A stretch of 64,000 nucleotides of DNA, taken from positions 2,976,001 through 3,040,000 of the forward strand of contig NZ_JARUBN010000001.1 of the NCBI RefSeq assembly GCF_029626265.1. The letters are read 5' to 3'. Made by a program: the position numbers and the translations under genes. This document shows, in pieces, positions 1-64,000 of this stretch. Each line of letters opens with the position of its first letter. The first letter of the stretch is position 1. The notes under the pieces are model-generated. The model was not told the DNA's origin, ran no database searches, and saw only the letters and a list, made by a program, of their open reading frames with translations. Source of the DNA: Micromonospora sp. WMMD1102. GTDB taxonomy: Bacteria; Actinomycetota; Actinomycetes; Mycobacteriales; Micromonosporaceae.

Positions 1-161
1 TGAACAACGGCGGTGAGCTGGCCGCCCTGTTCTGCTGGTCCTTCCTGCTGGTCGCCGCCCTCGGCGCGGGACGGTGGTCGCTGGACGCCGCGCTCGGCCG
101 TCGGCGGGGCCGTGCGGTGGCGGAGCAGCCCAGCCCGGTCGCCGCCACCACCGGCTCCTGA
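1..161 (+). CDS. DoxX family membrane protein, C-terminal fragment
   Basis: The frame open from base 3 encodes about 52 residues and stops at TGA 159-161; its start lies left of the window. A hydrophobic stretch (ELAALFCWSFLLVAALGAG) is followed by GRWSLDAAL and a basic tail. This resembles the last helix and the G-R-W/Y-S-L-D ending typical of DoxX-type four-helix membrane proteins. Only the C-terminus is visible, so the family call rests on this short motif. It runs toward, and is convergent with, the pobA operon. Confidence 0.55.
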   Translation, partial: NNGGELAALFCWSFLLVAALGAGRWSLDAALGRRRGRAVAEQPSPVAATTGS

Positions 162-225
162 CCGGACCACCCACCAACCGATCAGTTCTCGGCGTCCTCC
201 GGAGCAGTTCTCCGTGATGAACTGA

Positions 226-1398
226 TCAGACCTCTGGCAGACCGACGTAGTTCTCCGCCAGGCTGGTGGCGTACGCCCGGGACGAGGCGAGGTAGCGCAG
301 CGTCGAAAGCTGCAACCTCGCCTCGTACGGGTCGTCGGTGTTCAGCCTGTGCAGCAGCGAGGTCATCCACCAGGAGAAGTGCTGGGCCCGCCACACCCGG
401 CGCAGCGCGGTGTCCGAATAGGAGTCCAACAGGTCGTCCCGCCCGTCGCGGTACCAGGCGGCGAAGGCGTCACCGAGCAGCGTCACGTCGGCCAGCGCCA
501 GGTTCATCCCCTTGGCGCCGGTCGGCGGGACGATGTGCACCGCGTCGCCGGCCAGGAAGAGCCGCCGCCAGCGCATCGGCTCCACCACCAGGCTGCGCAT
601 CCCGGTGACGCTCTTCTCCAGGATCGGTCCGGTGTTCAGCGTCCACCCGGGTACGGTCTCCAGCCGGGTGCGCAGTTCCGCCCAGATCCGCTCGTCCGGC
701 CAGTCCGCGAGGTCGGCCTCCGGCTCCACCTGGAGATAGAGCCGGGAGATCTCCGGGGAGCGCATGCTGTAGAGGGCGAAGCCCCGGTCGTGGTGGGCGT
801 AGATCAGCTCCTCGGTCGCCGGTGCGGCGGCGGCGAGGATCCCGAGCCAGGCGAAGGGGTAGCTGCGGTCGTACTCGGTCAGCTCGCCGGCCGGCACGCT
901 GGCCCGGCTCACCCCGTGCGAGCCGTCGCAGCCGGCGACGAAGTCGCAGTGCAGCTCCTCGTCCCGCCCCTGGTGCCGGAACCGGATCACCGGTGCGTCG
1001 GAGTCCAGCCCGTCGAGGCGTACGTCGGAGACCTCGAAGCGGAGCTCGCCACCGGCGGCCGTACGCGCCGCGATCAGGTCCTTCACCACCTCCTGCTGGC
1101 CGTAGACGGTGATCGCCCGCCCGGTCAGCTCGGTCATCGCGATCCGGTGCGCGGCGCCGCCGAAGCGCAGCTCGATGCCCTCGTGCCGGAGCCCCTCCCG
1201 GTCCAGCCGCTCACCGAGCCCGCTGCGCCGGAGCAGGTCCACCGAGCCCTGCTCCAGCACGCCGGCCCGGACCCGGTGCTCGACGTACTCCCGGCTCCGG
1301 CACTCCAGCACCACCGACCCGATGCCGGCCCGGTGCAGCAGGTGTGACAGCAGCAGACCAGCCGGCCCCGCCCCGACGATCCCGACCTGGGTACGCAT
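226..1398 (-). CDS. pobA: 4-hydroxybenzoate 3-monooxygenase
   Basis: This FAD-dependent aromatic hydroxylase converts 4-hydroxybenzoate to protocatechuate in the cytoplasm, using NAD(P)H and O2. The product is 390 aa, close to the usual 394. It shows the N-terminal GAGPAG dinucleotide fold (residues 9-14), the RVRAGVLEQG segment that follows the cofactor-selecting region, a CDG motif near residue 158, and the second FAD motif LAGDAVHIVPPTGAKGMN in the C-terminal third. I chose the ATG at 1398 over an upstream in-frame start because a GGGAGG lies just before it. It is the last gene of the leftward operon, 51 bp after the MFS gene, and feeds the divergent pca operon. Confidence 0.93.
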   Translation of the reverse strand: MRTQVGIVGAGPAGLLLSHLLHRAGIGSVVLECRSREYVEHRVRAGVLEQGSVDLLRRSGLGERLDREGLRHEGIELRFGGAAHRIAMTELTGRAITVYGQQEVVKDLIAARTAAGGELRFEVSDVRLDGLDSDAPVIRFRHQGRDEELHCDFVAGCDGSHGVSRASVPAGELTEYDRSYPFAWLGILAAAAPATEELIYAHHDRGFALYSMRSPEISRLYLQVEPEADLADWPDERIWAELRTRLETVPGWTLNTGPILEKSVTGMRSLVVEPMRWRRLFLAGDAVHIVPPTGAKGMNLALADVTLLGDAFAAWYRDGRDDLLDSYSDTALRRVWRAQHFSWWMTSLLHRLNTDDPYEARLQLSTLRYLASSRAYATSLAENYVGLPEV

Positions 1399-1449
1399 TC
1401 TCGCCTCCCTGACCTTCCACGACTGATCCGTTCCACCGGGCGGCACGTC

Positions 1450-2751
1450 TTACACCTGCCGGTCCCGGCCGGCGCCGAGCGCGCTCGTCGCCATCACCGC
1501 GGTCACCGCCGCCATGGCGGCCAGCGGCACCCGCCAGCCTGCGGTGACGTCCCGCAGCGCGCCGACCAGCACCGGCCCGGCGGCGCTGAGCAGGTAGCCG
1601 ACCGACTGCACCGCCCCGGAGAGCTGCCGGGCCGACCCGGGCGTCCGGGCCCGGAGCACCAGCAGGGTCAGGGCGAGACCGAGCGCGGCGCCCTGGGCCA
1701 GCCCGGCCAGCACCGTCCAGAGCAGATACCAGGTCGGCAGGGCCAGCAGACCGAGCACCGCCGCCGCCCAGCCGACGGCGACGACAAGTGCCAGCCCGCG
1801 CTGGTCGGGCCGGCGGACCGCCAGGGTCGGCACCACCAGCGCGGTGCCGATCCCGAGCAGGTTGAGCACCGCCAGTGCCGCGCCCGCCCGGGTCGGCGCG
1901 ACGCCCTGGTCCCGCAGCATGCTCGGCAGCCAGGTGAGCACCGTGTAATAGAGCATCGACTGGGTGCCCATGAAGACGGCCAGCTGCCAGGTGACCGGCG
2001 AGCGCAGGATCCCGCCGCCCGACCGCTGCTGCGGCGGCGGGGCGGGCACGCGGTGCCGGCGGCGCACCTGCGGAAGCCAACCGAGCGCCGCGACGCCGGC
2101 AAACCCGCCCAGCGCCAGCAGCGAACCCCGCCACCCCAACCCCATCGTGTACGCCAGCGGCGCGCTCACCGCCGCCGCCACCGTCGCCCCGGTGGTCATC
2201 GCGGCGGTGCTCAACCCGGTGGCCAGGCCCGGCCGGCCCGGGAAGTGCTGCTTCACGGCGCTGGGCAGCAGCACGTTGCCGACGGTGATCCCGGCACCGA
2301 TGATCGCGGTGCCGACCAGCAGCCAACCGGCGTGCGGCAGGGTCCGGGTCAAACTGCCCAGCACGATGCCGAGCATCGCGGCGAACAGCGCCAGTTCGAC
2401 GCCGACCCGGCGGCCGAACAGCGCTGCGAACGGGGCGAGCAGCCCGAAGCAGAGCACCGGCAGCGCGGTGAGCAGCCCGGCGGCGCTCCGGTCCAGGTCG
2501 AGGTCGACCTGGAGTTCGGGGAGCAGCGGTGGGACCGCCACGATCGCCGCCCGCAGGTTCAGCGCCAGCAGTACGAGGCCGAGCAGGGTGAACCAGCCGC
2601 GCCGGCCCAACCCGAGCGCCCCGTGCCGGTCCGCTGGCCGGCCGTCGGCCGTCCGGGAACCCGCCGCCGCGGACCCGTCGTCGCGCGGCGGCGGTTCGGA
2701 TTCGCGGCTCAGAAGGGATACCTCGTGATCTCGCCCTGCACGGTCACCCAC
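1450..2751 (-). CDS. MFS transporter, CynX/NimT type
   Basis: A roughly 400-residue polytopic protein with about 12 hydrophobic helices. The segment ALNLRAAIVAVPPLLPEL in helix 1 and the overall pattern resemble the CynX/NimT (cyanate/2-nitroimidazole) branch of the major facilitator superfamily. The position between benzaldehyde dehydrogenase and pobA suggests import or export of an aromatic acid or aldehyde; this is inference. No ATG exists at the 5' end. I placed the start at GTG 2751, overlapping the upstream gene by 43 bp. A TTG at 2610 is the alternative and would give a compact 387 aa protein. Confidence 0.82.
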   Translation of the reverse strand: MGDRAGRDHEVSLLSRESEPPPRDDGSAAAGSRTADGRPADRHGALGLGRRGWFTLLGLVLLALNLRAAIVAVPPLLPELQVDLDLDRSAAGLLTALPVLCFGLLAPFAALFGRRVGVELALFAAMLGIVLGSLTRTLPHAGWLLVGTAIIGAGITVGNVLLPSAVKQHFPGRPGLATGLSTAAMTTGATVAAAVSAPLAYTMGLGWRGSLLALGGFAGVAALGWLPQVRRRHRVPAPPPQQRSGGGILRSPVTWQLAVFMGTQSMLYYTVLTWLPSMLRDQGVAPTRAGAALAVLNLLGIGTALVVPTLAVRRPDQRGLALVVAVGWAAAVLGLLALPTWYLLWTVLAGLAQGAALGLALTLLVLRARTPGSARQLSGAVQSVGYLLSAAGPVLVGALRDVTAGWRVPLAAMAAVTAVMATSALGAGRDRQV

Positions 2752-4169
2752 TGCGTCTCGGTGAACGCGGCGAGGTTGGCCGCCGGCCCGCCCAGCCGGG
2801 GGCCGTTGCCCGAGGCGGCGACCCCGCCGAACGGGGCGACCGCCTCGTCGCTGACCGTCTGGTCGTTGATGTGCACGATGCCGCTGGGCACCCGCTCGGC
2901 GAAGGCCAGCGCCTTCGTCACGTCCCGGCTGAGGATGCCGAGGGAGAGGCCGTACTCGCTGTCGGCGGCGAGCTTGGCGGCCTCGTCCAGGTCGCCGAAG
3001 CGCAGTACCGGGGCGACCGGGCCGAAAACCTCGTGCGCGTACGCCGGGGTGGCCGGGGTGACGTCGGTCAGCACCGTCGGCCGGTAGAAGAGGTTCTCGT
3101 ACGTCCCGCCGGTGACCAGGGTCGCTCCCGCGTCGACGCTGCCGGTGACCAGAGAGTGGATCTTGTCCCGTTGCCGTTCGTCGATGATCGGGCCGAGGGC
3201 CACGTGGTCCCGGGCCGGGTTGCCGACCGGCAGGTGTGCCGCCTTCTCGGCCAGCCGGCCGACGTACTCGTCGACGAGCGATTCGTGCACCAGGTGCCGG
3301 CCGGTGGTCATGCAGATCTGCCCCTGGTGCAGGAACGAGCCCCAGGCGCCGGCGGAGACCGCCAGGTCCAGGTCGGCGTCGTCGAGCACCACGAGCGCCG
3401 AGTTGCCGCCGAGTTCCAGCAACACCCGCTTGAGGTGCCGGGCGGCGGTCTGCCCGACCTGGCGGCCGGCGGCGGTCGAGCCGGTGAAGCTGATCAGCCG
3501 CACGTGCGGGTCGGCGACCAGCGCCTCGCCCGCCTCCGGCCCGCCCGGCAGCACGTGCAACACCCCCGGCGGCAGCCCCGCCTCCTCGAAGATCCGGGCG
3601 ATCGCCACCCCGCCGGTCACGGCGGTGCGCGGATCGGGCTTGAGCACCACCGCGTTGCCCAGGGCCAGCGCCGGGGCGACCGAGCGGATCCCGAGGATGA
3701 TCGGCACGTTGAACGGGGAGATCACCCCGACCACCCCGACCGGCAGCCGCCGGGCCAGGCTGAGCCGGGGCTGCGCACTCTGGATGATCTCGCCGAGCGG
3801 GTGCGAGGCGAGCGCCGCCGCCTCGTAGCACTCCTGGGCGGCGGTGTCGGTTTCCAGGGTCGCCTTCGGCGGCACCGAACCCGTCTCCCGGACGATCCAG
3901 TCGCCGATCTCGGCGGCGTGCTCCTCCCAGAGCAGCCCGGCCCGGCGCAGCACGGCGGCCCGTTCGTGGTAGGGGGTGGCGGCCCAGCCGCGCTGGGCCT
4001 GGGCGGCGCGGGCGGCGGCCCGGGCCACGTCGGCGGCGTCGGCGATCCCGGTACGCCCGATCTCGTCGCCGGTCGCCGGTTCCCGCACGGCCGCGTCGCC
4101 GCCGTCCGCGGTTACCCAACCGTCGCTGCATATCCGGCCGTGCCACTTAGCCGGGTCGAGAAGAGTCAC
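2709..4169 (-). CDS. Benzaldehyde dehydrogenase (NAD+ type)
   Basis: An aldehyde dehydrogenase of 486 aa that should oxidise (hydroxy)benzaldehyde to (hydroxy)benzoate. It has the ALDH landmarks: SPFNVP, the NAD-contacting FTGSTAAGR, the general-base glutamate in LLELGGNSALVV, and the nucleophile cysteine in GQICMTTGRH. The N-terminus LLDPAKWHGRI matches bacterial benzaldehyde dehydrogenases. GTG 4169 is the start, preceded by a perfect AAGGAGG at 4175-4181. It lies 54 bp after the decarboxylase that would supply its aldehyde, and just before the transporter and pobA that would handle its acid product. Confidence 0.9.
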   Translation of the reverse strand: MTLLDPAKWHGRICSDGWVTADGGDAAVREPATGDEIGRTGIADAADVARAAARAAQAQRGWAATPYHERAAVLRRAGLLWEEHAAEIGDWIVRETGSVPPKATLETDTAAQECYEAAALASHPLGEIIQSAQPRLSLARRLPVGVVGVISPFNVPIILGIRSVAPALALGNAVVLKPDPRTAVTGGVAIARIFEEAGLPPGVLHVLPGGPEAGEALVADPHVRLISFTGSTAAGRQVGQTAARHLKRVLLELGGNSALVVLDDADLDLAVSAGAWGSFLHQGQICMTTGRHLVHESLVDEYVGRLAEKAAHLPVGNPARDHVALGPIIDERQRDKIHSLVTGSVDAGATLVTGGTYENLFYRPTVLTDVTPATPAYAHEVFGPVAPVLRFGDLDEAAKLAADSEYGLSLGILSRDVTKALAFAERVPSGIVHINDQTVSDEAVAPFGGVAASGNGPRLGGPAANLAAFTETQWVTVQGEITRYPF

Positions 4170-4223
4170 GGGAACCTCCTTGTGGGTGGGGGAGCGGTGT
4201 GCCGCCTCGGCGAGGCGGAAGGG

Positions 4224-5825
4224 TCAGGGCGCGAGGTGCGGCTCCGGGTGCACGGCGACGTCCAGCAACAGCGGCCCGGTCCGGGTGGCGAGATCCGGCA
4301 GCACCTCGTCCAGCACCTCGAGTAGTTCCGGGTGGCTGCGGATCCGCCGGGCGGGGCAGCCGAACGACCGGGCCAGGCCGGCCACGTCCACCTCGCCGAA
4401 GGCCGGCCAGGGCGGCTTGCCACCGTGCTGTTCGGCGAGCTGGTCCAGCACCGCGTACCGGCCGTTGGACAGGACCAGGTAGAGCACGCCGCAGTTGTAT
4501 CGCGCGGCGCTCCAGAGTCCCTGGATCGCGTAGAGCGACGAGCCGTCCCCGAGTACCGCCAGCACCGGCCGGGTCGGGTCGCCGAGCCGGAGCCCGGCCG
4601 CCGCCGGCAGCCCGAAGCCGAGGCCGCCCATCGCCGCGCTGACGAAGCCGCCCGGCTGCCTGGCCGGCAGCATCCGGTGCAACTCGGGCCGGGTCGACGG
4701 GGTCTCCTCGACCAGCACCACGTCGGCCGGCAGGCGCCGGGCGAGGGCGGCGAAGACGTGTGACGCTCGCAGCGGTTCGCCCGGTGCCGGTGGCGGCACC
4801 GGAGCCGGTCCTGCTCGGGCGGGGGCGGGACGGTCCCGGGGTGCCACCCGGGCGGCCAGCGCGGCGCAGGTCAGCGCCGGGTCGGCCAGCACCGCGAGGT
4901 CGGCCTCGCTGCGGTGCAACTCGTCCGGGTCGGCCGAGACCACCGCGACGGTCAACCCGGGCGGCAGCAGCGGGCCGGGTTCGAAGACGTACTGCCGGAA
5001 CGCGGCGGTGCCGACCACCAGGGCCAGGTCGTGCCCGGCGAGGGTGGCGCGCAGCCGGGAGCGGGTGGCCGGCAGGTGGCCGGCGAACCGGGGGTGGTGC
5101 TGCGGGAAGCCGGCCCGGGCGCCGAACGCCTCCTGCCAGACCGGCGCCCCGATCCGGTCCGCGAGCGCGGCCAGCGCGTCCCAGGCCGCCCGCTGGTCCG
5201 CACCGGCCCCGACCACCAGCACCGGGGCGGAGGCCGCGTCGACCAGTCGGGCCAACTCGTCGAGCGCCGGCCCGGGTCCGGTAGCCGCCGTGGCGACCAG
5301 CTCCGGGGCGGCCCGGCCCAGCGACGGGTCCACCTCGGCGGTCCAGTCGTCCGTCGGCACGACCACCAGGGCCGGCCCGCGCCGGAGGGCAGCCTCGTGC
5401 CAGGCCCGCCGGACGGCCGCCGGCACGTCCTGGGCCAGCACCGGCTGCTCCACCCGGACCGGGTACGGCTCGGCGAGCCGGTCGAGCCGGCCGGCGAGGA
5501 ACGGTTCGGCAGCCAGGTGCCGGCGGTCCTGCTGCCCGACGAGCACCACCAGGGGAGCCCGGTTGACCCGGGCGGTGGCCAGTGCGCCGACGGCGTTGCC
5601 GAGTCCCGCCGTGGTGTGCAGGTTCACCACCGCCGGCCGCCCGGTCGCCAGCGCGTATCCGGTGGCCATCCCGACCACCGAACCCTCGTGCAGGGCGAGG
5701 ACGAACTCCAGGTCGTCGGGGAAGTCGGCGAGGAACGCCAGCTCGGTCGAGCCGGGATTGCCGAAGACCCGGCGTACGCCGTACCGGCGCAGTACCGCCA
5801 GGGTGGCATCCCGGACGGTAGTCAT
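4224..5825 (-). CDS. mdlC: Benzoylformate decarboxylase (ThDP-dependent)
   Basis: A 533 aa thiamine-diphosphate enzyme of the benzoylformate decarboxylase group, expected to convert benzoylformate or its 4-hydroxy form to the aldehyde plus CO2. It shows FGNPGSTE with the serine typical of this family, the ThDP-activating glutamate in LHEGSVVG, a histidine in NLHTTAGLGN, HHPRFAGH mid-protein, and the Mg/ThDP motif GDGSSLYAIQGLW ending in SNGR. Its ATG overlaps the ABC ATPase stop by 4 bp, so it is translationally coupled to the importer. With pobA downstream, the natural substrate is more likely the 4-hydroxylated keto acid than benzoylformate itself. Confidence 0.9.
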   Translation of the reverse strand: MTTVRDATLAVLRRYGVRRVFGNPGSTELAFLADFPDDLEFVLALHEGSVVGMATGYALATGRPAVVNLHTTAGLGNAVGALATARVNRAPLVVLVGQQDRRHLAAEPFLAGRLDRLAEPYPVRVEQPVLAQDVPAAVRRAWHEAALRRGPALVVVPTDDWTAEVDPSLGRAAPELVATAATGPGPALDELARLVDAASAPVLVVGAGADQRAAWDALAALADRIGAPVWQEAFGARAGFPQHHPRFAGHLPATRSRLRATLAGHDLALVVGTAAFRQYVFEPGPLLPPGLTVAVVSADPDELHRSEADLAVLADPALTCAALAARVAPRDRPAPARAGPAPVPPPAPGEPLRASHVFAALARRLPADVVLVEETPSTRPELHRMLPARQPGGFVSAAMGGLGFGLPAAAGLRLGDPTRPVLAVLGDGSSLYAIQGLWSAARYNCGVLYLVLSNGRYAVLDQLAEQHGGKPPWPAFGEVDVAGLARSFGCPARRIRSHPELLEVLDEVLPDLATRTGPLLLDVAVHPEPHLAP

Positions 5826-6763
5826 CCGGCTGCCGCACCGCTCGAAGCGCTGCGCGGGGCGCCGTCCGGGGTGGCGGCCGGAGCGTCACTCGGGGTGTCG
5901 CTCGGGGTGTCGCCCCGGGTGTCGGGGGCGGCGTCGGCCGGGGCGGGGGCGGCGCCCTTGGCCCGCTGGATCTGGCCGAACACCTGGGCCCGGAGCTGCC
6001 CGAACCGGGCCGACGAGCGGGTGCCGAGCTGGTCCCGCTCGGCCGGCAGGTCGATCGGCACGTCGTCGAGCACCACGGTCGGCGCCCCGGAGAGCACCAG
6101 GACCCGCTGGCCGAGGTAGACCGCCTCGTCGATGTCGTGCGTGACGAACAGGACTGTCACGCCGAGCCGCTGCCACAGCGACCGGACCAGGTCCTCCAGG
6201 TCCGCCCGGGTCTGCGCGTCCACGGCGGCGAACGGCTCGTCCATCAGCAGGATGTGCGGCTCGTACGCGACCGCGCGGGCCAGCGCCACCCGCTGCTGCA
6301 TGCCGCCGGAGAGCTGCCACGGATAGGCGTCCGGCACGTCGCCGAGACCGACCGCGTCGAGCGCCTCGGCGACGAGTTGCCGGCGGCGGGACCGGGTCAG
6401 CGTCTTCTTCTGCCGCAACGGCAGCTCGACGTTGCGGGCCACTGTCATCCACGGGAAGAGGCTGCGGCCGTACTCCTGGAAGACCACGGCCATGCCGGGC
6501 GGCGGGCCCTGCACCGGCGCGCCCTCCAGGACCATTTCGCCGGAGGTCGGTGGCAGCAGGCCGGCGATGCACTTGAGCAGCGTGGTCTTGCCGGCGCCGG
6601 ACGGGCCGACCACGCAGACGAGTTCTCCGGCGCCGACCGAGAAGGTGAGGTCCCGGATCGCCTCGACCGACCGGCCGCGCCCGGTGTAGACCTTGTGCAG
6701 CGCGCGGACGTCGAGCAGCGCTCCGGCGTCGCCGCCCCGGTGGTGGTCGTCTGTCGGGTTCAT
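5822..6763 (-). CDS. ABC transporter ATP-binding protein (SsuB/TauB type)
   Basis: This 313 aa ATPase energises the importer encoded just upstream. It has Walker A GPSGAGKTT, a Q-loop in VVFQEYGRSLFPWMT, signature LSGGMQQRVALARA, Walker B ILLMDEPFAAVDAQT and switch THD. These features and the sequence style match the nitrate/sulfonate/taurine subfamily. The last 45 residues are a disordered Asp/Thr/Pro/Ala tail with DTPSD repeats, not part of the fold. ATG 6763 overlaps the permease stop by 4 bp. A slightly earlier ATG belongs to a different frame. Confidence 0.92.
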   Translation of the reverse strand: MNPTDDHHRGGDAGALLDVRALHKVYTGRGRSVEAIRDLTFSVGAGELVCVVGPSGAGKTTLLKCIAGLLPPTSGEMVLEGAPVQGPPPGMAVVFQEYGRSLFPWMTVARNVELPLRQKKTLTRSRRRQLVAEALDAVGLGDVPDAYPWQLSGGMQQRVALARAVAYEPHILLMDEPFAAVDAQTRADLEDLVRSLWQRLGVTVLFVTHDIDEAVYLGQRVLVLSGAPTVVLDDVPIDLPAERDQLGTRSSARFGQLRAQVFGQIQRAKGAAPAPADAAPDTRGDTPSDTPSDAPAATPDGAPRSASSGAAAG

Positions 6764-7632
6764 CGGGGCCCATCGTCTCGTCGGGACTGCCGCAGGCCGG
6801 AATACCAGTGCAGGGCGGACCGCTCGACCAGCCGCAGCAGCATGGCGAGCAGGAAGCCGAGCAGGCCCAGCAGCAGGATGCCGGTCCACATGTCGGTGAC
6901 CGCGAAGTTCCGCTGGAACTGCACGATGGTGAAGCCCAGCCCGTTGTTCGCGGCGAACATCTCGCTGATCACCATCAGGATGATGCCGACCGAGAGCGCC
7001 TGGCGCAGGCCGGCGAAGATCTGCGGTGAGGCGGACCGGATCACCAGGTGCCAGAGCCGGGCGGGGCCGCGGATGCCGTAGCAGCGGCAGGTCTCGGTGA
7101 GCACCTCGTCGACCGCCCGCACCCCCTCCACGGTGTTGAGCAGGACCGGCCAGAGGCAGCCGGAGAAGACCACCAGCACCTTCATGGTGTCGCCGAAGCC
7201 GGCCAGGAGCATCAGCACCGGCACCAGCACCGGCGGCGGGACGGCCCGGAGGAACTCCAGTACCGGTTCGCAGAACGCGCGGACCCGCCGGAAGGAGCCG
7301 ACCAGGACGCCGAGCCCGACGCCGACGACGACCGCGAGCAGGAAGCCGGCGGTCAGCCGCAGCAGGCTCGGCAGCACGTCCGCGCGGAGCCGGTCGCCGT
7401 GCAGCCAGACGTCGTCGAAGCTGGCCAGGATCTCCGACAGCGGCGGGAGGTAGTAGGTCTGGCTGTCCGCCGAGAGCACCCACCAGAGGGCGAGCAGCCC
7501 GACCGGCAGGCCGAGGACGGAGACGACCCACCACAGGACCCGGCCGGCGGCGGCCAGGCTCCGCCGCCGGGCACCGGGCCGCTGCCGGGACACGTCGGCG
7601 GGTACGTCCACCGGTGCCGTCGACCGACTCAT
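6760..7632 (-). CDS. ABC transporter permease (SsuC/TauC type)
   Basis: A 290 aa integral membrane permease with about six helices. The EAA-like coupling loop (ETCRCYGIRGPARLWHLVI) precedes SASPQIFAGLRQALSVGIIL, as in the nitrate/sulfonate/taurine permeases. The start ATG at 7632 overlaps the preceding permease stop by 4 bp. It is one of two non-identical permeases that should form a heterodimeric channel with the ATPase at 5822. Confidence 0.9.
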   Translation of the reverse strand: MSRSTAPVDVPADVSRQRPGARRRSLAAAGRVLWWVVSVLGLPVGLLALWWVLSADSQTYYLPPLSEILASFDDVWLHGDRLRADVLPSLLRLTAGFLLAVVVGVGLGVLVGSFRRVRAFCEPVLEFLRAVPPPVLVPVLMLLAGFGDTMKVLVVFSGCLWPVLLNTVEGVRAVDEVLTETCRCYGIRGPARLWHLVIRSASPQIFAGLRQALSVGIILMVISEMFAANNGLGFTIVQFQRNFAVTDMWTGILLLGLLGFLLAMLLRLVERSALHWYSGLRQSRRDDGPR

Positions 7633-8480
7633 CCGGCGTCCTCGCCGCGTACCGAGGGGTGCCAGTGCAGCACCGCGCGTTCGAGTTGCCGGGCCAGCAC
7701 GTTCAGCGCCACCCCGAGCAGGCCGGTGACGACGATCAGGGCGTACATCGAGTCGACCGCGCCGCCGGACTGGGCCCGGTTGATCTCGTTGCCCAGCCCC
7801 GGGGAACCGATGATCAGCTCGGCGGTGATGGCCAGGATCAGCGCCACGGCGGCGGCGAGCCGCACCCCGGTCAGCAGGTACGGCAGCGCGGTCGGCCAGA
7901 GCAGGTGCCGGATCCGGGCCCACCGGCCGAGCCGGAAGCTGTGCGCGGTGTCCCGGGCGACCGGGTCGACGTCCCGGACGCCGTACAGCACCTGGACGAG
8001 GACCTGCCAGAACGCCGCGTAGACCACCAGCAGCAGTACCGAGCGCAGGTCGGTGCCGAAGAGCAGCACGGCGAGCGGGATCAGCGCGACCGAGGGGATC
8101 GGCCGGAGGAACTCGACGGTCGAGGCGGTGAACTCGCGCAGCACCGGCACGGTGCCGAGGACGAAGCCGACGACGACGCCGAGGGCGACCGCGACGGCCA
8201 GGCCGAGGAACCAGCCGCGCAGCGTGTCGGCGACCGCCGCCCAGAACCGGCCCTCGCCGAGCAGTTCGCCGAGGGCGACCGCGATCTCGCTGGTCGGCGG
8301 CAGGTAGTCCGCCGGGACCAGCCCGAGCCTGGGCGCCACCTCCAGGCCGAGCAGGAAGGTGGCGAAGCCGGCCAGCCCGAACAGTGCGGTGCCGCCGCGC
8401 GGTCGGCCGGTCCCGCCGGAGCGCCCGGCCGGAGCCGGTGCGGTCCCGGCGGGCGGCGCCGCGACGGCGGCCCGGGTCAC
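7629..8480 (-). CDS. ABC transporter permease (SsuC/TauC type), second subunit
   Basis: A 283 aa membrane permease with a short Ala/Pro-rich N-terminus, about six helices and the coupling segment DTAHSFRLGRWARIRHLLWP followed by TALPYLLTGVRLAAAVALI. It ends with AELIIGSPGLGNEI, a common stretch in this family. GTG 8480 overlaps the binding-protein stop (8477) by 4 bp, so translation is coupled. The partner permease follows directly. Confidence 0.9.
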   Translation of the reverse strand: MTRAAVAAPPAGTAPAPAGRSGGTGRPRGGTALFGLAGFATFLLGLEVAPRLGLVPADYLPPTSEIAVALGELLGEGRFWAAVADTLRGWFLGLAVAVALGVVVGFVLGTVPVLREFTASTVEFLRPIPSVALIPLAVLLFGTDLRSVLLLVVYAAFWQVLVQVLYGVRDVDPVARDTAHSFRLGRWARIRHLLWPTALPYLLTGVRLAAAVALILAITAELIIGSPGLGNEINRAQSGGAVDSMYALIVVTGLLGVALNVLARQLERAVLHWHPSVRGEDAG

Positions 8481-9436
8481 GGCAGCAGTTCCGCGACGTC
8501 GACCTTCTCCTTGAGCAGCCCGTCGCCGAGCATCAGGTCGGCCAGGGTCTGCACCGAGGCGCGGTTGATCTCGGCAGGCCAGGCCGGCAGGGTGATCTTC
8601 GCGGCCACCGCCGGGTCGATCTGGGTGTACGTCTGGAGCACCTGACGCGCCTCGTCCGGGTGCTCCTGGGCGTACTTCAGGGACTTCGCCATCGCCGCCC
8701 TGAACCGCCCGGTCAGGTCGGCCCGCTGCGTGATGGTCTGCTCGGTGGAGAAGTACGCCGCGACGGTCATGTCCGGGATCGCCTCGGCGAAGTTGTAGGC
8801 GACCACCCGGGCGCCCTGGTTCTGCGCGATGGTGAAGAAGGGCTCGACGAGCATCGCCGCGTCGACCCGCTTGGCCAGCACCGCCGCCGGCATCTCCGGG
8901 AAGGGCAGCTCGGTCCACTTGATGTTCGACGGGTCGCCACCGGCCTTGCGGACCGAGGCCCGGGTGGTGGTGTCGGTGATGTTGTTCAGGTTGTTGATCG
9001 CGATGTTCTTCCCGGCCAGGCCGGCCGCGTTGGTGATCGGGCTGTCCGGTGGCACCACCACGCCGCCGAAGTCCGCGCCGGGCTTGCCGGTCGAGGCGTT
9101 GCCCACCGTGATCGCCTTGACCGGGATTTTCTGCGAGCGGGCGGTGATCAGCGAGACGACGTTGCCGAACGCGAAGTCGAACTGGCGGCTGACCACGCCG
9201 GTCACCGCGATGGAGCCGCCGGTGGTGTTCACCACCTCGACTTCGATGTTCTGTTCCCGGAAGAAGCCCTTGGCGATGCCGAGGTGCAGCGGGGCGACGT
9301 CGACGATCGGGATCGCACCGACCTTCACCCGGTCCACGCCGCCGGAGCCCGCGCCCGACGGGTCGTCGGAGGAGCCGCAGGCGGCGGCGGTGAGCAGGAC
9401 GGCGATCGCGGCGGCGGTGGCGGCGAGACGGCGCAT
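8477..9436 (-). CDS. ABC transporter substrate-binding lipoprotein, NMT1/TauA-like
   Basis: First gene of the leftward operon. The 319 aa product has a lipoprotein signal (basic MRR, hydrophobic core, lipobox TAAAC) and an NMT1/TauA-type periplasmic-binding fold: VKVGAIPIVDVAPLHLGIAKGFF, then FDFAFGNVVSLI and AAMLVEPFFTIAQNQG. This fold usually binds sulfonates, nitrate, thiamine precursors or aromatic acids such as phthalate. Because it is co-transcribed with keto-acid decarboxylase, aldehyde dehydrogenase and pobA genes, I infer that it captures an aromatic (keto) acid. The substrate is not shown by the sequence. Confidence 0.9.
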   Translation of the reverse strand: MRRLAATAAAIAVLLTAAACGSSDDPSGAGSGGVDRVKVGAIPIVDVAPLHLGIAKGFFREQNIEVEVVNTTGGSIAVTGVVSRQFDFAFGNVVSLITARSQKIPVKAITVGNASTGKPGADFGGVVVPPDSPITNAAGLAGKNIAINNLNNITDTTTRASVRKAGGDPSNIKWTELPFPEMPAAVLAKRVDAAMLVEPFFTIAQNQGARVVAYNFAEAIPDMTVAAYFSTEQTITQRADLTGRFRAAMAKSLKYAQEHPDEARQVLQTYTQIDPAVAAKITLPAWPAEINRASVQTLADLMLGDGLLKEKVDVAELLP

Positions 9437-9781
9437 CGGGGTCTCCCGGCGTCCGGCGGTCCCGACGGGACCGGGCTGGACGGCTCCCGGGGGAGCCGAG
9501 GGGGGGTGGTCGCTAGCCGAACGAGTGTTCTCAAGCGGAACGTTGGCACAGTGGGCGATTCACGTCAACAAGCGTCCGGCAACTTCTCCGGTGATCGACC
9601 GGACCCCTGCGCCGAGTGGTGCCGAGGGCTGGTCGACAGCGGTGCCAAGGGTTCGGCGGCCGGGGTGACGGGGGCTCGTTGACGGATCGCCAGCGTGGGA
9701 CTACGTTCGTCAAGAGCACGGAAGTGCGTATGTCGAACGCTTCTTGAGCTGCGGGAACGGCGGTGACGAGGGGGAGACAAG
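9437..9781. promoter_or_regulatory. Divergent control region between the aromatic-acid operon and the pca operon
   Basis: This 345 bp gene-free stretch must hold the promoters of both operons. It contains GTTC-N7-GAAC at 9527-9541 and, near the pca side, CGTTCGTCAAGA (9704-9715) with a diverged reverse counterpart CGAACGCTTCTTGA (9734-9747). The motifs TCAAG and GTTCG/CGAAC recur in both elements, which would fit IclR-type dimer sites for the regulator at 15301. The operator call is inference. The GGGGGAGACAAG before GTG 9782 is the pcaF ribosome site. Confidence 0.45.
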
Positions 9782-10963
9782 GTGGCCAACGACGTGTACG
9801 TGCTCGACGCCGTACGGACCCCGATCGGGCGGTACGGCGGCGCGCTCGCGCAGGTACGCCCCGACGACCTCGCCGCGCACGTGCTACGGGAACTCCTCCG
9901 GCGCAGCCCCGACCTCGACCCGGCCCGGATCGACGACGTACTCCTCGGCAACGCCAACGGAGCCGGTGAGGAGAACCGGGACGTGGCCCGGATGGCCGTG
10001 CTGCTCGCCGGCCTGCCACCGACGGTGCCCGGTGCGACGGTCAACCGGCTCTGCGGCTCCGGCCTGGAGGCGGTGATCGGGGCGAGCCGGGCGATCGCGG
10101 TCGGCGACGCCTCGATCTGTGTCGCCGGGGGAGTCGAGTCGATGACCCGGGCACCCTGGGTGCTGCCCAAGCCCGAGCACGGCTTCCCGCGCGGCCACGA
10201 GACCCTGCACTCCACCACCCTCGGCTGGCGCATGGTGAACCCGGCGATGCCGGCCGGGTGGACCGCCTCGCTCGGCGAGTGCACCGAGATCCTCGCCGAG
10301 CGGTACGGGATCTCCCGCGACGAGCAGGACGCCTTCGCCGTACGCAGCCAGCGGCTCGCCGCCGGGGCGTGGGCCGCCGGGGCGTACGCCGACGAGGTCA
10401 GCACGGTCCCCGGCACGGACCTGGAGTCCGACGAGAGCATCCGGCCGGGCACCACGACCGAGGCGCTGGCCCGGCTCAAGCCGGTGTTCCGGCCGGACGG
10501 CACGGTGACCGCCGGCAACTCCTCCCCGCTCAACGACGGGGCGAGCGCGCTGCTGCTCGCCGACCGGGCCGGTGCGGAGGCGGCCGGCCGCACCCCGCTG
10601 GCCCGGATCGTCTCCCGTGCGGTCGTCGGCGTCGACCCGCAACTGTTCGGCATCGGCCCGGTACGCGCCGCCGAGCAGGCGCTGCGCCGGGCCGGCGTCG
10701 ACTGGTCGGACCTGGCCGTGGTGGAACTCAACGAGGCGTTCGCCGCCCAGTCGCTGGCCTGCCTGGCACAGTGGAACGAACTCGACCCGCAGATCGTGAA
10801 CCCGCAGGGTGGGGCGATCGCCCTCGGCCACCCGCTCGGCTCCTCCGGGTCGCGCATCCTCGGCTCACTGGCCTGGCAACTGCACCGCCGCGGCGGCGGG
10901 CTGGGCCTCGCCGCCATCTGCATCGGCGTCGGTCAGGGCCTGGCCGTCGTACTGGAAGCCTGA
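9782..10963 (+). CDS. pcaF: 3-oxoadipyl-CoA thiolase (acetyl-CoA acyltransferase)
   Basis: A 393 aa thiolase that should cleave 3-oxoadipyl-CoA to succinyl-CoA and acetyl-CoA, the last step of the beta-ketoadipate pathway. It carries the acyl-accepting cysteine in VNRLCGSGLEAV (Cys91), the GHPLGSSGSRI histidine motif and the C-terminal CIGVGQG cysteine motif. Start GTG 9782 has a GGGGGAG ribosome site. It is the first gene of the rightward operon. The CoA-transferase that makes its substrate is not encoded in the window. Confidence 0.88.
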   Translation: MANDVYVLDAVRTPIGRYGGALAQVRPDDLAAHVLRELLRRSPDLDPARIDDVLLGNANGAGEENRDVARMAVLLAGLPPTVPGATVNRLCGSGLEAVIGASRAIAVGDASICVAGGVESMTRAPWVLPKPEHGFPRGHETLHSTTLGWRMVNPAMPAGWTASLGECTEILAERYGISRDEQDAFAVRSQRLAAGAWAAGAYADEVSTVPGTDLESDESIRPGTTTEALARLKPVFRPDGTVTAGNSSPLNDGASALLLADRAGAEAAGRTPLARIVSRAVVGVDPQLFGIGPVRAAEQALRRAGVDWSDLAVVELNEAFAAQSLACLAQWNELDPQIVNPQGGAIALGHPLGSSGSRILGSLAWQLHRRGGGLGLAAICIGVGQGLAVVLEA

Positions 10964-11048
10964 GGCCCGACGGGTCGTGCCGGAGGGTCCGAGGGCCGTA
11001 CCGGAGACGGTTCGAGGGCCGAAGTGGAAGCTCGACGGGAGGACGGCG

Positions 11049-11834
11049 ATGACCACCGACCACATCCGCAGTGCCGGTCCCGACCTGCCGGCGGATCCGC
11101 CGGCCCGGTCCGGCGGGCTGGCGCTGCCCCGCTACCGGCACGACGACCCGGACACCCATCCGCCGATGCTCTTCCCCGACTACGGCTCGACCAGCCTGCG
11201 CGCCCCGAAGCAGCCGCTGGCCCTGCTGCCACAGCGGCTGACCGAGGTGACCGGACCACTGCTCGGCGAGGGTCGGCTCGGCGACCTGGACCACGACCTG
11301 ACCCGGCAGCATGCCGGAGAACCGCTGGGTCAGCGGATCATCGTGCACGGCCGGGTGCTGGACGGCAACGGCCGGCCGGTGCCGGACACCCTGGTGGAGA
11401 TCTGGCAGCCGAACGCCGCCGGCCGGTACCGGCACGCGCTCGACAACTGGCCGGCGCCGCTGGACCCGAACTTCACCGGCGTGGGCCGGACCCTGACCGA
11501 CGCCGACGGGCGCTACCGGTTCGTCACCGTGCAGCCGGGCGCCTATCCCTGGCGCAACCACCCCAACGCCTGGCGGCCGGCGCACATCCACTTCTCCCTC
11601 TTCGGCAGGGCCTTCACCCAGCGGCTGGTCACCCAGATGTACTTCCCGGGCGACCCGCTCTTCTTCCAGGACCCGATCTTCAACTCGGTCCGCGACCCGC
11701 TGGCCCGGGACCGGCTGATCTCCCGCTACGACCACTCGGTCACCGAGCCGGAGTGGGCGCTCGGCTTCGAGTTCGACGTGGTGCTGCGCGGCCGGGACGC
11801 GACCCCCTTCGAGGACGGCGACGACGATGACTGA
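11049..11834 (+). CDS. pcaH: Protocatechuate 3,4-dioxygenase beta subunit
   Basis: The 261 aa iron-binding subunit of the intradiol ring-cleavage enzyme that opens protocatechuate to 3-carboxy-cis,cis-muconate. The Fe(III) ligands are visible: a Tyr in AAGRYRHALDNW, then Tyr and two His in GAYPWRNHPNAWRPAHIHFS. The N-terminal part (LPRYRHDDPDTHPPMLFPDY) is typical of PcaH. ATG 11049 has GGGAGGA at 11037-11043. It overlaps pcaG by 8 bp, giving coupled synthesis of the two subunits. Confidence 0.95.
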   Translation: MTTDHIRSAGPDLPADPPARSGGLALPRYRHDDPDTHPPMLFPDYGSTSLRAPKQPLALLPQRLTEVTGPLLGEGRLGDLDHDLTRQHAGEPLGQRIIVHGRVLDGNGRPVPDTLVEIWQPNAAGRYRHALDNWPAPLDPNFTGVGRTLTDADGRYRFVTVQPGAYPWRNHPNAWRPAHIHFSLFGRAFTQRLVTQMYFPGDPLFFQDPIFNSVRDPLARDRLISRYDHSVTEPEWALGFEFDVVLRGRDATPFEDGDDDD

Positions 11835-12540
11835 GCACCCCGAGACTGAGCACCCCGAACCGGTCGGGCAGCCCGAGCCGACCCGACACCCCGACCTGGC
11901 CCCGGCCTTCGGCAGCGGCCCGGCCGTCGACACCGCGCCGCCACCGGCCGGCACCCCTGCATTCGGCCCGACGCCGTCACTCGGCTCGACACCATCGCAG
12001 ACGGTGGGGCCGTACCTGCACATCGGGCTGCTCTGGCCGGACGGTCCGGACGTGGTGCCGGAGGGCACCCAGGGCGCGATCTGGATCCGCGGCCAGATCT
12101 TCGACGGTGCCGGGGCGGCGGTGCCGGACGCGCTCGTGGAGAGCTGGCAGGCCGACCCGGAGGGCCGGTTCGACCATCCGGACGATCCCCGGGGCGCCCG
12201 CCCGCCGACGATGCCCGGGTTCCGCGGCTTCGGTCGCAGCGCCACCGACGCCGAGGGCCGGTACGCGATCCGTACCCTGAAGCCCGGCGCGCTGCCCGGC
12301 CCGGACGGTGCGACCGAGGCGCCGCACCTGAATCTGTCGGTCTTCGCCCGTGGGCTGCTGCACCGGCTGGTGACCCGGCTCTACTTCCCGGACGAGGCGG
12401 CGGCGAACCTCGCCGACCCGGTGCTCGGGTCGATCGACCCGGCCCGCCGCGCCACCCTGGTCGCCCGGCCGGCCCCGGACGGGTTCCGGCTCGACATCCA
12501 CCTACAGGGTCCGGATGAGACCGTCTTCTTCGCGCTCTGA
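11827..12540 (+). CDS. pcaG: Protocatechuate 3,4-dioxygenase alpha subunit
   Basis: A 237 aa structural partner of PcaH in the same dioxygenase fold but lacking the iron ligands. The conserved domain begins around residue 56 (TPSQTVGPYLHIGLLW) and continues with the beta-sandwich through LNLSVFARGLLHRLVTRLYFPDE to the end. The first 55 residues are a low-complexity Pro/Glu/His/Thr extension (EHPETEHPEP, GTPAFGPTPS) absent from ordinary PcaG proteins of about 190-200 aa. ATG 11827 overlaps the pcaH stop. Confidence 0.94.
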   Translation: MTEHPETEHPEPVGQPEPTRHPDLAPAFGSGPAVDTAPPPAGTPAFGPTPSLGSTPSQTVGPYLHIGLLWPDGPDVVPEGTQGAIWIRGQIFDGAGAAVPDALVESWQADPEGRFDHPDDPRGARPPTMPGFRGFGRSATDAEGRYAIRTLKPGALPGPDGATEAPHLNLSVFARGLLHRLVTRLYFPDEAAANLADPVLGSIDPARRATLVARPAPDGFRLDIHLQGPDETVFFAL

Positions 12541-14017
12541 CCCGGCGTCCGCCGTCGACGGCATCGGCACGAACAGCAGGACCGACGTCGACGGCCCCGA
12601 CGTCGCGGGCCTCGGCACGGGCGACATCGCCGACGGCACGGCCGCCCGGACAACCGGCGGGCTGCTCAGCGGGCTCAGCGGCGCCGCCGAGGTGGACGCC
12701 GAACTGACCGACCGGGCGCTGCTGACCGCGATGCTCGACGTCGAGCGGGCACTCGCCGAGGCGGGCGCCGAGTGCGGGGTACTGCCGGAGCCGGCCGCCG
12801 CGGAGATTGCCCGGCACTGCCGGCCGGAGCTGTTCGACCTCGCCGCGCTCGCCGAGGGAGTTGACGCCGCCGGCAACCCGGTGGTGCCGCTGGTCCGCCG
12901 GCTCACCGAGGCGGTGCCGGCCGCCGCCCGGCCCTGGGTGCACCACGGCGCGACCAGCCAGGACGTGCTGGACAGCGCGTTGGCCCTGCTGGCGGTCCGG
13001 GCCGGCGGGCCGCTGCTGCGCCACCTCGATGCCGCGACCCGTGCCGCCGCCGGGCTCGCCGACCGGCATCGGGAGACGGTGCTGCTGGCCCGTACCCTCG
13101 GCCAGGCAGCCGCGCCCACCACCTTCGGACTGAAGGCCGCCGGCTGGCTGCTCGGCCTGCTGGACGCCCGGAGTCGGCTGGTCGCCGCCCGGTCCGCGCT
13201 GCCGGTGCAGCTCGGCGGTCCGGTCGGCACGCTGGCCGCGCTCGGCCCGGCCGGACCGGAGATCGTCGACCGGCTCGCCGCCCGACTCGGCCTCGCCGCG
13301 CCCCGGCTGCCCTGGCACACCCGGCGGCAACCCCTGCTCGACCTGGCCGCCGGGCTCGGCAGCCTGCTCGCGACCACCGGCAAGATCGGCCTGGACGTCG
13401 GGTTGCTGGCCCAGACCGAGCTGGCCGAGGTCGCCGAGGGCGGCGGTCCGGGCCGGGGCGGCTCGTCCGCGATGCCGCACAAGCGCAACCCGGTGGACGC
13501 GGTCCTGCTCGGCGCGGCGGCCCGGCGCGGGCCACACCTGGTCGGCACCCTCTTCGCCGCCGCCGTCCAGGAGCAGGAACGGGCTGCCGGCGGCTGGCAC
13601 GCCGAGTGGGAGCCACTGCTCGACCTGCTCCGGCTGGCCGGCGGGGCGGCCGGCCGGACCGCCCGGTTGCTCACCCGGCTGGAGGTGCGTCCGGAGCGGA
13701 TGCGGCACAACCTCGACGCGCTGGGCGGCCTGACCCTCGCGGAGGCGGTCGCCGCCCGGCTCGCCCCGGCACTCGGCCGGGGCGGCGCGCACGAGACGGT
13801 GGCCCGGGCAGCCGCCGCACCGGACTTCCGGGCCGCGCTGCTGGCCGACCCGGCCGTCCGGGCCGAGCTGGCCGAGGAGGAACTGGACCGGGTACTCGAT
13901 CCGGCCAACTGGCTCGGCTCGGCCGGCACCTTCGTGGACCGGGCGTTGGCGGACTACCGGGCGTCCGGGGCGTGCCGGGCGTCCGGGGCGTACCGGGATG
14001 CGGGGGAGCAGTCGTGA
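12515..14017 (+). CDS. pcaB: 3-carboxy-cis,cis-muconate cycloisomerase
   Basis: A 500 aa member of the fumarase/aspartase superfamily that cyclises 3-carboxymuconate to 4-carboxymuconolactone. Superfamily signatures are HHGATSQDVLDSAL near residue 150 and GGSSAMPHKRNP near residue 315. The length exceeds the usual 450 because of a disordered N-terminal leader of about 50 residues and a short C-terminal repeat (YRASGACRASGAYRDAG). The chosen ATG lies inside pcaG with a 26 bp overlap. The conserved region starts later, so a shorter start is possible. Confidence 0.92.
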   Translation: MRPSSSRSDPASAVDGIGTNSRTDVDGPDVAGLGTGDIADGTAARTTGGLLSGLSGAAEVDAELTDRALLTAMLDVERALAEAGAECGVLPEPAAAEIARHCRPELFDLAALAEGVDAAGNPVVPLVRRLTEAVPAAARPWVHHGATSQDVLDSALALLAVRAGGPLLRHLDAATRAAAGLADRHRETVLLARTLGQAAAPTTFGLKAAGWLLGLLDARSRLVAARSALPVQLGGPVGTLAALGPAGPEIVDRLAARLGLAAPRLPWHTRRQPLLDLAAGLGSLLATTGKIGLDVGLLAQTELAEVAEGGGPGRGGSSAMPHKRNPVDAVLLGAAARRGPHLVGTLFAAAVQEQERAAGGWHAEWEPLLDLLRLAGGAAGRTARLLTRLEVRPERMRHNLDALGGLTLAEAVAARLAPALGRGGAHETVARAAAAPDFRAALLADPAVRAELAEEELDRVLDPANWLGSAGTFVDRALADYRASGACRASGAYRDAGEQS

Positions 14018-14931
14018 GCGCCCGGCTGCACGCCTGTGTCGACGGGCCGTCCGGAGCACCCGCGCTGGTGCTCGGCAGCTCGCTCGGCACCTCCGGGGCG
14101 ATGTGGCTGCCGCAGTTGCCGGCGCTGACCCGGCGGTACCGGGTGATCCGGTACGACCACCTCGGGCACGGCGACTCCGACGTGCCGGCCGGGCCGTACA
14201 CGATCGCGGAGCTGGGCCGGGCCGTACTCGGGCTGCTGGACGACCTCGACCTGCCCCGGGTCTCGTACGCCGGACTCTCCCTCGGCGGGATGGTCGGGAT
14301 GTGGCTCGCCGCCAACGCCCCCGAGCGGATCGACCGGCTGGTGCTGCTCTGCACCTCGGCGTGGCTCGGTCCGGCCGCAGGCTGGCGGGACCGGGCCGCC
14401 GCCACCCGGACCGGCGGGATGGAGACGGTCGCCGACGCGGTGCTGGGGCGCTGGTTCACCCCGGATTTCGCCGTGCGCCGGCCGGAGCTGGTCGCCGCGT
14501 ACCGGTCGATGCTCACCGCCACGCCGCCCGAGGGGTACGCCGGCTGCTGCGAGGCGATCGCCGCGATGGACCTGCGGGACGACCTGGCCCGGATCGCCGC
14601 GCCGACCCTGGTGCTGGCGGGTGCCGACGACCCGGCTGTCCCGGTCGAGCACGCCCGGTTGCTGGCCGACCGGATTCCCGGTGCCGGCCTGGGCATCATC
14701 GACGGCGCCGCCCACCTGGCCAGTGTGGAGCAGCCCGACCGGGTCGGCCGGCTGATCCTCGCCCACCTCGCCGCCGCCGCTCCCGACCCCGCCGGCGCGG
14801 ATTCCGTCACCGCCGCTGCCGCCGGCCCCGGCGACGGTGCGGCCGATGCCGGCCGGGGTCGACGGGGCGGACGGGAGGAGAGGGGCGGACGAAAGGAGCG
14901 GGGCGGACGGGAGGAGCGGGTGGATGGATGA
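14014..14931 (+). CDS. pcaD: 3-oxoadipate enol-lactonase
   Basis: A 305 aa alpha/beta hydrolase that should open the enol-lactone to 3-oxoadipate. It has the nucleophile elbow GLSLGGMVG (serine near residue 89), an acid in GADDPAVPVEHA and a histidine in GAAHLASVEQP. Start GTG 14014 overlaps the pcaB stop as GTGA. The last 45 residues are a low-complexity Gly/Arg/Glu tail (GGREERGGRKERGGREER) ending 8 bp after the pcaC start. In many actinobacteria PcaD and PcaC are one fused protein (PcaL); here they are separate but overlapping. Confidence 0.9.
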   Translation: MSARLHACVDGPSGAPALVLGSSLGTSGAMWLPQLPALTRRYRVIRYDHLGHGDSDVPAGPYTIAELGRAVLGLLDDLDLPRVSYAGLSLGGMVGMWLAANAPERIDRLVLLCTSAWLGPAAGWRDRAAATRTGGMETVADAVLGRWFTPDFAVRRPELVAAYRSMLTATPPEGYAGCCEAIAAMDLRDDLARIAAPTLVLAGADDPAVPVEHARLLADRIPGAGLGIIDGAAHLASVEQPDRVGRLILAHLAAAAPDPAGADSVTAAAAGPGDGAADAGRGRRGGREERGGRKERGGREERVDG

Positions 14932-15304
14932 CCGGGATCGGCACGCCGCCGGGATGGAGGTCCGGCGTGAGGTGCTCGGCGACGCGCACGTGGACCGTGC
15001 CGTAGCCGGCACCGACGACTTCACCGCGGACTTCCAGGACCTGATCACCCGGTACGCCTGGGGCGAGATCTGGACACGCCCCGGACTGGACCGGCGTATT
15101 CGCAGCTGCGTCACGCTCGCCGTGCTGGCCACCCTGCACCACGACGAGGAGTTGGCGATGCACGTCCGGGCCGCGCTGCGCAACGGGCTGACCCGCGAGG
15201 AGGTGCGGGAGGTCCTGCTCCAGGTGAGCGTCTACGCTGGCGTTCCAGCGGGGAACCGGGCGTTCAAGGTCGCCCAGGAGGTGCTGCGGCAGGAGGACGG
15301 GTGA
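14924..15304 (+). CDS. pcaC: 4-carboxymuconolactone decarboxylase
   Basis: A 126 aa protein of the CMD/AhpD-like family that decarboxylates 4-carboxymuconolactone to the enol-lactone. The conserved core runs from FQDLITRYAWGEIWTRPGLD through HHDEELAMHVRAALRNGL and REVLLQVSVYAGVPAGNRAF. The ATG at 14924 has GAGGAG at 14911-14916 and overlaps pcaD by 8 bp. The same frame is open further upstream, to at least 14837, alongside the pcaD tail, which is relevant to a former PcaDC fusion. Confidence 0.93.
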   Translation: MDDRDRHAAGMEVRREVLGDAHVDRAVAGTDDFTADFQDLITRYAWGEIWTRPGLDRRIRSCVTLAVLATLHHDEELAMHVRAALRNGLTREEVREVLLQVSVYAGVPAGNRAFKVAQEVLRQEDG

Positions 15305-16095
15305 CCGAGGTGACCGGGGAGACGACCCGGGCTGGCGAGTTCGTCCAGTCGCTGGAGCGAGGGCTCGCGGTCATCCGGGCGTTCGACGCCGACCATCCGC
15401 AGTTGACGCTCAGCGAGGTGGCCCGGTCCACCGGGTTGACCCGGGCCGCCGCCCGGCGGTTCCTGCTCACCCTGGTCGAGCTCGGCTACATGCGTACCGA
15501 CGGGCGGCTCTTCTCGCTGCGCGCCCGCATCCTCGAACTCGGCTACGCCTACCTGTCCAGCCTGAGCCTGCCGGAGGTCGCCCAGCCGCACATGGAGAGC
15601 CTGGTCGCGCAGGTGCACGAGTCCTGCTCGATGTCGGTGCTCGACGGCGACGAGGTGGTCTACGTGGCACGGGTGCCGACGAAACGGATCATGACGGTCG
15701 CGATAAGCGTCGGTACCCGCTTCCCGGCGTACGCCACCTCGATGGGGCGGGTGCTGCTGGCCGCCCAGCCGACACCATGGCTCGACGACTACCTCGGCAC
15801 CGCCGAGTTGCGTGCACTCACCAGGCGTACGGTCACCGACCCGGCGCGGCTGCGGACCATCCTGACCCGGATCGGCAACCAGGGTTTCGCCATAGTCGAC
15901 CAGGAGCTCGAGGAGGGACTGCGGTCGCTGGCCGCCCCGATCCGGGACGCCGACGGTGCGGTGATCGCGGCGTTGAACGTCTCCGCGCGCGCCAGCCGGG
16001 GCAGTTCCGATGCGATCCGCAAGGAGCTGTTGCCGCCGCTGCTCGCCACCGCCAGGCGGATCGAGGAGGACCTGCACGGCGGACAGCGACGCTGA
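15301..16095 (+). CDS. pcaR: IclR family transcriptional regulator of the pca genes
   Basis: A 264 aa IclR-type regulator with an N-terminal winged helix (LTLSEVARSTGLTRAAARRF, about residues 36-55) and a C-terminal ligand domain (SCSMSVLDGDEVVYVARVP, VGTRFPAYATSMGRVLLA, LRSLAAPIRDADGAVIAALN). This matches the PcaR/PcaU/PobR group, which sense beta-ketoadipate, protocatechuate or 4-hydroxybenzoate. GTG 15301 overlaps the pcaC stop (GTGA), so it is the last gene of the operon. It is the natural candidate to act on the divergent region at 9437-9781. Confidence 0.9.
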   Translation: MTEVTGETTRAGEFVQSLERGLAVIRAFDADHPQLTLSEVARSTGLTRAAARRFLLTLVELGYMRTDGRLFSLRARILELGYAYLSSLSLPEVAQPHMESLVAQVHESCSMSVLDGDEVVYVARVPTKRIMTVAISVGTRFPAYATSMGRVLLAAQPTPWLDDYLGTAELRALTRRTVTDPARLRTILTRIGNQGFAIVDQELEEGLRSLAAPIRDADGAVIAALNVSARASRGSSDAIRKELLPPLLATARRIEEDLHGGQRR

Positions 16096-16123
16096 GCGCG
16101 GCGACGTCGAGTGGGCGGCGGGG

Positions 16124-16732
16124 CTACCGGCCGTCGCGCAGATCTCCCAGCGGGCTGGCCGAGAAGCTGATCCGGTCGAACCAAACCGCGCAGCCGGCAC
16201 CGGTCGGCGACTGCGCGGAGAGGCCGAACTGCACCGGAGTCGCGGCCGGGTCGAGCCGGAAGTGCCGGACGAACTCCCAGCGTGCCCCGTCGGTGCTGGC
16301 GTGGAACGCCCAGGCCGGGCCGAGCCGGGAGATCCGCAGCCAGAGCGGGGCACCGTCGGCGACCACGAAGCCGTTGGCGTCGTCGGAGACGTCCCGGGTG
16401 ATCACCGAGACCACCATCGGGGCACCCTGCGGCGAGCGTTCGTAGGCGAGCTTGGCCCAGTGCCGGGGGCCCGACCAGAGGATCAGGCAGCCGGCGTCGT
16501 AGCTGGCGGCGAAGTCGACCCTGACCCGGGCCGAGAACTGGAAGTCGCTCTCCGGCGCCGGGGTCAGCAGACGGGGCGCCGACAGCACCGGCTCGCCGCC
16601 GGCCGGGTCCACGAAGATGTCGGTCTCGGCCGGCGCGCTCACGGTCAGCCCGGCGCTGCCGTCGCGGGCCCAGTCGGGCGGCGCGACCGCCCACTCCAGC
16701 GGGGTCGGGAGGCCGAGATCGATCTGCTGCAT
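16124..16732 (-). CDS. DUF1349 domain-containing protein
   Basis: A 202 aa protein whose sequence (DFQFSARVRVDFAASYDAGCLILW, WAKLAYERSPQGAPMVVSVITR, PLWLRISRLGPAWAFHAS) matches the DUF1349 concanavalin/LamG-like fold seen in small actinobacterial proteins that may bind carbohydrate. There is no signal peptide, so it is probably cytoplasmic. The start ATG 16732 (MQQIDLG) is preferred over an upstream in-frame ATG whose 22 extra residues look non-coding. It is convergent with pcaR and not obviously part of the aromatic pathway. Confidence 0.78.
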   Translation of the reverse strand: MQQIDLGLPTPLEWAVAPPDWARDGSAGLTVSAPAETDIFVDPAGGEPVLSAPRLLTPAPESDFQFSARVRVDFAASYDAGCLILWSGPRHWAKLAYERSPQGAPMVVSVITRDVSDDANGFVVADGAPLWLRISRLGPAWAFHASTDGARWEFVRHFRLDPAATPVQFGLSAQSPTGAGCAVWFDRISFSASPLGDLRDGR

Positions 16733-16915
16733 CCGAGCAGGATGCCAGAAACCACGTGGCCGCGGGCACCCGTCGGCGACGGAATGGGAGAAAAACACCG
16801 GTCCATCCGGGGTTTACCGCCTGGTTGAGCGGCGATTCCCCGGGTAATGGCGGTTCTCGCCGCGCCGCGGCGGAACCATCCAGCGCGCGAAAGGCTGCGG
16901 CCGGGAGCGGAGGGA

Positions 16916-18208
16916 ATGGGGTGGGGGAGCATGGTACTGAGGCGTCGAGCGGTGTTGTTGATGATGCTCGTGATGACCGCCATACCACTGGTTCTGGCGG
17001 GCTGTACGGGCAATCCGCTCAAGCGTGCCGGCCGGCCGGCGCCGCCACCGGCGAAGTTGGCGATTACCCCCGCACCGGATAGCCGGGATCTGCCGACCAG
17101 TGTCGAGATCGGTACGGCGGTGACGGACGGGAAGGTCACCGACGTGGTGCTGACCGATGCCGGCGGCGCCCGGGTCGATGGCGCGATGCGGGCCGATGGC
17201 ACGAGCTGGATGCCGACCAGGGCGCTGGCGAACAAGCAGACCTATACCGCGGAGGTAACGGCGAAGAATGCCGCCGGGAAGGCGGTGACCCAGAAGACGA
17301 CCTTCAGCACCATGGACAAACCGGCTAAGCGCACCGTGACCAACCTTAATCTGCAGAGTGACCAGACCTACGGCGTGGCGATGCCGATAACGGTGTCATT
17401 CGACTCCGACATCCCCGCCGAGGCGCGGGCGGGGATCCAGCGGCGGCTGCTGGTCAGCACCGACCCGCCGCAGCCGGGGGTCTGGTCGTGGGACGGGAAC
17501 GGTCGCCAGGTCTCCTACCGGGCTCCTGATTTCTGGCGGCCCGGCACGACGATCGGCGTCCGGGCGGCACTGGACGGGGTGCCGATGGGCGGCGGCAGCT
17601 ACGGCGACACCGACCGGGCCGGTACGGCGAAGATCGGCAACCGGCAGTTCCTGGAGATCGACAACTCCACCAAGCAGATGTCGGTGTTCAAGGACGACGT
17701 GCTGGTCAGGAAGATCCCGGTCAGCCTCGGCAAGAGCAGTACCCCGACGTCGAGCGGCAAGATGGTGATCATGGAGAAGCACGAGACCACGGTCTTCGAC
17801 ACCACGGGATCCCCGGACCCCTACGTGGTCACCGTCTCCAACGCACAGCGGCTGACCTGGGGCGGCGAGTTCATCCACGCCGCGCCGTGGTCCGTCGGCG
17901 ACCAGGGCGAACGCAACGTCTCGCACGGCTGCACCAACGTCTCGGACGAGAACTCGGAGTGGCTGATGGAGACGACCAGGATCGGCGACCTCGTGACCGT
18001 CAAGGGCACCGAGGTCACCCTCGACCAGGGCAACGGCTGGACCGCCTGGAACGTGGGCTGGGACGAGTTCGTCAAGGGCAGCGCCCTGCCGGTGCCCGCC
18101 GACATCAAACCGGCGACGCCGACGCCGGGCGCACCGGCCAGCGGCGGCCCGCCGGCCGCCGAGAAGCCGGCGGCGCCGAGGTCGTCGTCGAGCCCCGGTG
18201 GCCGGTGA
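16916..18208 (+). CDS. L,D-transpeptidase lipoprotein (YkuD domain)
   Basis: About 430 aa. A lipoprotein signal with lipobox LAGC is followed by two Ig-like regions (about residues 50-230) and a YkuD catalytic domain (QFLEIDNSTKQMSVF onward) with the active-site motif SHGCTNVS. This layout is that of actinobacterial Ldt enzymes, which make 3-3 peptidoglycan crosslinks. The C-terminus is a Pro/Ala/Ser-rich tail. The start may be ATG 16916 (after GGAGGGA) or ATG 16931 (after GGGGGAG); both keep the lipobox. Confidence 0.92.
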   Translation: MGWGSMVLRRRAVLLMMLVMTAIPLVLAGCTGNPLKRAGRPAPPPAKLAITPAPDSRDLPTSVEIGTAVTDGKVTDVVLTDAGGARVDGAMRADGTSWMPTRALANKQTYTAEVTAKNAAGKAVTQKTTFSTMDKPAKRTVTNLNLQSDQTYGVAMPITVSFDSDIPAEARAGIQRRLLVSTDPPQPGVWSWDGNGRQVSYRAPDFWRPGTTIGVRAALDGVPMGGGSYGDTDRAGTAKIGNRQFLEIDNSTKQMSVFKDDVLVRKIPVSLGKSSTPTSSGKMVIMEKHETTVFDTTGSPDPYVVTVSNAQRLTWGGEFIHAAPWSVGDQGERNVSHGCTNVSDENSEWLMETTRIGDLVTVKGTEVTLDQGNGWTAWNVGWDEFVKGSALPVPADIKPATPTPGAPASGGPPAAEKPAAPRSSSSPGGR

Positions 18209-18239
18209 CGGCCCGGCGATAGGTGGCCGGCACACGCGC

Positions 18240-18272
18240 GTGCCACCGGCGACGAGGCGTCGCCGGTGGCAC
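18240..18272. terminator. Bidirectional hairpin between the L,D-transpeptidase and lsr2
   Basis: A perfect 15 bp inverted repeat (GTGCCACCGGCGACG and its complement) closes a 3 base loop between two convergent genes. There is no strong U-run, as is usual for high-GC actinobacteria. It is probably a terminator for both directions. Confidence 0.75.
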
Positions 18273-18350
18273 CTGGCGGTCGCGGGTGGTGGTCTCACCG
18301 GGCGGGCGTGCCGGTGGAAATCGGGTACGCCCGCGCGTGTCCCCACCGGC

Positions 18351-18698
18351 TCACCGGCTGTTGTACGCCTGCACCACGTTCGACGGAATACGACCCCGCT
18401 CGGAAACCTCGTAGCCGTTCTGCACGGCCCATTCCCGGATGGCGCGGTTCAGGTCGCGGTCACTGCGGGTCGGGCTCGTGGCGCCACCGCGCCGACCCGA
18501 CCGACGGCTTTCGACCGGGCCGCGTCCCACCCGGCTGCCCGCGTGGATGTAAACGTCCAGCGCCTTGCGGAGCTTGCCGGCGTTCTTATCGGACAGGTCA
18601 ATGGTGTAGTTGACGCCGTCCAGGCCGAACTCGACAGTGCGGTCGGCCTCGCCGCCGTCGAGGTCGTCGGTCAGAAGTGTGATTACCTGCTTCGCCAT
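18351..18698 (-). CDS. lsr2: Lsr2 family nucleoid-associated protein
   Basis: A 115 aa Lsr2 homologue. The N-terminal dimerisation part is MAKQVITLLTDDLDGGEADR through YTIDLSDKNAGKLRKALDVY. A basic linker (SRRSGRRGG) leads to the C-terminal DNA-binding part, which ends in VSERGRIPSNVVQAYNS with the RGR AT-hook-like grip. Lsr2 bridges and silences AT-rich DNA, an H-NS analogue. A GAGGAG ribosome site precedes the ATG. The AT-richer 60 bp upstream probably contain its promoter. It stands alone. Confidence 0.95.
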   Translation of the reverse strand: MAKQVITLLTDDLDGGEADRTVEFGLDGVNYTIDLSDKNAGKLRKALDVYIHAGSRVGRGPVESRRSGRRGGATSPTRSDRDLNRAIREWAVQNGYEVSERGRIPSNVVQAYNSR

Positions 18699-18977
18699 GG
18701 TCGATTACTCCTCGTGAGCATTTATTGCCAGGAGTCGAGTTTGACTGATCGTGTGCCAATTCTGCAAGCCATTGGGCATTTCCCGCGCGTCGCGGCGCCT
18801 CCGGCAGTTCCGTTCCGCGCCCTTGGCGCGCGGGGTTTCCCGCCACGAGTAAGGCTTCCGTGGTATGCCGTGCGCGCGGCACGCGGGTGCGCGGTGTCAT
18901 TGCCGCCCGCTCCGCGCTATCCCGATTAATCCGCCGCCGCGCATTCCGGGTACGCACCGGCCGGCCGGACGCGGCGG

Positions 18978-20108
18978 TCAGCCCGAGGCCGGACCGGAAG
19001 GCGCCGGACCGGAAGATGCGGGAGCAGAAGGCGCCGGACCGGAAGACGTCCGTGTGGAAGGCGCCGGACCGGAACTGGTCCGGACGACGAACCGAGGGGT
19101 CAGCGCGACCCGGCGGTCGGTCCGGGTGCTGCCGCTTTCCAGCTGCTCGATCAGCAGGTCCAGGCTGCGCCGGCCCAGTTCGGCGAAGTCCTGCCGGACG
19201 GTGGTCAGCGGCGGCAGGAAGTAGCCCGACTCCGGTACGTCGTCGAAGCCCACCACGCTGACCTCCTCGGGCACCCGGCGGCCGGCCTCGTGCAGGGCGC
19301 GCAGCGCACCGAGCGCAATCTGGTCGTTGCCGCAGAAGATGGCGGTGACCGTCGGGTCGGCGGCGAGGGCCCGGCCGTGCTCGTAACCGGCCCGGGCACT
19401 CCAGTCGCCGAGCCGGGGCGCCGGCACCGGGGCACCGGCGGCGTGTAGCGCCTCCCGCCAGCCGTCGATCCGGTCCCGTGCCTCCGGCCAGTCCGGCGGA
19501 CCGGCGATGTGCTGCACCGTGGTGTGCCCGAGCCCGAGCAGGTGCCGGGTGGCCATCGCCGCTCCGGTGGCGTTGTCGATGCAGACCGTCGGCACGTGTT
19601 CGCCGCCGCCGCCGACGCCGACCACGGCGAGTCCGGGCGGCGCCTGGGCCAGCGCGGTACCCACACTGCTCTGCGGCGCGATCGCCACGATGCCCTCGAC
19701 CGACTGCTCGCAGAGCCGGCCGACCGCGTCCAGCACCGACTCCCGCTCCAACGCCCGTACGGTCGCCACGCTGACGAAGTAGCCGGCGGCCCGGGCGGCC
19801 TGTTCGAGACCGTACAGAGTGGAGGCCGGGCCGAAGAGCGTGGTCTCGTAGGCGATCAGTCCCAGCGTGCGGGACCGGCGGGTCACCAGGGTCCGGGCCG
19901 CCGAGTTGCGCCGGTAGTTCAGCGCCCGCATCGCGGCGAGTACCCGCTCGCGGGTATCCGGCCGGACGTTCGGGTGGTCGTTCAGCACCCGGGAGACCGT
20001 CTGGTGGGAGACCCCGGCCAGGCGCGCGACATCGCGCATCACCGAGCCCCGGGTCCGGGGCGGCGGGCCGGCCGGCTGGTTGCCGGCGTCGATACGGTCA
20101 GCAGTCAA
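18978..20108 (-). CDS. LacI family regulator, probable arabinose-locus repressor
   Basis: A 376 aa LacI/GalR repressor. The helix-turn-helix MRDVARLAGVSHQTVSRVLN (residues 24-43) and hinge precede a periplasmic-binding-like sensor ending DFAELGRRSLDLLIEQLESG. The C-terminus is extended by four Ser-Gly-Pro-Ala-Pro-Ser repeats. It is divergent from the YtfQ-like transporter operon and 5.2 kb from araB, and shares its recognition helix with the LacI at 37652. Its likely operators are the AGCGCT-centred palindromes upstream of araB and of the GH43 gene, plus a degenerate copy next to its own promoter. Confidence 0.9.
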   Translation of the reverse strand: MTADRIDAGNQPAGPPPRTRGSVMRDVARLAGVSHQTVSRVLNDHPNVRPDTRERVLAAMRALNYRRNSAARTLVTRRSRTLGLIAYETTLFGPASTLYGLEQAARAAGYFVSVATVRALERESVLDAVGRLCEQSVEGIVAIAPQSSVGTALAQAPPGLAVVGVGGGGEHVPTVCIDNATGAAMATRHLLGLGHTTVQHIAGPPDWPEARDRIDGWREALHAAGAPVPAPRLGDWSARAGYEHGRALAADPTVTAIFCGNDQIALGALRALHEAGRRVPEEVSVVGFDDVPESGYFLPPLTTVRQDFAELGRRSLDLLIEQLESGSTRTDRRVALTPRFVVRTSSGPAPSTRTSSGPAPSAPASSGPAPSGPASG

Positions 20109-20216
20109 CGCCGCGCTCCTTCGTCTCGGCGGCCGTGTCGGTGCGGGTCCGCCGGACTTCGATCATCACGGATCCATACCGTCGCCGGAAGTACCCCTTG
20201 ACGGCCGGCATGAGAA

Positions 20217-20230
20217 CGTTAACACTCACG
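20217..20230. promoter_or_regulatory. Degenerate LacI-type operator candidate
   Basis: The bases CGTTAACACTCACG lie in the 299 bp gap between the LacI gene and the divergent binding-protein gene. Compared with the much cleaner palindrome at 36176 (TGTTAGCGCTCACA) they keep GTTA-n-C-n-CTCAC and differ mainly in the GCGC centre. The position suits autoregulation and control of the transporter. The call is weak on its own and relies on the better sites nearby. The rest of the gap shows only the GAGGAGGAAA ribosome site of the transporter. Confidence 0.4.
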
Positions 20231-20407
20231 AAACAGGAAGCCCTGTAGATCGTCCGGCGTGCCCCGAGGGTCGGCGTTCTTGGTGGCAGACTAGGCCGGA
20301 TCCGCGATCCTCCGGCATCACGTGGGTGATGACCAGGGGTGTCGGTCGGCCGTGCGTGTGAACGGTAACTACGACAGACAACGATGTTCCCAGGCGAGGA
20401 GGAAACG

Positions 20408-21391
20408 GTGCTGAAAAAGATCTCCGCCGTTGTACTCGGCGGACTGATGGTGACCGCGTTGGCCGCCTGCGGAGGCGACGGCGGCGAGGGCAGCGGCTCC
20501 GGTACCGACGATGGCAAGATCACGCTGGGCTTCGCGCAGGTGGGCGCGGAGAGTGGGTGGCGTACCGCGAACACCAAGTCCATCCAGGACTCGGCCAAGG
20601 AGGCTGGGATCACCCTCCAGTTCTCCGACGCGCAGCAGAAGCAGGAGAACCAGATCAAGGCGATCCGGTCGTACATCACCCAGAAGGTCGACGTGATCGC
20701 CTTCTCGCCGGTGGTGGAGTCCGGTTGGGACACGGTGCTCCGCGAGGCGAAGGACGCCAAGATCCCGGTCATCCTGACCGACCGGGCGATCGACTCCCCG
20801 GACAAGACGCTGTACAAGTCCTTCATCGGGTCCGACTTCGTGCTCGAGGGGAAGAAGGCCGGTGAGTGGCTGGTCACCGAATACCAGGGCAAGAGTGAGC
20901 CGGTGAACATCGTGGAGCTGCAGGGCAGCACGGGTTCGGCGCCGGCCAACGACCGCAAGTCCGGCTTCGCGGACGTCATCAAGGCGGACCCGAAGTTCAA
21001 GGTGATCGCCTCGCAGACCGGCGAGTTCACCCGGGCCAAGGGCAAGGAGGTCATGGACGCCTTCCTCAAGGCCAACAAGGACATCGACGTGCTCTACGCG
21101 CACAACGACGACATGGGTCTGGGTGCGATCGAGGCGATCGAGGGTGCCGGCCTGAAGCCCGGGGTCGACATCAAGATCATCACTGTCGACGCGGTGAAGG
21201 ACGGCATGCAGGCGCTCGCCGACGGCAAGATCAACTTTATCGTCGAGTGCAGCCCGCTGCTCGGCCCACAGCTGATGGACCTGGTGAAGAAGGTCGTCGC
21301 CGGTGAAACGGTGCCGGAGCGGGTGGTCACCGAGGAGACCACGTTCAACCAGGAACAGGCCAAGGCGGCACTGCCGACCCGGCAGTACTAG
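20408..21391 (+). CDS. Furanose ABC transporter substrate-binding lipoprotein, YtfQ-like
   Basis: A 327 aa sugar-binding lipoprotein (lipobox ALAAC, Cys near residue 19). Stretches such as LGFAQVGAESGWRTANTKSI, FSDAQQKQENQIKAIRS and AFSPVVESGWDTVLREAKDA match E. coli YtfQ, which binds galactofuranose. Related Shewanella systems take up arabinose or arabinofuranose. Linked araB and araD argue for L-arabinofuranose here (inference). GTG 20408 is chosen over an earlier ATG because GAGGAGGAAA (20395-20404) sits just before it. Confidence 0.93.
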   Translation: MLKKISAVVLGGLMVTALAACGGDGGEGSGSGTDDGKITLGFAQVGAESGWRTANTKSIQDSAKEAGITLQFSDAQQKQENQIKAIRSYITQKVDVIAFSPVVESGWDTVLREAKDAKIPVILTDRAIDSPDKTLYKSFIGSDFVLEGKKAGEWLVTEYQGKSEPVNIVELQGSTGSAPANDRKSGFADVIKADPKFKVIASQTGEFTRAKGKEVMDAFLKANKDIDVLYAHNDDMGLGAIEAIEGAGLKPGVDIKIITVDAVKDGMQALADGKINFIVECSPLLGPQLMDLVKKVVAGETVPERVVTEETTFNQEQAKAALPTRQY

Positions 21392-21494
21392 CCGAGGCGG
21401 GCGCGGCCACTACGCCGGCAGTACGAGCTGACGCGACGACGCCGGCGCGGCGACCGCGCCACAGCGCAACGACCGCGACGGAGGAGGAGAGCGG

Positions 21495-23093
21495 ATGGAG
21501 ACGGCGGGGGAGCCCCGGGCGATCCTGACCATGGCCGGCATCGGCAAACGGTTCCCCGGCGTACGGGCACTCGACGAGGTCGACTTCCGGCTCTTCCCCG
21601 GCGAGGTGCACGCGCTGATGGGCGAGAACGGTGCCGGCAAGTCGACGCTGATCAAAGTGCTGACCGGGGTGTACGACGTGGACGAGGGCGAGATAGTCCT
21701 CGGCGGCACCCCGGTCAGCTTCACCGGCCCGTTGCAGGCGCAGCAGGCCGGGATCAGCACCGTCTACCAGGAGGTCAACCTCTGCGCCAACCTCTCCGTC
21801 GCGGAGAACATCTACATCGGCCGGGAGCCGCGCCGCTTCGGCGCGATCCACTGGAGCGAGCTGCGGCGACGCTCCCGGCTGCTGCTCGACGGGCTGGGCC
21901 TGGACGTCGACGTCTCGGCCCCGCTCGGCAGCCTCTCGCTGGCGCTGCAGCAGATGGTGGCGATCGCCCGGGCGATCGACATCTCGGCCAAGGTGCTGAT
22001 CTTGGACGAGCCGACCTCCAGTCTGGACGCCGACGAGGTCGGGCAACTCTTCCGGGTGATGCGCCAGCTCAAGGGCGAGGGGATGGCGATCCTCTTCGTC
22101 AGCCACTTCCTCGACCAGGTCTACGAGATCTCCGACCGGATGACCGTGCTGCGCAACGGGCGCCGGGTCGGCGAGTACGCCACCCGGGAGCTGAGCCAGC
22201 TCGACCTGGTCAGCGCGATGATCGGCAAGGAACTCGCGGCGCTGGAGGAGTTGGAGGAGCAGCCCCGGCGCTCGCTGGCGGCGCTGGAACGGGACCAGCC
22301 GGTGGTCGAGGCCGCCGGGCTGGGCCGCGCCGGGGCGATCGCCCCGTTCAGCCTCACCATCCACCGCGGTGAGGTGGTCGGGCTGGCCGGACTGCTCGGC
22401 TCGGGGCGTACCGAGGTGGCCCGGCTGCTCTTCGGCGCGGATCGGGCCGACGCCGGAGAGCTGAGGGTGGACGGCGAACCGGTGGCCGTGCGGGGCCCGC
22501 GCACCGCGATGGCCCGGGACATCGCCTTCTGCTCGGAGAACCGGCGCACCGAGGGACTGGTCGCCGAACTCACCGTCCGGGAGAACATCATCCTGGCCCT
22601 TCAGGCCGCCCGGGGCTGGTCCCGGCCGCTGCCCCGGCGCCGCCAGGACGAACTCGTCGACAAGTACGTCAAGGCGCTGCGCATCGTGCCGGCCAACCCC
22701 GAGGCGCTGGTCGGCCAGCTCAGCGGCGGCAACCAGCAGAAGGTGCTGCTGGCCCGCTGGCTGATCACCGAACCGCGGCTGCTGATCCTGGACGAGCCGA
22801 CCCGGGGCATCGACGTCGGTGCCAAGGCCGAGATCCAGCGCCTGGTGGTCACCCTCTCGGACGGCGGGATGGCGGTGCTGTTCATCTCCGCCGAACTGGA
22901 GGAGGTGCTCCGGCTCAGCCACAAGATCGCCGTACTCCGGGACCGCCGGATGGTCGACGAGCTGGCCAACGACGACGAGGTGACCGCCGACCGGATCCTG
23001 GCGGTCATCGCCAGCGGCAACGGCGCGGCGGCACCGGACGCGACACCGCAACCGCACGATCCGGACGTCGCCGTCGTCCGGGAGGAGGCGTGA
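21495..23093 (+). CDS. Sugar ABC transporter ATP-binding protein, YtfR-like
   Basis: A 532 aa tandem ATPase of the ribose/galactose class. The N-terminal domain has Walker A GENGAGKST near residue 41 and Walker B KVLILDEPTSSLDADE. The C-terminal domain has the degenerate GLLGSGRTE instead of a normal P-loop but a complete signature LSGGNQQKVLLARWL and LLILDEPTRGIDVG. Such pairs drive import with one active site. GGAGGAGAG precedes ATG 21495. It is coupled to the next permease by a TGATG overlap. Confidence 0.94.
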   Translation: METAGEPRAILTMAGIGKRFPGVRALDEVDFRLFPGEVHALMGENGAGKSTLIKVLTGVYDVDEGEIVLGGTPVSFTGPLQAQQAGISTVYQEVNLCANLSVAENIYIGREPRRFGAIHWSELRRRSRLLLDGLGLDVDVSAPLGSLSLALQQMVAIARAIDISAKVLILDEPTSSLDADEVGQLFRVMRQLKGEGMAILFVSHFLDQVYEISDRMTVLRNGRRVGEYATRELSQLDLVSAMIGKELAALEELEEQPRRSLAALERDQPVVEAAGLGRAGAIAPFSLTIHRGEVVGLAGLLGSGRTEVARLLFGADRADAGELRVDGEPVAVRGPRTAMARDIAFCSENRRTEGLVAELTVRENIILALQAARGWSRPLPRRRQDELVDKYVKALRIVPANPEALVGQLSGGNQQKVLLARWLITEPRLLILDEPTRGIDVGAKAEIQRLVVTLSDGGMAVLFISAELEEVLRLSHKIAVLRDRRMVDELANDDEVTADRILAVIASGNGAAAPDATPQPHDPDVAVVREEA

Positions 23094-24148
23094 TGGCCAA
23101 CCTTGTCCGGCACCGGTTCTTCTGGCCGCTGCTGACCCTGGTGGTGCTGCTGGTCAGCAACCTGTTCTTCACCCCCGACTTCTTCGCCGTCGACGTCCGG
23201 CAGGGGCACCTCTACGGCAGCCTGATCGACATCGTCCGGTTCGGGGCACCGCTGATCCTGGTCTCGCTCGGCATGACCCTGGTGATCGCCACCGGCGGCA
23301 TCGACCTCTCGGTCGGCTCGGTGGTCGCCATCTGCGGCGCGCTGGCCTGCCTGCGGATCAGTGAGCTGGGCGACCAGAACAGCGTGGTCGGGGTACTGAT
23401 GGCGGTGGGGCTCGCCCTCGGGCTGGCCCTGCTGCTCGGCGCCTGGAACGGCCTGCTCGTCGCCCAGGTCGGCATCCAGCCGATCATCGCCACCCTGATC
23501 CTGATGGTCGCCGGGCGAGGGCTGGCCCAGCTCATCACCGATGGTCAGATCATCACGATCAACAGCTCGCCCTACAAGCTGATCGGCGGCGGCTACTGGC
23601 TGACCGTGCCGTTCTCGATCCTGATCGCGCTGCTGGTCTTCGGGCTGGCGCTGCTGCTGACCCGGCGCACCGCGCTCGGCCTGCTCATCGAGTCGGTGGG
23701 CGGCAACGCCGAGGCGAGCCGGCTGGCCGGCATCCACGCCCGGCGGATCATCTTCACCGGGTACGTCTTCGCCGCGTTCTGCGCCGGGGTCGCCGGACTG
23801 ATGATCAGCTCCAACGTCTCCAGCGCGGACGGCAACAACGCCGGCCTCTGGATCGAGCTGGACGCCATCCTGGCGGTGGTGATCGGCGGTACGTCACTGG
23901 CCGGCGGGCGGTTCTCGCTCGGCGGTACGGTGCTCGGCGCGCTGATCATCCAGACGCTCACCACCACCATCTACAGCATCGGCATCCCGCCGGAGACCAC
24001 GCTGCTGTTCAAGGCGCTGGTCGTGACGATCGTCTGCCTGCTCCAGTCGCCCGCCTTCCGGGCCAAGGTCTTCGGGCGGCGCCGCAAACCCCCGCCGCCG
24101 CCCGCGCCCGAGCCCGAACGGCAGTCGAAGGTGGAGGTGCCGGCATGA
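23093..24148 (+). CDS. Sugar ABC transporter permease, YtfT-like
   Basis: A 351 aa permease of the ribose/XylH class with 8-10 hydrophobic helices and the characteristic VIATGGIDLSVGSVVAI segment near residue 65. The first of two permeases after the ATPase, as in E. coli ytfQRT-yjfF. ATG 23093 overlaps the ATPase stop by one base; a GTG three bases earlier is the alternative. The cytoplasmic C-terminus is Lys/Arg/Pro-rich. Confidence 0.92.
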   Translation: MANLVRHRFFWPLLTLVVLLVSNLFFTPDFFAVDVRQGHLYGSLIDIVRFGAPLILVSLGMTLVIATGGIDLSVGSVVAICGALACLRISELGDQNSVVGVLMAVGLALGLALLLGAWNGLLVAQVGIQPIIATLILMVAGRGLAQLITDGQIITINSSPYKLIGGGYWLTVPFSILIALLVFGLALLLTRRTALGLLIESVGGNAEASRLAGIHARRIIFTGYVFAAFCAGVAGLMISSNVSSADGNNAGLWIELDAILAVVIGGTSLAGGRFSLGGTVLGALIIQTLTTTIYSIGIPPETTLLFKALVVTIVCLLQSPAFRAKVFGRRRKPPPPPAPEPERQSKVEVPA

Positions 24149-25143
24149 CCGCGGTTCCCGGGACGGCGCGCAACGGGCGGGCGCGGGCGCTGCGGCCGCA
24201 GCAGAAGTACCTGCCGATCTTCGCCACCTCCGCCCTGCTGGTCCTGATGTACGTCGCCGGGGTGCTGCGCTACGACGGCTTCTCCGACACCCAGGTCGTG
24301 CTGAACGTCTTCGTCGACAACGCGTTCCTGCTGGTGGTCGCCGTCGGCATGACGTTCGTGATCCTGACCGGCGGCATCGACCTGTCGGTCGGCTCGGTGG
24401 TGGCGCTGACCACCATGCTCTCCGCCTCGCTGCTCGAGGAACGGGGCTGGTCGCCGTACCTGGTGCTGCCGCTGGTGCTGCTGATCGGCGCCCTGCTCGG
24501 CTTCGCGATGGGCTGCATCATCCACTACTTCGAGATCCAGCCGTTCATCGTCACGCTGGCCGGGATGTTCCTGGCCCGGGGGCTCTGCTACACCATCAGC
24601 ACCTCCTCGATCACCATCGACGACCCGTTCTGGACCTCGATCGCGCAGCACCGGATCCGGTTCGGCGGCTTCTTCATCTCCGCCAGCGTGGTCATCGCGC
24701 TGCTGGTGGTGGCGATCGGCATCTATGTGCTCGGCTACACCAGGCTGGGTCGCAACACGTACGCGATCGGCGGCAACCCGCAGTCGGCGCTGCTGATGGG
24801 GCTGCCGGTGGGGCGTACCCGGATCGCCGTCTACACCATCAGCGGGTTCTGCTCGGCGCTCGGCGGGGTGCTGCTCAGCTTCTACATGCTCTCCGGCAAC
24901 AACGGCCACGCGGTCGGCCTCGAACTCGACGCGATCGCCGCGGTGGTGATCGGCGGCACCCTGCTGACCGGTGGCTCAGGCTATCTGGTCGGCACCGTGC
25001 TTGGGGTGCTGGTGCTCGGGCTGATCCAGACGATCGTCACCTTCCAGGGCAACCTCAGTTCCTGGTGGACGAAGATCGTGATCGGCGTATTGCTCTTCGT
25101 GTTCATCGTGCTGCAACGCACCGTGACGAAGCGACAACCATAG
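24145..25143 (+). CDS. Sugar ABC transporter permease, YjfF-like
   Basis: A 332 aa paralogous permease with VILTGGIDLSVGSVVAL near residue 73 and IGGNPQSALLMGLPV, typical of YjfF. It overlaps the preceding gene by 4 bp (ATGA) and completes a heterodimeric furanose importer. A gap of 176 bp to araB contains the operator at 25189, so araB may be controlled separately from the transporter. Confidence 0.92.
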   Translation: MTAVPGTARNGRARALRPQQKYLPIFATSALLVLMYVAGVLRYDGFSDTQVVLNVFVDNAFLLVVAVGMTFVILTGGIDLSVGSVVALTTMLSASLLEERGWSPYLVLPLVLLIGALLGFAMGCIIHYFEIQPFIVTLAGMFLARGLCYTISTSSITIDDPFWTSIAQHRIRFGGFFISASVVIALLVVAIGIYVLGYTRLGRNTYAIGGNPQSALLMGLPVGRTRIAVYTISGFCSALGGVLLSFYMLSGNNGHAVGLELDAIAAVVIGGTLLTGGSGYLVGTVLGVLVLGLIQTIVTFQGNLSSWWTKIVIGVLLFVFIVLQRTVTKRQP

Positions 25144-25188
25144 GTGTCGGTCGGCAGTGGCTCGGCGCTCGGAGGCGTCCCCCGGCCT

Positions 25189-25206
25189 GGTGGTAGCGCT
25201 AACACC
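25189..25206. promoter_or_regulatory. LacI-type operator upstream of araB
   Basis: GGTGGTAGCGCTAACACC is an 18 bp palindrome with only one mismatched pair (8 of 9 positions symmetric), centred on AGCGCT. It resembles LacI/GalR-family operators. It lies 114 bp before the araB start and pairs with a second copy at 25319, consistent with repression by looping or by dual occupancy. The regulator is inferred to be the LacI at 18978 or its paralogue at 37652. Confidence 0.7.
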
Positions 25207-25318
25207 ATGGTTGGCTGACGGGGGGCGGTGGCACACGTGTCGTGGTCGCCGCCCGCCCCGGGAAGCCGGCCCGGCGGTGCGGGCCGGCCAGGGAACAGGA
25301 ACGTCCAGGAGGGACACG

Positions 25319-25332
25319 AGTGAGCGCTAACG
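25319..25332. promoter_or_regulatory. LacI-type operator overlapping the araB start codon
   Basis: The 12 bp core GTGAGCGCTAAC (25320-25331) is symmetric at five of six positions, again around AGCGCT, and includes the GTG start codon of araB itself. A repressor bound here would block elongation. Its centre is 128 bp downstream of the 25189 site. Because the bases also code for Val-Ser-Ala-Asn, part of the match could be coincidence. Confidence 0.55.
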
Positions 25333-26987
25333 GTGCGGACCGGTACGTGGTGGGCATCGACTTCGGCACGCTCTCCGGCCGGGCGGTGGTGGTCCGGGTC
25401 TCGGACGGCGCCGAACTCGGCTCGGCGGTGCACGAGTACCAGCACGGGGTGATCGACGACCGGCTGCCGGAGACCGGGGCGAAACTGCCCAGCGGCTGGG
25501 CCTTGCAGATGCCCGAGGACTGGCGGGCGGTACTCCGCGAGGCGGTGCCGAAGGCACTCTCGGCAGCCTCCGTACCGGCCGAGGCGGTGATCGGGATCGG
25601 CACCGACTTCACCGCCTGCACCGTGCTGCCCACCCTGGCCGACGGCACCCCGCTGAACGAGGTCCCCGGGCTCGCCGACCGGCCGCACGCGTACCCGAAG
25701 CTCTGGAAGCACCACGCCGCGCAGCGGCACGCCGACCGGATCAACGAGCTGGCCGCACAGCGCGGCGAGGCGTGGCTGCCCCGCTACGGCGGCCGGATCT
25801 CCGCCGAGTGGCAGTTCGCCAAGGCGCTCCAGGTGCTCACCGAGGACCCCGAGGTCTACGCCCGGACCGAGCGGTGGATCGAGGCGGCGGACTGGATCAT
25901 CTGGCAGCTCTGCGGCGCGGAGACCCGCAACGTCTGCACCGCCGGCTACAAGGGCATCCACCAGGACGGGCAGTACCCCTCCGAGGAATACCTGGCCGCG
26001 TTGCACCCCGACTTCGCCGACTTCGTGCGGACCCGGCTGGACCACCCGCTCGCCCCGCTCGGCGGGCTGGCCGGGCGGCTCACCCCGGAGGCCGCCGCCG
26101 TCACCGGGCTGCCGGCCGGGATCGCGGTCGCGGTCGGCAACGTCGACGCGCACGTCACCGCCGCCGCCGCGAACGCCGTCGAGCCCGGTCAACTGCTCGC
26201 CATCATGGGCACCTCGACCTGCCACGTGATGGTCGCGGACACCCTCGCCGAGGTACCCGGGATGTGCGGCGTGGTCTCCGACGGCATCGTGCCCGGCCGG
26301 CTCGGCTACGAGGCGGGCCAGAGCGGCGTCGGGGACATCTTCGGCTGGTTCGTCGAGCACTGCGTACCCGCCGACTACGCCCGGGAGGCGGAGCGGCGCG
26401 GCCTCGGGGTGCACGAGTACCTGACCGAGCTGGCCGCCGCGCAACGCCCCGGCCAGCACGGGCTGGTCGCGCTCGACTGGCACAACGGCAACCGCTCGGT
26501 ACTCGTCGACCACGACCTCTCCGGCGTGGTCGTCGGGCAGACCCTGGCCACCCGCCCCGAGGACCAGTACCGGGCGCTGATCGAGGCGACCGCCTTCGGC
26601 ACCCGGACCATCGTGGCCGCCTTCGAGGACGCCGGGGTGCCGGTGACCGAGTTCATCGTGGCCGGCGGGCTGCTCAGGAACGCGTTCCTGATGCAGGTCT
26701 ACGCCGACGTGCTGCGCCGGCCGCTGTCGGTGATCGACTCCGAGCAGGGGCCGGCGCTGGGCTCGGCGATCCACGCGGCGGTGGCCGCCGGGGCGTACCC
26801 GGACATCACGGCCGCGGCCGGCGCGATGGGCAAGGTCCGGCACGGCGTCTACCAGCCCGACCCGGCCAGCGCCGACGTCTACGACCGGCTCTACGCCGAG
26901 TACGAGCGACTGCACGACTACTTCGGCCGGGGCGGCAACGACGTGCTGCACCGGCTGCACGCGCTACGCGAGGAGGCCCGGCGATGA
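25320..26987 (+). CDS. araB: L-ribulokinase
   Basis: A 555 aa FGGY-family kinase that phosphorylates L-ribulose to L-ribulose 5-phosphate. It shows the N-terminal phosphate motif VVGIDFGTLSGRAVV, the AraB-type CTAGYKGIHQDG, LAIMGTSTCHVMV and, in the C-terminal half, FIVAGGLLRNAFLMQ. Start GTG 25320 has AGGAGGG at 25307-25313. It overlaps araD by 4 bp. The isomerase that would supply ribulose (AraA) is not adjacent, unlike most araBDA operons. Confidence 0.95.
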   Translation: MSANGADRYVVGIDFGTLSGRAVVVRVSDGAELGSAVHEYQHGVIDDRLPETGAKLPSGWALQMPEDWRAVLREAVPKALSAASVPAEAVIGIGTDFTACTVLPTLADGTPLNEVPGLADRPHAYPKLWKHHAAQRHADRINELAAQRGEAWLPRYGGRISAEWQFAKALQVLTEDPEVYARTERWIEAADWIIWQLCGAETRNVCTAGYKGIHQDGQYPSEEYLAALHPDFADFVRTRLDHPLAPLGGLAGRLTPEAAAVTGLPAGIAVAVGNVDAHVTAAAANAVEPGQLLAIMGTSTCHVMVADTLAEVPGMCGVVSDGIVPGRLGYEAGQSGVGDIFGWFVEHCVPADYAREAERRGLGVHEYLTELAAAQRPGQHGLVALDWHNGNRSVLVDHDLSGVVVGQTLATRPEDQYRALIEATAFGTRTIVAAFEDAGVPVTEFIVAGGLLRNAFLMQVYADVLRRPLSVIDSEQGPALGSAIHAAVAAGAYPDITAAAGAMGKVRHGVYQPDPASADVYDRLYAEYERLHDYFGRGGNDVLHRLHALREEARR

Positions 26988-27670
26988 CCAGCGGCGAACC
27001 CACCGGCACGATCAGCGAGGCGGTCGCCCGGATCCGCCAGGAGGTGTGCCGGCTGCACGAGCAGCTCACCAGGTGGGAGCTGGTCACCTGGACCAGCGGC
27101 AACATCAGTGCCCGGGTGCCCGGCGCCGACCTGATGGTGATCAAGCCCAGCGGCGTGTCGTACGACGACCTGACCCCGGAGTCGATGGTGGTGACGACGC
27201 TGCACGGGGACGTCGTCGACGGCAACCACTCGCCGTCCAGCGACACCGACGCGCACGCGTACGTCTACCGGCACATGCCCCAGGTCAACGGCGTCGTGCA
27301 CACGCACAGCCCGTACGCCACCGCCTGGGCGGCCCGGGACGAGGCGATCCCGTGCGTGCTCACCGCGATGGCCGACGAGTTCGGCGGGGAGATCCCGGTG
27401 GGTCCGTTCGCGCTGATCGGCGGCGACGACATCGGCAAGGGCATCGTCGCCACCCTGGACGGGCACCGCTCCCCGGCGGTGCTGATGCGCAACCACGGGG
27501 TCTTCACCATCGGGGCCAGCGCCAAGGCGGCGGTGAAGGCGGCGGTGATGTGCGAGGACGTCGCGCGTACCGTGCACCTCGCCCGGGCCGGCGGCCCGCT
27601 GGTGCCGATCGATCCCCGCCACATCGACGCCCTCCACGAGCGCTACCAGGGGGTCTACGGCCAGCGCTGA
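26984..27670 (+). CDS. araD: L-ribulose-5-phosphate 4-epimerase
   Basis: A 228 aa class II aldolase-fold enzyme giving D-xylulose 5-phosphate, which enters the pentose phosphate pathway. Motifs are TWTSGNISARVPG (phosphate contacts), the SSDTDAH segment, the metal-binding HTHSPYATAWA, and RNHGVFTIG with the third metal histidine. ATG 26984 overlaps the araB stop (ATGA). It is the last gene of the arabinose operon; the 200 bp after it show no clear hairpin. Confidence 0.94.
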   Translation: MTSGEPTGTISEAVARIRQEVCRLHEQLTRWELVTWTSGNISARVPGADLMVIKPSGVSYDDLTPESMVVTTLHGDVVDGNHSPSSDTDAHAYVYRHMPQVNGVVHTHSPYATAWAARDEAIPCVLTAMADEFGGEIPVGPFALIGGDDIGKGIVATLDGHRSPAVLMRNHGVFTIGASAKAAVKAAVMCEDVARTVHLARAGGPLVPIDPRHIDALHERYQGVYGQR

Positions 27671-27869
27671 CGTCCGGGCCGGCGGCGGAGGCCGGGGCGG
27701 TTCGACGGCCGGCGCGGTGGTCTCCGGGCTGGTGCGCCGGCCGCCGGGCTGGCATGCTCGCGCCAGAAGTCCTCGGGGCGGGCGACCGTGTCCGCCGTCC
27801 ACCCGCGACCCCTGGTGGTGCCTGTTGACCGGATCCCGTCGCCCGCCCGACCACCTGCCGGAGGCCGAC

Positions 27870-28643
27870 GTGCCGACGCGTGCCGGCGCGGGCATCCCGG
27901 TACTGCCGGTGCCGGGCGAGTGCCAGGTGTGGCGGCTCCCGATCGGTCCAATGCACTGGGCCGGACTCGACGTGCTCGACGAGGAGGAGCGGCAACGGCA
28001 CGTCCGGTTCCGGAAGGTCGCCGACCGGGACCGCTACCAGGCCGCCCACGTCGGGGTACGGATGCTGCTCGGGCACTATCTCGGCGTGCCGGGCAAGCAG
28101 CTCAGCTTCTCCCGGCACTGCCGGCACTGCGGCGCCGGGCACGGCAAACCGGTGGTCGAAGAACCCGCCACCAAGCTCGACTTCTCGCTCACCCACTCGG
28201 GCGAGTGGGTCGCCGTGGCGGTGGCCGCCGACCCGGTCGGCCTGGACGTGCAGGAGTTGACCGACGGCACCGACGTGGGCGCGTTGAGCAGTAGCGTGCT
28301 GTCGCCGACCGAACTGCGCTGGTGGAACGGGCAGCCGGCGGAGTCCGCCCGTCGGGCGTTCTTCGGATACTGGGCTCGCAAGGAGGCGCTGCTGAAGGCG
28401 ACCGGCCACGGGCTCGCCGTGCCGATGAACCGGATCACGCTGTCGCCACCGGACGAGCCGGCCCGGCTTGTCGACTGGGCCGCCGAACGTCCCCTCGACA
28501 GCCCGGTGCAGTTGCACGACCTCGACGCCGGTCCGGACTACACCGCTGCCGTCGCGGTGCTCTCCAGCCTGCCGGTCCGCGTCAGCCGGGCGGAGTTTTC
28601 GGCGTCGCTGGTCGCCGGGCGCGCGATGACCGACCCAGCCTGA
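27870..28643 (+). CDS. 4'-phosphopantetheinyl transferase, Sfp type
   Basis: A 257 aa Sfp/AcpT-family enzyme that transfers phosphopantetheine from CoA to carrier-protein serines of polyketide or nonribosomal peptide synthases. It has RYQAAHVGVRMLLGHYLG, an atypical small cysteine/histidine insert (SRHCRHCGAGHGKP), the Mg-binding VGLDVQE and the signature FFGYWARKEALLKATGHGL. GTG 27870 with GGAGG six bases ahead is preferred to a longer in-frame start without coding character. No synthase genes are in the window; the next gene is a decayed regulator. Confidence 0.9.
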   Translation: MPTRAGAGIPVLPVPGECQVWRLPIGPMHWAGLDVLDEEERQRHVRFRKVADRDRYQAAHVGVRMLLGHYLGVPGKQLSFSRHCRHCGAGHGKPVVEEPATKLDFSLTHSGEWVAVAVAADPVGLDVQELTDGTDVGALSSSVLSPTELRWWNGQPAESARRAFFGYWARKEALLKATGHGLAVPMNRITLSPPDEPARLVDWAAERPLDSPVQLHDLDAGPDYTAAVAVLSSLPVRVSRAEFSASLVAGRAMTDPA

Positions 28644-28801
28644 ACCGCGCGGTCGACCGGCCGCTCACCCGGAGCTGCGGGAGTTCCGGGATTCCGTCGA
28701 GCGTTGAGGCAGCGCCCTGACCCTCGCCGCCCGGCACCGTCCGCCGCACAGCGGCGACCCCGGATTATGTCCCGTCCCCCGACAACCCGGCGGCCGGACC
28801 T

Positions 28802-31207
28802 GTGGGCCGCCGCCCTCCGGCCAGCGGCCGGAGGACGGCGGAGGTACAGCCCGGCAGCGGATCGCGTCAGGCCGAACAGATCGACCTGAGCAGGCTGCCG
28901 GGGTACCCCGATGGGCCAACCGGCGACGACCGGTGGCTGGTGTTCGACGGCGTGAACCCGCTGCCTCCGCCCGACTGCGGGAACTGCTGGCGGCGGCGTA
29001 CCGGTTACCCGACCGGGTCCGGCTGGTGGTGATCACCCGCCGCCCGCCCGCGCCGGCTCTGGTCGCCGGTGGGCTCCGCCGTGGCGACCTGGGCCTGCTC
29101 GGGCCGGTGGACCTCACCCTGTCCCGCCCGGACGTGGCCGTGCTGTTGCGGGACCGCTACGACCTGCCGGATCCGGTGCTGGCCCGGGTGGTGCACCGGG
29201 ACACCGCCGGCTGGCCGGTGCTGGTGCACCTGCTCGCCCGGGCGCTGCGGGACCTCGGTGACCGGGAGGCCGGGCCGGTGAGACTCGCCGCCGCACGTGC
29301 CGAGGCCGTGGCGTACCTGGCCGGCGAGGTGTTCAGGGGGCTTCCCGTCGATGTCGGCCGGGTGCTCCGCCAAGCGGCCCGCGTCGACCCGGCGCACGCC
29401 GAACTCGTCGGCGGATCGGACCGGCGCCGGGCCGGTCGCCTGCTGCGGTGGCTGGCCGCTGCCGGCCTCCTCGGTCCGGAGCGGCCGGACGGGGCCGGAC
29501 ATCCCGCGATTCCGCTGGTGATCGACGCGGCGCACCGGCACCTCCCGCTCTCACCCGTCCAGGCCGCCGCCCTGTACGACCGGGCGGCCAGCTGGTACGC
29601 CGGGCGCGGCCTGCCGGCATCGGCCCTGCGCGGCTACCGGGCGGCCGGACAAGTCGACCCGACCGCCCGGCTGCTCCGCCGGTACGGCGCGCGGTTGTTG
29701 GCCGACGGTGAGTCCGCCCTGGTCAGCGCCGCCGTCGAGACGCTGCCGGCGGCTCGGTGCCCAGCATCGCTGCGCCAGTTGCACGGCGACGCGCCGCGGG
29801 TCGCCGGCGCGGCGGAGTCGGCGATCGAGGTGTACCGGTCGCAGGCAGCCCGGCATGGCGCCCTGCCCCCGGCGCTGGCCTGGCGGTACGGCCTGGTCTA
29901 CCTGCTGCGGGGCGAGCCGCTGACCGCGATCGCGGTGTTCGACCGTGCGACCGCCGGGACGGGCCGGCCCCCCGACGAGGCGCTGCTGCTGGCCTGGGCC
30001 GCCTCTGCGTGTGCGCTCTCGGGTGACCTGGCGACGGGTCGGGAGCGGGCCCGGCGGGCGTGGGCGGCAGCGTCGGCCATACCGGGCGCGGGTCGGCTGG
30101 CCGAATCGGCACCGGCCCGGCCGCCGTCACCACCCGGCGCGATGCCGCCGTCCGGGCCGAACCTGCCGGCGGGGGCGGAGCTGTACACGGCGCAGGCGGT
30201 GGTGACCGCCGGCCTGACCGCGCGGCTGGCCGGCGACCGGACAACCGGGGCCGGACAGCTCGCTGGGGCGGTGCGGCTGGCCGACGCCGCGGGCGATCTG
30301 CGCCTGGCCGCCTGGGCGAGGCTGTACCTGGCGGTGGCCCAATCCGGCGCGGCACGCTACCGGGAGGCGGTGACGGTAGCGGGCGAGGCCGTAGAGCTGG
30401 CCGAGGACGCCGAGTATCCGGCGATGCTGGCGCTGGCGCTGGCGCTGGCGGTCCGGGGCGATGGGCTGGTCCGGCTCGGCCGGCTCGTCGAGGCGGTCGC
30501 CGACTACGAGCGCTCGGCGGCCCTGCACCATCGGCTCGGCTCGGCGTATGCGGCGGTGCCGATGGCTGGGCTCGGCCGGGTGCACCTGCTGTGTGGCCGG
30601 GACAGTCTGGCCCGGGCCGCCTATCAGGAGGCGGTGCAGGTAAGCGAGCCGACCGGGAACCTGTTCGCGCTGGTGCCGGCGTTGGCCGGGCTGGCCCGGG
30701 TCACCGCCGAGACGGATCCGGCCCGCGCCACCGCCCTCGCCGAACGGGCCCTCCGGCTGGTGCCGGGGCCGGACGGCGGCCCGGCCCGGTGCGCGCTCGG
30801 CAGATGTTCCAGGCCGAGGCGCTGCTCGGGCTGCGCCGGTTCGAACGCGGGGAGCGAGCCCCGGCGCAGGACGTGCTGGCACTGGCCGAGCAGCGCTATC
30901 AGGGGGACTTCCTGGTCGACGACCCGTACGACGACTGGGCGGTGCCGGTTCGGGAGGAGATGCGCCGGCTCTACCTGCGAGTGGTCCGGCCACTGGCCGA
31001 GCTGGCCCGGCACCGGGGCGACCCGGAGCAGGCGGGGGTACCAGTTGCGGCGGGGCTCTCGACATCGACCCGTCCGACGAGCGCACCCACCAGGAGCTGA
31101 TCTCGGTGCTGAGCACGGACGGTCGGTACGGCGAGGCGGACGAGGCGTACCGGCGCTACCAGCGAGCGACGGCGATGATCGGCGTACCGGCCCGGCTGCT
31201 GCGCTGA
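28802..31207 (+). pseudogene. Frameshifted STAND/TPR regulator with C-terminal BTAD domain
   Basis: Protein similarity runs through three reading frames. Frame 2 gives DDRWLVFDGVNPLPP (to about 28970). Frame 1 then continues ARLRELLAAAYRLPDRVRLVVITRR and a long TPR-like stretch to about 30790. Frame 3 takes over with LGLRRFERGERAPAQ and a BTAD-like segment. From about 31050 frame 2 returns with IDPSDERTHQELISVLSTDG to TGA 31207. The whole resembles MalT/SARP-like regulators of secondary metabolism, but the N-terminal P-loop is missing and three frameshifts are needed. I see no way to translate it intact; sequencing error could explain single shifts but hardly all. Confidence 0.75.
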
Positions 31208-31216
31208 CCCGTCGGT

Positions 31217-31528
31217 TCAGAGGCCGAAGACGTCCTCCTCGGCGCCTTCCCGGACACCGTCGACGAAGCCCCGGAACGCCGGGTCGTCCCGGTCGGCGGT
31301 CACGCTGGCCACCTGTTCCCCGGTCGCTTCGGCAACCGCGTCGACCAGCGGGGGATAGTCCAGCTCGACGTCGGCGAGTTCGTCGTCGTCGGCCTCGGCG
31401 AGGTTGATCACGTCCTGGAGCTGGTCGGTGTCGGTCTCCGGATCAGCGGCCCAGGCTTCGCCAAGGTCGTAGCACTCGTCGTACAGCGCGCGCTGGTCCT
31501 CGGTCCAGACGTCGTCGTGGTTCCTCAC
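31217..31528 (-). CDS. Small acidic protein of unknown function
   Basis: A 103 aa, strongly acidic protein (many Asp/Glu, e.g. AEADDDELADVELDYPPL) with no signal peptide or membrane helix. I do not recognise a family. Start GTG 31528 has AAGGGAG about ten bases upstream, supporting expression. It lies tail to tail with the decayed STAND regulator. Confidence 0.6.
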   Translation of the reverse strand: MRNHDDVWTEDQRALYDECYDLGEAWAADPETDTDQLQDVINLAEADDDELADVELDYPPLVDAVAEATGEQVASVTADRDDPAFRGFVDGVREGAEEDVFGL

Positions 31529-31626
31529 GCCGTACTCCCTTCCGCGTCCACCACCTGAGCATGCCCCGAGGGGTGCGGGAGGGTCTCCTGTTATCGATTT
31601 TTGCCGGTCGGCCGGGTGCGGCGGGA

Positions 31627-31811
31627 TTATCCGCGGTCGCCCTGGGTAACCGCCTCTGTCCGGGCGACCGTACGGGCGGCACCGCGGGAGGCGACCGGGC
31701 CGGTCGACTCCCGGACGACGAGTCGGCAGGGCTGCCGGATCACCCCGGACGCCCGTTCGCCGTCCAGCGCGGCGAAGAGCTGCTTCACCACGGTCGCTCC
31801 GAGCTGCTGAC
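31627..31811 (-). pseudogene. C-terminal remnant of a LacI family regulator
   Basis: Read on the minus strand, the segment QQLGATVVKQLFAALDGERA continuing SGVIRQPCRLVVRESTGPVA is the characteristic last 40 residues of a LacI/GalR repressor (helix, then the R-L-V-V-R-E-S-T ending). Nothing upstream in any minus frame continues into a sensor or DNA-binding domain, so only the 3' scrap survives. It is a third LacI-type sequence near the arabinose genes and marks a deletion boundary. Confidence 0.7.
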
Positions 31812-31919
31812 GGCCCTGCGATCTAGGCGGTCGGGCCGAGAACCTTTTCGTTCTTCGCGCAAGCGGGATAGGCATTTCCACCAGGGCCTGCAACCGCATC
31901 AGCCGGCGTGACGGCCGGC

Positions 31920-32375
31920 TCAGCTGGAGGCCGCGGCCGCCTGCTCATGCCACATCGTGATCACGACGCCGAGGACGAAAACCTGCACCGCTAGCGGCAG
32001 GCCGGGCAGGTCGGCGGCGACGTCACCACGCCATAGGCTGGTCCGCCTCACCGAGCCGACCCGGCGCCCGGCGGCGTGCAGTTCCTGCTCGCTGCCGAAC
32101 AGCGAGGCGCGCTGGAAGTGGTACGTCTGGTCGCCGGCCTCGACCGTCCACCGTTTGCGGCCGACCCGGTCCGCCGAGGCGACCGCCCTGCCCGCCGCGT
32201 CGAGCAGGGTGAAGCGGCTTCCCCAGGCGTTGCCGCGCACCTGGTACCGCTGGCCGTCCAGTTCGAAGTCACCGCCGCTGCGCCAAAAGGCGCTGTCCCA
32301 GGTCGTCACGAACCGGCCCCGGACCCTGATCTCGTATCGGCTACGCCATACGCTCACCCTGCGGGCTTTCAACAT
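31920..32375 (-). CDS. Uncharacterised protein with C-terminal hydrophobic segment
   Basis: A 151 aa protein rich in beta-type sequence (YEIRVRGRFVTTWDSAFW, GDFELDGQRYQVRGNAWG, KRWTVEAGDQTYHFQ), ending in a hydrophobic stretch (LAVQVFVLGVVITMW) that could anchor it. The repeated aromatic strands recall tubby/LURP-like or scramblase-like barrels, but I cannot assign a family. No partner gene is evident. Confidence 0.6.
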   Translation of the reverse strand: MLKARRVSVWRSRYEIRVRGRFVTTWDSAFWRSGGDFELDGQRYQVRGNAWGSRFTLLDAAGRAVASADRVGRKRWTVEAGDQTYHFQRASLFGSEQELHAAGRRVGSVRRTSLWRGDVAADLPGLPLAVQVFVLGVVITMWHEQAAAASS

Positions 32376-32605
32376 GTCGCCAGGTTAACCGCGGTGGGCG
32401 AGCCGAACAGCATCATCGCAACGCTGATCCCCATGACCGGGGTGATGGTCTGCATCGCCTACCGGGCAGGCGGAGGCCCGGCGGGCGGCCGACCGGCGGG
32501 GCGAAGACCAGCAGCCGGGCGACGAGTTACTTTGCCCCGGCGTAACCGGCGCGGCCGGGGATTCCACTCGACAGGCCCGGCATGGACATCGCCACGCAAC
32601 GAACT

Positions 32606-33784
32606 TCAGCAACAGTCGAAGCGGGATGCCCACGGTGCGTCCGGGCATTTCGGACAGATGAAGAGGTACATCCCACCCATGTCACCGATCCGGAGGTCGG
32701 TCGGGCTGAAGCCACGGCTGATCGAGTCGGTACGCGGATCGATGTCGGCGCGGACCATCACGACCGGCGCCCAGCGCAATCCGCTCTCGACGTCGTACTC
32801 GTCACTGGAGACGGTGAGCAGGTGGTCCATCCGGCGACCGCACCGGCAGGTCGGCCAGTCCGGCCACTGCGTCCAGCCCGGCCAGCCGCCGACCTTCACC
32901 CCCGGGGCCACGGACAGGTGGGATTGGTACGACCAGCCGGTCTGCTCCTTGATGTCTTCCAGCCGGAGGCGGCGGTCGTCGCCGAGGCAACGCAGCTCGT
33001 CCTCGTCCTCGTACGGGTACTCGGTCACCTGCTCGGGGTCGACGAAGCACGGTTGAGGCACCTTCCCAGACGGAATGTCCTGCGGAGGGTTCGGCGTCAA
33101 GCCGATCCCCTCCGCCCGCGTCGCTGCCTCGTTCCGCCAGTAGAGCTCCGGCCTCGGCCACGTACCACCACGGTCGTCCCGATGGTCGAACGGGCACCAG
33201 AGCACCTGCAACACGTCCTTCCCGTCCGGAAAGGGCAACGCCGCGACGTCCCGCTGATACAGCTGGAGGACCGGTACCAGCGGGACCGGTCGCCGGTGTT
33301 CGAGATCGACCTCGAAGTCACCCGGATCCACGTACGGCACCGAGCACGTCGGCCACTCTTCGGTGACCGGCCACAGCAACGGCCCGCCCACCGAACTGTC
33401 CCCTGCCTCCGGCTCTCCCCGGTGCGGGTGCAGCCGGATCGTCGTCCGGGCCATCGACGCCAACTCCGGCAGGAACCGGACCGGGTCCACCGGCAAGGGC
33501 CTCGTGGCGCGCATTCCAAACACCTGCACCCTCGCCGGCGGCAGGTAGTCGGCGGGGTCGATCGTGCGCTGCCTCGTTGTCGTCGACAGGGACACCTGGT
33601 GTTGATACATCCGGACCCTTGTCGTACGACCGAAAATATCTAGGTCCACCAGGATCTCGTCGCCGTCGAAACCGGCCAGCGTGCCCGGCAAGCCCTTGAA
33701 GGCACCATCAACGATGCAGACGGCTTGTCCGGTCGGGCCACCGCTGCCCGTCTCCTCATCCGGTCGCTCGTCACCCGTGGCCAA
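32606..33784 (-). CDS. KOW (NusG-like) domain fused to a DUF1963-like protein
   Basis: About 392 aa. The N-terminal 20-65 region, GQAVCIVDGAFKGLPGTLAG then FDGDEILVDLDIFGRTTRVR, follows the NusG C-terminal KOW pattern (dG-FkG--G-v, v-v-ifGR-T-V). The rest, with RLHPHRGEPEAGDSSVGGPL, EEWPTC, LPFPDGKDVLQVLWCPFDH and paired cysteines (TCRCGRRMD, FICPKCPD), resembles the DUF1963 (YwqG-like) family. I chose TTG 33784 because GGAGGGGAG precedes it; TTG 33820 is an alternative. Function is unknown; the KOW part may bind RNA, RNA polymerase or ribosome (inference). Confidence 0.72.
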   Translation of the reverse strand: MATGDERPDEETGSGGPTGQAVCIVDGAFKGLPGTLAGFDGDEILVDLDIFGRTTRVRMYQHQVSLSTTTRQRTIDPADYLPPARVQVFGMRATRPLPVDPVRFLPELASMARTTIRLHPHRGEPEAGDSSVGGPLLWPVTEEWPTCSVPYVDPGDFEVDLEHRRPVPLVPVLQLYQRDVAALPFPDGKDVLQVLWCPFDHRDDRGGTWPRPELYWRNEAATRAEGIGLTPNPPQDIPSGKVPQPCFVDPEQVTEYPYEDEDELRCLGDDRRLRLEDIKEQTGWSYQSHLSVAPGVKVGGWPGWTQWPDWPTCRCGRRMDHLLTVSSDEYDVESGLRWAPVVMVRADIDPRTDSISRGFSPTDLRIGDMGGMYLFICPKCPDAPWASRFDCC

Positions 33785-34320
33785 GACCCGACTCCCCTCC
33801 ACACAGCTCGGCAGATGCAAGACCGAGAGGTTCCCCGATCATTCGAACGGTTCGTCACCTGACGCTGGTTGGCGTCGGCGTAATGATAGTGGGCTGCCGC
33901 TCGTATGTCCTCGGCCGAGACTTCGGGGAAGACGTCGCGTGGCGAGCGCCCGAGGACTCCGTATCCGTGCCGCACCAGTTCTGCTCTCGTGACCCTGGAG
34001 AGAATGCGATGAACGAGTTGGCCGTGAGTCCAGGTCGGATGCTGCATCTCGATAGAGGAGATGGTCGTGGCATCGACGTATGCGCACCCGAGTTTGAATC
34101 CCGCACCGCTTCCGCTATCGAGGTGCCGGTGGATGGCTGCAAGTGCCGCCTGCCGATCGGTGTCGATGGCTCCGTCGACGAGCGCAACCAGGTCGATGTC
34201 GCTGATGCGAGGCACGTAGTCGCCGGTGGCTAACGATCCTGCCACCATCAAGTCGCTGACCCATCCGAGTTCTTTCAGCTCGTTGGAAAGATCTCGAACG
34301 ACAGCGGGTGCTGTCGCCAT
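33640..34320 (-). pseudogene. Truncated nucleotidyltransferase (Pol beta-type fold)
   Basis: From ATG 34320 the sequence VSDLMVAGSLATGDYVPRIS then DIDLVALVDG gives the G-S...D-x-D motif of small nucleotidyltransferases, as in aminoglycoside adenylyltransferases. Similarity seems to fade around residue 155 (AAHYHYADANQ). The rest, a Ser/Arg-rich tail, overlaps the start of the KOW gene by 145 bp and looks out of frame. I therefore read it as 3'-truncated. This stretch looks noticeably less GC-rich than its neighbours, suggesting acquired DNA. Confidence 0.5.
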
Positions 34321-34446
34321 GGTGCCGAGTGTAAGGAGCATCTGCAGCATCCGACATTGCTGCGGACGCCCGATGGTCACCCTCAGGCGTTGACTGGGAT
34401 ACCGAGGATCTCGCCCAGAGCGGGTTCCTGCGCGACATGGCGATGA

Positions 34447-35178
34447 CCACCGTGGTCAGCCGATGGCACCTCATCCAGCAACGGCACCTGGAGCGGGCTG
34501 ACGAACCTCGGCGACAGCATCACCTACGGCTCCCAGTCGGCGTACGTCATCCCGGTGCAGGGGAGCGCGACCACGTCCTACCTCTATCTGGGCGACCGCT
34601 GGGCCGGCGCCTGGGGTGGCCGGGCCAACGAGTCCCGGTACGTCTGGCTGCCGTTCTCCTTCCCCAGCAACATGTCGGCGACGATGAGCTGGTATCCCCG
34701 GATTTCCATCGACACCGCGACCGGCCAGGTCAGCGGAGTCGGCTCGGGGCCGGCGTACGCGACGATGCGCCCCCGGCACAGCGGACGGTGCCTGGAGGTG
34801 CTCGGCCAGTCGACCGCGGACGCCGCCAGCATCGTCCAGTTCGCCTGCAACAACGGCGGCAACCAGCACTGGCAACTGCTCGACCTCGGCTCCGGATACC
34901 ACCAGCTGGTGGCCCGGCCCAGCAGCAAGTGCCTGACCGTGCCGAACGGGTCGACGGCCGGCGCCGTGCAGGTGCAGCGGTTCCCCTGCCAGGTGGAACG
35001 GACTGACCAGCAGTGGCAGTTCGCCGACCTCGGCTCGGGTTATCACCGGGTGACCGCCCGGCACAGCGGGCTGTGCCTGGACGTCGACGGGAGTTCCACC
35101 GCCGACCGGGCCCGGATCATCCAGTGGACCTGCACCGGCGGCACCAATCAGCAGTGGCAGCGGCCGGCCGTCGGTTGA
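34447..35178 (+). pseudogene. 5'-truncated secreted GH43 glycosidase with ricin-type CBM13 domain
   Basis: The open frame begins after a stop at 34444 with no start codon or signal peptide. SSSNGTWSGLTNLGDSITYG then SQSAYVIPVQGSATTSYLYL and RWAGAWGGRANESRYVWLPF correspond to the last blade of GH43 exo-beta-1,3-galactanase-like enzymes. A ricin-B lectin domain follows with QW-type repeats (NQHWQLLDLGSGYHQL, DQQWQFADLGSGYHRV, NQQWQRPAVG). The catalytic N-terminal half is gone. An internal ATG at 34555 could allow a lectin-only product, but there is no secretion signal. Confidence 0.7.
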
Positions 35179-35314
35179 GTCGAGCTCCGGCGGCGTTGGT
35201 GACCGTGCGGCGCCTTGCCGAGCAGGCTGGGATTCCGTGTGCCCCCGCAACGCAGCCACGGCGGAGCGGGTGGTCATCCGCCGGTATCCGCGCGGCAGGC
35301 GGACGGGTGCCGAC

Positions 35315-35800
35315 TCAGAGCGGTTTGACGTACCGGTGGCAGCGCACCGGAACCGTGTCGCCCTCGACCACCGCCGGATAGTCGAACAGCCCCTCGTCGA
35401 CCCAGCCGGACCGCCGGTAGAAGCGGCGGGCCCGGGTGTTCCCGGGGACGACGGCCAGCCAGGCCCGCCGGTGACCACCGGCGGCCACCAGCCGCTCGGC
35501 CTCCGCGAGCAGCGAACCGGCGACACCGGTGCCACGATGGGACAGGGCTACGTATACCTGCTCGACCTCCTCGCCGACCATCATGACGAAGCCGACGACC
35601 TGCCGGTCGGGGCCGACGACCGCCACGACGGTGTCGCCGACACGCTGTGCGGCCCGCGTCCGGAACGACTCCGGGGTACGTGCCGCGACGAGAGCCTCCG
35701 GCACGTGCCCCAGGTGCCCGTCGCGCCAGCCGGTCGCCCAGATTGCCGCGACCGACTCTGCGTCGTCCGCGGTGGCGGGACGCAGGCCGATCTCGGGCAT
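35315..35800 (-). CDS. GNAT family N-acetyltransferase
   Basis: A 161 aa GNAT enzyme: LRPATADDAESVAAIWATGW at the N-terminus, VYVALSHRGTGVAGSLLAEA with the acetyl-CoA R-G-x-G motif, and GNTRARRFYRRSGW near the end. The acceptor substrate cannot be told. ATG 35800 is preferred over ATG 35818 because GGAG lies eight bases before it. It is not linked to an operon. Confidence 0.85.
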   Translation of the reverse strand: MPEIGLRPATADDAESVAAIWATGWRDGHLGHVPEALVAARTPESFRTRAAQRVGDTVVAVVGPDRQVVGFVMMVGEEVEQVYVALSHRGTGVAGSLLAEAERLVAAGGHRRAWLAVVPGNTRARRFYRRSGWVDEGLFDYPAVVEGDTVPVRCHRYVKPL

Positions 35801-35818
35801 CGGGTTGATCTCCGGCAT

Positions 35819-36175
35819 GGGGCGAGGGTAGCAGGAGTGTCGGGGGACGTCGGTAGCGTCGTCGCAATGAGCGAGCCTGGGGACGTACCTCCGGAAGTCC
35901 TCGACTGCCTCCGGCAGTCTGTCCGGAGCCCACGAGGCGCCGGCCTGGATCGGCACCCCGCTGGCGGATCCGCGACCGCACCTTCGCCACGCGCTCACGG
36001 TCGACCCCGACATCAGCAGGCAACGCCCGGTCGAACGCAGTTGGTGATTCTCGGGGAGCCCTCGCGGGTCACCGCGATCGGCGAATCGCCGGGGCCGGCG
36101 GCCGCGCACTCTGCACGTGCTGCTGGGCCTCGTGATTGGCTGACTTCTATTGAGCGGGTGGCGGCGATCCATATA
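35819..36175. other. Gene-poor interval upstream of the GH43 gene
   Basis: About 350 bases without a convincing gene. Open frames exist on both strands, for example minus-strand SGVPIQAGASWAPDRLPEAV and a plus-strand frame from ATG 35867, but none has a ribosome site, codon pattern and recognisable product together. It may be decayed coding DNA. The last 60 bases are AT-richer (ATCCATATATG) and presumably hold the GH43 promoter. Confidence 0.5.
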
Positions 36176-36189
36176 TGTTAGCGCTCACA
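36176..36189. promoter_or_regulatory. LacI-type operator upstream of the GH43-AbfB gene
   Basis: TGTTAGCGCTCACA is symmetric at six of seven pairs around AGCGCT and is the best LacI-like operator in the window. It sits just downstream of an AT-rich ATATATG patch and 44 bp before the GH43 start, where a bound repressor would block initiation. The match to the araB sites suggests the secreted arabinosidase and arabinose catabolism form one regulon. Confidence 0.7.
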
Positions 36190-36232
36190 CGTCCTGCCGT
36201 GGCGGCAGGCCCGCATCCCGCCGGAGGTGGCG

Positions 36233-37585
36233 ATGATGAACCGAGCACGCAACCGATTCCGATGGCTGTCATCAGCCTCCGCCGCGCTGCTGCTGGCCGG
36301 GTCGGTCGTACCGGCGGCTCCGGCCGAGGCCGCCGCACCGCCGCCCGGCCAGACCACCCGCTACACCATGACCGCGTTCACCAACAGCAGCGAATCCAAC
36401 ATGTACGTCTACGAGTCGCCGGACGCCACCGGCTTCCGCCTGCTGCGCGGCCCGGCCTACACCCCACCGTCCGGGCTGATCCGGGACCCGAGCATCATCC
36501 GGCACACCGACGGTCGGTACCACATCGTCTACACCACCAACTGGACCGGGAACACCATCGGCTTCGCCACCAGCACCGACCGGGTCAACTGGACGTTTCT
36601 GCGCAACCACACCATCCCGTTGACGGTGCAGAACACCTGGGCGCCGGAGTGGTTTGTCGACACCGACGGCAGCGTCAACGTCATCGTCTCGCTTTCCACC
36701 AATGGGGCGGACTTCAAGCCGTACCGGCTCCGGGCGACAAACGCCGCGCTCACCGCGTTCAGCGCACCGACCGTGCTGAGCGGGATCGGGCCGAACTACA
36801 TCGACACGTTCATCGTCAAGACCAGCGGGACATACCACGCGTTCACCAAGCAGGAGACGACCAAGTTCGTCGAGTACGCGACGGCGACCAGCCTGACAGG
36901 GCCGTACACGGTGCGGCGCACCGGCAACTGGGCCGGCTGGGGCGGCCCGCGCGAGGGTCAGGCGCTGGTGCAGTTGGACAACGGCGGCTGGCGGATCTTC
37001 TTCGACGGCTACACCGCCGGCCAGTACCTGTTCAGCGACAGCTACGACGGCTTCAACACCTGGACCGCCCCGACCCAGCTACCCGGGCTCTCCGGCTTTG
37101 CCCGACATTTCACCGTGCTCAAGGAGACGGTGTCCGGCGGGGTTACCCTCCCGGTCAACGCCATCCGGTCGTTCCAGTCGGTGAACTTTCCGGACCGGTA
37201 CGTCCGGCACCGCGACTACCTCGGATACGTCGAGCCGGTCTCCGGGGCGAGCCCGGCGCAGACCAGGCAGGACGCCACCTTCACCGTTGTCGCCGGCCTG
37301 GCCGACCCGAACTGCTACTCCTTCACCGGGGCCGGCGGCCGCTACCTGCGGCACTACGACTACAGGCTGCGCTTGGACCCGAGCGACGGCACGGCGACCT
37401 TCCGCGGCGACGCCACCTTCTGCGCCCGACCCGGTTCGGTGGCCGGTTCGGTCGCCCTGGAGTCTTACAACCATCCGGGCCGGTACCTGCGGCACTACAA
37501 CTACGAACTCCGAATCGACTGGTATGCCGACAACGCCACCTTCCGGGCGGACAGTTCGTTCCGCCCGACTACCCCGTGGGCCTGA
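36233..37585 (+). CDS. Secreted GH43-type arabinosidase with AbfB (CBM42) domain
   Basis: A 450 aa exported protein. A Sec signal ends near AEAAAPP. A five-blade GH43-like propeller (about 45-290) has the base aspartate in GLIRDPSIIRHTDGRYHIVY, a second acid in GPNYIDTFIVK and the putative general acid in GGPREGQALVQ. The C-terminal AbfB domain (about 300-450) has the repeated F/Y-Q-S-x-N-x-P-x-R-Y-x-R-H pattern (SFQSVNFPDRYVRHRDYLGY, SYNHPGRYLRHYNYELR) that binds arabinofuranose side chains. GGAGG at 36223 supports ATG 36233. It would release arabinose for the importer at 20408. Confidence 0.85.
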   Translation: MMNRARNRFRWLSSASAALLLAGSVVPAAPAEAAAPPPGQTTRYTMTAFTNSSESNMYVYESPDATGFRLLRGPAYTPPSGLIRDPSIIRHTDGRYHIVYTTNWTGNTIGFATSTDRVNWTFLRNHTIPLTVQNTWAPEWFVDTDGSVNVIVSLSTNGADFKPYRLRATNAALTAFSAPTVLSGIGPNYIDTFIVKTSGTYHAFTKQETTKFVEYATATSLTGPYTVRRTGNWAGWGGPREGQALVQLDNGGWRIFFDGYTAGQYLFSDSYDGFNTWTAPTQLPGLSGFARHFTVLKETVSGGVTLPVNAIRSFQSVNFPDRYVRHRDYLGYVEPVSGASPAQTRQDATFTVVAGLADPNCYSFTGAGGRYLRHYDYRLRLDPSDGTATFRGDATFCARPGSVAGSVALESYNHPGRYLRHYNYELRIDWYADNATFRADSSFRPTTPWA

Positions 37586-37651
37586 CGTCTCCGGGCGGCC
37601 CGGCGGCCGCCATCCCGAGTCGACAGCGCTCAGGCACGTGATCGCGTCCGG

Positions 37652-38704
37652 TCAGCTCCGGCCGGCCGAGGGCGTGGCGGTGCTCTCCCGGATCACCAGG
37701 GTCGGCTCGATCGGTGTGGCGCTGGGCAGCACGGGAACCGGCCCGCCCGCCCGGCCGGTGGCGTCGAGCAGTTGCAGCAGCGTCGCCATGCCGCGCCGGC
37801 CCACCTCGTCGAAGTCCTGCCGCACGGTGGTCAGCGGCGGCAGCATGAACTCCGCCTCCGGGATGTCGTCGAAGGCGACCACGCTGATGTCGGCCGGCAC
37901 CCGGACGCCCCGCTCGTGCAGGGCGCGCAGCAGACCGAGCGCCATCTGGTCGTTGGCGACGAAGACCGCGGTGACGTCCGGGTTGCCGGCCAGCGCCGTA
38001 CCGGCCGCGTAGCCCGACCGGGCGCTCCAGTCCCCGGAGATGATCGGCGGTACGGCGGCACCGGCCTCCTCCAGGGTCTGCCGCCAGCCGCTGATCCGGT
38101 CGCCCGCCTCCAGCCAGTCGCTCGGCCCGGAGACGTGCCACACGGTCCGGTGCCCGAGGTCGAGCAGGTGCCGGACGGCGAGCCGGGCACCGGCCACCTG
38201 GTCCACCGAGACCGAGGGGAGCCCGCTGTCCTGGCCGGCCTCGACCGCCACCGCCGCCATCCCGTGCGGCAGGCTGTGCAGCGCTGCGGCGGCGGCCATC
38301 TGCGGCGCGATGATGATGACCCCGTCCACGCCCTGGCCGTCCAGCGCCTCGACCGCGCTGAGTACGCCACGGCGGTCGACCTTCTCCAGGGTGACGATGC
38401 TGACCCCGTAACCGGCGGCCCGGGCGGCGCGCTCGATGCCGAGCAACGTCGAGGCCGGACCGAAGAGGATGGTGTCGAAGCTCACCACCCCGAGCACCCG
38501 GGAACGGCGACTGGCCAGGGCCCGGGCCATCGCGTTCGGCCGGTAACTCAGCTCGGCCATCGCCCGGACCACCCGGTCCCGGGTCTCCGGCCGGACCCGT
38601 GGATGACCGTTGATCACCCGGGACACCGTCTGGTGTGACACCCCGGCGAGCCGGGCCACGTCGGTCATCACCGCCGGGCGCCTGGCGCGCGACGGCGTGG
38701 TCAC
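37652..38704 (-). CDS. LacI family transcriptional regulator, paralogue of the 18978 gene
   Basis: A 350 aa LacI repressor. Its helix-turn-helix (MTDVARLAGVSHQTVSRVIN) is nearly identical to that of the LacI at 18978, and the sensor domains share phrases such as LFGPASTLLGIERAARAAGY and the ending LPPLTTVRQDFDEVGRRGMA. I use GTG 38704, with AAGGAG upstream, rather than an upstream ATG. It is convergent with the GH43 gene and probably competes for or shares the AGCGCT-centred operators. No operator copy is seen in its own promoter. Confidence 0.9.
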   Translation of the reverse strand: MTTPSRARRPAVMTDVARLAGVSHQTVSRVINGHPRVRPETRDRVVRAMAELSYRPNAMARALASRRSRVLGVVSFDTILFGPASTLLGIERAARAAGYGVSIVTLEKVDRRGVLSAVEALDGQGVDGVIIIAPQMAAAAALHSLPHGMAAVAVEAGQDSGLPSVSVDQVAGARLAVRHLLDLGHRTVWHVSGPSDWLEAGDRISGWRQTLEEAGAAVPPIISGDWSARSGYAAGTALAGNPDVTAVFVANDQMALGLLRALHERGVRVPADISVVAFDDIPEAEFMLPPLTTVRQDFDEVGRRGMATLLQLLDATGRAGGPVPVLPSATPIEPTLVIRESTATPSAGRS

Positions 38705-38971
38705 CCGGTTCTCCTTCGCCAGCACGATGCCCAACCGCCTTCCGCCCCCGCCGGCGACGCCGGACGTTCGATCCAGGTTAGCCCCACCACCCTGGTCGGC
38801 GGTCGCGACGGCACGCGTTCGACCAGATTACGTTTTCGGTCCGTCCGGCTGTTCCGCGCCCCGGACGCCGCCGGTCGGTGCGTCTTCGGTCGGTCCCGCC
38901 TGCCGCTCGGCCCCGCCGTCCGGTGCCCGGTATGAGGCAACCGCTATGCGCCGGCCGCCGACCTGGGCGCC

Positions 38972-38996
38972 TAGATTAATGGATACCGATCGATGG
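38972..38996 (+). promoter_or_regulatory. AT-rich element shared with the CBM2 gene promoter region
   Basis: This stretch contains TTAATGGATACCGATCGATGG. A similar arrangement, TTAACATAGATACCAATCAA followed by TCGATGG, lies at 57941-57967. Both precede secreted-protein genes and share TTAA, GATACC, ATC and TCGATGG in order. It may be a regulator site or part of the promoter for the metalloprotease 41 bp downstream. Only two copies are seen. Confidence 0.35.
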
Positions 38997-39036
38997 TGTC
39001 GGTCCTCGTCCTCCCCGCTCTCCATTAGGAGTCGCC

Positions 39037-39603
39037 ATGCTCAGACGTCACCTGCTCCGGGCCGCGCTCGGCCTGCTGACCCTGGCCACCTCGCTGGTCG
39101 GGGTCCAGGTCGCCACCGCTGCGGCCACCGCAGCGCCCGCGGTGCGCACGGTCTACTACGACGCGAGCCGGGCCGGGGAGTTCACCACCAACTTCACCCA
39201 GGCCGCACAGATCTGGAACAGCAGGGTCGGCAACGTGCGGCTGGTGGCCGGTACGCCGGCGTCGGTGACCATCCACGTCGACAGCGGCTGGCCCCGGGCG
39301 TACGTCACCGGCCTCGGCTCCGGCCGGGTCTACATGGGTTGGCAGGCCGTGAACCAGGGCTACGACCGTACCCGGATCGCGACCCACGAACTCGGGCACA
39401 TCCTCGGGCTGCCGGACCGGCGTACCGGCCTCTGTTCGGATCTGATGTCCGGCAGCAGCGCACCGGTCTCCTGCCGCAACGCGTACCCGAGCGCGGCCGA
39501 GGCGGCCCAGGTCGACCAGCTCTTCGCCGGCGGCCTCGCCGCCGCGTACTCCGGAGCTCCGGCGGCGGCCGTGACCGGCACGTACGTCTGGACCACCAGC
39601 TGA
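39037..39603 (+). CDS. Snapalysin-family secreted metalloprotease (M7)
   Basis: A 188 aa secreted zinc protease. A signal peptide (MLRRHLLRAALGLLTLATSL...) is followed by the mature domain from about residue 35 (VRTVYYDASRAGEFTTNFTQ). The zinc site is HELGHILGLPD near residue 118, the extended metzincin-like motif with Asp as third ligand typical of M7 snapalysins. The length is usual for the family. An AGGAG ribosome site precedes the ATG. Confidence 0.92.
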   Translation: MLRRHLLRAALGLLTLATSLVGVQVATAAATAAPAVRTVYYDASRAGEFTTNFTQAAQIWNSRVGNVRLVAGTPASVTIHVDSGWPRAYVTGLGSGRVYMGWQAVNQGYDRTRIATHELGHILGLPDRRTGLCSDLMSGSSAPVSCRNAYPSAAEAAQVDQLFAGGLAAAYSGAPAAAVTGTYVWTTS

Positions 39604-39610
39604 GTACGGC

Positions 39611-39639
39611 GGGCCGCGCCGTACCCACCGGCGCGGCCC
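39611..39639. terminator. Hairpin terminator after the snapalysin gene
   Basis: A perfect 11 bp stem (GGGCCGCGCCG with its complement) and a 7 base loop begin 8 bases after the stop codon. No U-tract follows. It probably separates the protease gene from the glnX operon. Confidence 0.65.
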
Positions 39640-39844
39640 ACGGCGGGCGCCGACGACGGTGTCCGGGAGCCGACAGCGCGGTCGGTCGGGGACCGGTGTC
39701 GGTGCCCGCCCGTAGGCTCGCCGACACCGGCGGGCCGCCCCCCACCGGTTGAGCCGATTGGTTACCTTGAACCCGGTCGTCCAAGATCTGGCGCCGGCTC
39801 GGGTCCGGTCGTCACGGTTCCCGGTGGTGTTGGGGAGGTTTCGG

Positions 39845-41206
39845 GTGGGTTCGCACGGGTCGGCGCTGGCTGTCCCGCCAGGCCGGTTGACCGTTCCGCC
39901 GCAACCCCGCCCGCCGGACATGCTGCGCCGGATGACCACACCGCTGCGACGCACGCCCGGCCGGTTCACCGCCATCCTGGCCGGTGTGGTCGTGCTCGGA
40001 CTGCTCACCGGCATCGTCGCGTTCGTCGGCGTACGCCAGCGGGCCGACCTGGTGCGCGGCGTCACCGCCCGCAGTGGCGAGTTGGCGGTGGCGGCGCAGA
40101 GCCTCTACCGGGCGCTCTCCGACGCCGACGCCACCGCCGCGAGCGCCTTCCTCTCCAACGGTCTCGAACCGCCCGCGCTGCGGGACCGCTACCAGCGCGA
40201 CCTCGCCGACGCCGCCTCGGCGCTGACGGTCGTCTCGGCGGCGGTCTCCGACGACAGCCGAGGCGCGGCGGCGGTGGCCCGGATCACCGCCCGGCTGCCG
40301 GTCTACAGCGGCCTGGTGGAGACCGCCCGGACCTACAACCGGCAGGGTCTGCCACTCGGCGTCGCCTACCTCCAGGAGGCCTCCGGCCTGATGCGCGACG
40401 AGTTGCTGCCCGCGGCGCAGGAGCTCTACGCGACGGCGTCGACCGAACTGGACGAGGCGCGGGACCGGGCGGCCGGCTTCCCGTGGGTCGCGGTGCTGCT
40501 GGCCGTGCTGACCCTGGCGGCGCTGGTGCTCACCCAGTTGCACCTGACCCGGCGTACCAACCGGCTGCTGAACGTCGGGCTGCTGGTCGCCACCGGCGCG
40601 ACGGTGCTGCTGGTGGCCTGGCTGACCGGTTCGGCACTCGTCGCCGCCGGCGACCTGCGGGACAGCCGGGACTCCGGATCCGCCCAGGTCAACCTGCTGG
40701 CCGAGGCGCGGATCGCCGGGTTGCAGGCCCGCGCCGACGAGGCGCTGACCCTGGTCGCCCGGGGCAACGGCGCGGCGTTCGAGGAGAACTACGGCGTCGT
40801 GATGGAGCGGCTCGCCGGCGCGGACGGCTCGGGCGGGCTGCTGGCGCAGGCCCGGGCGGCGGCTCCGGACGACACCACGCGGCAGGCGGTCGAGGCCGCC
40901 ATCGCACGCAGCAAGGAGTGGTCGGCCGCGCACCGCAACGTGCGGACCCTCGACGACAGCGGCGAGTACGCCAAGGCGGTGGCCGCCACGGTGGGCACCG
41001 GGGAGCAGACCACCGCCGCCATCTTCAACCAGTTCGACGAGGCGCTCGCCCTGGCCATCGCGCACAACGGAGAGCGGTTCGAACGCGAGGCGGTCGGCGC
41101 GGGCCGGGCCCTGACCGGCGTCGACGTCGGTATCGTCGGACTGAGCCTCGTCCTGCTGGTCGGGGCAACGGTGGGCATGCAGCGGCGGATTGTGGAGTAT
41201 CGATGA
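39845..41206 (+). CDS. glnX: GlnX-like integral membrane protein
   Basis: A 453 aa protein with four predicted helices (about 40-62, 212-232, 241-268 and 426-446). They enclose two extracytoplasmic helical domains of about 150 residues each (LADAASALTVVSAAVSDDSR..., LAEARIAGLQARADEALTLV...). The topology, size and position before glnH and pknG match mycobacterial GlnX, which passes the GlnH ligand signal to PknG. GTG 39845 with GGGGAGG at 39832 is chosen; ATG 39920 is possible. It overlaps glnH by 4 bp. Confidence 0.85.
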   Translation: MGSHGSALAVPPGRLTVPPQPRPPDMLRRMTTPLRRTPGRFTAILAGVVVLGLLTGIVAFVGVRQRADLVRGVTARSGELAVAAQSLYRALSDADATAASAFLSNGLEPPALRDRYQRDLADAASALTVVSAAVSDDSRGAAAVARITARLPVYSGLVETARTYNRQGLPLGVAYLQEASGLMRDELLPAAQELYATASTELDEARDRAAGFPWVAVLLAVLTLAALVLTQLHLTRRTNRLLNVGLLVATGATVLLVAWLTGSALVAAGDLRDSRDSGSAQVNLLAEARIAGLQARADEALTLVARGNGAAFEENYGVVMERLAGADGSGGLLAQARAAAPDDTTRQAVEAAIARSKEWSAAHRNVRTLDDSGEYAKAVAATVGTGEQTTAAIFNQFDEALALAIAHNGERFEREAVGAGRALTGVDVGIVGLSLVLLVGATVGMQRRIVEYR

Positions 41207-42201
41207 GACACCGGCATCTCGCCGGCCGGGTCCTTGCCGGCGCACTCGCGGTGGCGGCGGTGGCCACGCTGGCTCTCGCCGGCTGCGGCACGGACGAGCA
41301 GGCGCTTCCCGACAACCAGATGGCCGCCGACCCGCCCCGGCCGGTCGGCATGCAGGATCCGGCCGTCGTCCCGACCGGTCCGGCCGCCTCGTCCGGCTCG
41401 TGCAACCCCCGGGCCAGCCTGCGGCCACCCGCGACGCTGCCGCGGCCCCGGCAGATGCCGTCCGGCAGCGCGATGGCCAGGATCGTCCAACGCGGACGGT
41501 TGATCGTCGGGGTCGACCAGAACAACTACCAGTTCGGCTTCCGTGATCCGTTGACCGGCCAGCTCACCGGCTTCGACGTCGACATCGCCCGGGAGATCGC
41601 CCGGGGCCTCTTCGGCGACCCGGGCCGGATCCAGTTCCGGGCGATCAGCTCGGCCGACCGGATCAAGGTGGTCAAGGACGGCACCGTCGACATGGTGGTC
41701 CGGACCATGACGATGAACTGCGAACGCTGGCAGGAGGTCAACTTCTCCACCGAGTACTTCAACGCTGGGCAGCGGGTGCTGGTCACCCGGGGTTCCGGGG
41801 TGCAGGACATCGACGACCTGCGCGGCAAGAAGGTCTGCGCCGCGGCCGGCAGCACCTCGATCCGGAACATCGCGGAGAGGGGGACGGTGCCGGTCTCGGT
41901 GGTCAACTGGACCGACTGCCTCGTGCTGTTGCAGCAGAACCAGGTCGTCGCGGTCTCGACCGACGACAGCATCCTGGTCGGGCTCGCCGCCCAGGACCCG
42001 AACACCGAGGTCGTCGGCCCGCGGTTCAGCGACGAGCCGTACGGGGTGGCGATCTCCCGCGACTCGCCGGAGCTGGTCCGGTTCGTCAACGGCGTACTGG
42101 CCAAGATCCGTTCCGACGGGACCTGGACCCGGCTCTACAGCCGATGGCTGACGTCGCTGGGCCCGGCGCCGGCGCCACCGGCCGCGCGTTACCGGGACTA
42201 G
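41203..42201 (+). CDS. glnH: GlnH-like amino-acid binding lipoprotein
   Basis: A 332 aa lipoprotein (lipobox LAGC, Cys28). After a Pro-rich spacer comes a type-3 solute-binding domain: RGRLIVGVDQNNYQFGFRDP, GFDVDIAREIARGLFGD, VDMVVRTMTMNCERWQEVNF and DLRGKKVCAAAGSTSIRN. Mycobacterial GlnH binds Asp, Asn, Glu or Gln. No ABC permease or ATPase is present, so it should act as a sensor with GlnX and not as a transporter subunit. Confidence 0.9.
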   Translation: MRHRHLAGRVLAGALAVAAVATLALAGCGTDEQALPDNQMAADPPRPVGMQDPAVVPTGPAASSGSCNPRASLRPPATLPRPRQMPSGSAMARIVQRGRLIVGVDQNNYQFGFRDPLTGQLTGFDVDIAREIARGLFGDPGRIQFRAISSADRIKVVKDGTVDMVVRTMTMNCERWQEVNFSTEYFNAGQRVLVTRGSGVQDIDDLRGKKVCAAAGSTSIRNIAERGTVPVSVVNWTDCLVLLQQNQVVAVSTDDSILVGLAAQDPNTEVVGPRFSDEPYGVAISRDSPELVRFVNGVLAKIRSDGTWTRLYSRWLTSLGPAPAPPAARYRD

Positions 42202-42202
42202 C

Positions 42203-43762
42203 GTGTCTCGTGGACCTTCCGGCGCAGTGGCGGAACACCGGCGGCCAGCGTTCGGCGCCGGCCGACGGTCCGGGCTCCGGCCAGCCGCGTCGATGACCTT
42301 CCCGTCGCCGCCACCAATGGGTCGAGCCGAGGTCGACCGGGTGCTCGACGCGCTCGGTGCGGCGCACAACCGCGCCTCGGCGGCAATGTACGCCCTGGAC
42401 AGTCGGCCCGAGTCTGCCCTGCTGCGGGCCACCCGGCTCACCGGCGAGACCGCCCGGTTCGCCGCCGTCACTCACGCCCGGACCGGGGCGCTCTGGTCCC
42501 AGTTCGCCGCCTTCGGAGCCCTGCTCGGCCAGGCCCGCGAGGTTCGTGCCCGCCGTGCCCGCCCCGGCGACACCGAACTCGCCGAACTCGCCCACCTGCT
42601 CGGTGCGCCGGTGGTCGCGCTCGACGCCGACGGAGTGGTCGCGCTCGACGCCGACGGATCGGTGCTGGACGATCCCGCCGTCGGCGGGTCGGCGCTGGAG
42701 CTTCCAGGCGTCGGCGGGTCGGTGCTGGATGGCCGGGCTGTCCGCGGGTCGATGCCGGGAGGTTCGGCCGGTGGCGGGTCGGTACCGGGCAGTCTGGCCG
42801 CCGTTCCGGCCGAGCGGATCGGGTTGACCGAGCTGGCCCGGCGGATCGAGGCGGAGGCGAACGCGCTCGCCGGCACGCTCGGCGAGCTGGAAGCCGCGCG
42901 GGCCCGACTGGCCGGACAGTTCGGACGGCTCACCGAGGCGCTGCGACGGCTGCGGACGGACGGGCTCGACGGGGTCGAGGGACTCGACGGGTCTGACGGG
43001 TTCGACGGGTCTGACCGGCTCGACCGGTCTGACGGGCTCGACCCACCCGGCGAACCCGATCGGCTCGGCCGGCTTGCTGGGGCGGTCGAGGAGGCGTACA
43101 CGGATGCGCTCGCCGATCCGCTCGGCGCGGCCGGGAACGGACCGGTCGCAACCGCCGTCCGGGACCGGCTGCGGCGTTTCGAGGCCGAGGTCGCCGCCCT
43201 GACCTCCGAGCTTGCCGAACTGGTCGCACTGCGCACCGGCTACCCCGGGCGGACGGCGCGACTGGCGGCCGACCTGGACGAGCTCGCTGCGGCGGCGGCC
43301 GAGACCTCCCGCGTGCACGGACTCGCGCAGGTCAAGATCGCCAACTCCGGGCTGCCCGAACTGCCGCCGAATCCGACTCCGGCGTTGCGGGCCCAGCTCG
43401 CCCAACTCGGCCAGCTGCACCGGGAGCACCGGTGGAGTCAGGTCGGCACCGAGCTGGCCGCGCTCGAACGTGGCGTCGTGTCCGCCCGGCAGCGGCTGGC
43501 GGAGTCGCACGAGGCGGCGGACGGGCTGTTGCGCCGCCGTGCCGAGCTTCGAGGTCGGCTCGACGCGTACCGGGCCAAGGCGGGTCGACTCGGCCTGATC
43601 GAGCACACCGAACTGTCCGCCCGACACCGCCTGGCCCGCGACCTGCTCTACACCAGCCCGTGCGACCTGCCGGCGGCGACCCGGGCGGTGGTCGCGTACC
43701 AGCGTCATCTCAACGACCTCACCGGGCGGCCCGCGCCCGGTGCGAAGGGAGCCCCAGCATGA
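42203..43762 (+). CDS. Helical protein of unknown function between glnH and pknG
   Basis: About 519 aa, mostly charged helix with heptad character (LAGTLGELEAARARLAGQFG, FEAEVAALTSELAELVALRT, LAADLDELAAAAAETSRVHG). Two low-complexity inserts interrupt it: residues about 145-195 (GSVLDDPAVGG-type) and 253-282 (DGLDGVEGLDGSDGFDGS). There is no signal peptide or membrane helix. I do not recognise a family. GTG 42203 directly follows the glnH stop; ATG 42293 may be the true start, as the first 30 residues look non-conserved. It overlaps pknG by 4 bp, so it is probably a component or scaffold of the PknG system. Confidence 0.75.
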   Translation: MSRGPSGAVAEHRRPAFGAGRRSGLRPAASMTFPSPPPMGRAEVDRVLDALGAAHNRASAAMYALDSRPESALLRATRLTGETARFAAVTHARTGALWSQFAAFGALLGQAREVRARRARPGDTELAELAHLLGAPVVALDADGVVALDADGSVLDDPAVGGSALELPGVGGSVLDGRAVRGSMPGGSAGGGSVPGSLAAVPAERIGLTELARRIEAEANALAGTLGELEAARARLAGQFGRLTEALRRLRTDGLDGVEGLDGSDGFDGSDRLDRSDGLDPPGEPDRLGRLAGAVEEAYTDALADPLGAAGNGPVATAVRDRLRRFEAEVAALTSELAELVALRTGYPGRTARLAADLDELAAAAAETSRVHGLAQVKIANSGLPELPPNPTPALRAQLAQLGQLHREHRWSQVGTELAALERGVVSARQRLAESHEAADGLLRRRAELRGRLDAYRAKAGRLGLIEHTELSARHRLARDLLYTSPCDLPAATRAVVAYQRHLNDLTGRPAPGAKGAPA

Positions 43763-46326
43763 GCACCCGCTGCCTGCGGCCCGGTTGCCCAGGCTCCTAC
43801 CTGCCCGACGGCTACTGCGACGAGTGTGGTCGGCGGGCCCCGGCCGGCTCGACGGCGGTGCCCGGGAACACCGGCTCGACGGCTACCGACCCGGGCACGT
43901 CGGCGGGTACGGGCACGGGTTCGGTCGGGCCTACCGGTGGGACCGGCCGGGCCGGGGCGCCCACCGGTACGGGGCGGGCCTCGGTGCCGACCGGAACCGG
44001 CCGGGCCTCGGTGCCCGCCCAGGGCGGTACGCCGGGCAGCCAGCCGCCGGTTCCGTCCGCACCGGGGGCGGGACCGGCGTCGTCCGGTACCGGACAGGGC
44101 CCGGGGCCGACCTCGACCGGACAGGCTCCGGCGTCGACCGGTACCGGACGCGGTGGCGCGTCGACCGGGGTCGGCACCATGCCCAGCCGGGGGACGACGA
44201 GTTCCTCCCGGGGTTCCAGCCGGTCCCGGAGTGCCTCCCGGGGCGGTCTCGGCGCCGGGCTGGTCGACATCGCCCGGGTGCCGCTGCGCGATCCGGGGAC
44301 GGCGGTGATGGCCGAGCCGAGGGTCGCCGAGTCCCGACGGTACTGCGTGCGCTGTGAAAAGCCGGTGGGGCGGAGCCGGGACGACCGGCCGGGCCTGGCC
44401 GAGGGCTTCTGCCCGCACTGCGGTACCCCGTTCTCCTTCCTGCCCCGGCTCCAACCCGGCGACCTGATCAACCGGCGGTACGAGATCCTCGGCGCCCTCG
44501 CCTACGGCGGACTCGGCTGGATCTACCTGGCCCGGGACCGCAACGTCAGTGACACGGTCAGCGACCGCTGGGTGGTACTCAAAGGATTGATCAACACCTC
44601 CGACGAGGACGCGATGGCCTCGGCCGTCGCCGAGCGCCGGTTCCTGGTCGAGCTGGACCACCCCAACATCGTCAAGATCCACGACTTCGTCGAGCATCCC
44701 GACCCGCGCACCGGCACCCCCGTCGGCTACATCGTGATGGAGTACGTCGGCGGCCAGTCGCTGCGGGACATGCTGATGGCCCGGCGCCGGGAGACGGGCC
44801 AGCGTGCCCTGCCGCTGCCCGAGGTGATCGCCTACGGGGTCGAGATCCTGCCCGCACTCGACTACCTGCACGACCGCAACCTGCTCTTCTGCGACTTCAA
44901 GCCGGACAACGTCATCCACGCCGAGGAGCAGCTCAAACTCATCGACCTGGGCGCGGTACGGCACGTCGACGACAGCGCGAGCGCGATCTTCGGCACACCC
45001 GGCTACCAGGCGCCGGAGATCGGCACGCTCGGCCCCTCGGTCGCCTCCGACATCTACACCGTTGGCCGGGCGCTGGCCGTGCTCAGCATCGACTTCCGCG
45101 GCTTCTCCAGCACGTACGCCAACCGGTTGCCGGAGCCGGCCGAGGTGCCGCTGTTCGCCGCCGAGATGTCGTACCACCGGCTGCTGCGCCGGGCCACCCA
45201 CCCCGATCCGGACCGCCGCTTCGCCAGTGCCGCGGAGATGAGCGAGCAACTGCTCGGCGTACTGCGCGAGGTGCTCTCCGCCGCCGACGGGGTACCCCGA
45301 CCGGCGGTGTCCCGGCAGTTCACCCCGGAACGGCGTGCTTTCGGCACCGAGGCCGGCGAGGTCGGCCGGGCGGTGGCGGGCCGGGCCTGGGGCGCGGGCG
45401 GCGGGATACCGCCCGGGGCGACCGCACCGGCGCCGCAGGTGGTCGCCGCCGCGCTGCCGCTGCCGCAGGTCGACGTGCTCGATCCGGGCGCCGGCTTCCT
45501 CGCCTCGCTCGGCGCGACCGACCCGGCCGAACTGGTCCGGCAGCTCACCGCCGCACCGGTACGCAGTGTCGAGGTGGCGCTGCGGCTGGCCCGGGCCCGG
45601 ATCGAGGCCGGTGACCTGGCCGGAGCCGCCGCCGACCTGGACCGGCTGGCCGCGGCCGACCCGTTCGACTGGCGGGTGGACTGGTACCGGGGCCTGGCTG
45701 CGCTGACCGCGAACCGTCCCGGTGACGCCCGGGTCGCCTTCGACGCCGTCTACGACGCCCTGCCGGGCGAGCCGGCCGCCCGGCTGGCGCTGGCGGTCAG
45801 CGCGGAGTGCACCGGCGACCGGGAGCTGGCGACCCGGCTCTACGACCGGGTGTGGCGGGTCGACCACAGCTATCTGAGTGCCGCGTTCGGGCTGGCCCGG
45901 ATCCGGTTCCTGATCGGCGACCGGGTGGGTGCGCTGGCCGTACTCGACCAGGTGCCGGACAGTTCGAGTCAGCACGTGGCGGCGCAGGTCGCCGCCGTCC
46001 GGGCCAGCCTGCCGGGACTGGCGGCCGGCACGACCGGGCCGGACGACCTGCTGCGGGCGTCCGCCCGGCTGGAGCGGCTCGGCCTCGACGTCGAGCGGCA
46101 GACCCGGCTCACCATCGAGGTGCTGGAGGTCGCCCTGGCCTGGGTACGGAGCCGGTCGGCAGCGACCTCCGCAGCACGGTTGCTGGGGCACGAACTCTCC
46201 GAGCGCGGGTTGCGGTTCGGGCTGGAGCGGGCGTACCGGACGCTGGCCCAGCTCTCCCGTGACCCGGAGTTGCGGATCGCGCTCGTCGACCACGCCAACG
46301 CGGTCCGGCCGAGGACGTTGGTGTGA
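43759..46326 (+). CDS. pknG: Serine/threonine protein kinase PknG
   Basis: An 855 aa soluble kinase. An extra N-terminal zinc ribbon has Cys5, 10, 20 and 23 (CLRPGCPG, CDEC). A Thr/Gly/Ser-rich disordered linker (27-170) leads to the PknG rubredoxin-like domain (Cys196, 199, 218, 221). The kinase domain starts near residue 238 (RYEILGALAYGGLGWIYLAR) with VVLKGLI, LLFCDFKPDNVIH in place of HRD, LIDLGAV and APEIG. A TPR domain follows. This is the diagnostic PknG layout; M. tuberculosis PknG has 750 aa. PknG phosphorylates FHA proteins of the GarA/OdhI type to steer glutamate metabolism. Confidence 0.96.
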   Translation: MSTRCLRPGCPGSYLPDGYCDECGRRAPAGSTAVPGNTGSTATDPGTSAGTGTGSVGPTGGTGRAGAPTGTGRASVPTGTGRASVPAQGGTPGSQPPVPSAPGAGPASSGTGQGPGPTSTGQAPASTGTGRGGASTGVGTMPSRGTTSSSRGSSRSRSASRGGLGAGLVDIARVPLRDPGTAVMAEPRVAESRRYCVRCEKPVGRSRDDRPGLAEGFCPHCGTPFSFLPRLQPGDLINRRYEILGALAYGGLGWIYLARDRNVSDTVSDRWVVLKGLINTSDEDAMASAVAERRFLVELDHPNIVKIHDFVEHPDPRTGTPVGYIVMEYVGGQSLRDMLMARRRETGQRALPLPEVIAYGVEILPALDYLHDRNLLFCDFKPDNVIHAEEQLKLIDLGAVRHVDDSASAIFGTPGYQAPEIGTLGPSVASDIYTVGRALAVLSIDFRGFSSTYANRLPEPAEVPLFAAEMSYHRLLRRATHPDPDRRFASAAEMSEQLLGVLREVLSAADGVPRPAVSRQFTPERRAFGTEAGEVGRAVAGRAWGAGGGIPPGATAPAPQVVAAALPLPQVDVLDPGAGFLASLGATDPAELVRQLTAAPVRSVEVALRLARARIEAGDLAGAAADLDRLAAADPFDWRVDWYRGLAALTANRPGDARVAFDAVYDALPGEPAARLALAVSAECTGDRELATRLYDRVWRVDHSYLSAAFGLARIRFLIGDRVGALAVLDQVPDSSSQHVAAQVAAVRASLPGLAAGTTGPDDLLRASARLERLGLDVERQTRLTIEVLEVALAWVRSRSAATSAARLLGHELSERGLRFGLERAYRTLAQLSRDPELRIALVDHANAVRPRTLV

Positions 46327-48044
46327 CCGCCGTCGGAGCCGGCGCCGCCGGCAGCCTGCCGAAGCCGTGTCCGGAACACGGCGCACCCGACGACCCGGCA
46401 CACCGGTACTGCGAGTTCTGCGGTCGGGAGTTGGAACGCCTGCCGATGGCGGATCCGGCCGGGCCGTCCGGGGCGTCCGGTACGCGAACTCCGGTGGACC
46501 CGTCGAGGGCGGCTACCGCCGCCGGCTCCGCCCGGGTCGAGACGCCTGCCGCCGTGGACCTGCCGGAGTCGACCGAGCTGCTGCGGCTGGCCGACCTGTC
46601 GGGGCCGACCGCGCTGTCCCGGTTGGAGGCACTCGCCGGCTCCGCCGATTCGTCCGGCCCGCCTCCGGCCGCATCGCCCGGTTGGCCGCAGCCCTCCGCA
46701 CCGCCCGGCTCGGCCAACTGGATGCCGCCGCCGGCACCACCCGCCTCGACCGGTCGGGCCGGCCCGCCAGCCGTGCCGGCCTCCTCCGGCTGGACCGGGC
46801 CGCCGGCAACCTCCGGCCCACCGGGATGGCACGGCTCGCCCGTACCGTCCGGCCCGCCGGGCTGGAGCGGCCCGTCGGTACCGTCGGCTCCGCCCGTACC
46901 GTCCGGCCCGCCGGGCTGGAGCGGTCCGCCGGTACCGTCGGCTCCGCCCGTACCGTCCGGCCCGCCGGGCTGGAGCGGTCCGCCGGTACCGTCGGCTCCG
47001 CCCGTACCGTCCGGCCCGCCGGGCTGGAGCGGTCCGCCGGTACCGTCGGCTCCGCCTGCGCCGGCGGGGCCGGCCGGGGGGTGGCATGCGGCCGTGTCGA
47101 CCAGCGGTGCGGTCGTCGGCGCCGGACCGGTGAATCCGTCCGGTCCGGTCGCCCCGCCCGGTCCCTGGCTCTCGTCGCGTGCGGTGGGCCAGCCCTGTCC
47201 GGGGTGCGGCGCCTCGCCGTCCGGCAGCTCCGGCCATTGTGACCACTGTGGACAACGGTCGTCGGTGGGTCGGGACCGCGCCGATCTGGACCTGGGGGCC
47301 GTCGCCGCCGTCACCGACCGGGCTCGGCGGCGCCGCAACGAGGACGCGGTCACGGTCGGCCGGTTCGGCCGGGGCATCGCGGCGGTGGTCTGTGACGGGG
47401 TGTCGACATCGCTCCGCGCCGACCTCGCGGCGCACGCGGCGGCGGAGGCGGGACTGGCCGCACTGCTCTCCGCACTCGGCAACGGCGCCACCGGCCCGGA
47501 CGCCGTGCTCTCCTCCGGCCGGGCGGCGGCCACCGCCGCCCGGGCGACCGCGCTGCACGACGACGGGCAGGTTCCACCCAGCTGCACCTTCGTGGCCGCG
47601 GTCGTCAGCGCCGACTCGGTCACGGTCGGCTGGATCGGTGACAGCCGCGCCTACTGGCTCGGTCCGGACGGTGCGGTGCACGAGGCGGTTTGCCTCACCG
47701 TGGACGACTCGGTGGTCGGCCAGATCCGGGCGGGCCGGCCGGTGCCACCCGGTGCCGAGCAGGATCCGACGTCCAAGGCGCTGATCCGGTGGCTCGGCGC
47801 CGACTCCGGCGACGCCGATCCGCAGGTGGTGACGTTCCAGCCGGGCCGGTCGGGGCGGCTGGTGATCTGTTCGGACGGGCTCTCGCACTACCTGCCCAAC
47901 GCCGGGGCGCTGGCGGCGCGGGTGCCGGGACCGGGCGGTGCCACGCCGATCGCGATCGCCAAGGATCTGACCAGGTTCGCTGTGGAGGCCGGCGGGCACG
48001 ACAACATCGCCGTCGCGGTGCTGCCGTTCCCACCGGCCGGATGA
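46323..48044 (+). CDS. PP2C/PPM-type protein phosphatase with zinc ribbons
   Basis: A 573 aa protein. An N-terminal zinc ribbon (PCPEHG...YCEFCG) is followed by a long Pro/Ser/Gly linker with 18-residue repeats, then a second ribbon (CPGCG...CDHCG, about 298-316). The phosphatase domain starts near residue 330: TDRARRRRNEDAVTVGRFG, AAVVCDGVSTS with the metal aspartate, WIGDSRAYWLG, ICSDGLSHYL and GGHDNIAVAVL. All PPM metal motifs are present. GTG 46323 overlaps the pknG stop, so kinase and opposing phosphatase are co-translated. Confidence 0.93.
   Translation: MTAVGAGAAGSLPKPCPEHGAPDDPAHRYCEFCGRELERLPMADPAGPSGASGTRTPVDPSRAATAAGSARVETPAAVDLPESTELLRLADLSGPTALSRLEALAGSADSSGPPPAASPGWPQPSAPPGSANWMPPPAPPASTGRAGPPAVPASSGWTGPPATSGPPGWHGSPVPSGPPGWSGPSVPSAPPVPSGPPGWSGPPVPSAPPVPSGPPGWSGPPVPSAPPVPSGPPGWSGPPVPSAPPAPAGPAGGWHAAVSTSGAVVGAGPVNPSGPVAPPGPWLSSRAVGQPCPGCGASPSGSSGHCDHCGQRSSVGRDRADLDLGAVAAVTDRARRRRNEDAVTVGRFGRGIAAVVCDGVSTSLRADLAAHAAAEAGLAALLSALGNGATGPDAVLSSGRAAATAARATALHDDGQVPPSCTFVAAVVSADSVTVGWIGDSRAYWLGPDGAVHEAVCLTVDDSVVGQIRAGRPVPPGAEQDPTSKALIRWLGADSGDADPQVVTFQPGRSGRLVICSDGLSHYLPNAGALAARVPGPGGATPIAIAKDLTRFAVEAGGHDNIAVAVLPFPPAG
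46848..47063 (+). repeat. Four 54 bp tandem repeats in the phosphatase linker
   Basis: Four in-frame copies of a 54 bp unit start at 46848, 46902, 46956 and 47010. They encode SGPPGWSGPPVPSAPPVP with small changes in the first and last copies. The middle copies are identical or nearly so at DNA level, which suggests recent slippage. The unit gives a flexible Pro/Trp-containing linker. Confidence 0.9.
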
Positions 48045-49354
48045 TCGCCGGGAGCGGGCGGATGGCCGGGATGGCACGGTTCGTCGCCGAGGTGGACCAC
48101 AACGAGTACCTGCCGGCCGGCGGTCAGGTGGTGGACGCGATCCTGACGGTGACGGCGTCCGGGCCCGACCTGCGCGATCCGGCCGCCGCCCCGACGGCGG
48201 CACAGGTGATCATGATCGACACCTCGGGTTCGATGGCGATGCCACCGACGAAGCTCGCCGAGGCGAAACGGGCCACCGCGGTCGCCATCGACACGCTGCG
48301 CGAGGGTGTGGCCTTCGCGGTGGTCTCCGGCACCGCGGTCGCCCGGATGGTGTACCCGGCACATCCGGCGATGGTGCCGGCGAACGCGCAGACCCGGGCG
48401 GCGGCGAAGGCGGCGGTCGCCGGGCTCTGGGCCGACGGCGGCACCGCCATCGGCCGCTGGCTGGACTTGGCGAACTGGCTCTTCGCCAGTTGTCCCACCG
48501 AGGTCCGACACGCAATCCTGCTCACCGACGGACGCAACGAGCACGAGCGACCCGAGGATCTGCGCCGGGTGCTCGCCGCCTGCGAGGGGCGGTTCGTCTG
48601 CGACAGCCGGGGCATCGGCAACGGATGGGTGGCCGGCGAACTGCGTACCATCGCCTCGGCCCTGCTCGGCACGGCCGACGGTCTGGAACACCCGGCGCAG
48701 TTGCCGGCCGCCTTCCAGGCGATGACGGCGGCCGCGATGGGCAAGCGGGTCGCCGACGTCGCGCTGCGGATCTGGACTCCGGCCGGTGCGACGGTACGGA
48801 TGGTCAAGCAGGTCTTTCCGCACGTGGCGGAACTCACCGGCCGCCGCTCGACGGTCAGTGCCCGGATCGGGGACTATCCGACCGGCGCCTGGGGTGCCGA
48901 GACGCGCGAATTCCACATCGGTGTGGTCCTGCGCCCCGACGCGGTCGGTGAGGAGGTGCTGGCTGCCCGGGTCAGCCTGGTCAGCGCCGGTCAGGTCCTG
49001 ACCGAGCGGCTGATCCCGGCCAGGTGGACCGACGACACCGCGCTCTCCACCCGGATCAGTCCGCAGGTGGCGCACTACACCGGGCAGGCCGAACTCGCCG
49101 CCGCGATCCAGGAAGGGCTGCGGGCCCGGGAGGCCGGCGACGAGGAGACCGCGACCGCCCGGCTCGGCCGGGCCGTGCAGTTGGCGGCCGAGTCGGGACA
49201 CGACGAGACCGCGATGCTGCTCGGCCGGGTCGTCGACGTCATCGACGCCCCGACCGGAACGGTACGGCTGAAGCGGCAGGTGTCGGCGCTGGACGCCGAG
49301 CTGACCGACGTGCGGTCGGTGAAGACGGTACGGGTGAAGAAGGAGCAGGAGTGA
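48041..49354 (+). CDS. VWA domain protein of the PknG locus
   Basis: A 437 aa cytoplasmic protein. The von Willebrand A domain has a complete MIDAS: VIMIDTSGSMAMPP near residue 64, ADGGTAIGRWLD and AILLTDGRNEHE. After it come a beta-rich part (IGDYPTGAWGAETREFHIGV) and a helical C-terminus (AAIQEGLRAREAGDEETATA...). ATG 48041 overlaps the phosphatase stop by 4 bp; ATG 48071, after GGGAG, is an alternative. VWA, PP2C and kinase genes together recall the TerY-P triads described in bacterial stress systems. Confidence 0.9.
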   Translation: MIAGSGRMAGMARFVAEVDHNEYLPAGGQVVDAILTVTASGPDLRDPAAAPTAAQVIMIDTSGSMAMPPTKLAEAKRATAVAIDTLREGVAFAVVSGTAVARMVYPAHPAMVPANAQTRAAAKAAVAGLWADGGTAIGRWLDLANWLFASCPTEVRHAILLTDGRNEHERPEDLRRVLAACEGRFVCDSRGIGNGWVAGELRTIASALLGTADGLEHPAQLPAAFQAMTAAAMGKRVADVALRIWTPAGATVRMVKQVFPHVAELTGRRSTVSARIGDYPTGAWGAETREFHIGVVLRPDAVGEEVLAARVSLVSAGQVLTERLIPARWTDDTALSTRISPQVAHYTGQAELAAAIQEGLRAREAGDEETATARLGRAVQLAAESGHDETAMLLGRVVDVIDAPTGTVRLKRQVSALDAELTDVRSVKTVRVKKEQE

Positions 49355-49358
49355 GCCG

Positions 49359-50153
49359 GTGACCTGCTCCCGGGGGCACGAGTCGTCCACAACGGACTAC
49401 TGCGACGTCTGCGGCGTACCGATGCAGGGTGACCGTGCCGGGTCCGGGTCGAAGGAAGCCGGGGGAGCGCACCCGGGCCCGGAGGCCGGGGTGGCAGTTC
49501 CGTGTCCGGTCTGCGGTACCGCGCGGGTGGGCCGGTTCTGCGAGGAGGACGGCTACGACTTCCTGCTGACCCCGCCGACCCCCGCCGCCCCGACCCCTGG
49601 CGCCCCGACCCCCGCCGCCCCGACCCCTGGCGCCCCGGCCCCCGCTGCCCCGACCCCTGGCGCCCCGGCCCCCGCTGCCCCGACCCCTGCCGCCCCGGCC
49701 CCCGCTGCCCCGACCCCTGCCGCCCCGACGGCCGCCGCTGCGGAGCGGAGCTGGCAACTGGTGGTGGACGCGGACGCCGGCTACTTCGACCTGGTCAGGT
49801 CGTTCGGCGGGGCGGAGGCGGGGAGCCTGGCCTTCCCACGCTTCGTGGTGGCACGGCGGTTCACCCTGGAACCCCGGCAGATGCTGGTCGGCCGCCGCAG
49901 CCGCTCCCGGGGCGTACGTCCCGACATCGACCTGACCGGGCCGCCCGAGGACCCGGGCGTCTCCCACCTGCATGCGCTGCTGGTCCCGCAGCCCGACGGC
50001 TGGGCGGTGGTGGACCTGGGATCCGCCAACGGCACCTACCTGAACGACCCCTCGACGCCACCGATCGTCGCCGCCACGCCGGTCCCGCTCGGCGACGGTG
50101 ACCGGGTCTACCTCGGTGCCTGGACCCGGTTGACGATCCGAGCCGACGGCTGA
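49359..50153 (+). CDS. FHA domain protein with zinc ribbons
   Basis: A 264 aa protein, the last gene of the operon. It has two cysteine clusters (CSRGH...YCDVCG and CPVCG...FCEEDGYDF), a linker of Pro-Ala/Thr repeats (73-122) and a C-terminal FHA domain: MLVGRRSRSRGVRPDIDL, VSHLHALLV, WAVVDLGSANGTYLND and GDRVYLG. The R, S-x-x-H and NGT phosphothreonine-binding residues are present. By analogy with GarA/OdhI it is a candidate substrate or reader of PknG phosphorylation, though it lacks the N-terminal ETTS-type tail I would expect in GarA. Confidence 0.92.
   Translation: MTCSRGHESSTTDYCDVCGVPMQGDRAGSGSKEAGGAHPGPEAGVAVPCPVCGTARVGRFCEEDGYDFLLTPPTPAAPTPGAPTPAAPTPGAPAPAAPTPGAPAPAAPTPAAPAPAAPTPAAPTAAAAERSWQLVVDADAGYFDLVRSFGGAEAGSLAFPRFVVARRFTLEPRQMLVGRRSRSRGVRPDIDLTGPPEDPGVSHLHALLVPQPDGWAVVDLGSANGTYLNDPSTPPIVAATPVPLGDGDRVYLGAWTRLTIRADG
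49575..49724 (+). repeat. Five 30 bp tandem repeats in the FHA protein
   Basis: Five in-frame 30 bp units encode the decapeptide P-(T/A)-P-A-A-P-T-P-(G/A)-A, forming a stiff Pro-rich spacer between the zinc ribbons and the FHA domain. Copies differ at one to three bases each. Linker length is likely to vary between strains. Confidence 0.88.
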
Positions 50154-50232
50154 GCGACGGGCGTCGCCCCGATCGACGATCCGAGCCGACGACCGAGTGG
50201 CGGTATCGGGCCACCGATCGACGGATGCGCCT

Positions 50233-50251
50233 GGCCTATCTAGGATAGGCC
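50233..50251. other. Perfect palindrome GGCCTATC-TAG-GATAGGCC
   Basis: An 8 bp perfect inverted repeat with a 3 base spacer lies 80 bp after the FHA gene and 200 bp before the next start, in a 300 bp gap with no gene. Its short length and A/T content favour a protein-binding site or weak terminator. A 17 bp direct repeat (50132-50148 and 50175-50191) flanks the operon end: the last codons of the FHA gene are copied downstream. Confidence 0.45.
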
Positions 50252-50454
50252 GGCACCGTCCCCCGTCATCGGCAAACTCTTTCCGTCGAAGCCAGCCGTC
50301 CTCGGCCCGCCCGCCCGGCCGTTCCGGCAACCCCGGAACGCGCCACACCGTCCGAATCGGACAGTTTCGTTCGGCGACCGTGACCACCGGTCCGCCGACG
50401 GCGTGCGTGGCGCCGGGCGCCAGCCCGCGAGGACCGGCCGAAAGGAGCAAGCGC

Positions 50455-52326
50455 ATGCCAACAGCAGGTCCCGGCAGGATTCTCGGGGCGTACGCGATCG
50501 GCCTGGCCCTGGTCGTGGCACCGGTCCCGGCCCACGCCGCCCCGAACACGCCACCACCGGGCATCGTCGTGCAGGACGGCATGACCCAGCCGGTCTTCTC
50601 GTTGGCGGACGCGGTCGAGGAGCGGGTCTGGGTGGAGACCCCGCTCGACACCGACCACGACGGTCGACGCGACCGGGTGGTGGCCGACATCTCCCGCCCC
50701 CGGGAGACCGCCACCGCCGGCCTGCGGGTGCCGGTGATCTTCGAGCACTCGCCGTACCGGAAGGACACCTGGAACGACGTTCCCTATCCGAGCGTCCTGG
50801 TCGACGAGCTACCGCAGAGCAGGTCGGCCGGTGCCTCGGCCCGGCGGGCGGAAGACCCTGGCGTCCTGCGGGCCAAGGTGAACCTGCCCGGCCAGCTCGA
50901 CGACTACTACGTGCCGCGCGGCTACGCGGTGGTGCTCGGGCAGAGCATCGGTACCGGCGACTCCGACGGCTGCCCGACCACCGGTGACGCGGCCGAGATC
51001 CTGGGCACCAAGGCGATCATCGACTGGCTGAACGGGCGGGCCCGGGCGTACGACGCGAGTGGCGCACCGGTGCGGGCCGGCTGGACCACCGGGGCGGTCG
51101 GGATGACCGGCGGCTCCTACAACGGGACCCTGCCGAACATGGTGGCGACCACCGGCGTCGAGGGGCTGAAGACGATCGTCCCGATCGCCGCGATCAGCAA
51201 CTGGTACGACTACTACCGGGCCAACGGCCTGGTGGTGGCACCCGGCGGATACCAGGGCGAGGACGCGGACATCCTCACCATGTACACGGCCGGGCAGGCC
51301 CGGTCCGAGGGAAGCTGTGCCGACGAGATCGCCGAGATCACCGAGGAGCAGGACCGGGTCACCGGCGACTACAACCGGTTCTGGCGGGACCGGGACTATC
51401 TGCCCGGGGCCGGCAAGGTCCGGGCCAGTGTCTTCGTGGTGCACGGCCTGAACGACTGGAACGTCAAGACCGGGCAGTTCGCCGACTGGTGGGACCAGCT
51501 CGACCGGTACGGGGTGCCGCGCAAGCTGTGGCTGCACCAGGGCGGCCACAGCGGACCGGGGAACACCGCCACGGTGACCCTGCCGGACGGGCGGACCTGG
51601 ACCTACAAGCAGACCGAGAACCGCTGGTTCGACTACTGGTTGTGGGGTGTGGACAACGACGTCATGGCCGAGCCGAGGGCCGTGGTGCAGCGCGAGGACC
51701 GGGTCTACGCCAGCTACCGGGACTGGCCGGACCCGGCGACCCGGGAGGTGTCGTTGGGGCTCTCGGCGGACGACCCGAGCGCACCCGGCCGGCTGGTCGG
51801 GCACGGTGCGCGGGGCCGGGTCGCGCAGAGCCTGGTCGACTCGGGCCGGACGATCCCGCCGGCCGACCTGGTGGCCGGGCCGGACGCCGGCAACCCGCAC
51901 CGGCTGGTCTACACCTCCCCGGGGCTGGCCCGGGACGTGCGCATCTCCGGCCGGCCGGAGCTGCGGGTACGCCTCTCCGTCGACAACCGGACGGCCGCCA
52001 ACCTGACCGGCTACCTGGTCGACTACGGACCGGCCCGATCCACCGAGGCGCCGGTGGTGGTGACCCGGGGCTGGCTGGACCCGCAGAACCGGACCGGCGA
52101 GGCACACGGCCGCCCGCTGCGGCCGGGCCGGGCGGCCGACTACCGCTGGGAGATGGAACCGAAGGACTACGTGTTCCGGGCCGGGCGCCGGATCGGCCTG
52201 GTGGTCTTCTCCAGTGACCAGGAGTACACGCTGCTGCCGCTGCCCGGCACCCAGCTGACCGTACTGCCGAAGTCGAGCACCCTGACGCTGCCGGTGGTGG
52301 GTGGCCGGGGCGCGCTCGGCTTCTGA
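50455..52326 (+). CDS. Secreted Xaa-Pro dipeptidyl-peptidase/CocE-type hydrolase (S15)
   Basis: A 623 aa exported serine hydrolase. A Sec signal ends near AHAAPN. The catalytic serine lies in GMTGGSYNGTLPNM (GGSYNG elbow), the aspartate in HGLNDWNVKTG and the histidine in HQGGHSGPG. The C-terminal part is the jelly-roll domain typical of X-prolyl dipeptidyl peptidases and CocE esterases. It probably trims N-terminal X-Pro dipeptides outside the cell. AAAGGAG at 50441-50447 fixes ATG 50455 over longer in-frame starts. Confidence 0.9.
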   Translation: MPTAGPGRILGAYAIGLALVVAPVPAHAAPNTPPPGIVVQDGMTQPVFSLADAVEERVWVETPLDTDHDGRRDRVVADISRPRETATAGLRVPVIFEHSPYRKDTWNDVPYPSVLVDELPQSRSAGASARRAEDPGVLRAKVNLPGQLDDYYVPRGYAVVLGQSIGTGDSDGCPTTGDAAEILGTKAIIDWLNGRARAYDASGAPVRAGWTTGAVGMTGGSYNGTLPNMVATTGVEGLKTIVPIAAISNWYDYYRANGLVVAPGGYQGEDADILTMYTAGQARSEGSCADEIAEITEEQDRVTGDYNRFWRDRDYLPGAGKVRASVFVVHGLNDWNVKTGQFADWWDQLDRYGVPRKLWLHQGGHSGPGNTATVTLPDGRTWTYKQTENRWFDYWLWGVDNDVMAEPRAVVQREDRVYASYRDWPDPATREVSLGLSADDPSAPGRLVGHGARGRVAQSLVDSGRTIPPADLVAGPDAGNPHRLVYTSPGLARDVRISGRPELRVRLSVDNRTAANLTGYLVDYGPARSTEAPVVVTRGWLDPQNRTGEAHGRPLRPGRAADYRWEMEPKDYVFRAGRRIGLVVFSSDQEYTLLPLPGTQLTVLPKSSTLTLPVVGGRGALGF

Positions 52327-52344
52327 GGCGCCGGCCGCTGAGAA

Positions 52345-52381
52345 GACGGGCCCGGGACGACGGAAGCGTCCCGGGCCCGTC
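52345..52381. terminator. Strong hairpin between the S15 hydrolase and FKBP genes
   Basis: A perfect 15 bp stem (GACGGGCCCGGGACG with its complement) and a 7 base loop start 18 bases after the hydrolase stop, between convergent genes. It should work as a terminator in both directions. Confidence 0.8.
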
Positions 52382-52469
52382 GGCCGGGGCGGACGTACCC
52401 CGGTCGGTTCGGAGCGGATCTGAAGTCGGAGCAGGTCAAAGGTCGGAGCAGGCCAGAGGTCGGGCCGGG

Positions 52470-52841
52470 TCAGAACTTGACGTCCACCAGGTCGACCACG
52501 AAGACGAGGGTCGCGCCCGGCTTGATCCGGTTGCCGACGCCCTGGTTGCCGTAGCCGAGCTGCGGCGGGATCACCAGCTTGCGCCGGCCGCCGACCCGCA
52601 TCCCGAGTACGCCCTGGTCCCAACCCTCGATGACCTTGCCGCCACCGACCGGAAAGCTGAACGGCGAACCGCGGTTCCACGACGCGTCGAACTCGTCGCC
52701 GGTGTCGAACGAGACCCCGACGTAGTGGACCACGGCCCATTGGCCCGGTTGGACCTCCTGGCCCGTGCCGATCGTAATGTCCTCGATGACAAGGTCGGTC
52801 GGCGGCGGACCGTCGACCAGACCCACGGTGGGCTTTTCCAT
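52470..52841 (-). CDS. FKBP-type peptidyl-prolyl cis-trans isomerase
   Basis: A 123 aa single-domain FKBP: GQEVQPGQWAVVHYVGVSFD, EFDASWNRGSPFSFPVGGGK, VIEGWDQGVLGMRVGGRRKL and VIPPQLGYGNQGVGNRIKPG. The aromatic pocket residues are kept. No signal peptide, so it is a cytoplasmic folding helper. It is monocistronic, facing the S15 gene. Confidence 0.95.
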   Translation of the reverse strand: MEKPTVGLVDGPPPTDLVIEDITIGTGQEVQPGQWAVVHYVGVSFDTGDEFDASWNRGSPFSFPVGGGKVIEGWDQGVLGMRVGGRRKLVIPPQLGYGNQGVGNRIKPGATLVFVVDLVDVKF

Positions 52842-53403
52842 CCGGGTACCTTAACGCCGGCCCCGGACCGTGATCACGTCCACCCGCTGGAGTGTCGTGG
52901 CAGGTAGACGACACCACGACCGCGGCGCCCCCGATGATCGCGGATGCGGGCGGAAAACCGGTTGGTCCGGCCCCGGCGCACTGGGCTACGGTGGTCAGAT
53001 GTCCGGCACCTTCCACGCCCTGATCCGCGGGTCCCTGACCGGGACGTGCACCGCTGACCAGGCGATCCAGCTCCTGCTCCGGCACCGCGTCGGCCACGCC
53101 GCCCTGGCTGGCTGAGAGCGACCGAGCCCAGGTCCGACCGCCGAAGCCGCTGACGCGGATGCGGCGGGCTCCGGACCCGTCTCTCCGGCGGCACATCGCG
53201 CCGTGACCTCACCCGACCGCCCGACGCAGCCGTCGGCACGGCGCGGCAGGTCAATGTCCGGAAGCCGGTGTGCGCGGTGTGAGCCGCTGACATCTCCGCA
53301 CGTCCAGGGTCATCCGAGTCCTGATCCATCCGGGACAGGTCGTGGCCGTGGTGCCCGCCTGTCCGCAGACCGGCCCGGAACGCCCGGGCGGGAGGACACG
53401 GCT
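52842..53403. other. Intergenic region before the erm gene
   Basis: About 560 bases between the FKBP and erm starts. It contains one possible small frame (52999-53115, 38 codons, MSGTFHALIRGSLTGTC...) with no good ribosome site, and the erm ribosome site GGGAGGA before 53404. I see no macrolide-type leader peptide or obvious attenuator hairpin pair, but the region is long enough to hold one. Confidence 0.4.
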
Positions 53404-54414
53404 GTGCCGCATCACCGACCGAACCGAGAGCACCATCCGCATCACCGACCGAACCGGGAGAACCGTCCGCATCACCGACCGCACCGGGAAAGCCTTCCGC
53501 ATCACCAGCCGAACCGGGAGAACCGTCCGGAGGCCCGACGGGGCGACCCGGCCGGCGGTAGCCAGGCATCCCCAGGTAGCCAGCCATCCGCCCGTAGCCA
53601 ACCCGACCGGGCGGGGGAACCGGCGGTGCGGCGTACCGGGCCGGACCGGGCGCGTCGGGTGCTCGGGCAGAACTTCCTGCGCGACGCGCGGACCATCGCG
53701 CAGATCGTCACGGCGGCCCGCCCGGACCCGGACGGGCTGATCCTGGAGGTCGGCGCCGGGCAGGGGGCGCTGACCAGGGAACTGGTCCGGCGCTGCCGGC
53801 GGGTTGTCGCGTACGAGATCGACCCGACCCTGCTCGCCCGGCTCGACGAGGAGTTCCGGGCCGAGCCGGGGCTCCGGCTCGTGCCCGGCGACTTCGTCGC
53901 GGCCCGGCCGCCCACCGAACCGTTCGCGGTGGTCGGCAACATCCCGTACGCCTCGACAAGCCGGATCGTCGACTGGTGCGTCGACGCCCCCCAACTGACC
54001 ACCGCGACCCTGGTCACCCAGCTCGAGTACGCCCGCAAGCGCTCCGGCGACTACGGCCGGTGGACGCAGCGGACCGTGCGGACCTGGCCCTGGCTGGACT
54101 GGCGGCTGGCCGGCCGGATCCCTCGGGAGCGGTTCCGGCCGATGCCCCGGGTCGACTCCGGGATCCTCCGGCTGGAACGCCGGCCGGTGCAGCTGCTGCC
54201 GCCCGGCCAGCTCGCCGACTACCAGCGGTTCGTCGCGCTCGGCTTCAGCGGGGTGGGCGGCTCGCTGCGGGCCTCGCTGCACCGGGGCTATCCGGACCGC
54301 CGGGTCGACGCCGCGCTGCGGGCCAACCGGATCTCCGCCGACATCCTGGTCGGGTACGTCTGGCCGGAGCAGTGGATCTCGTTGTTCCAGGCGGTCCACC
54401 CGCTGCGGCACTGA
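53404..54414 (+). CDS. erm: 23S rRNA (adenine2058-N6)-methyltransferase, Erm family
   Basis: A 336 aa Rossmann-fold methyltransferase. Motifs are RRVLGQNFLRDARTIAQIV near residue 85, SAM-binding LILEVGAGQGALTREL, YEIDPTLLARL, catalytic VVGNIPYASTSRIVDW, and TWPWLDWRLAGRIPRERFRP. The ending VGYVWPEQWISLFQAV is like ErmE-type enzymes. Methylation of A2058 gives resistance to macrolides, lincosamides and streptogramin B. The GTG at 53404 (GGGAGGA seven bases before) adds a 95-residue basic N-terminus that begins with decapeptide repeats; GTG 53626 would give a minimal enzyme of about 262 aa. Confidence 0.9.
   Translation: MPHHRPNREHHPHHRPNRENRPHHRPHRESLPHHQPNRENRPEARRGDPAGGSQASPGSQPSARSQPDRAGEPAVRRTGPDRARRVLGQNFLRDARTIAQIVTAARPDPDGLILEVGAGQGALTRELVRRCRRVVAYEIDPTLLARLDEEFRAEPGLRLVPGDFVAARPPTEPFAVVGNIPYASTSRIVDWCVDAPQLTTATLVTQLEYARKRSGDYGRWTQRTVRTWPWLDWRLAGRIPRERFRPMPRVDSGILRLERRPVQLLPPGQLADYQRFVALGFSGVGGSLRASLHRGYPDRRVDAALRANRISADILVGYVWPEQWISLFQAVHPLRH
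53407..53526 (+). repeat. Four 30 bp repeats encoding the Erm N-terminal decapeptides
   Basis: Four consecutive 30 bp units (53407, 53437, 53467, 53497) encode P-H-H-(R/Q)-P-(N/H)-R-E-x-x. DNA identity between copies is high. In this frame they give a His/Arg/Asn-rich, probably RNA-contacting tail. The other plus frame is also open and reads ITDRT-GRTVR-type repeats, so the frame call depends on the ribosome site. Confidence 0.85.
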
Positions 54415-54519
54415 CCCGGTCCCGGCAGGTCCCGGCTGATCCACTGTTCGACCGCGGGCGTCCCCGACGGGCTCGCCGGGACGACGGCAGGGGACCGGCC
54501 GTGAAGGGGACGAGCCGGC

Positions 54520-54556
54520 CCGGTGCCGTCGGTGGTACGTCCGCCGACGGCACCGG
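54520..54556. terminator. Hairpin after erm
   Basis: A perfect 13 bp stem (CCGGTGCCGTCGG with its complement) and an 11 base loop lie 105 bp after the erm stop and just before a minus-strand reading frame. It is probably a bidirectional terminator. Confidence 0.7.
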
Positions 54557-54567
54557 TCCCGGAATGC

Positions 54568-54749
54568 TCAGTAGGTGATGAAGCCGTACAGGGCCAGGTG
54601 GTTGGACCTGGTGCCGGCCACTGTGTGGTCGACGGCCGACGGCTGCACGTCGCGGTGAAGCCGGTACGGCCGGCGTGCGGAAGCGGCCAATGCGGGGCTC
54701 CTGTCGGAAGGTGTCTCGGCGGCGACGATCTCTGCGGTGTTGTCGCTCA
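54568..54749 (-). pseudogene. Possible C-terminal gene remnant
   Basis: The minus-strand frame from 54749 to the stop at 54568 reads DNTAEIVAAETPSDRSPALA, then HRDVQPSAVDHTVAGTRSNH and LALYGFITY. It looks protein-like, with an aromatic ending typical of secreted domains. There is no ATG/GTG start and a stop lies at 54750-54752. I cannot name a family. It may be the tail of a lost secreted protein. Confidence 0.35.
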
Positions 54750-54862
54750 GTCACGGGTACCGGCGCGGACCGGTGGCGCGACTCTACCGCCCGGCGTCGA
54801 TGTCTGGTAGGAATTCTTCAAGCATGGCGGTGCTGAGTAAGGATTCCTCCAAGGAGGCTCGG

Positions 54863-56596
54863 ATGAAGCGAACCGTGGCGGGCCTGACCGGTCTCCTCGC
54901 CGTGGCCGCCGGCTCGACGATGGCGGTGCTTCCGGCGCGGGCCGGTCTGGCCGACGATCCGGTCGGCGACCCTGGGTCGGAGCGCAGTCGCACGGTGAGC
55001 TACCAGGGCTACCGGGTCGAGGTGCCGGCGAGCTGGCCGGTCGTGGACCTGGCCGCCCGGCCGCACGCCTGCGTCCGGTTCGACCGGCCCGCCGTCTACC
55101 TCGGACATCCGGGTGACCAGTCCGAATGCCCGTCCCGGCTCGTCGGGCGGACCGCCGGGCTGCTCCTCGAACCGATCGACGCCCACTCGGCCGAGCGCCT
55201 ACCGGCCGCGACCCTCACCAGTGCCCCCGGCGCGGCGACCGTGCCCGCGCCCCCGTCCCGGGACGACGCGATCCAACTCGCGGTGCGGGACGCGGGTGTG
55301 CTCGTCACGGCCGTGCACACCCCGGTGACCGAGGGACTCGTCCGGCGGATCCTCGACACCGCGAGCCTCGGCCCGGAGGCGGTGCCGCTGTCGCCGTCCG
55401 CGATCCCGGCGTGGACCCGACCCGCCGCACCGGCCGCCCCGCTGGCCGCGGCCGGCCCACAGCCCGGCACCTTCCTCGGCCGGGGCTTCGACACCTGCAC
55501 CGCCCCGGCCCAGTCCACCATGAACGCCTGGCGGGCCAGTTCGCCGTACCGGGCGGTCGGGATCTACATCAGCGGGGCCAACCGCTCCTGCGCACAGCCG
55601 AACCTCACCGCGAGCTGGGTGACCAACCAGACCACGAACGGCTGGCGGCTGATCCCGATCGAACTCGGCCGGCAGGCACCCTGCTCCACCCGCTACACCC
55701 TGCTGATCTCCACCGACCGGGCGACGGCGCGGTCCCAGGGCGCGACCGCCGCGACCGGCGCCGTGAACGCGGCCCAGGCGCTCGGCATCCCGGCCGGCAG
55801 CGCCATCTACAACGACATCGAGCACTACCCGTCGAACCCGTCCTGCAGGGCCGCGGTGCTGTCGTACCTCTCCGGCTGGACCGACCGGCTGCACGCGCTC
55901 GGCTACCTTGCCGGGATGTACTCCAGCGGCTCGTCCGGCATCGCCGACGTGGCCAGCGCCTACGACGATCCCGCGTACAGCCGGGTGGACCACATCTGGT
56001 TCGCCTGGTGGAACGGGGTGGCGGACACCGACGCCGGCCCGTACGCCCCGGCGGCGTACTGGGCGGACTCACAGCGGCTGCACCAGTACGCCGGCGACGT
56101 CTACGAGACCTGGGGCGGCGTGCAGATCCGGATCGACCGCAACTACCTCGACGTCTCGGCCGACGGCGGAGGCGACCCGCCGCCGGTGTGGAGCAGCGTC
56201 GTCGACAACGGCACCGCCGGCCGGTTCGCCGCCAGCGCCAACTGGGGAACGTCGTCCTACTCCACCCAGCGGTACGGCGCCGACTACCGCTTCGCCGACC
56301 CGGTGCTGGCCAGCGACGTCGCCTGGTTCCGGGTGAACGTCCCGGCCACCGCCAGCTACGAGGTCTCGGTCTGGTACCCGGCCGACGCCGGGTACAACGA
56401 CTCGACCCCGTTCGTCGTCGCCACCACCGGCGGCACCCAGACGGTACGGGTGAACCAGCGGCTCACCGGTGGCCGGTGGGTGTCGCTCGGCGTCTTCCCA
56501 CTGGCAGCCGGTGACGGCGACCGGGTGGGGGTGAGCCGGTGGACCAGCGGGACCGGTTACGTCGTCGCCGACGCCGTCCGGGTCACCCGGGTCTGA
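54863..56596 (+). CDS. Secreted DUF1906 (glycoside-hydrolase-like) protein with golvesin-like C-terminus
   Basis: A 577 aa exported protein. A signal peptide (to about 30) precedes an N-terminal region of about 170 residues of unknown fold. A DUF1906 TIM-barrel (about 205-440) follows: FLGRGFDTCTAPAQSTMNAW, YRAVGIYISGANRSC, AIYNDIEHYP, and IDRNYLDVS. This family resembles Rv2525c and GH25-like peptidoglycan enzymes. The C-terminal 130 residues (WSSVVDNGTAGRFAASANWG, WYPADAGYNDSTPFVV) match the golvesin/Xly-type beta domain. AAGGAGG at 54851 fixes ATG 54863. Confidence 0.88.
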   Translation: MKRTVAGLTGLLAVAAGSTMAVLPARAGLADDPVGDPGSERSRTVSYQGYRVEVPASWPVVDLAARPHACVRFDRPAVYLGHPGDQSECPSRLVGRTAGLLLEPIDAHSAERLPAATLTSAPGAATVPAPPSRDDAIQLAVRDAGVLVTAVHTPVTEGLVRRILDTASLGPEAVPLSPSAIPAWTRPAAPAAPLAAAGPQPGTFLGRGFDTCTAPAQSTMNAWRASSPYRAVGIYISGANRSCAQPNLTASWVTNQTTNGWRLIPIELGRQAPCSTRYTLLISTDRATARSQGATAATGAVNAAQALGIPAGSAIYNDIEHYPSNPSCRAAVLSYLSGWTDRLHALGYLAGMYSSGSSGIADVASAYDDPAYSRVDHIWFAWWNGVADTDAGPYAPAAYWADSQRLHQYAGDVYETWGGVQIRIDRNYLDVSADGGGDPPPVWSSVVDNGTAGRFAASANWGTSSYSTQRYGADYRFADPVLASDVAWFRVNVPATASYEVSVWYPADAGYNDSTPFVVATTGGTQTVRVNQRLTGGRWVSLGVFPLAAGDGDRVGVSRWTSGTGYVVADAVRVTRV

Positions 56597-56639
56597 GACC
56601 GGAGCGCTCCGCGCTCCCGTCGATGCCGGAGGTGGCGGC

Positions 56640-57719
56640 TCACGGGCGCTCGCCCACGCCGGTGGCGGCCTCGGCGAACCGGCCGCCGCGCAGTCGGGGC
56701 GTCAACGGTGCCGTCGGCATCCCACCGGCGTCCCGCAGGCCGTGCAGGAACTCCTCGATCGCCTCCCGGGCGGTGTGCCGGGGTGTCCAGCCCAGTTCCG
56801 TCCTGGCCCGGGTGGTGTCCATGATCGGCACCCGGAGCACCGCGTCGAACAGGTGCGGGGAGGCGGGCACCAGGTGCAGGTGCCAGGCCAGGGCGAGGGC
56901 GGCCCGGACCGGGCCGACCGGCAGGCGTACCCGGCGGGCCCGCAGGACCTCGGCGAGCAGCCGCCCGTCGACGACCGGCTCGGCGGCCACGTTGAACGCC
57001 CCGCGCACGTCACGTAGCACCGCCAGCCGGTACGCCTCGGCGGCGTCCGTCGAGTGCAGGGCCTGGAACCGCAACCCCGGCAGGTCGGGGAGCACCGGTA
57101 CGGTCCCGGGCCGCACCAGCCGACCCGGCAGCAGCGGGCCGGTGAAGAGCCGACGCTGCTGGCTCGCCGACTCCCGCTTGAAGATGAAGCCGGGCCGCAG
57201 CCGTACCACCCGCATCTGTGGATTGCGCTGCTCGAAGGCGTCGAGCACCCGCTCCAGGTACGCCTTCTCCCTGGTGTATCCGGCGATCGGCCAGCCGTCG
57301 GTCGGCCAGTTCTCGTCCACCGGCCGGTCCTTCGGCCCAGGCGAGTACGCCCCGACCGACGAGGCGTAGACCAGCGCCGGCACGCCGGCCCGGGCCGCGG
57401 CGGCGAATACCCGCCGCCCGCCGACGGCATTGACCCGCCAGGTGGTCAGCGGTCGGTGCGTGGGCTGGAAGAGCCAGGCGAGGTGTACCACGACGTCGGC
57501 GCCGTCGAAGATCTCGACGAGGTCGGCGGAGACGATGTCCGCCTCGGCCCACTCGGTCTTCGGCGCCCGCCATCGGGGCGGGCGCCGGGAAACCCCGACG
57601 ATGGTGCCGACCGCCGGGTCCTGGCCGAGGGCCTCGACGACACTCGTCCCGACGTTGCCTGTCGCGCCGACCACCACCACCCGCAGGCCCGAGCCGGTGC
57701 CACCCTGCGCGGGCGTCAC
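56640..57719 (-). CDS. NAD-dependent epimerase/dehydratase (extended SDR)
   Basis: A 359 aa Rossmann-fold protein with VVVVGATGNVGTSVVEAL at the N-terminus, VVVHLAWLFQPT, the active-site SSVGAYSPG and YTREK (Tyr-x-x-x-Lys, with Lys after Arg-Glu), and a C-terminal substrate region. It belongs to the atypical/extended SDR group that acts on nucleotide sugars or similar substrates; the substrate is unknown. Start GTG 57719. It stands alone, convergent with the DUF1906 gene. Confidence 0.87.
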   Translation of the reverse strand: MTPAQGGTGSGLRVVVVGATGNVGTSVVEALGQDPAVGTIVGVSRRPPRWRAPKTEWAEADIVSADLVEIFDGADVVVHLAWLFQPTHRPLTTWRVNAVGGRRVFAAAARAGVPALVYASSVGAYSPGPKDRPVDENWPTDGWPIAGYTREKAYLERVLDAFEQRNPQMRVVRLRPGFIFKRESASQQRRLFTGPLLPGRLVRPGTVPVLPDLPGLRFQALHSTDAAEAYRLAVLRDVRGAFNVAAEPVVDGRLLAEVLRARRVRLPVGPVRAALALAWHLHLVPASPHLFDAVLRVPIMDTTRARTELGWTPRHTAREAIEEFLHGLRDAGGMPTAPLTPRLRGGRFAEAATGVGERP

Positions 57720-57720
57720 C

Positions 57721-57774
57721 GGTCGACCCCGCCGGCCCGGTCGACCCCGCCGGCCCGGTCGACCCCGCCGGCCC
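57721..57774. repeat. Three 18 bp tandem repeats before the epimerase start
   Basis: GGTCGACCCCGCCGGCCC is repeated exactly three times directly upstream of the epimerase GTG, in the region where its ribosome site should be. The repeat has no evident coding role. Confidence 0.85.
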
Positions 57775-57919
57775 GGTCGGCCCGATCACCGGCACCCATC
57801 CGAACGTCCATGGCGGTAGCCGTTCCCGCCGAACGCACCGGTAAACGCCCACCCCGCTGGTAAAGACCAATGGTTCCGGCGGTTCCGCGGACCTGTTCGG
57901 GGGGCTGGAGCGGTCGGCG

Positions 57920-57947
57920 TTGACAGTCGTAAACTCGCCCTTAACAT
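57920..57947 (+). promoter_or_regulatory. Sigma70-like promoter candidate for the CBM2 protein gene
   Basis: TTGACA at 57920-57925, a 16 base spacer and TAACAT at 57942-57947 form a good housekeeping-type promoter, in an AT-richer patch unusual for this window. The start codon is about 180 bp downstream, leaving a long leader. The element shared with 38972 overlaps its -10 end. Confidence 0.6.
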
Positions 57948-58125
57948 AGATACCAATCAATCGATGGCGACGTCGGCGCCCCGCCGGGGTCCGCCCGGCC
58001 GCTCCGGCGGCCGTGCGGCTTGTGCCCGCCACCGGGTGAGCAGCCCTGGTCCCCGCTGTCCGGCAAGCGTTTGCCGGGGGCCACGTTCTCTGTCGATCAA
58101 CCCACCATCGTTCGGAGGACCAGCA

Positions 58126-59862
58126 ATGCACTTACATCGTCCCCGGTCCCGGTTGTGGTCAGCCGTGACCGTGGCAGCCGTGGTCGTCGCCAGCGGCGCG
58201 GCTGTCACCCTCGCCGGGCCCGCGGCCGCAGCCGCGGGCTGCGGCGTCACCTACACGGTCGGCTCGCAGTGGTCAGGCGGCTTCACCGCGGCGGTCACCG
58301 TCACCAACGTCGGTGACCCGGTCAGCTCCTGGACGTTGACCTGGAGCTACGAGGCGGGCCAGCGGGTCACCCAGGCCTGGAACGCCACCGTGACGCAGAG
58401 CGGCAGCCAGATCAGCGCCAGGAACGCCAGCTACAACGGCAGCATCGCCACCGGAGCGAGCGTCTCCTTCGGCTTCAACGGATCATGGAACGGCAGCAAT
58501 CCGGCGCCGACCAGCTTCGCCGTGAACGGCACCACCTGCACCGGAGCTCCGGGCCCCAACCCCACGACCGGACCGACGTCCCAGCCGACGACGCAGCCCA
58601 CCGCGCCGCCGACCACCGCGCCGCCCGGCAACCCGACCTGGGGCACCGCCGTGCCGCCGGCCGGCGCCCAGCTGAGCCGGGCGTACCAGTTGATCGCGAC
58701 CGCCAACGAGAAGGGATACCTGCCGAGGTCCGGCGAGTGCTCCGTCGAGATCCACGCCCGTTACTGGACGTACGGCCCCGACGGCAAGGTCTACCCGACC
58801 TGGCACCCGACCCGGGACTCCAGTGGCTGCTACTTCGGCCACGAGCACGGTGACGACCCCCGGCCGTCCGACCTGTACAGCACCGTCGGCTGGCCGGCGT
58901 TCGGCTACACCAGCGAGGTGATGCTGGACAACATGCCCGAGCACAGTCACCGGCACGAGGACCACGTCGGGCACAAGGTGCTGGCCGTCAACAACACCAA
59001 CGTGATCCAGGGTGACAACGGCAGCAGCTTCTTCCCGCCGCAGGGCACCACGATCGCGGTCTGTGACACCCTGCTCAAGTTCCACCAGGGCACCCACTCG
59101 CCGGACGCGTTCAGCAACAACGTCCACGAGTTGCTCTTCAACCAGCGCTGCACCGCGAGCAACGGTGGCCAGGTCACCGAGGCCCGCTACAGCGCGATGA
59201 TCCCGCTCGGCCGGGCCGGCGGCTTCAGCCCGAGCGAATGCCCGGGCTTCGGCGGCGCGTTCATCAACGTGGCGCCGCCGGTGCCGGGAGACTCGCCGTC
59301 GGACACCCGGTCGCTGGGCCGGCTGATCACCGAGCCGGGCTGTGTGCAGGCGATCCGCGAGGGTCGTACGCACTACGACCCGCTCTATCCGAGCCCGGTG
59401 CCGTTCACCGTCTCCGACATGGACGACTTCTGGTTCTCCGACCACTCGGTGACGGGCAGCGGGCTGAACTTCCGGCTCGCACCGCTGTTCTACGTGGTGA
59501 ACCCGTCGCGCTACTACGATCCGACCAAGCCGAACAGCCTGGGCCGGATCATCGACCTGTGCTACACCAACCTTGCCGGCGGGGACTACTGCAACCAGGC
59601 CCGGCAGGCCGGCCAGAACATCCCCTGGGACGACACCCGCTCGCCGTTCAAGGGCACCCTGCGGGAGTTCCGGCCGGGCACCTTCCAGGTGCAGAACAGC
59701 GGCTCGACAACGGTCCACACCGACGTGTACGGCCGCAACGCCTCCAGTACGCCGTTCGCCGGCTCGATCCGGCAGTACTTCTCCGGCAACCAGTCGTCGA
59801 CCATGTACGTCCGTGGTGCCACCCGCGACTGGAACGCCACCGGGGTACACGCCCCGAACTGA
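58126..59862 (+). CDS. Secreted CBM2 protein with large His-rich domain of unknown function
   Basis: A 578 aa exported protein. Signal peptide to about residue 35; CBM2 cellulose-binding module (about 36-138: CGVTYTVGSQWSGGFTAAVT, VSSWTLTWSYEAGQRVTQAW); Thr/Pro linker (140-170). Then comes a 400-residue domain with conserved-looking His/Asp/Cys clusters: CYFGHEHGDDPRPSD, PEHSHRHEDHVGHKVLAVNN, LKFHQGTHSPDAFSNN and MDDFWFSDHSVTGSG. I do not recognise this domain. The histidines suggest a metal-dependent extracellular enzyme (inference). GGAGGA at 58114 supports ATG 58126. Confidence 0.82.
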   Translation: MHLHRPRSRLWSAVTVAAVVVASGAAVTLAGPAAAAAGCGVTYTVGSQWSGGFTAAVTVTNVGDPVSSWTLTWSYEAGQRVTQAWNATVTQSGSQISARNASYNGSIATGASVSFGFNGSWNGSNPAPTSFAVNGTTCTGAPGPNPTTGPTSQPTTQPTAPPTTAPPGNPTWGTAVPPAGAQLSRAYQLIATANEKGYLPRSGECSVEIHARYWTYGPDGKVYPTWHPTRDSSGCYFGHEHGDDPRPSDLYSTVGWPAFGYTSEVMLDNMPEHSHRHEDHVGHKVLAVNNTNVIQGDNGSSFFPPQGTTIAVCDTLLKFHQGTHSPDAFSNNVHELLFNQRCTASNGGQVTEARYSAMIPLGRAGGFSPSECPGFGGAFINVAPPVPGDSPSDTRSLGRLITEPGCVQAIREGRTHYDPLYPSPVPFTVSDMDDFWFSDHSVTGSGLNFRLAPLFYVVNPSRYYDPTKPNSLGRIIDLCYTNLAGGDYCNQARQAGQNIPWDDTRSPFKGTLREFRPGTFQVQNSGSTTVHTDVYGRNASSTPFAGSIRQYFSGNQSSTMYVRGATRDWNATGVHAPN

Positions 59863-59876
59863 CCCGACCCACCCAC

Positions 59877-59929
59877 CCGGGTACGGGCCCGCGGCGGATC
59901 CCTCCGTCGCGGGTCCGGCCCGTGCCCGG
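59877..59929. terminator. Hairpin between the CBM2 and YceI genes
   Basis: An inner stem of 10 pairs (CCCGCGGCGG with CCGTCGCGGG, one G-T) can extend outward through CCGGGTACGGG with CCCGTGCCCGG across a small bulge. It lies between two convergent genes and fits a bidirectional terminator. Confidence 0.6.
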
Positions 59930-59933
59930 TCGG

Positions 59934-60602
59934 TCAGGGCTGCCGGACCGCCTCGCCGGCGATCTCGATCCGTACGCTCCTGCCGACCAGTACGCCGCCG
60001 CTCTCCAGTGCAACGTTCCAGACCAGCCCGTAGTCCTCCCGCTCGATCTCGGCGGTCGCGCTGAACCCGAAGATGTCCTGGCCGTACGGGTCGCGTCGGG
60101 CGCCGCCGAACTCGACCTGGAGGTCGACCGGTCGGGTGACGCCCTTGACGGTCAGCTCTCCGGTCAGGACGAACCGGCCCGACGTCTTCCCGGCCCGCTC
60201 CGGCACGGCGACCTCGCCGCGTCGACCGGGGCGCTGGCTGCGCAACCGGGCCCAGTAGAAGATCGACTCGTTCGGGTCGGGCTGCCACCTGATGCCGGTA
60301 CTGCGGTACTCCAGCGTGGGATGCCGGACCACGTCGAGGAAGTCGGCGCTGCTCAGGTGCGCGTCCCGGTTGGCGCTGCCGGTGCTGATACTGGCCGCCC
60401 GGATCGTCGCGGTCACCGAGGAGTCCAGCGGGTCCGGCTCGACGACGATCTGCGCGGTCGCCTCGCCGAACTCGCCGCCTACCGGGCTGACCATCATGTG
60501 TCGGGCGACGAAGCCGACCCGCTTGTGCGCGGGATCGAGCAGGTACGTGCCGGGCGCCGGGATCGTCATGCCCTGCCAGGAGCGTGTGGCGGTACCGGTC
60601 AT
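59934..60602 (-). CDS. YceI family protein
   Basis: A 222 aa lipocalin-like YceI protein: GTYLLDPAHKRVGFVARHMM, IRAASISTGSANRDAHLSSA, DFLDVVRHPTLEYRST, FVLTGELTVKGVTRPVDLQV and EIEREDYGLVWN. The family binds polyprenoid-type lipids. No signal peptide, so it is cytoplasmic here. ATG 60602 is chosen because GGGGGAA precedes it; an in-frame start 60 bp upstream is less likely. Confidence 0.93.
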   Translation of the reverse strand: MTGTATRSWQGMTIPAPGTYLLDPAHKRVGFVARHMMVSPVGGEFGEATAQIVVEPDPLDSSVTATIRAASISTGSANRDAHLSSADFLDVVRHPTLEYRSTGIRWQPDPNESIFYWARLRSQRPGRRGEVAVPERAGKTSGRFVLTGELTVKGVTRPVDLQVEFGGARRDPYGQDIFGFSATAEIEREDYGLVWNVALESGGVLVGRSVRIEIAGEAVRQP

Positions 60603-60762
60603 GCTGGTGCTTCCCCCCGGAAATGCTGCCGATGTGGTGATCTTGCCGCTCACCGGTTCCACAGAGTAGTCAGAGGGTTGGCGTCTCAGCCCTGACCTGG
60701 GGGACGCCCGTGAGTATCGTCACGTTCGGTAGAAGTGGGTCGTCGATGCAGGCCCGGGTGTC

Positions 60763-61950
60763 TCAGTACTGCAACGCCGTCGCCACCTCCCGGCCGATGC
60801 GCTCCACCGCCGCCAGGTCGAGTCCGTAGAGCACGTAGCGGCCGTGTCGTTCGACCCGTACCAGCGCCAGGTCGCGGAGCACCCGCAGGTGCCGGGAGAC
60901 CTGCGGCCGGGTCATCGACAACCGGTCGGCCAGGTCGGCGGTGGTCATCGACTGCCGGGCGATCAGCCGGCACAGGCGTACCCGGCGCGGGTCGGTGAGC
61001 GCCAGCAGGCGGCTGCGGGCCAGGGTGACGCCGACGTCCGGGGCCGCCACCGGGAAGTGCACCACCGGCGGCAGCCCCGGCTCGTTCTTCACCAGCAGAT
61101 GCGGGGCACCGTACCGGGTCGGCATGAGCAGCACCGGCGTCCGGGACGGGCTGATCACCGCGTGGTGCACCTTGTCGAAGACGACCCGGGCCGGCCCCGA
61201 CGACGCGGTTACCAGGCGCGCGGTCGACGGACTGAGCCCGACCAGCGCCGCCGCCGGCCCCTCGTCGGCCAGCCGCTGCCGCAGCCGGTGCGCGGCCCTG
61301 GCCAGCACGGGCTCGGTCTCGGCCCAGAGGTCGTCGAAGTAGACCCGGCCGCACAGGTCGAGGAAGTCCAGCAGGTCGTCGCGGAGCGCCGCCGGGTCGC
61401 GCAGCAGCTCCTCGGCGAGGTCCAGGTGCGGCTCCGGCAGCCGGGACGCGGCCTGTCGCAGCGCGTCGGCCTGCGCCGGGTCGTGCAGTACCCGACCGAA
61501 GTCGAAGCCGTGGTAGCCGCTGGCGCAGGTGAACGCGGTGAGTTCGGCGAACCGGCGCAGCGAAAGCCGTCGCAGGCCGGCCACCGGTGCACAGCTGCCG
61601 AGCCCGGGGCGACGGACACGGAGCCCCGGGCCGGCCGTCACGCCCGGGCCGGCACTGACTGTCACGCCCGGGCCGGCACCGGCCGTGCTGTCCGGGCCGG
61701 TGGTGGTCGGGTCGAGCCCCGGATAGAAGGCCCGCCAGCGCAGGGCCGTCCACAGCGGTGCGAACCGCGAGAGCCCGGCCCGGAAGGCCGGCGGTGCGGT
61801 CCGGGAGACGTCGGCCGCCCAGGACGCGTGCTCGGGGTGGTGCAGGTGACCGGTCAGCACGTGCAGGCTCGCGGCCAGCTCCGCCAGCGGTGACACGGCG
61901 ACGGAAAACCGGTCGGGGCCCACCCCGGCCAGCAGGACCACCACCGCCAT
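60763..61950 (-). CDS. ArsR family regulator with N-terminal DUF5937-like domain
   Basis: A 395 aa protein. The N-terminal 300 residues (FSVAVSPLAELAASLHVLTG, HPEHASWA, LLDFLDLCGRVYFDDLWAET) match the actinobacterial DUF5937-type sensor region. The C-terminus is a winged helix: LTDPRRVRLCRLIARQSMTT, LADRLSMTRPQVSRHLRVLR, ERHGRYVLYGLD. A Gly/Pro/Val linker (GPGVTVSAGPGVTAGPG) sits near residue 100. The effector is unknown. The M20 gene lies 27 bp upstream on the same strand. Confidence 0.85.
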   Translation of the reverse strand: MAVVVLLAGVGPDRFSVAVSPLAELAASLHVLTGHLHHPEHASWAADVSRTAPPAFRAGLSRFAPLWTALRWRAFYPGLDPTTTGPDSTAGAGPGVTVSAGPGVTAGPGLRVRRPGLGSCAPVAGLRRLSLRRFAELTAFTCASGYHGFDFGRVLHDPAQADALRQAASRLPEPHLDLAEELLRDPAALRDDLLDFLDLCGRVYFDDLWAETEPVLARAAHRLRQRLADEGPAAALVGLSPSTARLVTASSGPARVVFDKVHHAVISPSRTPVLLMPTRYGAPHLLVKNEPGLPPVVHFPVAAPDVGVTLARSRLLALTDPRRVRLCRLIARQSMTTADLADRLSMTRPQVSRHLRVLRDLALVRVERHGRYVLYGLDLAAVERIGREVATALQY

Positions 61951-61977
61951 GACCGTGAGTGTAGGGTCGGCGACCGG

Positions 61978-63186
61978 TCAGGGCCGCGTCTCGGCCTGGG
62001 CGGCGAACTCCGCCCGTGCCGCCGCCAGCAGCTCGGGTCCGGTGAGCAGCTCGGCGGCCACCCGGGCCAGTCCGGTCGCCGCGACCTGGGTACGGTCGTG
62101 CGCGAAGGGTGTGGCGGCGGCCTCGCGCATCGCCGCCGAGTGGCTCGGCGTACCGGTCTCGGCGATCTGGACGTACGGGTGGATGACCGGCAGCAGCAGC
62201 GAGAGGTTGCCGATGTCCGAGGAGCCGGCCGGGCTGTCCGGGTCACCGGACTGGATCTCGACCCCGAGGGCGCCTACCGCCGCCCCGAACCGTTCGGCGA
62301 GCACGGTGTTGTTGCGGCGCTCGGCGTACGTGGGGCCGGTCTCCCGGACCACCGCCGCGGTTCCGGTGGCGAGCGCGGCGCCCTGGGCGGCGTCCCGGAC
62401 CCGTTCGACCAGCGCCTCGACGGAGGTCCTCGTGCGGTCCCGGACGTACAGGTCCACCGCGGCGTACGCCGGCACGACGTTCGGGGCCGCCCCGCCGTCC
62501 GAGACGATCCCGTGCAGCCGGACCGTTGGCGGCACGAACTGGCGCATCGCGTCGACCGCCTGGAGGAACAGCTGGGCACCGGCGAGTGCGCTGCGGCCCA
62601 GCCACGGGGAGATCGAGGCGTGCGCGCTGGTCCCGGCGAAGGCGATCCGCAGGTGTGCGGCGGCCAGGCCGGGGCGGGCGGTCAGCGAACGGTCCCCCGG
62701 ATGGAACATCAGTGCCACGTCGACGCCGTCGAAGACGCCGGCCTCGGCCAGCCGTACCTTGCCGGCTCCGCCCATCTCCTCGGCCGGAGTCCCGAACACG
62801 GCGAGGGTGCCCGGATGGTCGGGCAGCACCCGGACGAGTCCGATCGCCGCCGCTGCGGCACCGGCCGCGATCAGGTTGTGCCCGCAGCCGTGTCCGACGC
62901 CGGGCAGCGCGTCGTACTCGGCGAGGATGGCGACGTACGGTCCGGGGCGGCTGCCCTCGTGCACGGCCACGAACGCCGTCGCCATCCCGCCCGGTGGCGT
63001 GCGGACCGTGAACCCCGACTCGGCGAGCCATCCGGTCAGCAGCTCGTGGGCGTGGAACTCGCCGAACTTCAGCTCCGGTCGGCGGTGGATGGCGAGGCTC
63101 ACCGCCTCCATCCGGCCCCGGAGCGCGGCAAGTGCGGTGGCGAGGATCTCCAGTGGCGGCGTGGTGGCGGTGCAGGCGGTGGACAT
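61978..63186 (-). CDS. M20 family amidohydrolase
   Basis: A 402 aa M20-type metallo-amidohydrolase (AbgB/aminoacylase-like). It shows HRRPELKFGEFHAHE, AEYDALPGVGHGCGHNLIAA with metal ligands, FGTPAEEMGGAGK with the catalytic/metal glutamates, FHPGD, and FAGTSAHASISPWLGRSALA in the dimerisation lid. It probably hydrolyses N-acyl or p-aminobenzoyl-type amides in the cytoplasm. It is 27 bp upstream of the ArsR gene on the same strand and may be co-transcribed with it. Confidence 0.9.
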   Translation of the reverse strand: MSTACTATTPPLEILATALAALRGRMEAVSLAIHRRPELKFGEFHAHELLTGWLAESGFTVRTPPGGMATAFVAVHEGSRPGPYVAILAEYDALPGVGHGCGHNLIAAGAAAAAIGLVRVLPDHPGTLAVFGTPAEEMGGAGKVRLAEAGVFDGVDVALMFHPGDRSLTARPGLAAAHLRIAFAGTSAHASISPWLGRSALAGAQLFLQAVDAMRQFVPPTVRLHGIVSDGGAAPNVVPAYAAVDLYVRDRTRTSVEALVERVRDAAQGAALATGTAAVVRETGPTYAERRNNTVLAERFGAAVGALGVEIQSGDPDSPAGSSDIGNLSLLLPVIHPYVQIAETGTPSHSAAMREAAATPFAHDRTQVAATGLARVAAELLTGPELLAAARAEFAAQAETRP

Positions 63187-63353
63187 GGCTACTCCCGTCG
63201 TACCGGCAGGTCGGGGCGGTGCGCACGCAGGTGGGGCGGCGCCGGCTACGTACCGTCGAGACTGCGGCCGTCCCGGCCGGTTCGGCGGCGGATTGCCGCG
63301 GCCGAGGTAACCCTGGCCCGGGATCGCCCGCCGCTCCCGGTGGTCGGTCCACG

Positions 63354-63552
63354 GTGACCACGTACGTGCACGCCGACCACCACGACCCCGCGAGGATCCT
63401 CGACGAGGCGGCGGAGTCGCTCGACTTCCGGCAGCCGGTGGCGGTGATGTTCATGGGCGTGCTCGGCCTGGTGCGGATCACCACGGTGGTGCCCGGACGA
63501 CTCCGACGCCGAGCACATCGACGCCTACGGCGGCGTGGCCCGCAAGCCCTGA
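63354..63552 (+). pseudogene. Remnant of a SAM-dependent methyltransferase (Methyltransf_19 type)
   Basis: One frame reads TTYVHADHHDPARILDEAAE then SLDFRQPVAVMFMGVLG, the post-SAM-site segment of actinobacterial S-adenosyl methyltransferases (pfam04672 type). A different frame then gives DDSDAEHIDAYGGVARKP and stops at 63552; Y-G-G-V-A-R-K-P is the usual C-terminal ending of that family. The N-terminal half and about 60 residues in between are missing. It is clearly a decayed copy with a deletion and frame change. Confidence 0.7.
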
Positions 63553-63600
63553 GGCGAGCGGGCCAGCGCCGCCCGGTGCAGCCGCGGGTCGAACCGCCGC

Positions 63601-63671
63601 GGGTGATCCGCAGGTCGGTTCAGCTACGGGCGGTGCGCAGGTCGGTTCAGCTGCGGGTGATCCGCAGGTCG
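63601..63671. repeat. 27 bp tandem repeat at the 3' end of the last gene
   Basis: Units at 63601-63627 and 63628-63654 and a partial third from 63655 share GCAGGTCGGTTCAGCT. The third copy includes the final codons and stop of the minus-strand gene, so the gene end has been duplicated downstream. Confidence 0.7.
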
Positions 63672-64000
63672 TCCACTGCCGCCTCGACCAGACTCGCGCC
63701 GCCGGCGTCGGCCGCCTCGACCACGATCCGGACGCTCTGGCCGGCGAACGCCGAGACGTCCGCGCTGGCGGTCTGCCAGGCGGCGGCCCGGTTGCTGGCC
63801 GCGCCGACCACCTCGAGCAGCGTGCGGGTGCTGCCGCCGACCATTCGCACCCGCAGGTAGTCGGCACTGCTGGCATTGCTGAGGTGCGCCAGGTACCAGG
63901 CGAACTCCAACGTCAGCGTGCCGTCGGCCGGCAGGCTGACCGGCGGCGACCCGATGCTCGTCACTCCGCCGTCCACATCGTGCTCACCTGCGGTGCTACC
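63647..64000 (-). CDS. C-terminal part of a secreted protein (peptidase-associated beta domain)
   Basis: The frame is open from the window edge to the stop at 63647 and gives about 117 residues: GSPPVSLPADGTLTLEFAWY, LAHLSNASSADYLRVRMVGG, AWQTASADVSAFAGQSVRIV, VEAADAGGASLVEAAVDDLR ending ITRS. This beta-sandwich tail is common at the end of secreted actinobacterial zinc carboxypeptidases (M14) and related proteases. The catalytic part is outside the window, so the parent enzyme is a guess. Confidence 0.6.
   Translation of the reverse strand, partial: GSTAGEHDVDGGVTSIGSPPVSLPADGTLTLEFAWYLAHLSNASSADYLRVRMVGGSTRTLLEVVGAASNRAAAWQTASADVSAFAGQSVRIVVEAADAGGASLVEAAVDDLRITRS

Follow-up and report, generated by a model that had tools for sequence, protein, structure and literature searches.

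Among bacterial Ser/Thr kinases PknG has received much study, and the literature we found on it comes from mycobacteria and corynebacteria. The GlnX-GlnH-PknG-GarA/OdhI pathway has been described in mycobacteria and Corynebacterium (PMC6069109, PMC8546545, PMC9769921, PMC5448819), and in the parts of these papers available to us PknG is the only kinase reported at Thr21 of GarA, while several others use Thr22 (PMC5448819).

Related combinations of proteins have been described elsewhere, and the comparisons made here refer to the available portions of each source. In archaea, the VWA protein ArnB is bound at its C terminus, where its phosphosites lie (ETTRR peptides), by ArnA, a zinc finger plus FHA protein; ArnB is phosphorylated by ArnC, and binding is seen in rich medium and fades on starvation (PMC6509490). 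The three-part structure of 4fx5 recurs in the ArnB paralog vWA2, and pairwise Thr-to-Ala changes in ArnB left motility unaltered, only truncation of the C-terminal domain having an effect (PMC6509490). TerY-P triads place a VWA protein, a PP2C phosphatase and a Ser/Thr kinase with a C-terminal zinc ribbon in one operon (PMC11090510), and in the GAP1-N2 GTPase-centric conflict systems a ribbon-bearing active kinase, a PP2C phosphatase and a standalone VWA protein are neighbours (PMC7159879).

The window analyzed here, a 64,000-nt stretch of the Micromonospora sp. WMMD1102 genome, holds the GlnX-GlnH-PknG amino-acid-sensing system of actinobacteria in its complete form. As in the pathway described in the papers above, glnX, glnH and pknG stand together, GlnH has an Asp/Glu pocket and PknG has the rubredoxin-kinase-TPR architecture of its mycobacterial relative. 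Unlike in that pathway, there are four more genes (encoding a helical protein, a PP2C phosphatase, a VWA protein and an FHA protein), PknG carries an extra N-terminal ribbon, and GarA in the organism's own family, the Micromonosporaceae, is mostly without the PknG-specific Thr. The seven-gene form is widely conserved, and M. tuberculosis keeps three of its genes.

A seven-gene operon around pknG

Open reading frames and family searches place seven genes in a row on the + strand (39920–50153; Table 1), overlapping or abutting, all seven of them genes that the original prediction had named. That prediction began the operon at 39845; the preferred ATG lies 75 nt downstream in the same frame. Junctions read directly from the sequence include a 4-nt overlap of glnX and glnH (ATGA at 41203) and the step from the glnH stop (42201) to the next possible start, that of the helical gene (42203). 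Overlaps of 4 nt also join the helical gene to pknG (at 43759), pknG to the PP2C gene (GTGA at 46323) and, provided that the VWA start is 48041, the PP2C gene to the VWA gene, whose stop at 49354 is followed by the FHA start at 49359. All three of glnX, glnH and pknG thus belong to one predicted operon, with the helical ORF between glnH and pknG. A promoter scan returned 0 promoter-like sites, against a shuffled-sequence expectation that is itself only 0.1. The downstream Xaa-Pro peptidase was ruled out as a member, given a gap of ~300 nt to its likely signal-peptide start at ~50455.

Table 1. The genes of the operon, in window coordinates
Gene or product	Position	Strand	Length and matches
glnX	39920..41206	+	membrane signal transducer, 428 aa; NCBIfam NF058618 420 bits (cut-off 250)
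glnH	41203..42201	+	solute-binding lipoprotein, 332 aa; Pfam SBP_bac_3 105.6 bits; M. tuberculosis GlnH structure 6h2t 318.7 bits, 4.5e-94
helical, coiled-coil-type protein	42203..43762	+	519 aa (GTG 42203) or 489 aa (ATG 42293)
pknG	43759..46326	+	855 aa; PknG_rubred, Pkinase, PknG_TPR (Pfam); structure 2pzi 1.3e-160
PP2C phosphatase	46323..48044	+	573 aa; PP2C_2 38.8 bits (cut-off 24)
VWA protein	48041..49354	+	437 aa (ATG 48041) or 427 aa (ATG 48071); VWA_3, VWA_3_C
FHA protein	49359..50153	+	264 aa; FHA 45.9 bits (cut-off 20.7)

On the sensor side, GlnX scores 214.9 bits against the narrower equivalog NF041460, below its cut-off of 780. GlnH has the lipobox LALAGC, read in the sequence. 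When it is aligned to 6h2t (offset 40), the side chains that contact Asp/Glu (R147, T162 and W232) are all identical and R169 and D250 are also kept, with substitutions in the pocket of S164 by Thr and K161 by Arg. By this alignment the Asp/Glu pocket is retained. GlnH would then bind Asp/Glu outside the membrane, GlnX would pass the signal across it, and PknG would answer through its TPR domain, a step that others support in mycobacteria and corynebacteria.

The active sites of the operon's proteins are intact. PknG consists of an N-terminal zinc ribbon, a Thr-rich linker, rubredoxin, kinase and TPR, and a residue check across relatives found its catalytic residues intact in 100/100. The PP2C protein begins with zinc-ribbon motifs and a Pro-rich linker, and its metal-site residues are kept in 70/70 relatives. 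The G, R, S and N residues of the FHA domain are kept in 71/71, and the VWA MIDAS in 78/78; the PP2C_2, VWA_3 plus VWA_3_C and FHA matches all exceed the Pfam cut-offs. The writer, eraser, reader and MIDAS parts proposed in the original prediction therefore all have their key residues. The helical protein matched no family over cut-off in Pfam or NCBIfam, and against the PDB it gives weak matches only, to long-helix or coiled-coil chains (best 23.3 bits, 7jqe); NCBI names one of its homologues "coiled-coil domain-containing protein". In the literature searched, neither the VWA nor the helical protein is given a part in PknG signalling, as had been stated beforehand.

Conservation and origin of the gene set

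We compared 101 hand-picked PknG loci, 61 of them from the organism's own family. Gene order was scored at 100, leaving out one locus (L135) where PknG is present but its match falls in the same open frame as the helical one. The exact seven-gene order occurs at 43 of the 100, and all seven genes are present but rearranged at a further six. Exact order is found in families f1, f4 and f70, and all seven genes also in f69 and f39, the last outside the class. At five loci glnX-glnH has moved to the other end, and the order of the remaining five-gene block is unchanged. GlnX and/or GlnH are found at 95 of the 100 ordered loci. The conserved seven-gene set is far from chance. Its members are nevertheless separable: two loci (L173 and L174) have kinase, PP2C, VWA and FHA genes with no sensor, seven have PknG, PP2C and FHA genes without the VWA or helical protein, and two have helical, PP2C and FHA genes without VWA.

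A survey of 246 genomes of the class, 77 with PknG over cut-off, bears out the co-occurrence that the original prediction had offered as a test. The VWA family (E<=1e-30) was found in 49 genomes and the helical family (E<=1e-8) in 46, in every case in PknG genomes (hypergeometric 6e-32 and 2e-29, respectively, both uncorrected for relatedness). Within 8 kb of a PknG match and on the same strand lie 55 of 64 VWA matches, always downstream, and 48 of 53 helical matches, always upstream. In one table the helical protein is placed after PknG at 15 named loci, which is probably an artefact of hit midpoints; only presence was used from it.

Neither the VWA nor the helical family occurs in the mycobacterial-type family (0/19 genomes). 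In a PknG tree rooted on a chosen outgroup, the seven PknGs included from that family nest inside the seven-gene clade, and hence the mycobacterial three-gene operon looks like a reduced form. The original prediction had the direction reversed, regarding the M. tuberculosis set as extended here; we rejected that reading, as the tree points to mycobacterial loss. If the three-gene operon is indeed reduced, a dedicated phosphatase, FHA reader, VWA protein and coiled-coil protein have been overlooked in actinomycetes with the full set, Streptomyces included.

GarA and the output of PknG

The FHA protein of the operon was considered as a candidate GarA and rejected, GarA being a separate gene ~85 kb beyond the window (G000 C1:3125475). 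This GarA reads DVTST, and the first Thr of ETTS, the PknG acceptor, is absent. Across 50 genomes read in the family, the Thr21 position is Val in 48, Ala in one and Thr in one. The same Val is found in GarA of 11 own-family genomes without a PknG match, so that the substitution is family-wide and not tied to PknG. As GarA is mostly without the known PknG site, the extra operon genes may be PknG's real partners in this family. A Val is also shared by GarA (DVTST) and most VWA tails (DVRS) of the family, some other families having Thr; this parallel was discarded, since at least six loci from own-family genomes (L070, L114, L117, L118, L119 and L159) pair a Thr-type VWA tail with Val in GarA.

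We favor, with a probability of about 0.58, a complete sensing system in which the helical, PP2C, VWA and FHA proteins would form PknG's own signalling block. The steps that we infer are as follows. The VWA protein and the ribbon-bearing proteins would be PknG substrates; the FHA protein would dock on phosphothreonine in the C-terminal part and Thr tail of the VWA protein, in the N-terminal linker of PknG, or in both; the zinc ribbons and the coiled-coil protein would hold the complex together, and PP2C would reset the signal. Given the Val at the Thr21 position of GarA, this block, and not phosphorylation at that position, would be PknG's likely main output in Micromonosporaceae. The original prediction, whose closed circuit stays putative, did not mention the separate GarA without its PknG-specific Thr, the zinc ribbons common to several of the proteins, the Thr tail of the VWA protein or the parallel with ArnA-ArnB. 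The Thr content of the PknG linker does not tell seven-gene from mycobacterial kinases (53 of the former average 9.9 Thr per 140 aa, six of the latter 12.3) and so lends no support to a docking role special to the former. A bolder version, which we hold tentatively and rather doubt, has Micromonosporaceae PknG uncoupled from the GarA Thr21 switch: PknG would act on the VWA C-terminal part and Thr tail, FHA would dock in the manner of ArnA and PP2C would erase the mark, the mycobacterial operon being a remnant that keeps the GarA branch only. The missing GarA Thr makes two matters testable, namely how the signal is ended and which targets PknG has other than Thr21 of GarA.

GarA could instead still be the sole real output, with PknG using the Thr22 position or a nearby Thr and the four extra proteins tuning or placing the kinase. 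A GarA-type gene is nearly universal in the family (120/121 genomes over 1e-40, 102 over the curated cut-off), DVTST retains two Thr, the second Thr of the motif among them, which PknG could use, and ETTS is kept in 4/4 Streptomyces-type GarAs, all from genomes with PknG over cut-off. We nonetheless consider this unlikely: Thr21, where PknG is the only kinase reported (PMC5448819), is missing from GarA in 38 of the 39 genomes that have PknG in the set of 50 read. That the genes are merely clustered and co-inherited, with no physical circuit, we regard as very improbable: operon genes do pass down together and single members are missing in places, but the exact order recurs in three families, all seven genes are found in two more, and the five-gene block survives relocation of glnX-glnH.

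The remaining explanation is a metal or redox switch of TerY-P type that has borrowed its GlnX/GlnH input, with ribbons and rubredoxin as the sensors and stress or defence as the output. The layout like TerY-P that had been proposed for the operon is a likeness only: a kinase/PP2C/VWA triad is present, its VWA member here being a VWA_3/VWA_3_C protein. Ribbon-bearing kinase/PP2C/VWA triads do occur in TerY-P (PMC11090510) and in actinobacterial GAP1-N2 systems (PMC7159879). The kinase differs: its ribbons are N-terminal in the window and its C terminus is TPR, not the C-terminal ribbon described for TerY-P, and the TPR, rubredoxin, FHA protein and amino-acid sensor also set the operon apart from TerY-P as presented in the available text (PMC11090510). 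It likewise differs from the GAP1-N2 systems as outlined in PMC7159879 in its PknG-type kinase, FHA protein and GlnX/GlnH input, and the window genes checked include no GTPase. The ribbons of the PknG, PP2C and FHA proteins and the two sensorless loci would fit such a switch. The sensor genes present at nearly all ordered loci argue against it, as do the PADLOC matches, which are to the kinase only and mostly PD-T4-6 among the 25 of 30 families listed, and the Pfam check of 13 other window genes, which found no known defence or restriction families. No TerY-P name appears among those 25 of 30, and the PADLOC library may lack a TerY-P model. On balance we judge a switch of this kind improbable.

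The type VI secretion threonine-phosphorylation pathway PpkA-PppA-Fha also unites a kinase and a phosphatase with FHA and VWA elements. PpkA combines kinase and VWA in its architecture, according to the part of PMC1262709 available, whereas the VWA protein of the window is separate from the kinase. Pfam and NCBIfam matches of the window genes checked include no secretion family, and the TagH model scored 23.8 bits, below its cut-off of 120.

Tails and ribbons of the VWA and FHA proteins

The VWA protein aligns with the solved structure 4fx5 over residues 4–424 of 427 (3e-123), and this homology predicts a VWA domain, a beta-sandwich and a C-terminal helix bundle. Beyond the VWA_3_C domain it ends in a Thr tail, ...DVRSVKTVRVKKEQE. 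The FHA protein carries two ribbon motifs, CSRGHESSTTDYCDVC and CPVCGTARVGRFCEEDG, the last Cys being replaced in the second, and a Pro/Ala linker separates them from the FHA domain.

The favored reading treats this FHA-VWA pair as a would-be bacterial counterpart of ArnA-ArnB, and the two have several features in common with what the available part of PMC6509490 reports: a zinc-finger FHA protein, the finger N-terminal in both, a VWA protein, with 4fx5 (of the window protein's family) sharing its three-part structure with the ArnB paralog vWA2, and Ser/Thr kinases. ArnA-ArnB binding is nutrient-dependent, and the window operon includes amino-acid sensor genes. The likeness is structural, however, with the VWA domain only ~20% identical; the finger is not of ArnA's RanBP2 type, and the ArnB phosphosites lie in the helix bundle whereas the window protein has its conserved Thr tail right at the C-terminal end. 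PknG does not figure in the available part of that paper (PMC6509490). If the likeness is true, nutrient-controlled FHA-VWA docking would be common to two domains of life.

Ribbons are common to the PknG, PP2C and FHA proteins of the operon. Zinc ribbons are also carried by GarA, in 18/18 rows from families other than f1 and f2, and so are not specific to the operon. Among FHA proteins at VWA loci, 50 of 62 have two ribbons and 59 of 62 at least one. The VWA protein has a Thr tail of the strict pattern at 54 of these 62 loci and a ribbon at none of them, while at the 16 loci without FHA it carries a ribbon in 12. (A separate ribbon count of 0/78 for VWA covered the profile match only, and C-terminal ribbons fall outside it.) The exchange of tail for ribbon corresponds to one split of the VWA tree and is thus statistically a single event; comparing FHA loss with the VWA ribbon across independent pairs gave four pairs, differing in ribbon in one, a test that has no power. 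A tail-like stretch persists beside the ribbon in two of the 12 VWA proteins, recognized by its pattern at L144 and by eye at L136.

A seven-gene PknG operon and its surroundings

The original prediction placed seven genes at this locus, and the set is real: all seven are present on one strand, six of them identified by family or structure matches, and neighbours either overlap by 4 nt or are separated by a few nucleotides. A LacI-type regulator lies 5' on the opposite strand, and 3' is an Xaa-Pro peptidase with, by eye, a signal-peptide-like start. An AbfB (arabinofuranosidase B) domain gene on one flank and a CBM_2 protein on the other suggest plant-polymer use nearby. The VWA protein shares 92% identity with its counterpart in Plantactinospora endophytica, another member of the Micromonosporaceae.

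Coordinates of the operon, its neighbours and related features (window positions unless stated)
Feature	Strand	Position	Evidence or remark
Seven-gene operon	+	39920-50153	genes in the order of the next seven rows
GlnX	+		NF058618, 420 bits vs cut-off 250
GlnH lipoprotein	+		M. tuberculosis GlnH structure 6h2t, 318.7 bits
Helical protein	+		no family above cut-off in family searches
PknG	+		rubredoxin, kinase, TPR domains
PP2C phosphatase	+		family search
VWA protein	+		VWA_3_C domain, family search
FHA protein	+		family search
M7 peptidase gene		39037-39603	upstream of operon
AbfB-domain gene		36227-37585	beside operon
CBM_2 protein		57964-59862	other flank
GarA/OdhI gene		G000 (window's own genome) C1:3125475	206.9 bits vs cut-off 200
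Type B system		G000 C1:1536042-1542085	in locus L060
Insertion at VWA gene end		L061 9952-11583	1.6 kb
Kinase of sensorless locus	-	L173 10908-12992	partial PknG profile fit
Kinase of sensorless locus	-	L174 10936-13074	partial PknG profile fit

Active sites are conserved across the surveyed loci. PknG keeps its Lys, Asp, Lys, Asn and DLG Asp in 100/100, PP2C its metal-site Asp/Gly/Asn positions in 70/70 and VWA its MIDAS D, S, S, T and D in 78/78; the FHA Gly, Arg, Ser and Asn are kept in 71/71, the His in 70 and the Gly after Asn in 68. PMC6069109 reports that R147, T162 and W232 of M. tuberculosis GlnH contact the side chain of Asp in the structure. These are identical in the window GlnH, as are R169 and D250, with S164 replaced by Thr and K161 by Arg; because the pocket residues are kept, this protein should bind Asp/Glu.

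Judged on its gene content, domain architecture and sensor pocket, the set belongs to the GlnX-GlnH-PknG family, and the operon is a real, conserved and fuller version of the known pathway. One defining feature, a Thr21-type GarA, is missing. That the seven products form a signalling circuit is something we infer.

Distribution and history of the operon

PknG_TPR (PF16918) is above cut-off in 16/198 phylum, 77/246 class and 60/121 own-family genomes. Of the 246 class genomes, 49 carry the VWA family (E<=1e-30) and 46 the helical one (E<=1e-8), in searches that scored only seven candidates per genome, so that presences are surer than absences. PknG is above cut-off in every one of them (49/49 and 46/46; hypergeometric 6e-32 for VWA and 2e-29 for helical, values that ignore relatedness), which bears out conserved co-occurrence of the set. 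Within 8 kb of a PknG match and on the same strand lie 55 of 64 VWA matches, every one downstream, and 48 of 53 helical matches (58 rows minus five second fragments), every one upstream; some of the remainder are at contig ends or in second loci. Loci L173 and L174 hold helical-kinase-PP2C-VWA-FHA sets; no PknG_TPR match is listed on their contigs, and GlnX and GlnH were not found in the stretches examined of L172-L175. The L173 kinase has Ala for the catalytic-loop Lys (CDLAPGN) and is possibly a pseudokinase.

We scored the window and 100 hand-picked PknG neighbourhoods, second loci included, for the seven families, and ordered 100 of the 101 by match position (L135 was left out). The sample is skewed to family f1, which we took as the Micromonosporaceae (61/100, window not counted), and includes near-copies from one genome, L060 and L061. 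The window's order, glnX-glnH-hel-pknG-pp2c-vwa-fha, is found in 43 of the 100: 33 other f1 loci, five from f4 (taken as Streptomycetaceae), four from family f70 and the window. Five f69 loci read hel-pknG-pp2c-vwa-fha-glnX-glnH, and L158, from outside the class (f39), has all seven genes with glnH and glnX on the opposite strand. Other orders are glnX-glnH-pknG-pp2c-fha (seven loci), glnX-glnH-pknG-pp2c-vwa-fha (five, helical below threshold), the mycobacterial glnX-glnH-pknG (six, all from mycobacterial-type family f2), hel-pknG-vwa-glnX (six) and glnX-glnH-hel-pknG-vwa (four), the last two being termed type B here together with a few similar ones; the rest are one- and two-member patterns. 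Judged by these orders, the five-gene block and the glnX-glnH pair act as two modules. Among named loci gathered with the VWA profile (best 80 of 557), a selection that gives no measure of VWA frequency, 54 exceed 19 kb and 52 of these contain all seven families; these loci are mainly from Streptomyces, with Actinomadura, Kibdelosporangium, Phytohabitans and others. One Streptomyces-family copy (L179, G453 C25) is apparently in decay: its PknG, GlnX and GlnH match only in part, and the match to VWA is split.

All 19 genomes of f2 have PknG, and none has the VWA or helical family. We took f2 as mycobacterial from its three-gene operon and from the GarA 17-mer SDEVTVETTSVFRADFL, used as a PknG substrate (PMC8546545) and present in GarA of L160, L161 and L163, that is, in 3/5 genomes read. 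The operon here had been described as an extension of the M. tuberculosis set; the PknG tree argues for the reverse. In this tree (68 sequences, built by a quick method with SH-aLRT as the sole support measure and with long branches flagged; root placed on L136, L142 and L144) the seven f2 PknGs group together (support 100). Their group belongs to a subset of 38 rows (94) in a larger clade of 59 rows (99). All nine kinases of the type B loci fall outside the 59-row clade; six of these loci have helical and VWA, two VWA only and one (L142) neither. Given the chosen root, the simplest reading is that mycobacteria lost the helical, PP2C, VWA and FHA genes from the operon. The three-gene operon is reported from STRING as conserved in Actinomycetales (PMC6069109). 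A helical, PP2C, VWA or FHA neighbour of pknG was not described in the literature searched, mainly the running text of open papers, nor was a PknG role for the VWA and helical proteins, as had been supposed.

GarA, the expected substrate

Outside the window, the genome carries a canonical GarA/OdhI gene. The model matches all 246 class genomes at E<=0.001 and is above cut-off in only 26; the weak best matches may be other FHA proteins. The window organism's GarA reads DVTST, with Val in place of the first Thr of the motif, Thr21. A match at E<=1e-40 is present in 120 genomes of the family, and GarA was read in 50 of them (the 30 best-scoring, own included, and 20 chosen as PknG-bearing): this position is Val in 48, Ala in one (G210) and Thr in one (G243), and Thr is absent in 38 of the 39 PknG-bearing genomes. 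Val also stands in the eleven genomes that lack a PknG match; the substitution is therefore family-wide. Elsewhere the position is Thr in 5/5 f2, 4/4 Streptomycetaceae and one f63 row, Gln in 2/2 f70, Ser in 4/4 f78, Ala in 2/2 f71 and the single f80 row, and Ser, Thr, Val and Val in four f69 rows. With Val there, the known PknG-GarA Thr21 step is excluded in the window organism; a PknG step could occur at the second Thr.

Zinc ribbons, VWA C-termini and a proposed circuit

The window VWA matches PDB 4fx5, a Catenulispora acidiphila protein, over residues 4-424 (3e-123). According to PMC6509490, vWA2, an archaeal paralog of ArnB (itself a VWA protein), has the same three structural parts as 4fx5: a VWA domain, a beta-sandwich and a four-helix bundle at the C-terminus (3.75 A over 264 residues). 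The same paper describes an FHA protein, ArnA, which has a zinc finger at its N-terminus and binds the ArnB C-terminal domain. That domain is phosphorylated by the kinases ArnC and ArnD and carries every phosphosite so far identified; binding is strong when the medium is rich and declines under starvation. Replacing Thr by Ala in pairs left motility unchanged, and loss of the entire domain weakened binding. PknG does not occur in that paper, and our literature search found no paper naming ArnA, ArnB and PknG together. The likeness lies in a VWA of the 4fx5 family and a ribbon-bearing FHA protein encoded in the same operon. By this parallel, PknG would phosphorylate the VWA C-terminal part, the FHA protein would dock on it and PP2C would reset its phosphorylation state. 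In corynebacteria and mycobacteria the autophosphorylated PknG N-terminal segment recruits the FHA substrate (PMC8546545), and the operon FHA domain could dock likewise.

An extra N-terminal ribbon was seen on PknG in 18 of the 28 loci inspected, not on the two from f2, and the PP2C ribbon pattern in 70/70. FHA proteins of VWA loci have two ribbons in 50/62 and at least one in 59/62. Seven of the nine FHA loci without VWA, all glnX-glnH-pknG-pp2c-fha, have neither pattern; the three of these inspected show one other ribbon each, by eye. The pattern is absent from GlnX (0/96) and from the VWA profile match (0/78), and rare in GlnH (1/86) and helical (1/67). Nor are ribbons confined to the operon: by eye, GarA has one at its N-terminus in 18/18 rows outside f1 and f2. 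This GarA ribbon precedes the ETTS-type motif (L267-L276, L279-L286); the five f2 and the f1 rows inspected lack it.

A layout like TerY-P triads had been proposed. TerY-P is defined by a TerY-like VWA, a PP2C and a kinase with a C-terminal zinc ribbon (PMC11090510); the parts are similar here, but the ribbon position is not as in TerY-P. Kinase, PP2C and VWA also recur in actinobacterial GAP1-N2 systems (PMC7159879), to whose parts those of the operon are similar.

Where an FHA domain lies no more than 7 kb away (62 loci), the VWA has a Thr tail (strict pattern in 54, a looser Thr stretch by eye in eight) and never a ribbon. Of 16 loci without FHA, 12 have a C-terminal VWA ribbon, four of the CPxCxTxRxGRFCExCxYD kind found in FHA proteins. 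The four exceptions are L061, interrupted by an insertion, and three that keep the Thr tail; in their genomes, an FHA gene is present at a different PknG locus (L077, L090, L129). On the VWA tree one branch separates the 12 ribbon VWAs from all the others; the split is therefore one event, and a trade-off with FHA presence is suggestive only.

The window's genome has a second, divergent hel-pknG-vwa-glnX (type B) system whose VWA ends in a zinc ribbon; PP2C, FHA and GlnH were not found in its 19-kb stretch. L061, a 20-kb contig (C4), is a 99.99% copy of this locus and either an assembly variant or a second copy; its insertion contains a frame that, by eye, resembles a transposase, and comes with what seems to be a target repeat of 7 bp.
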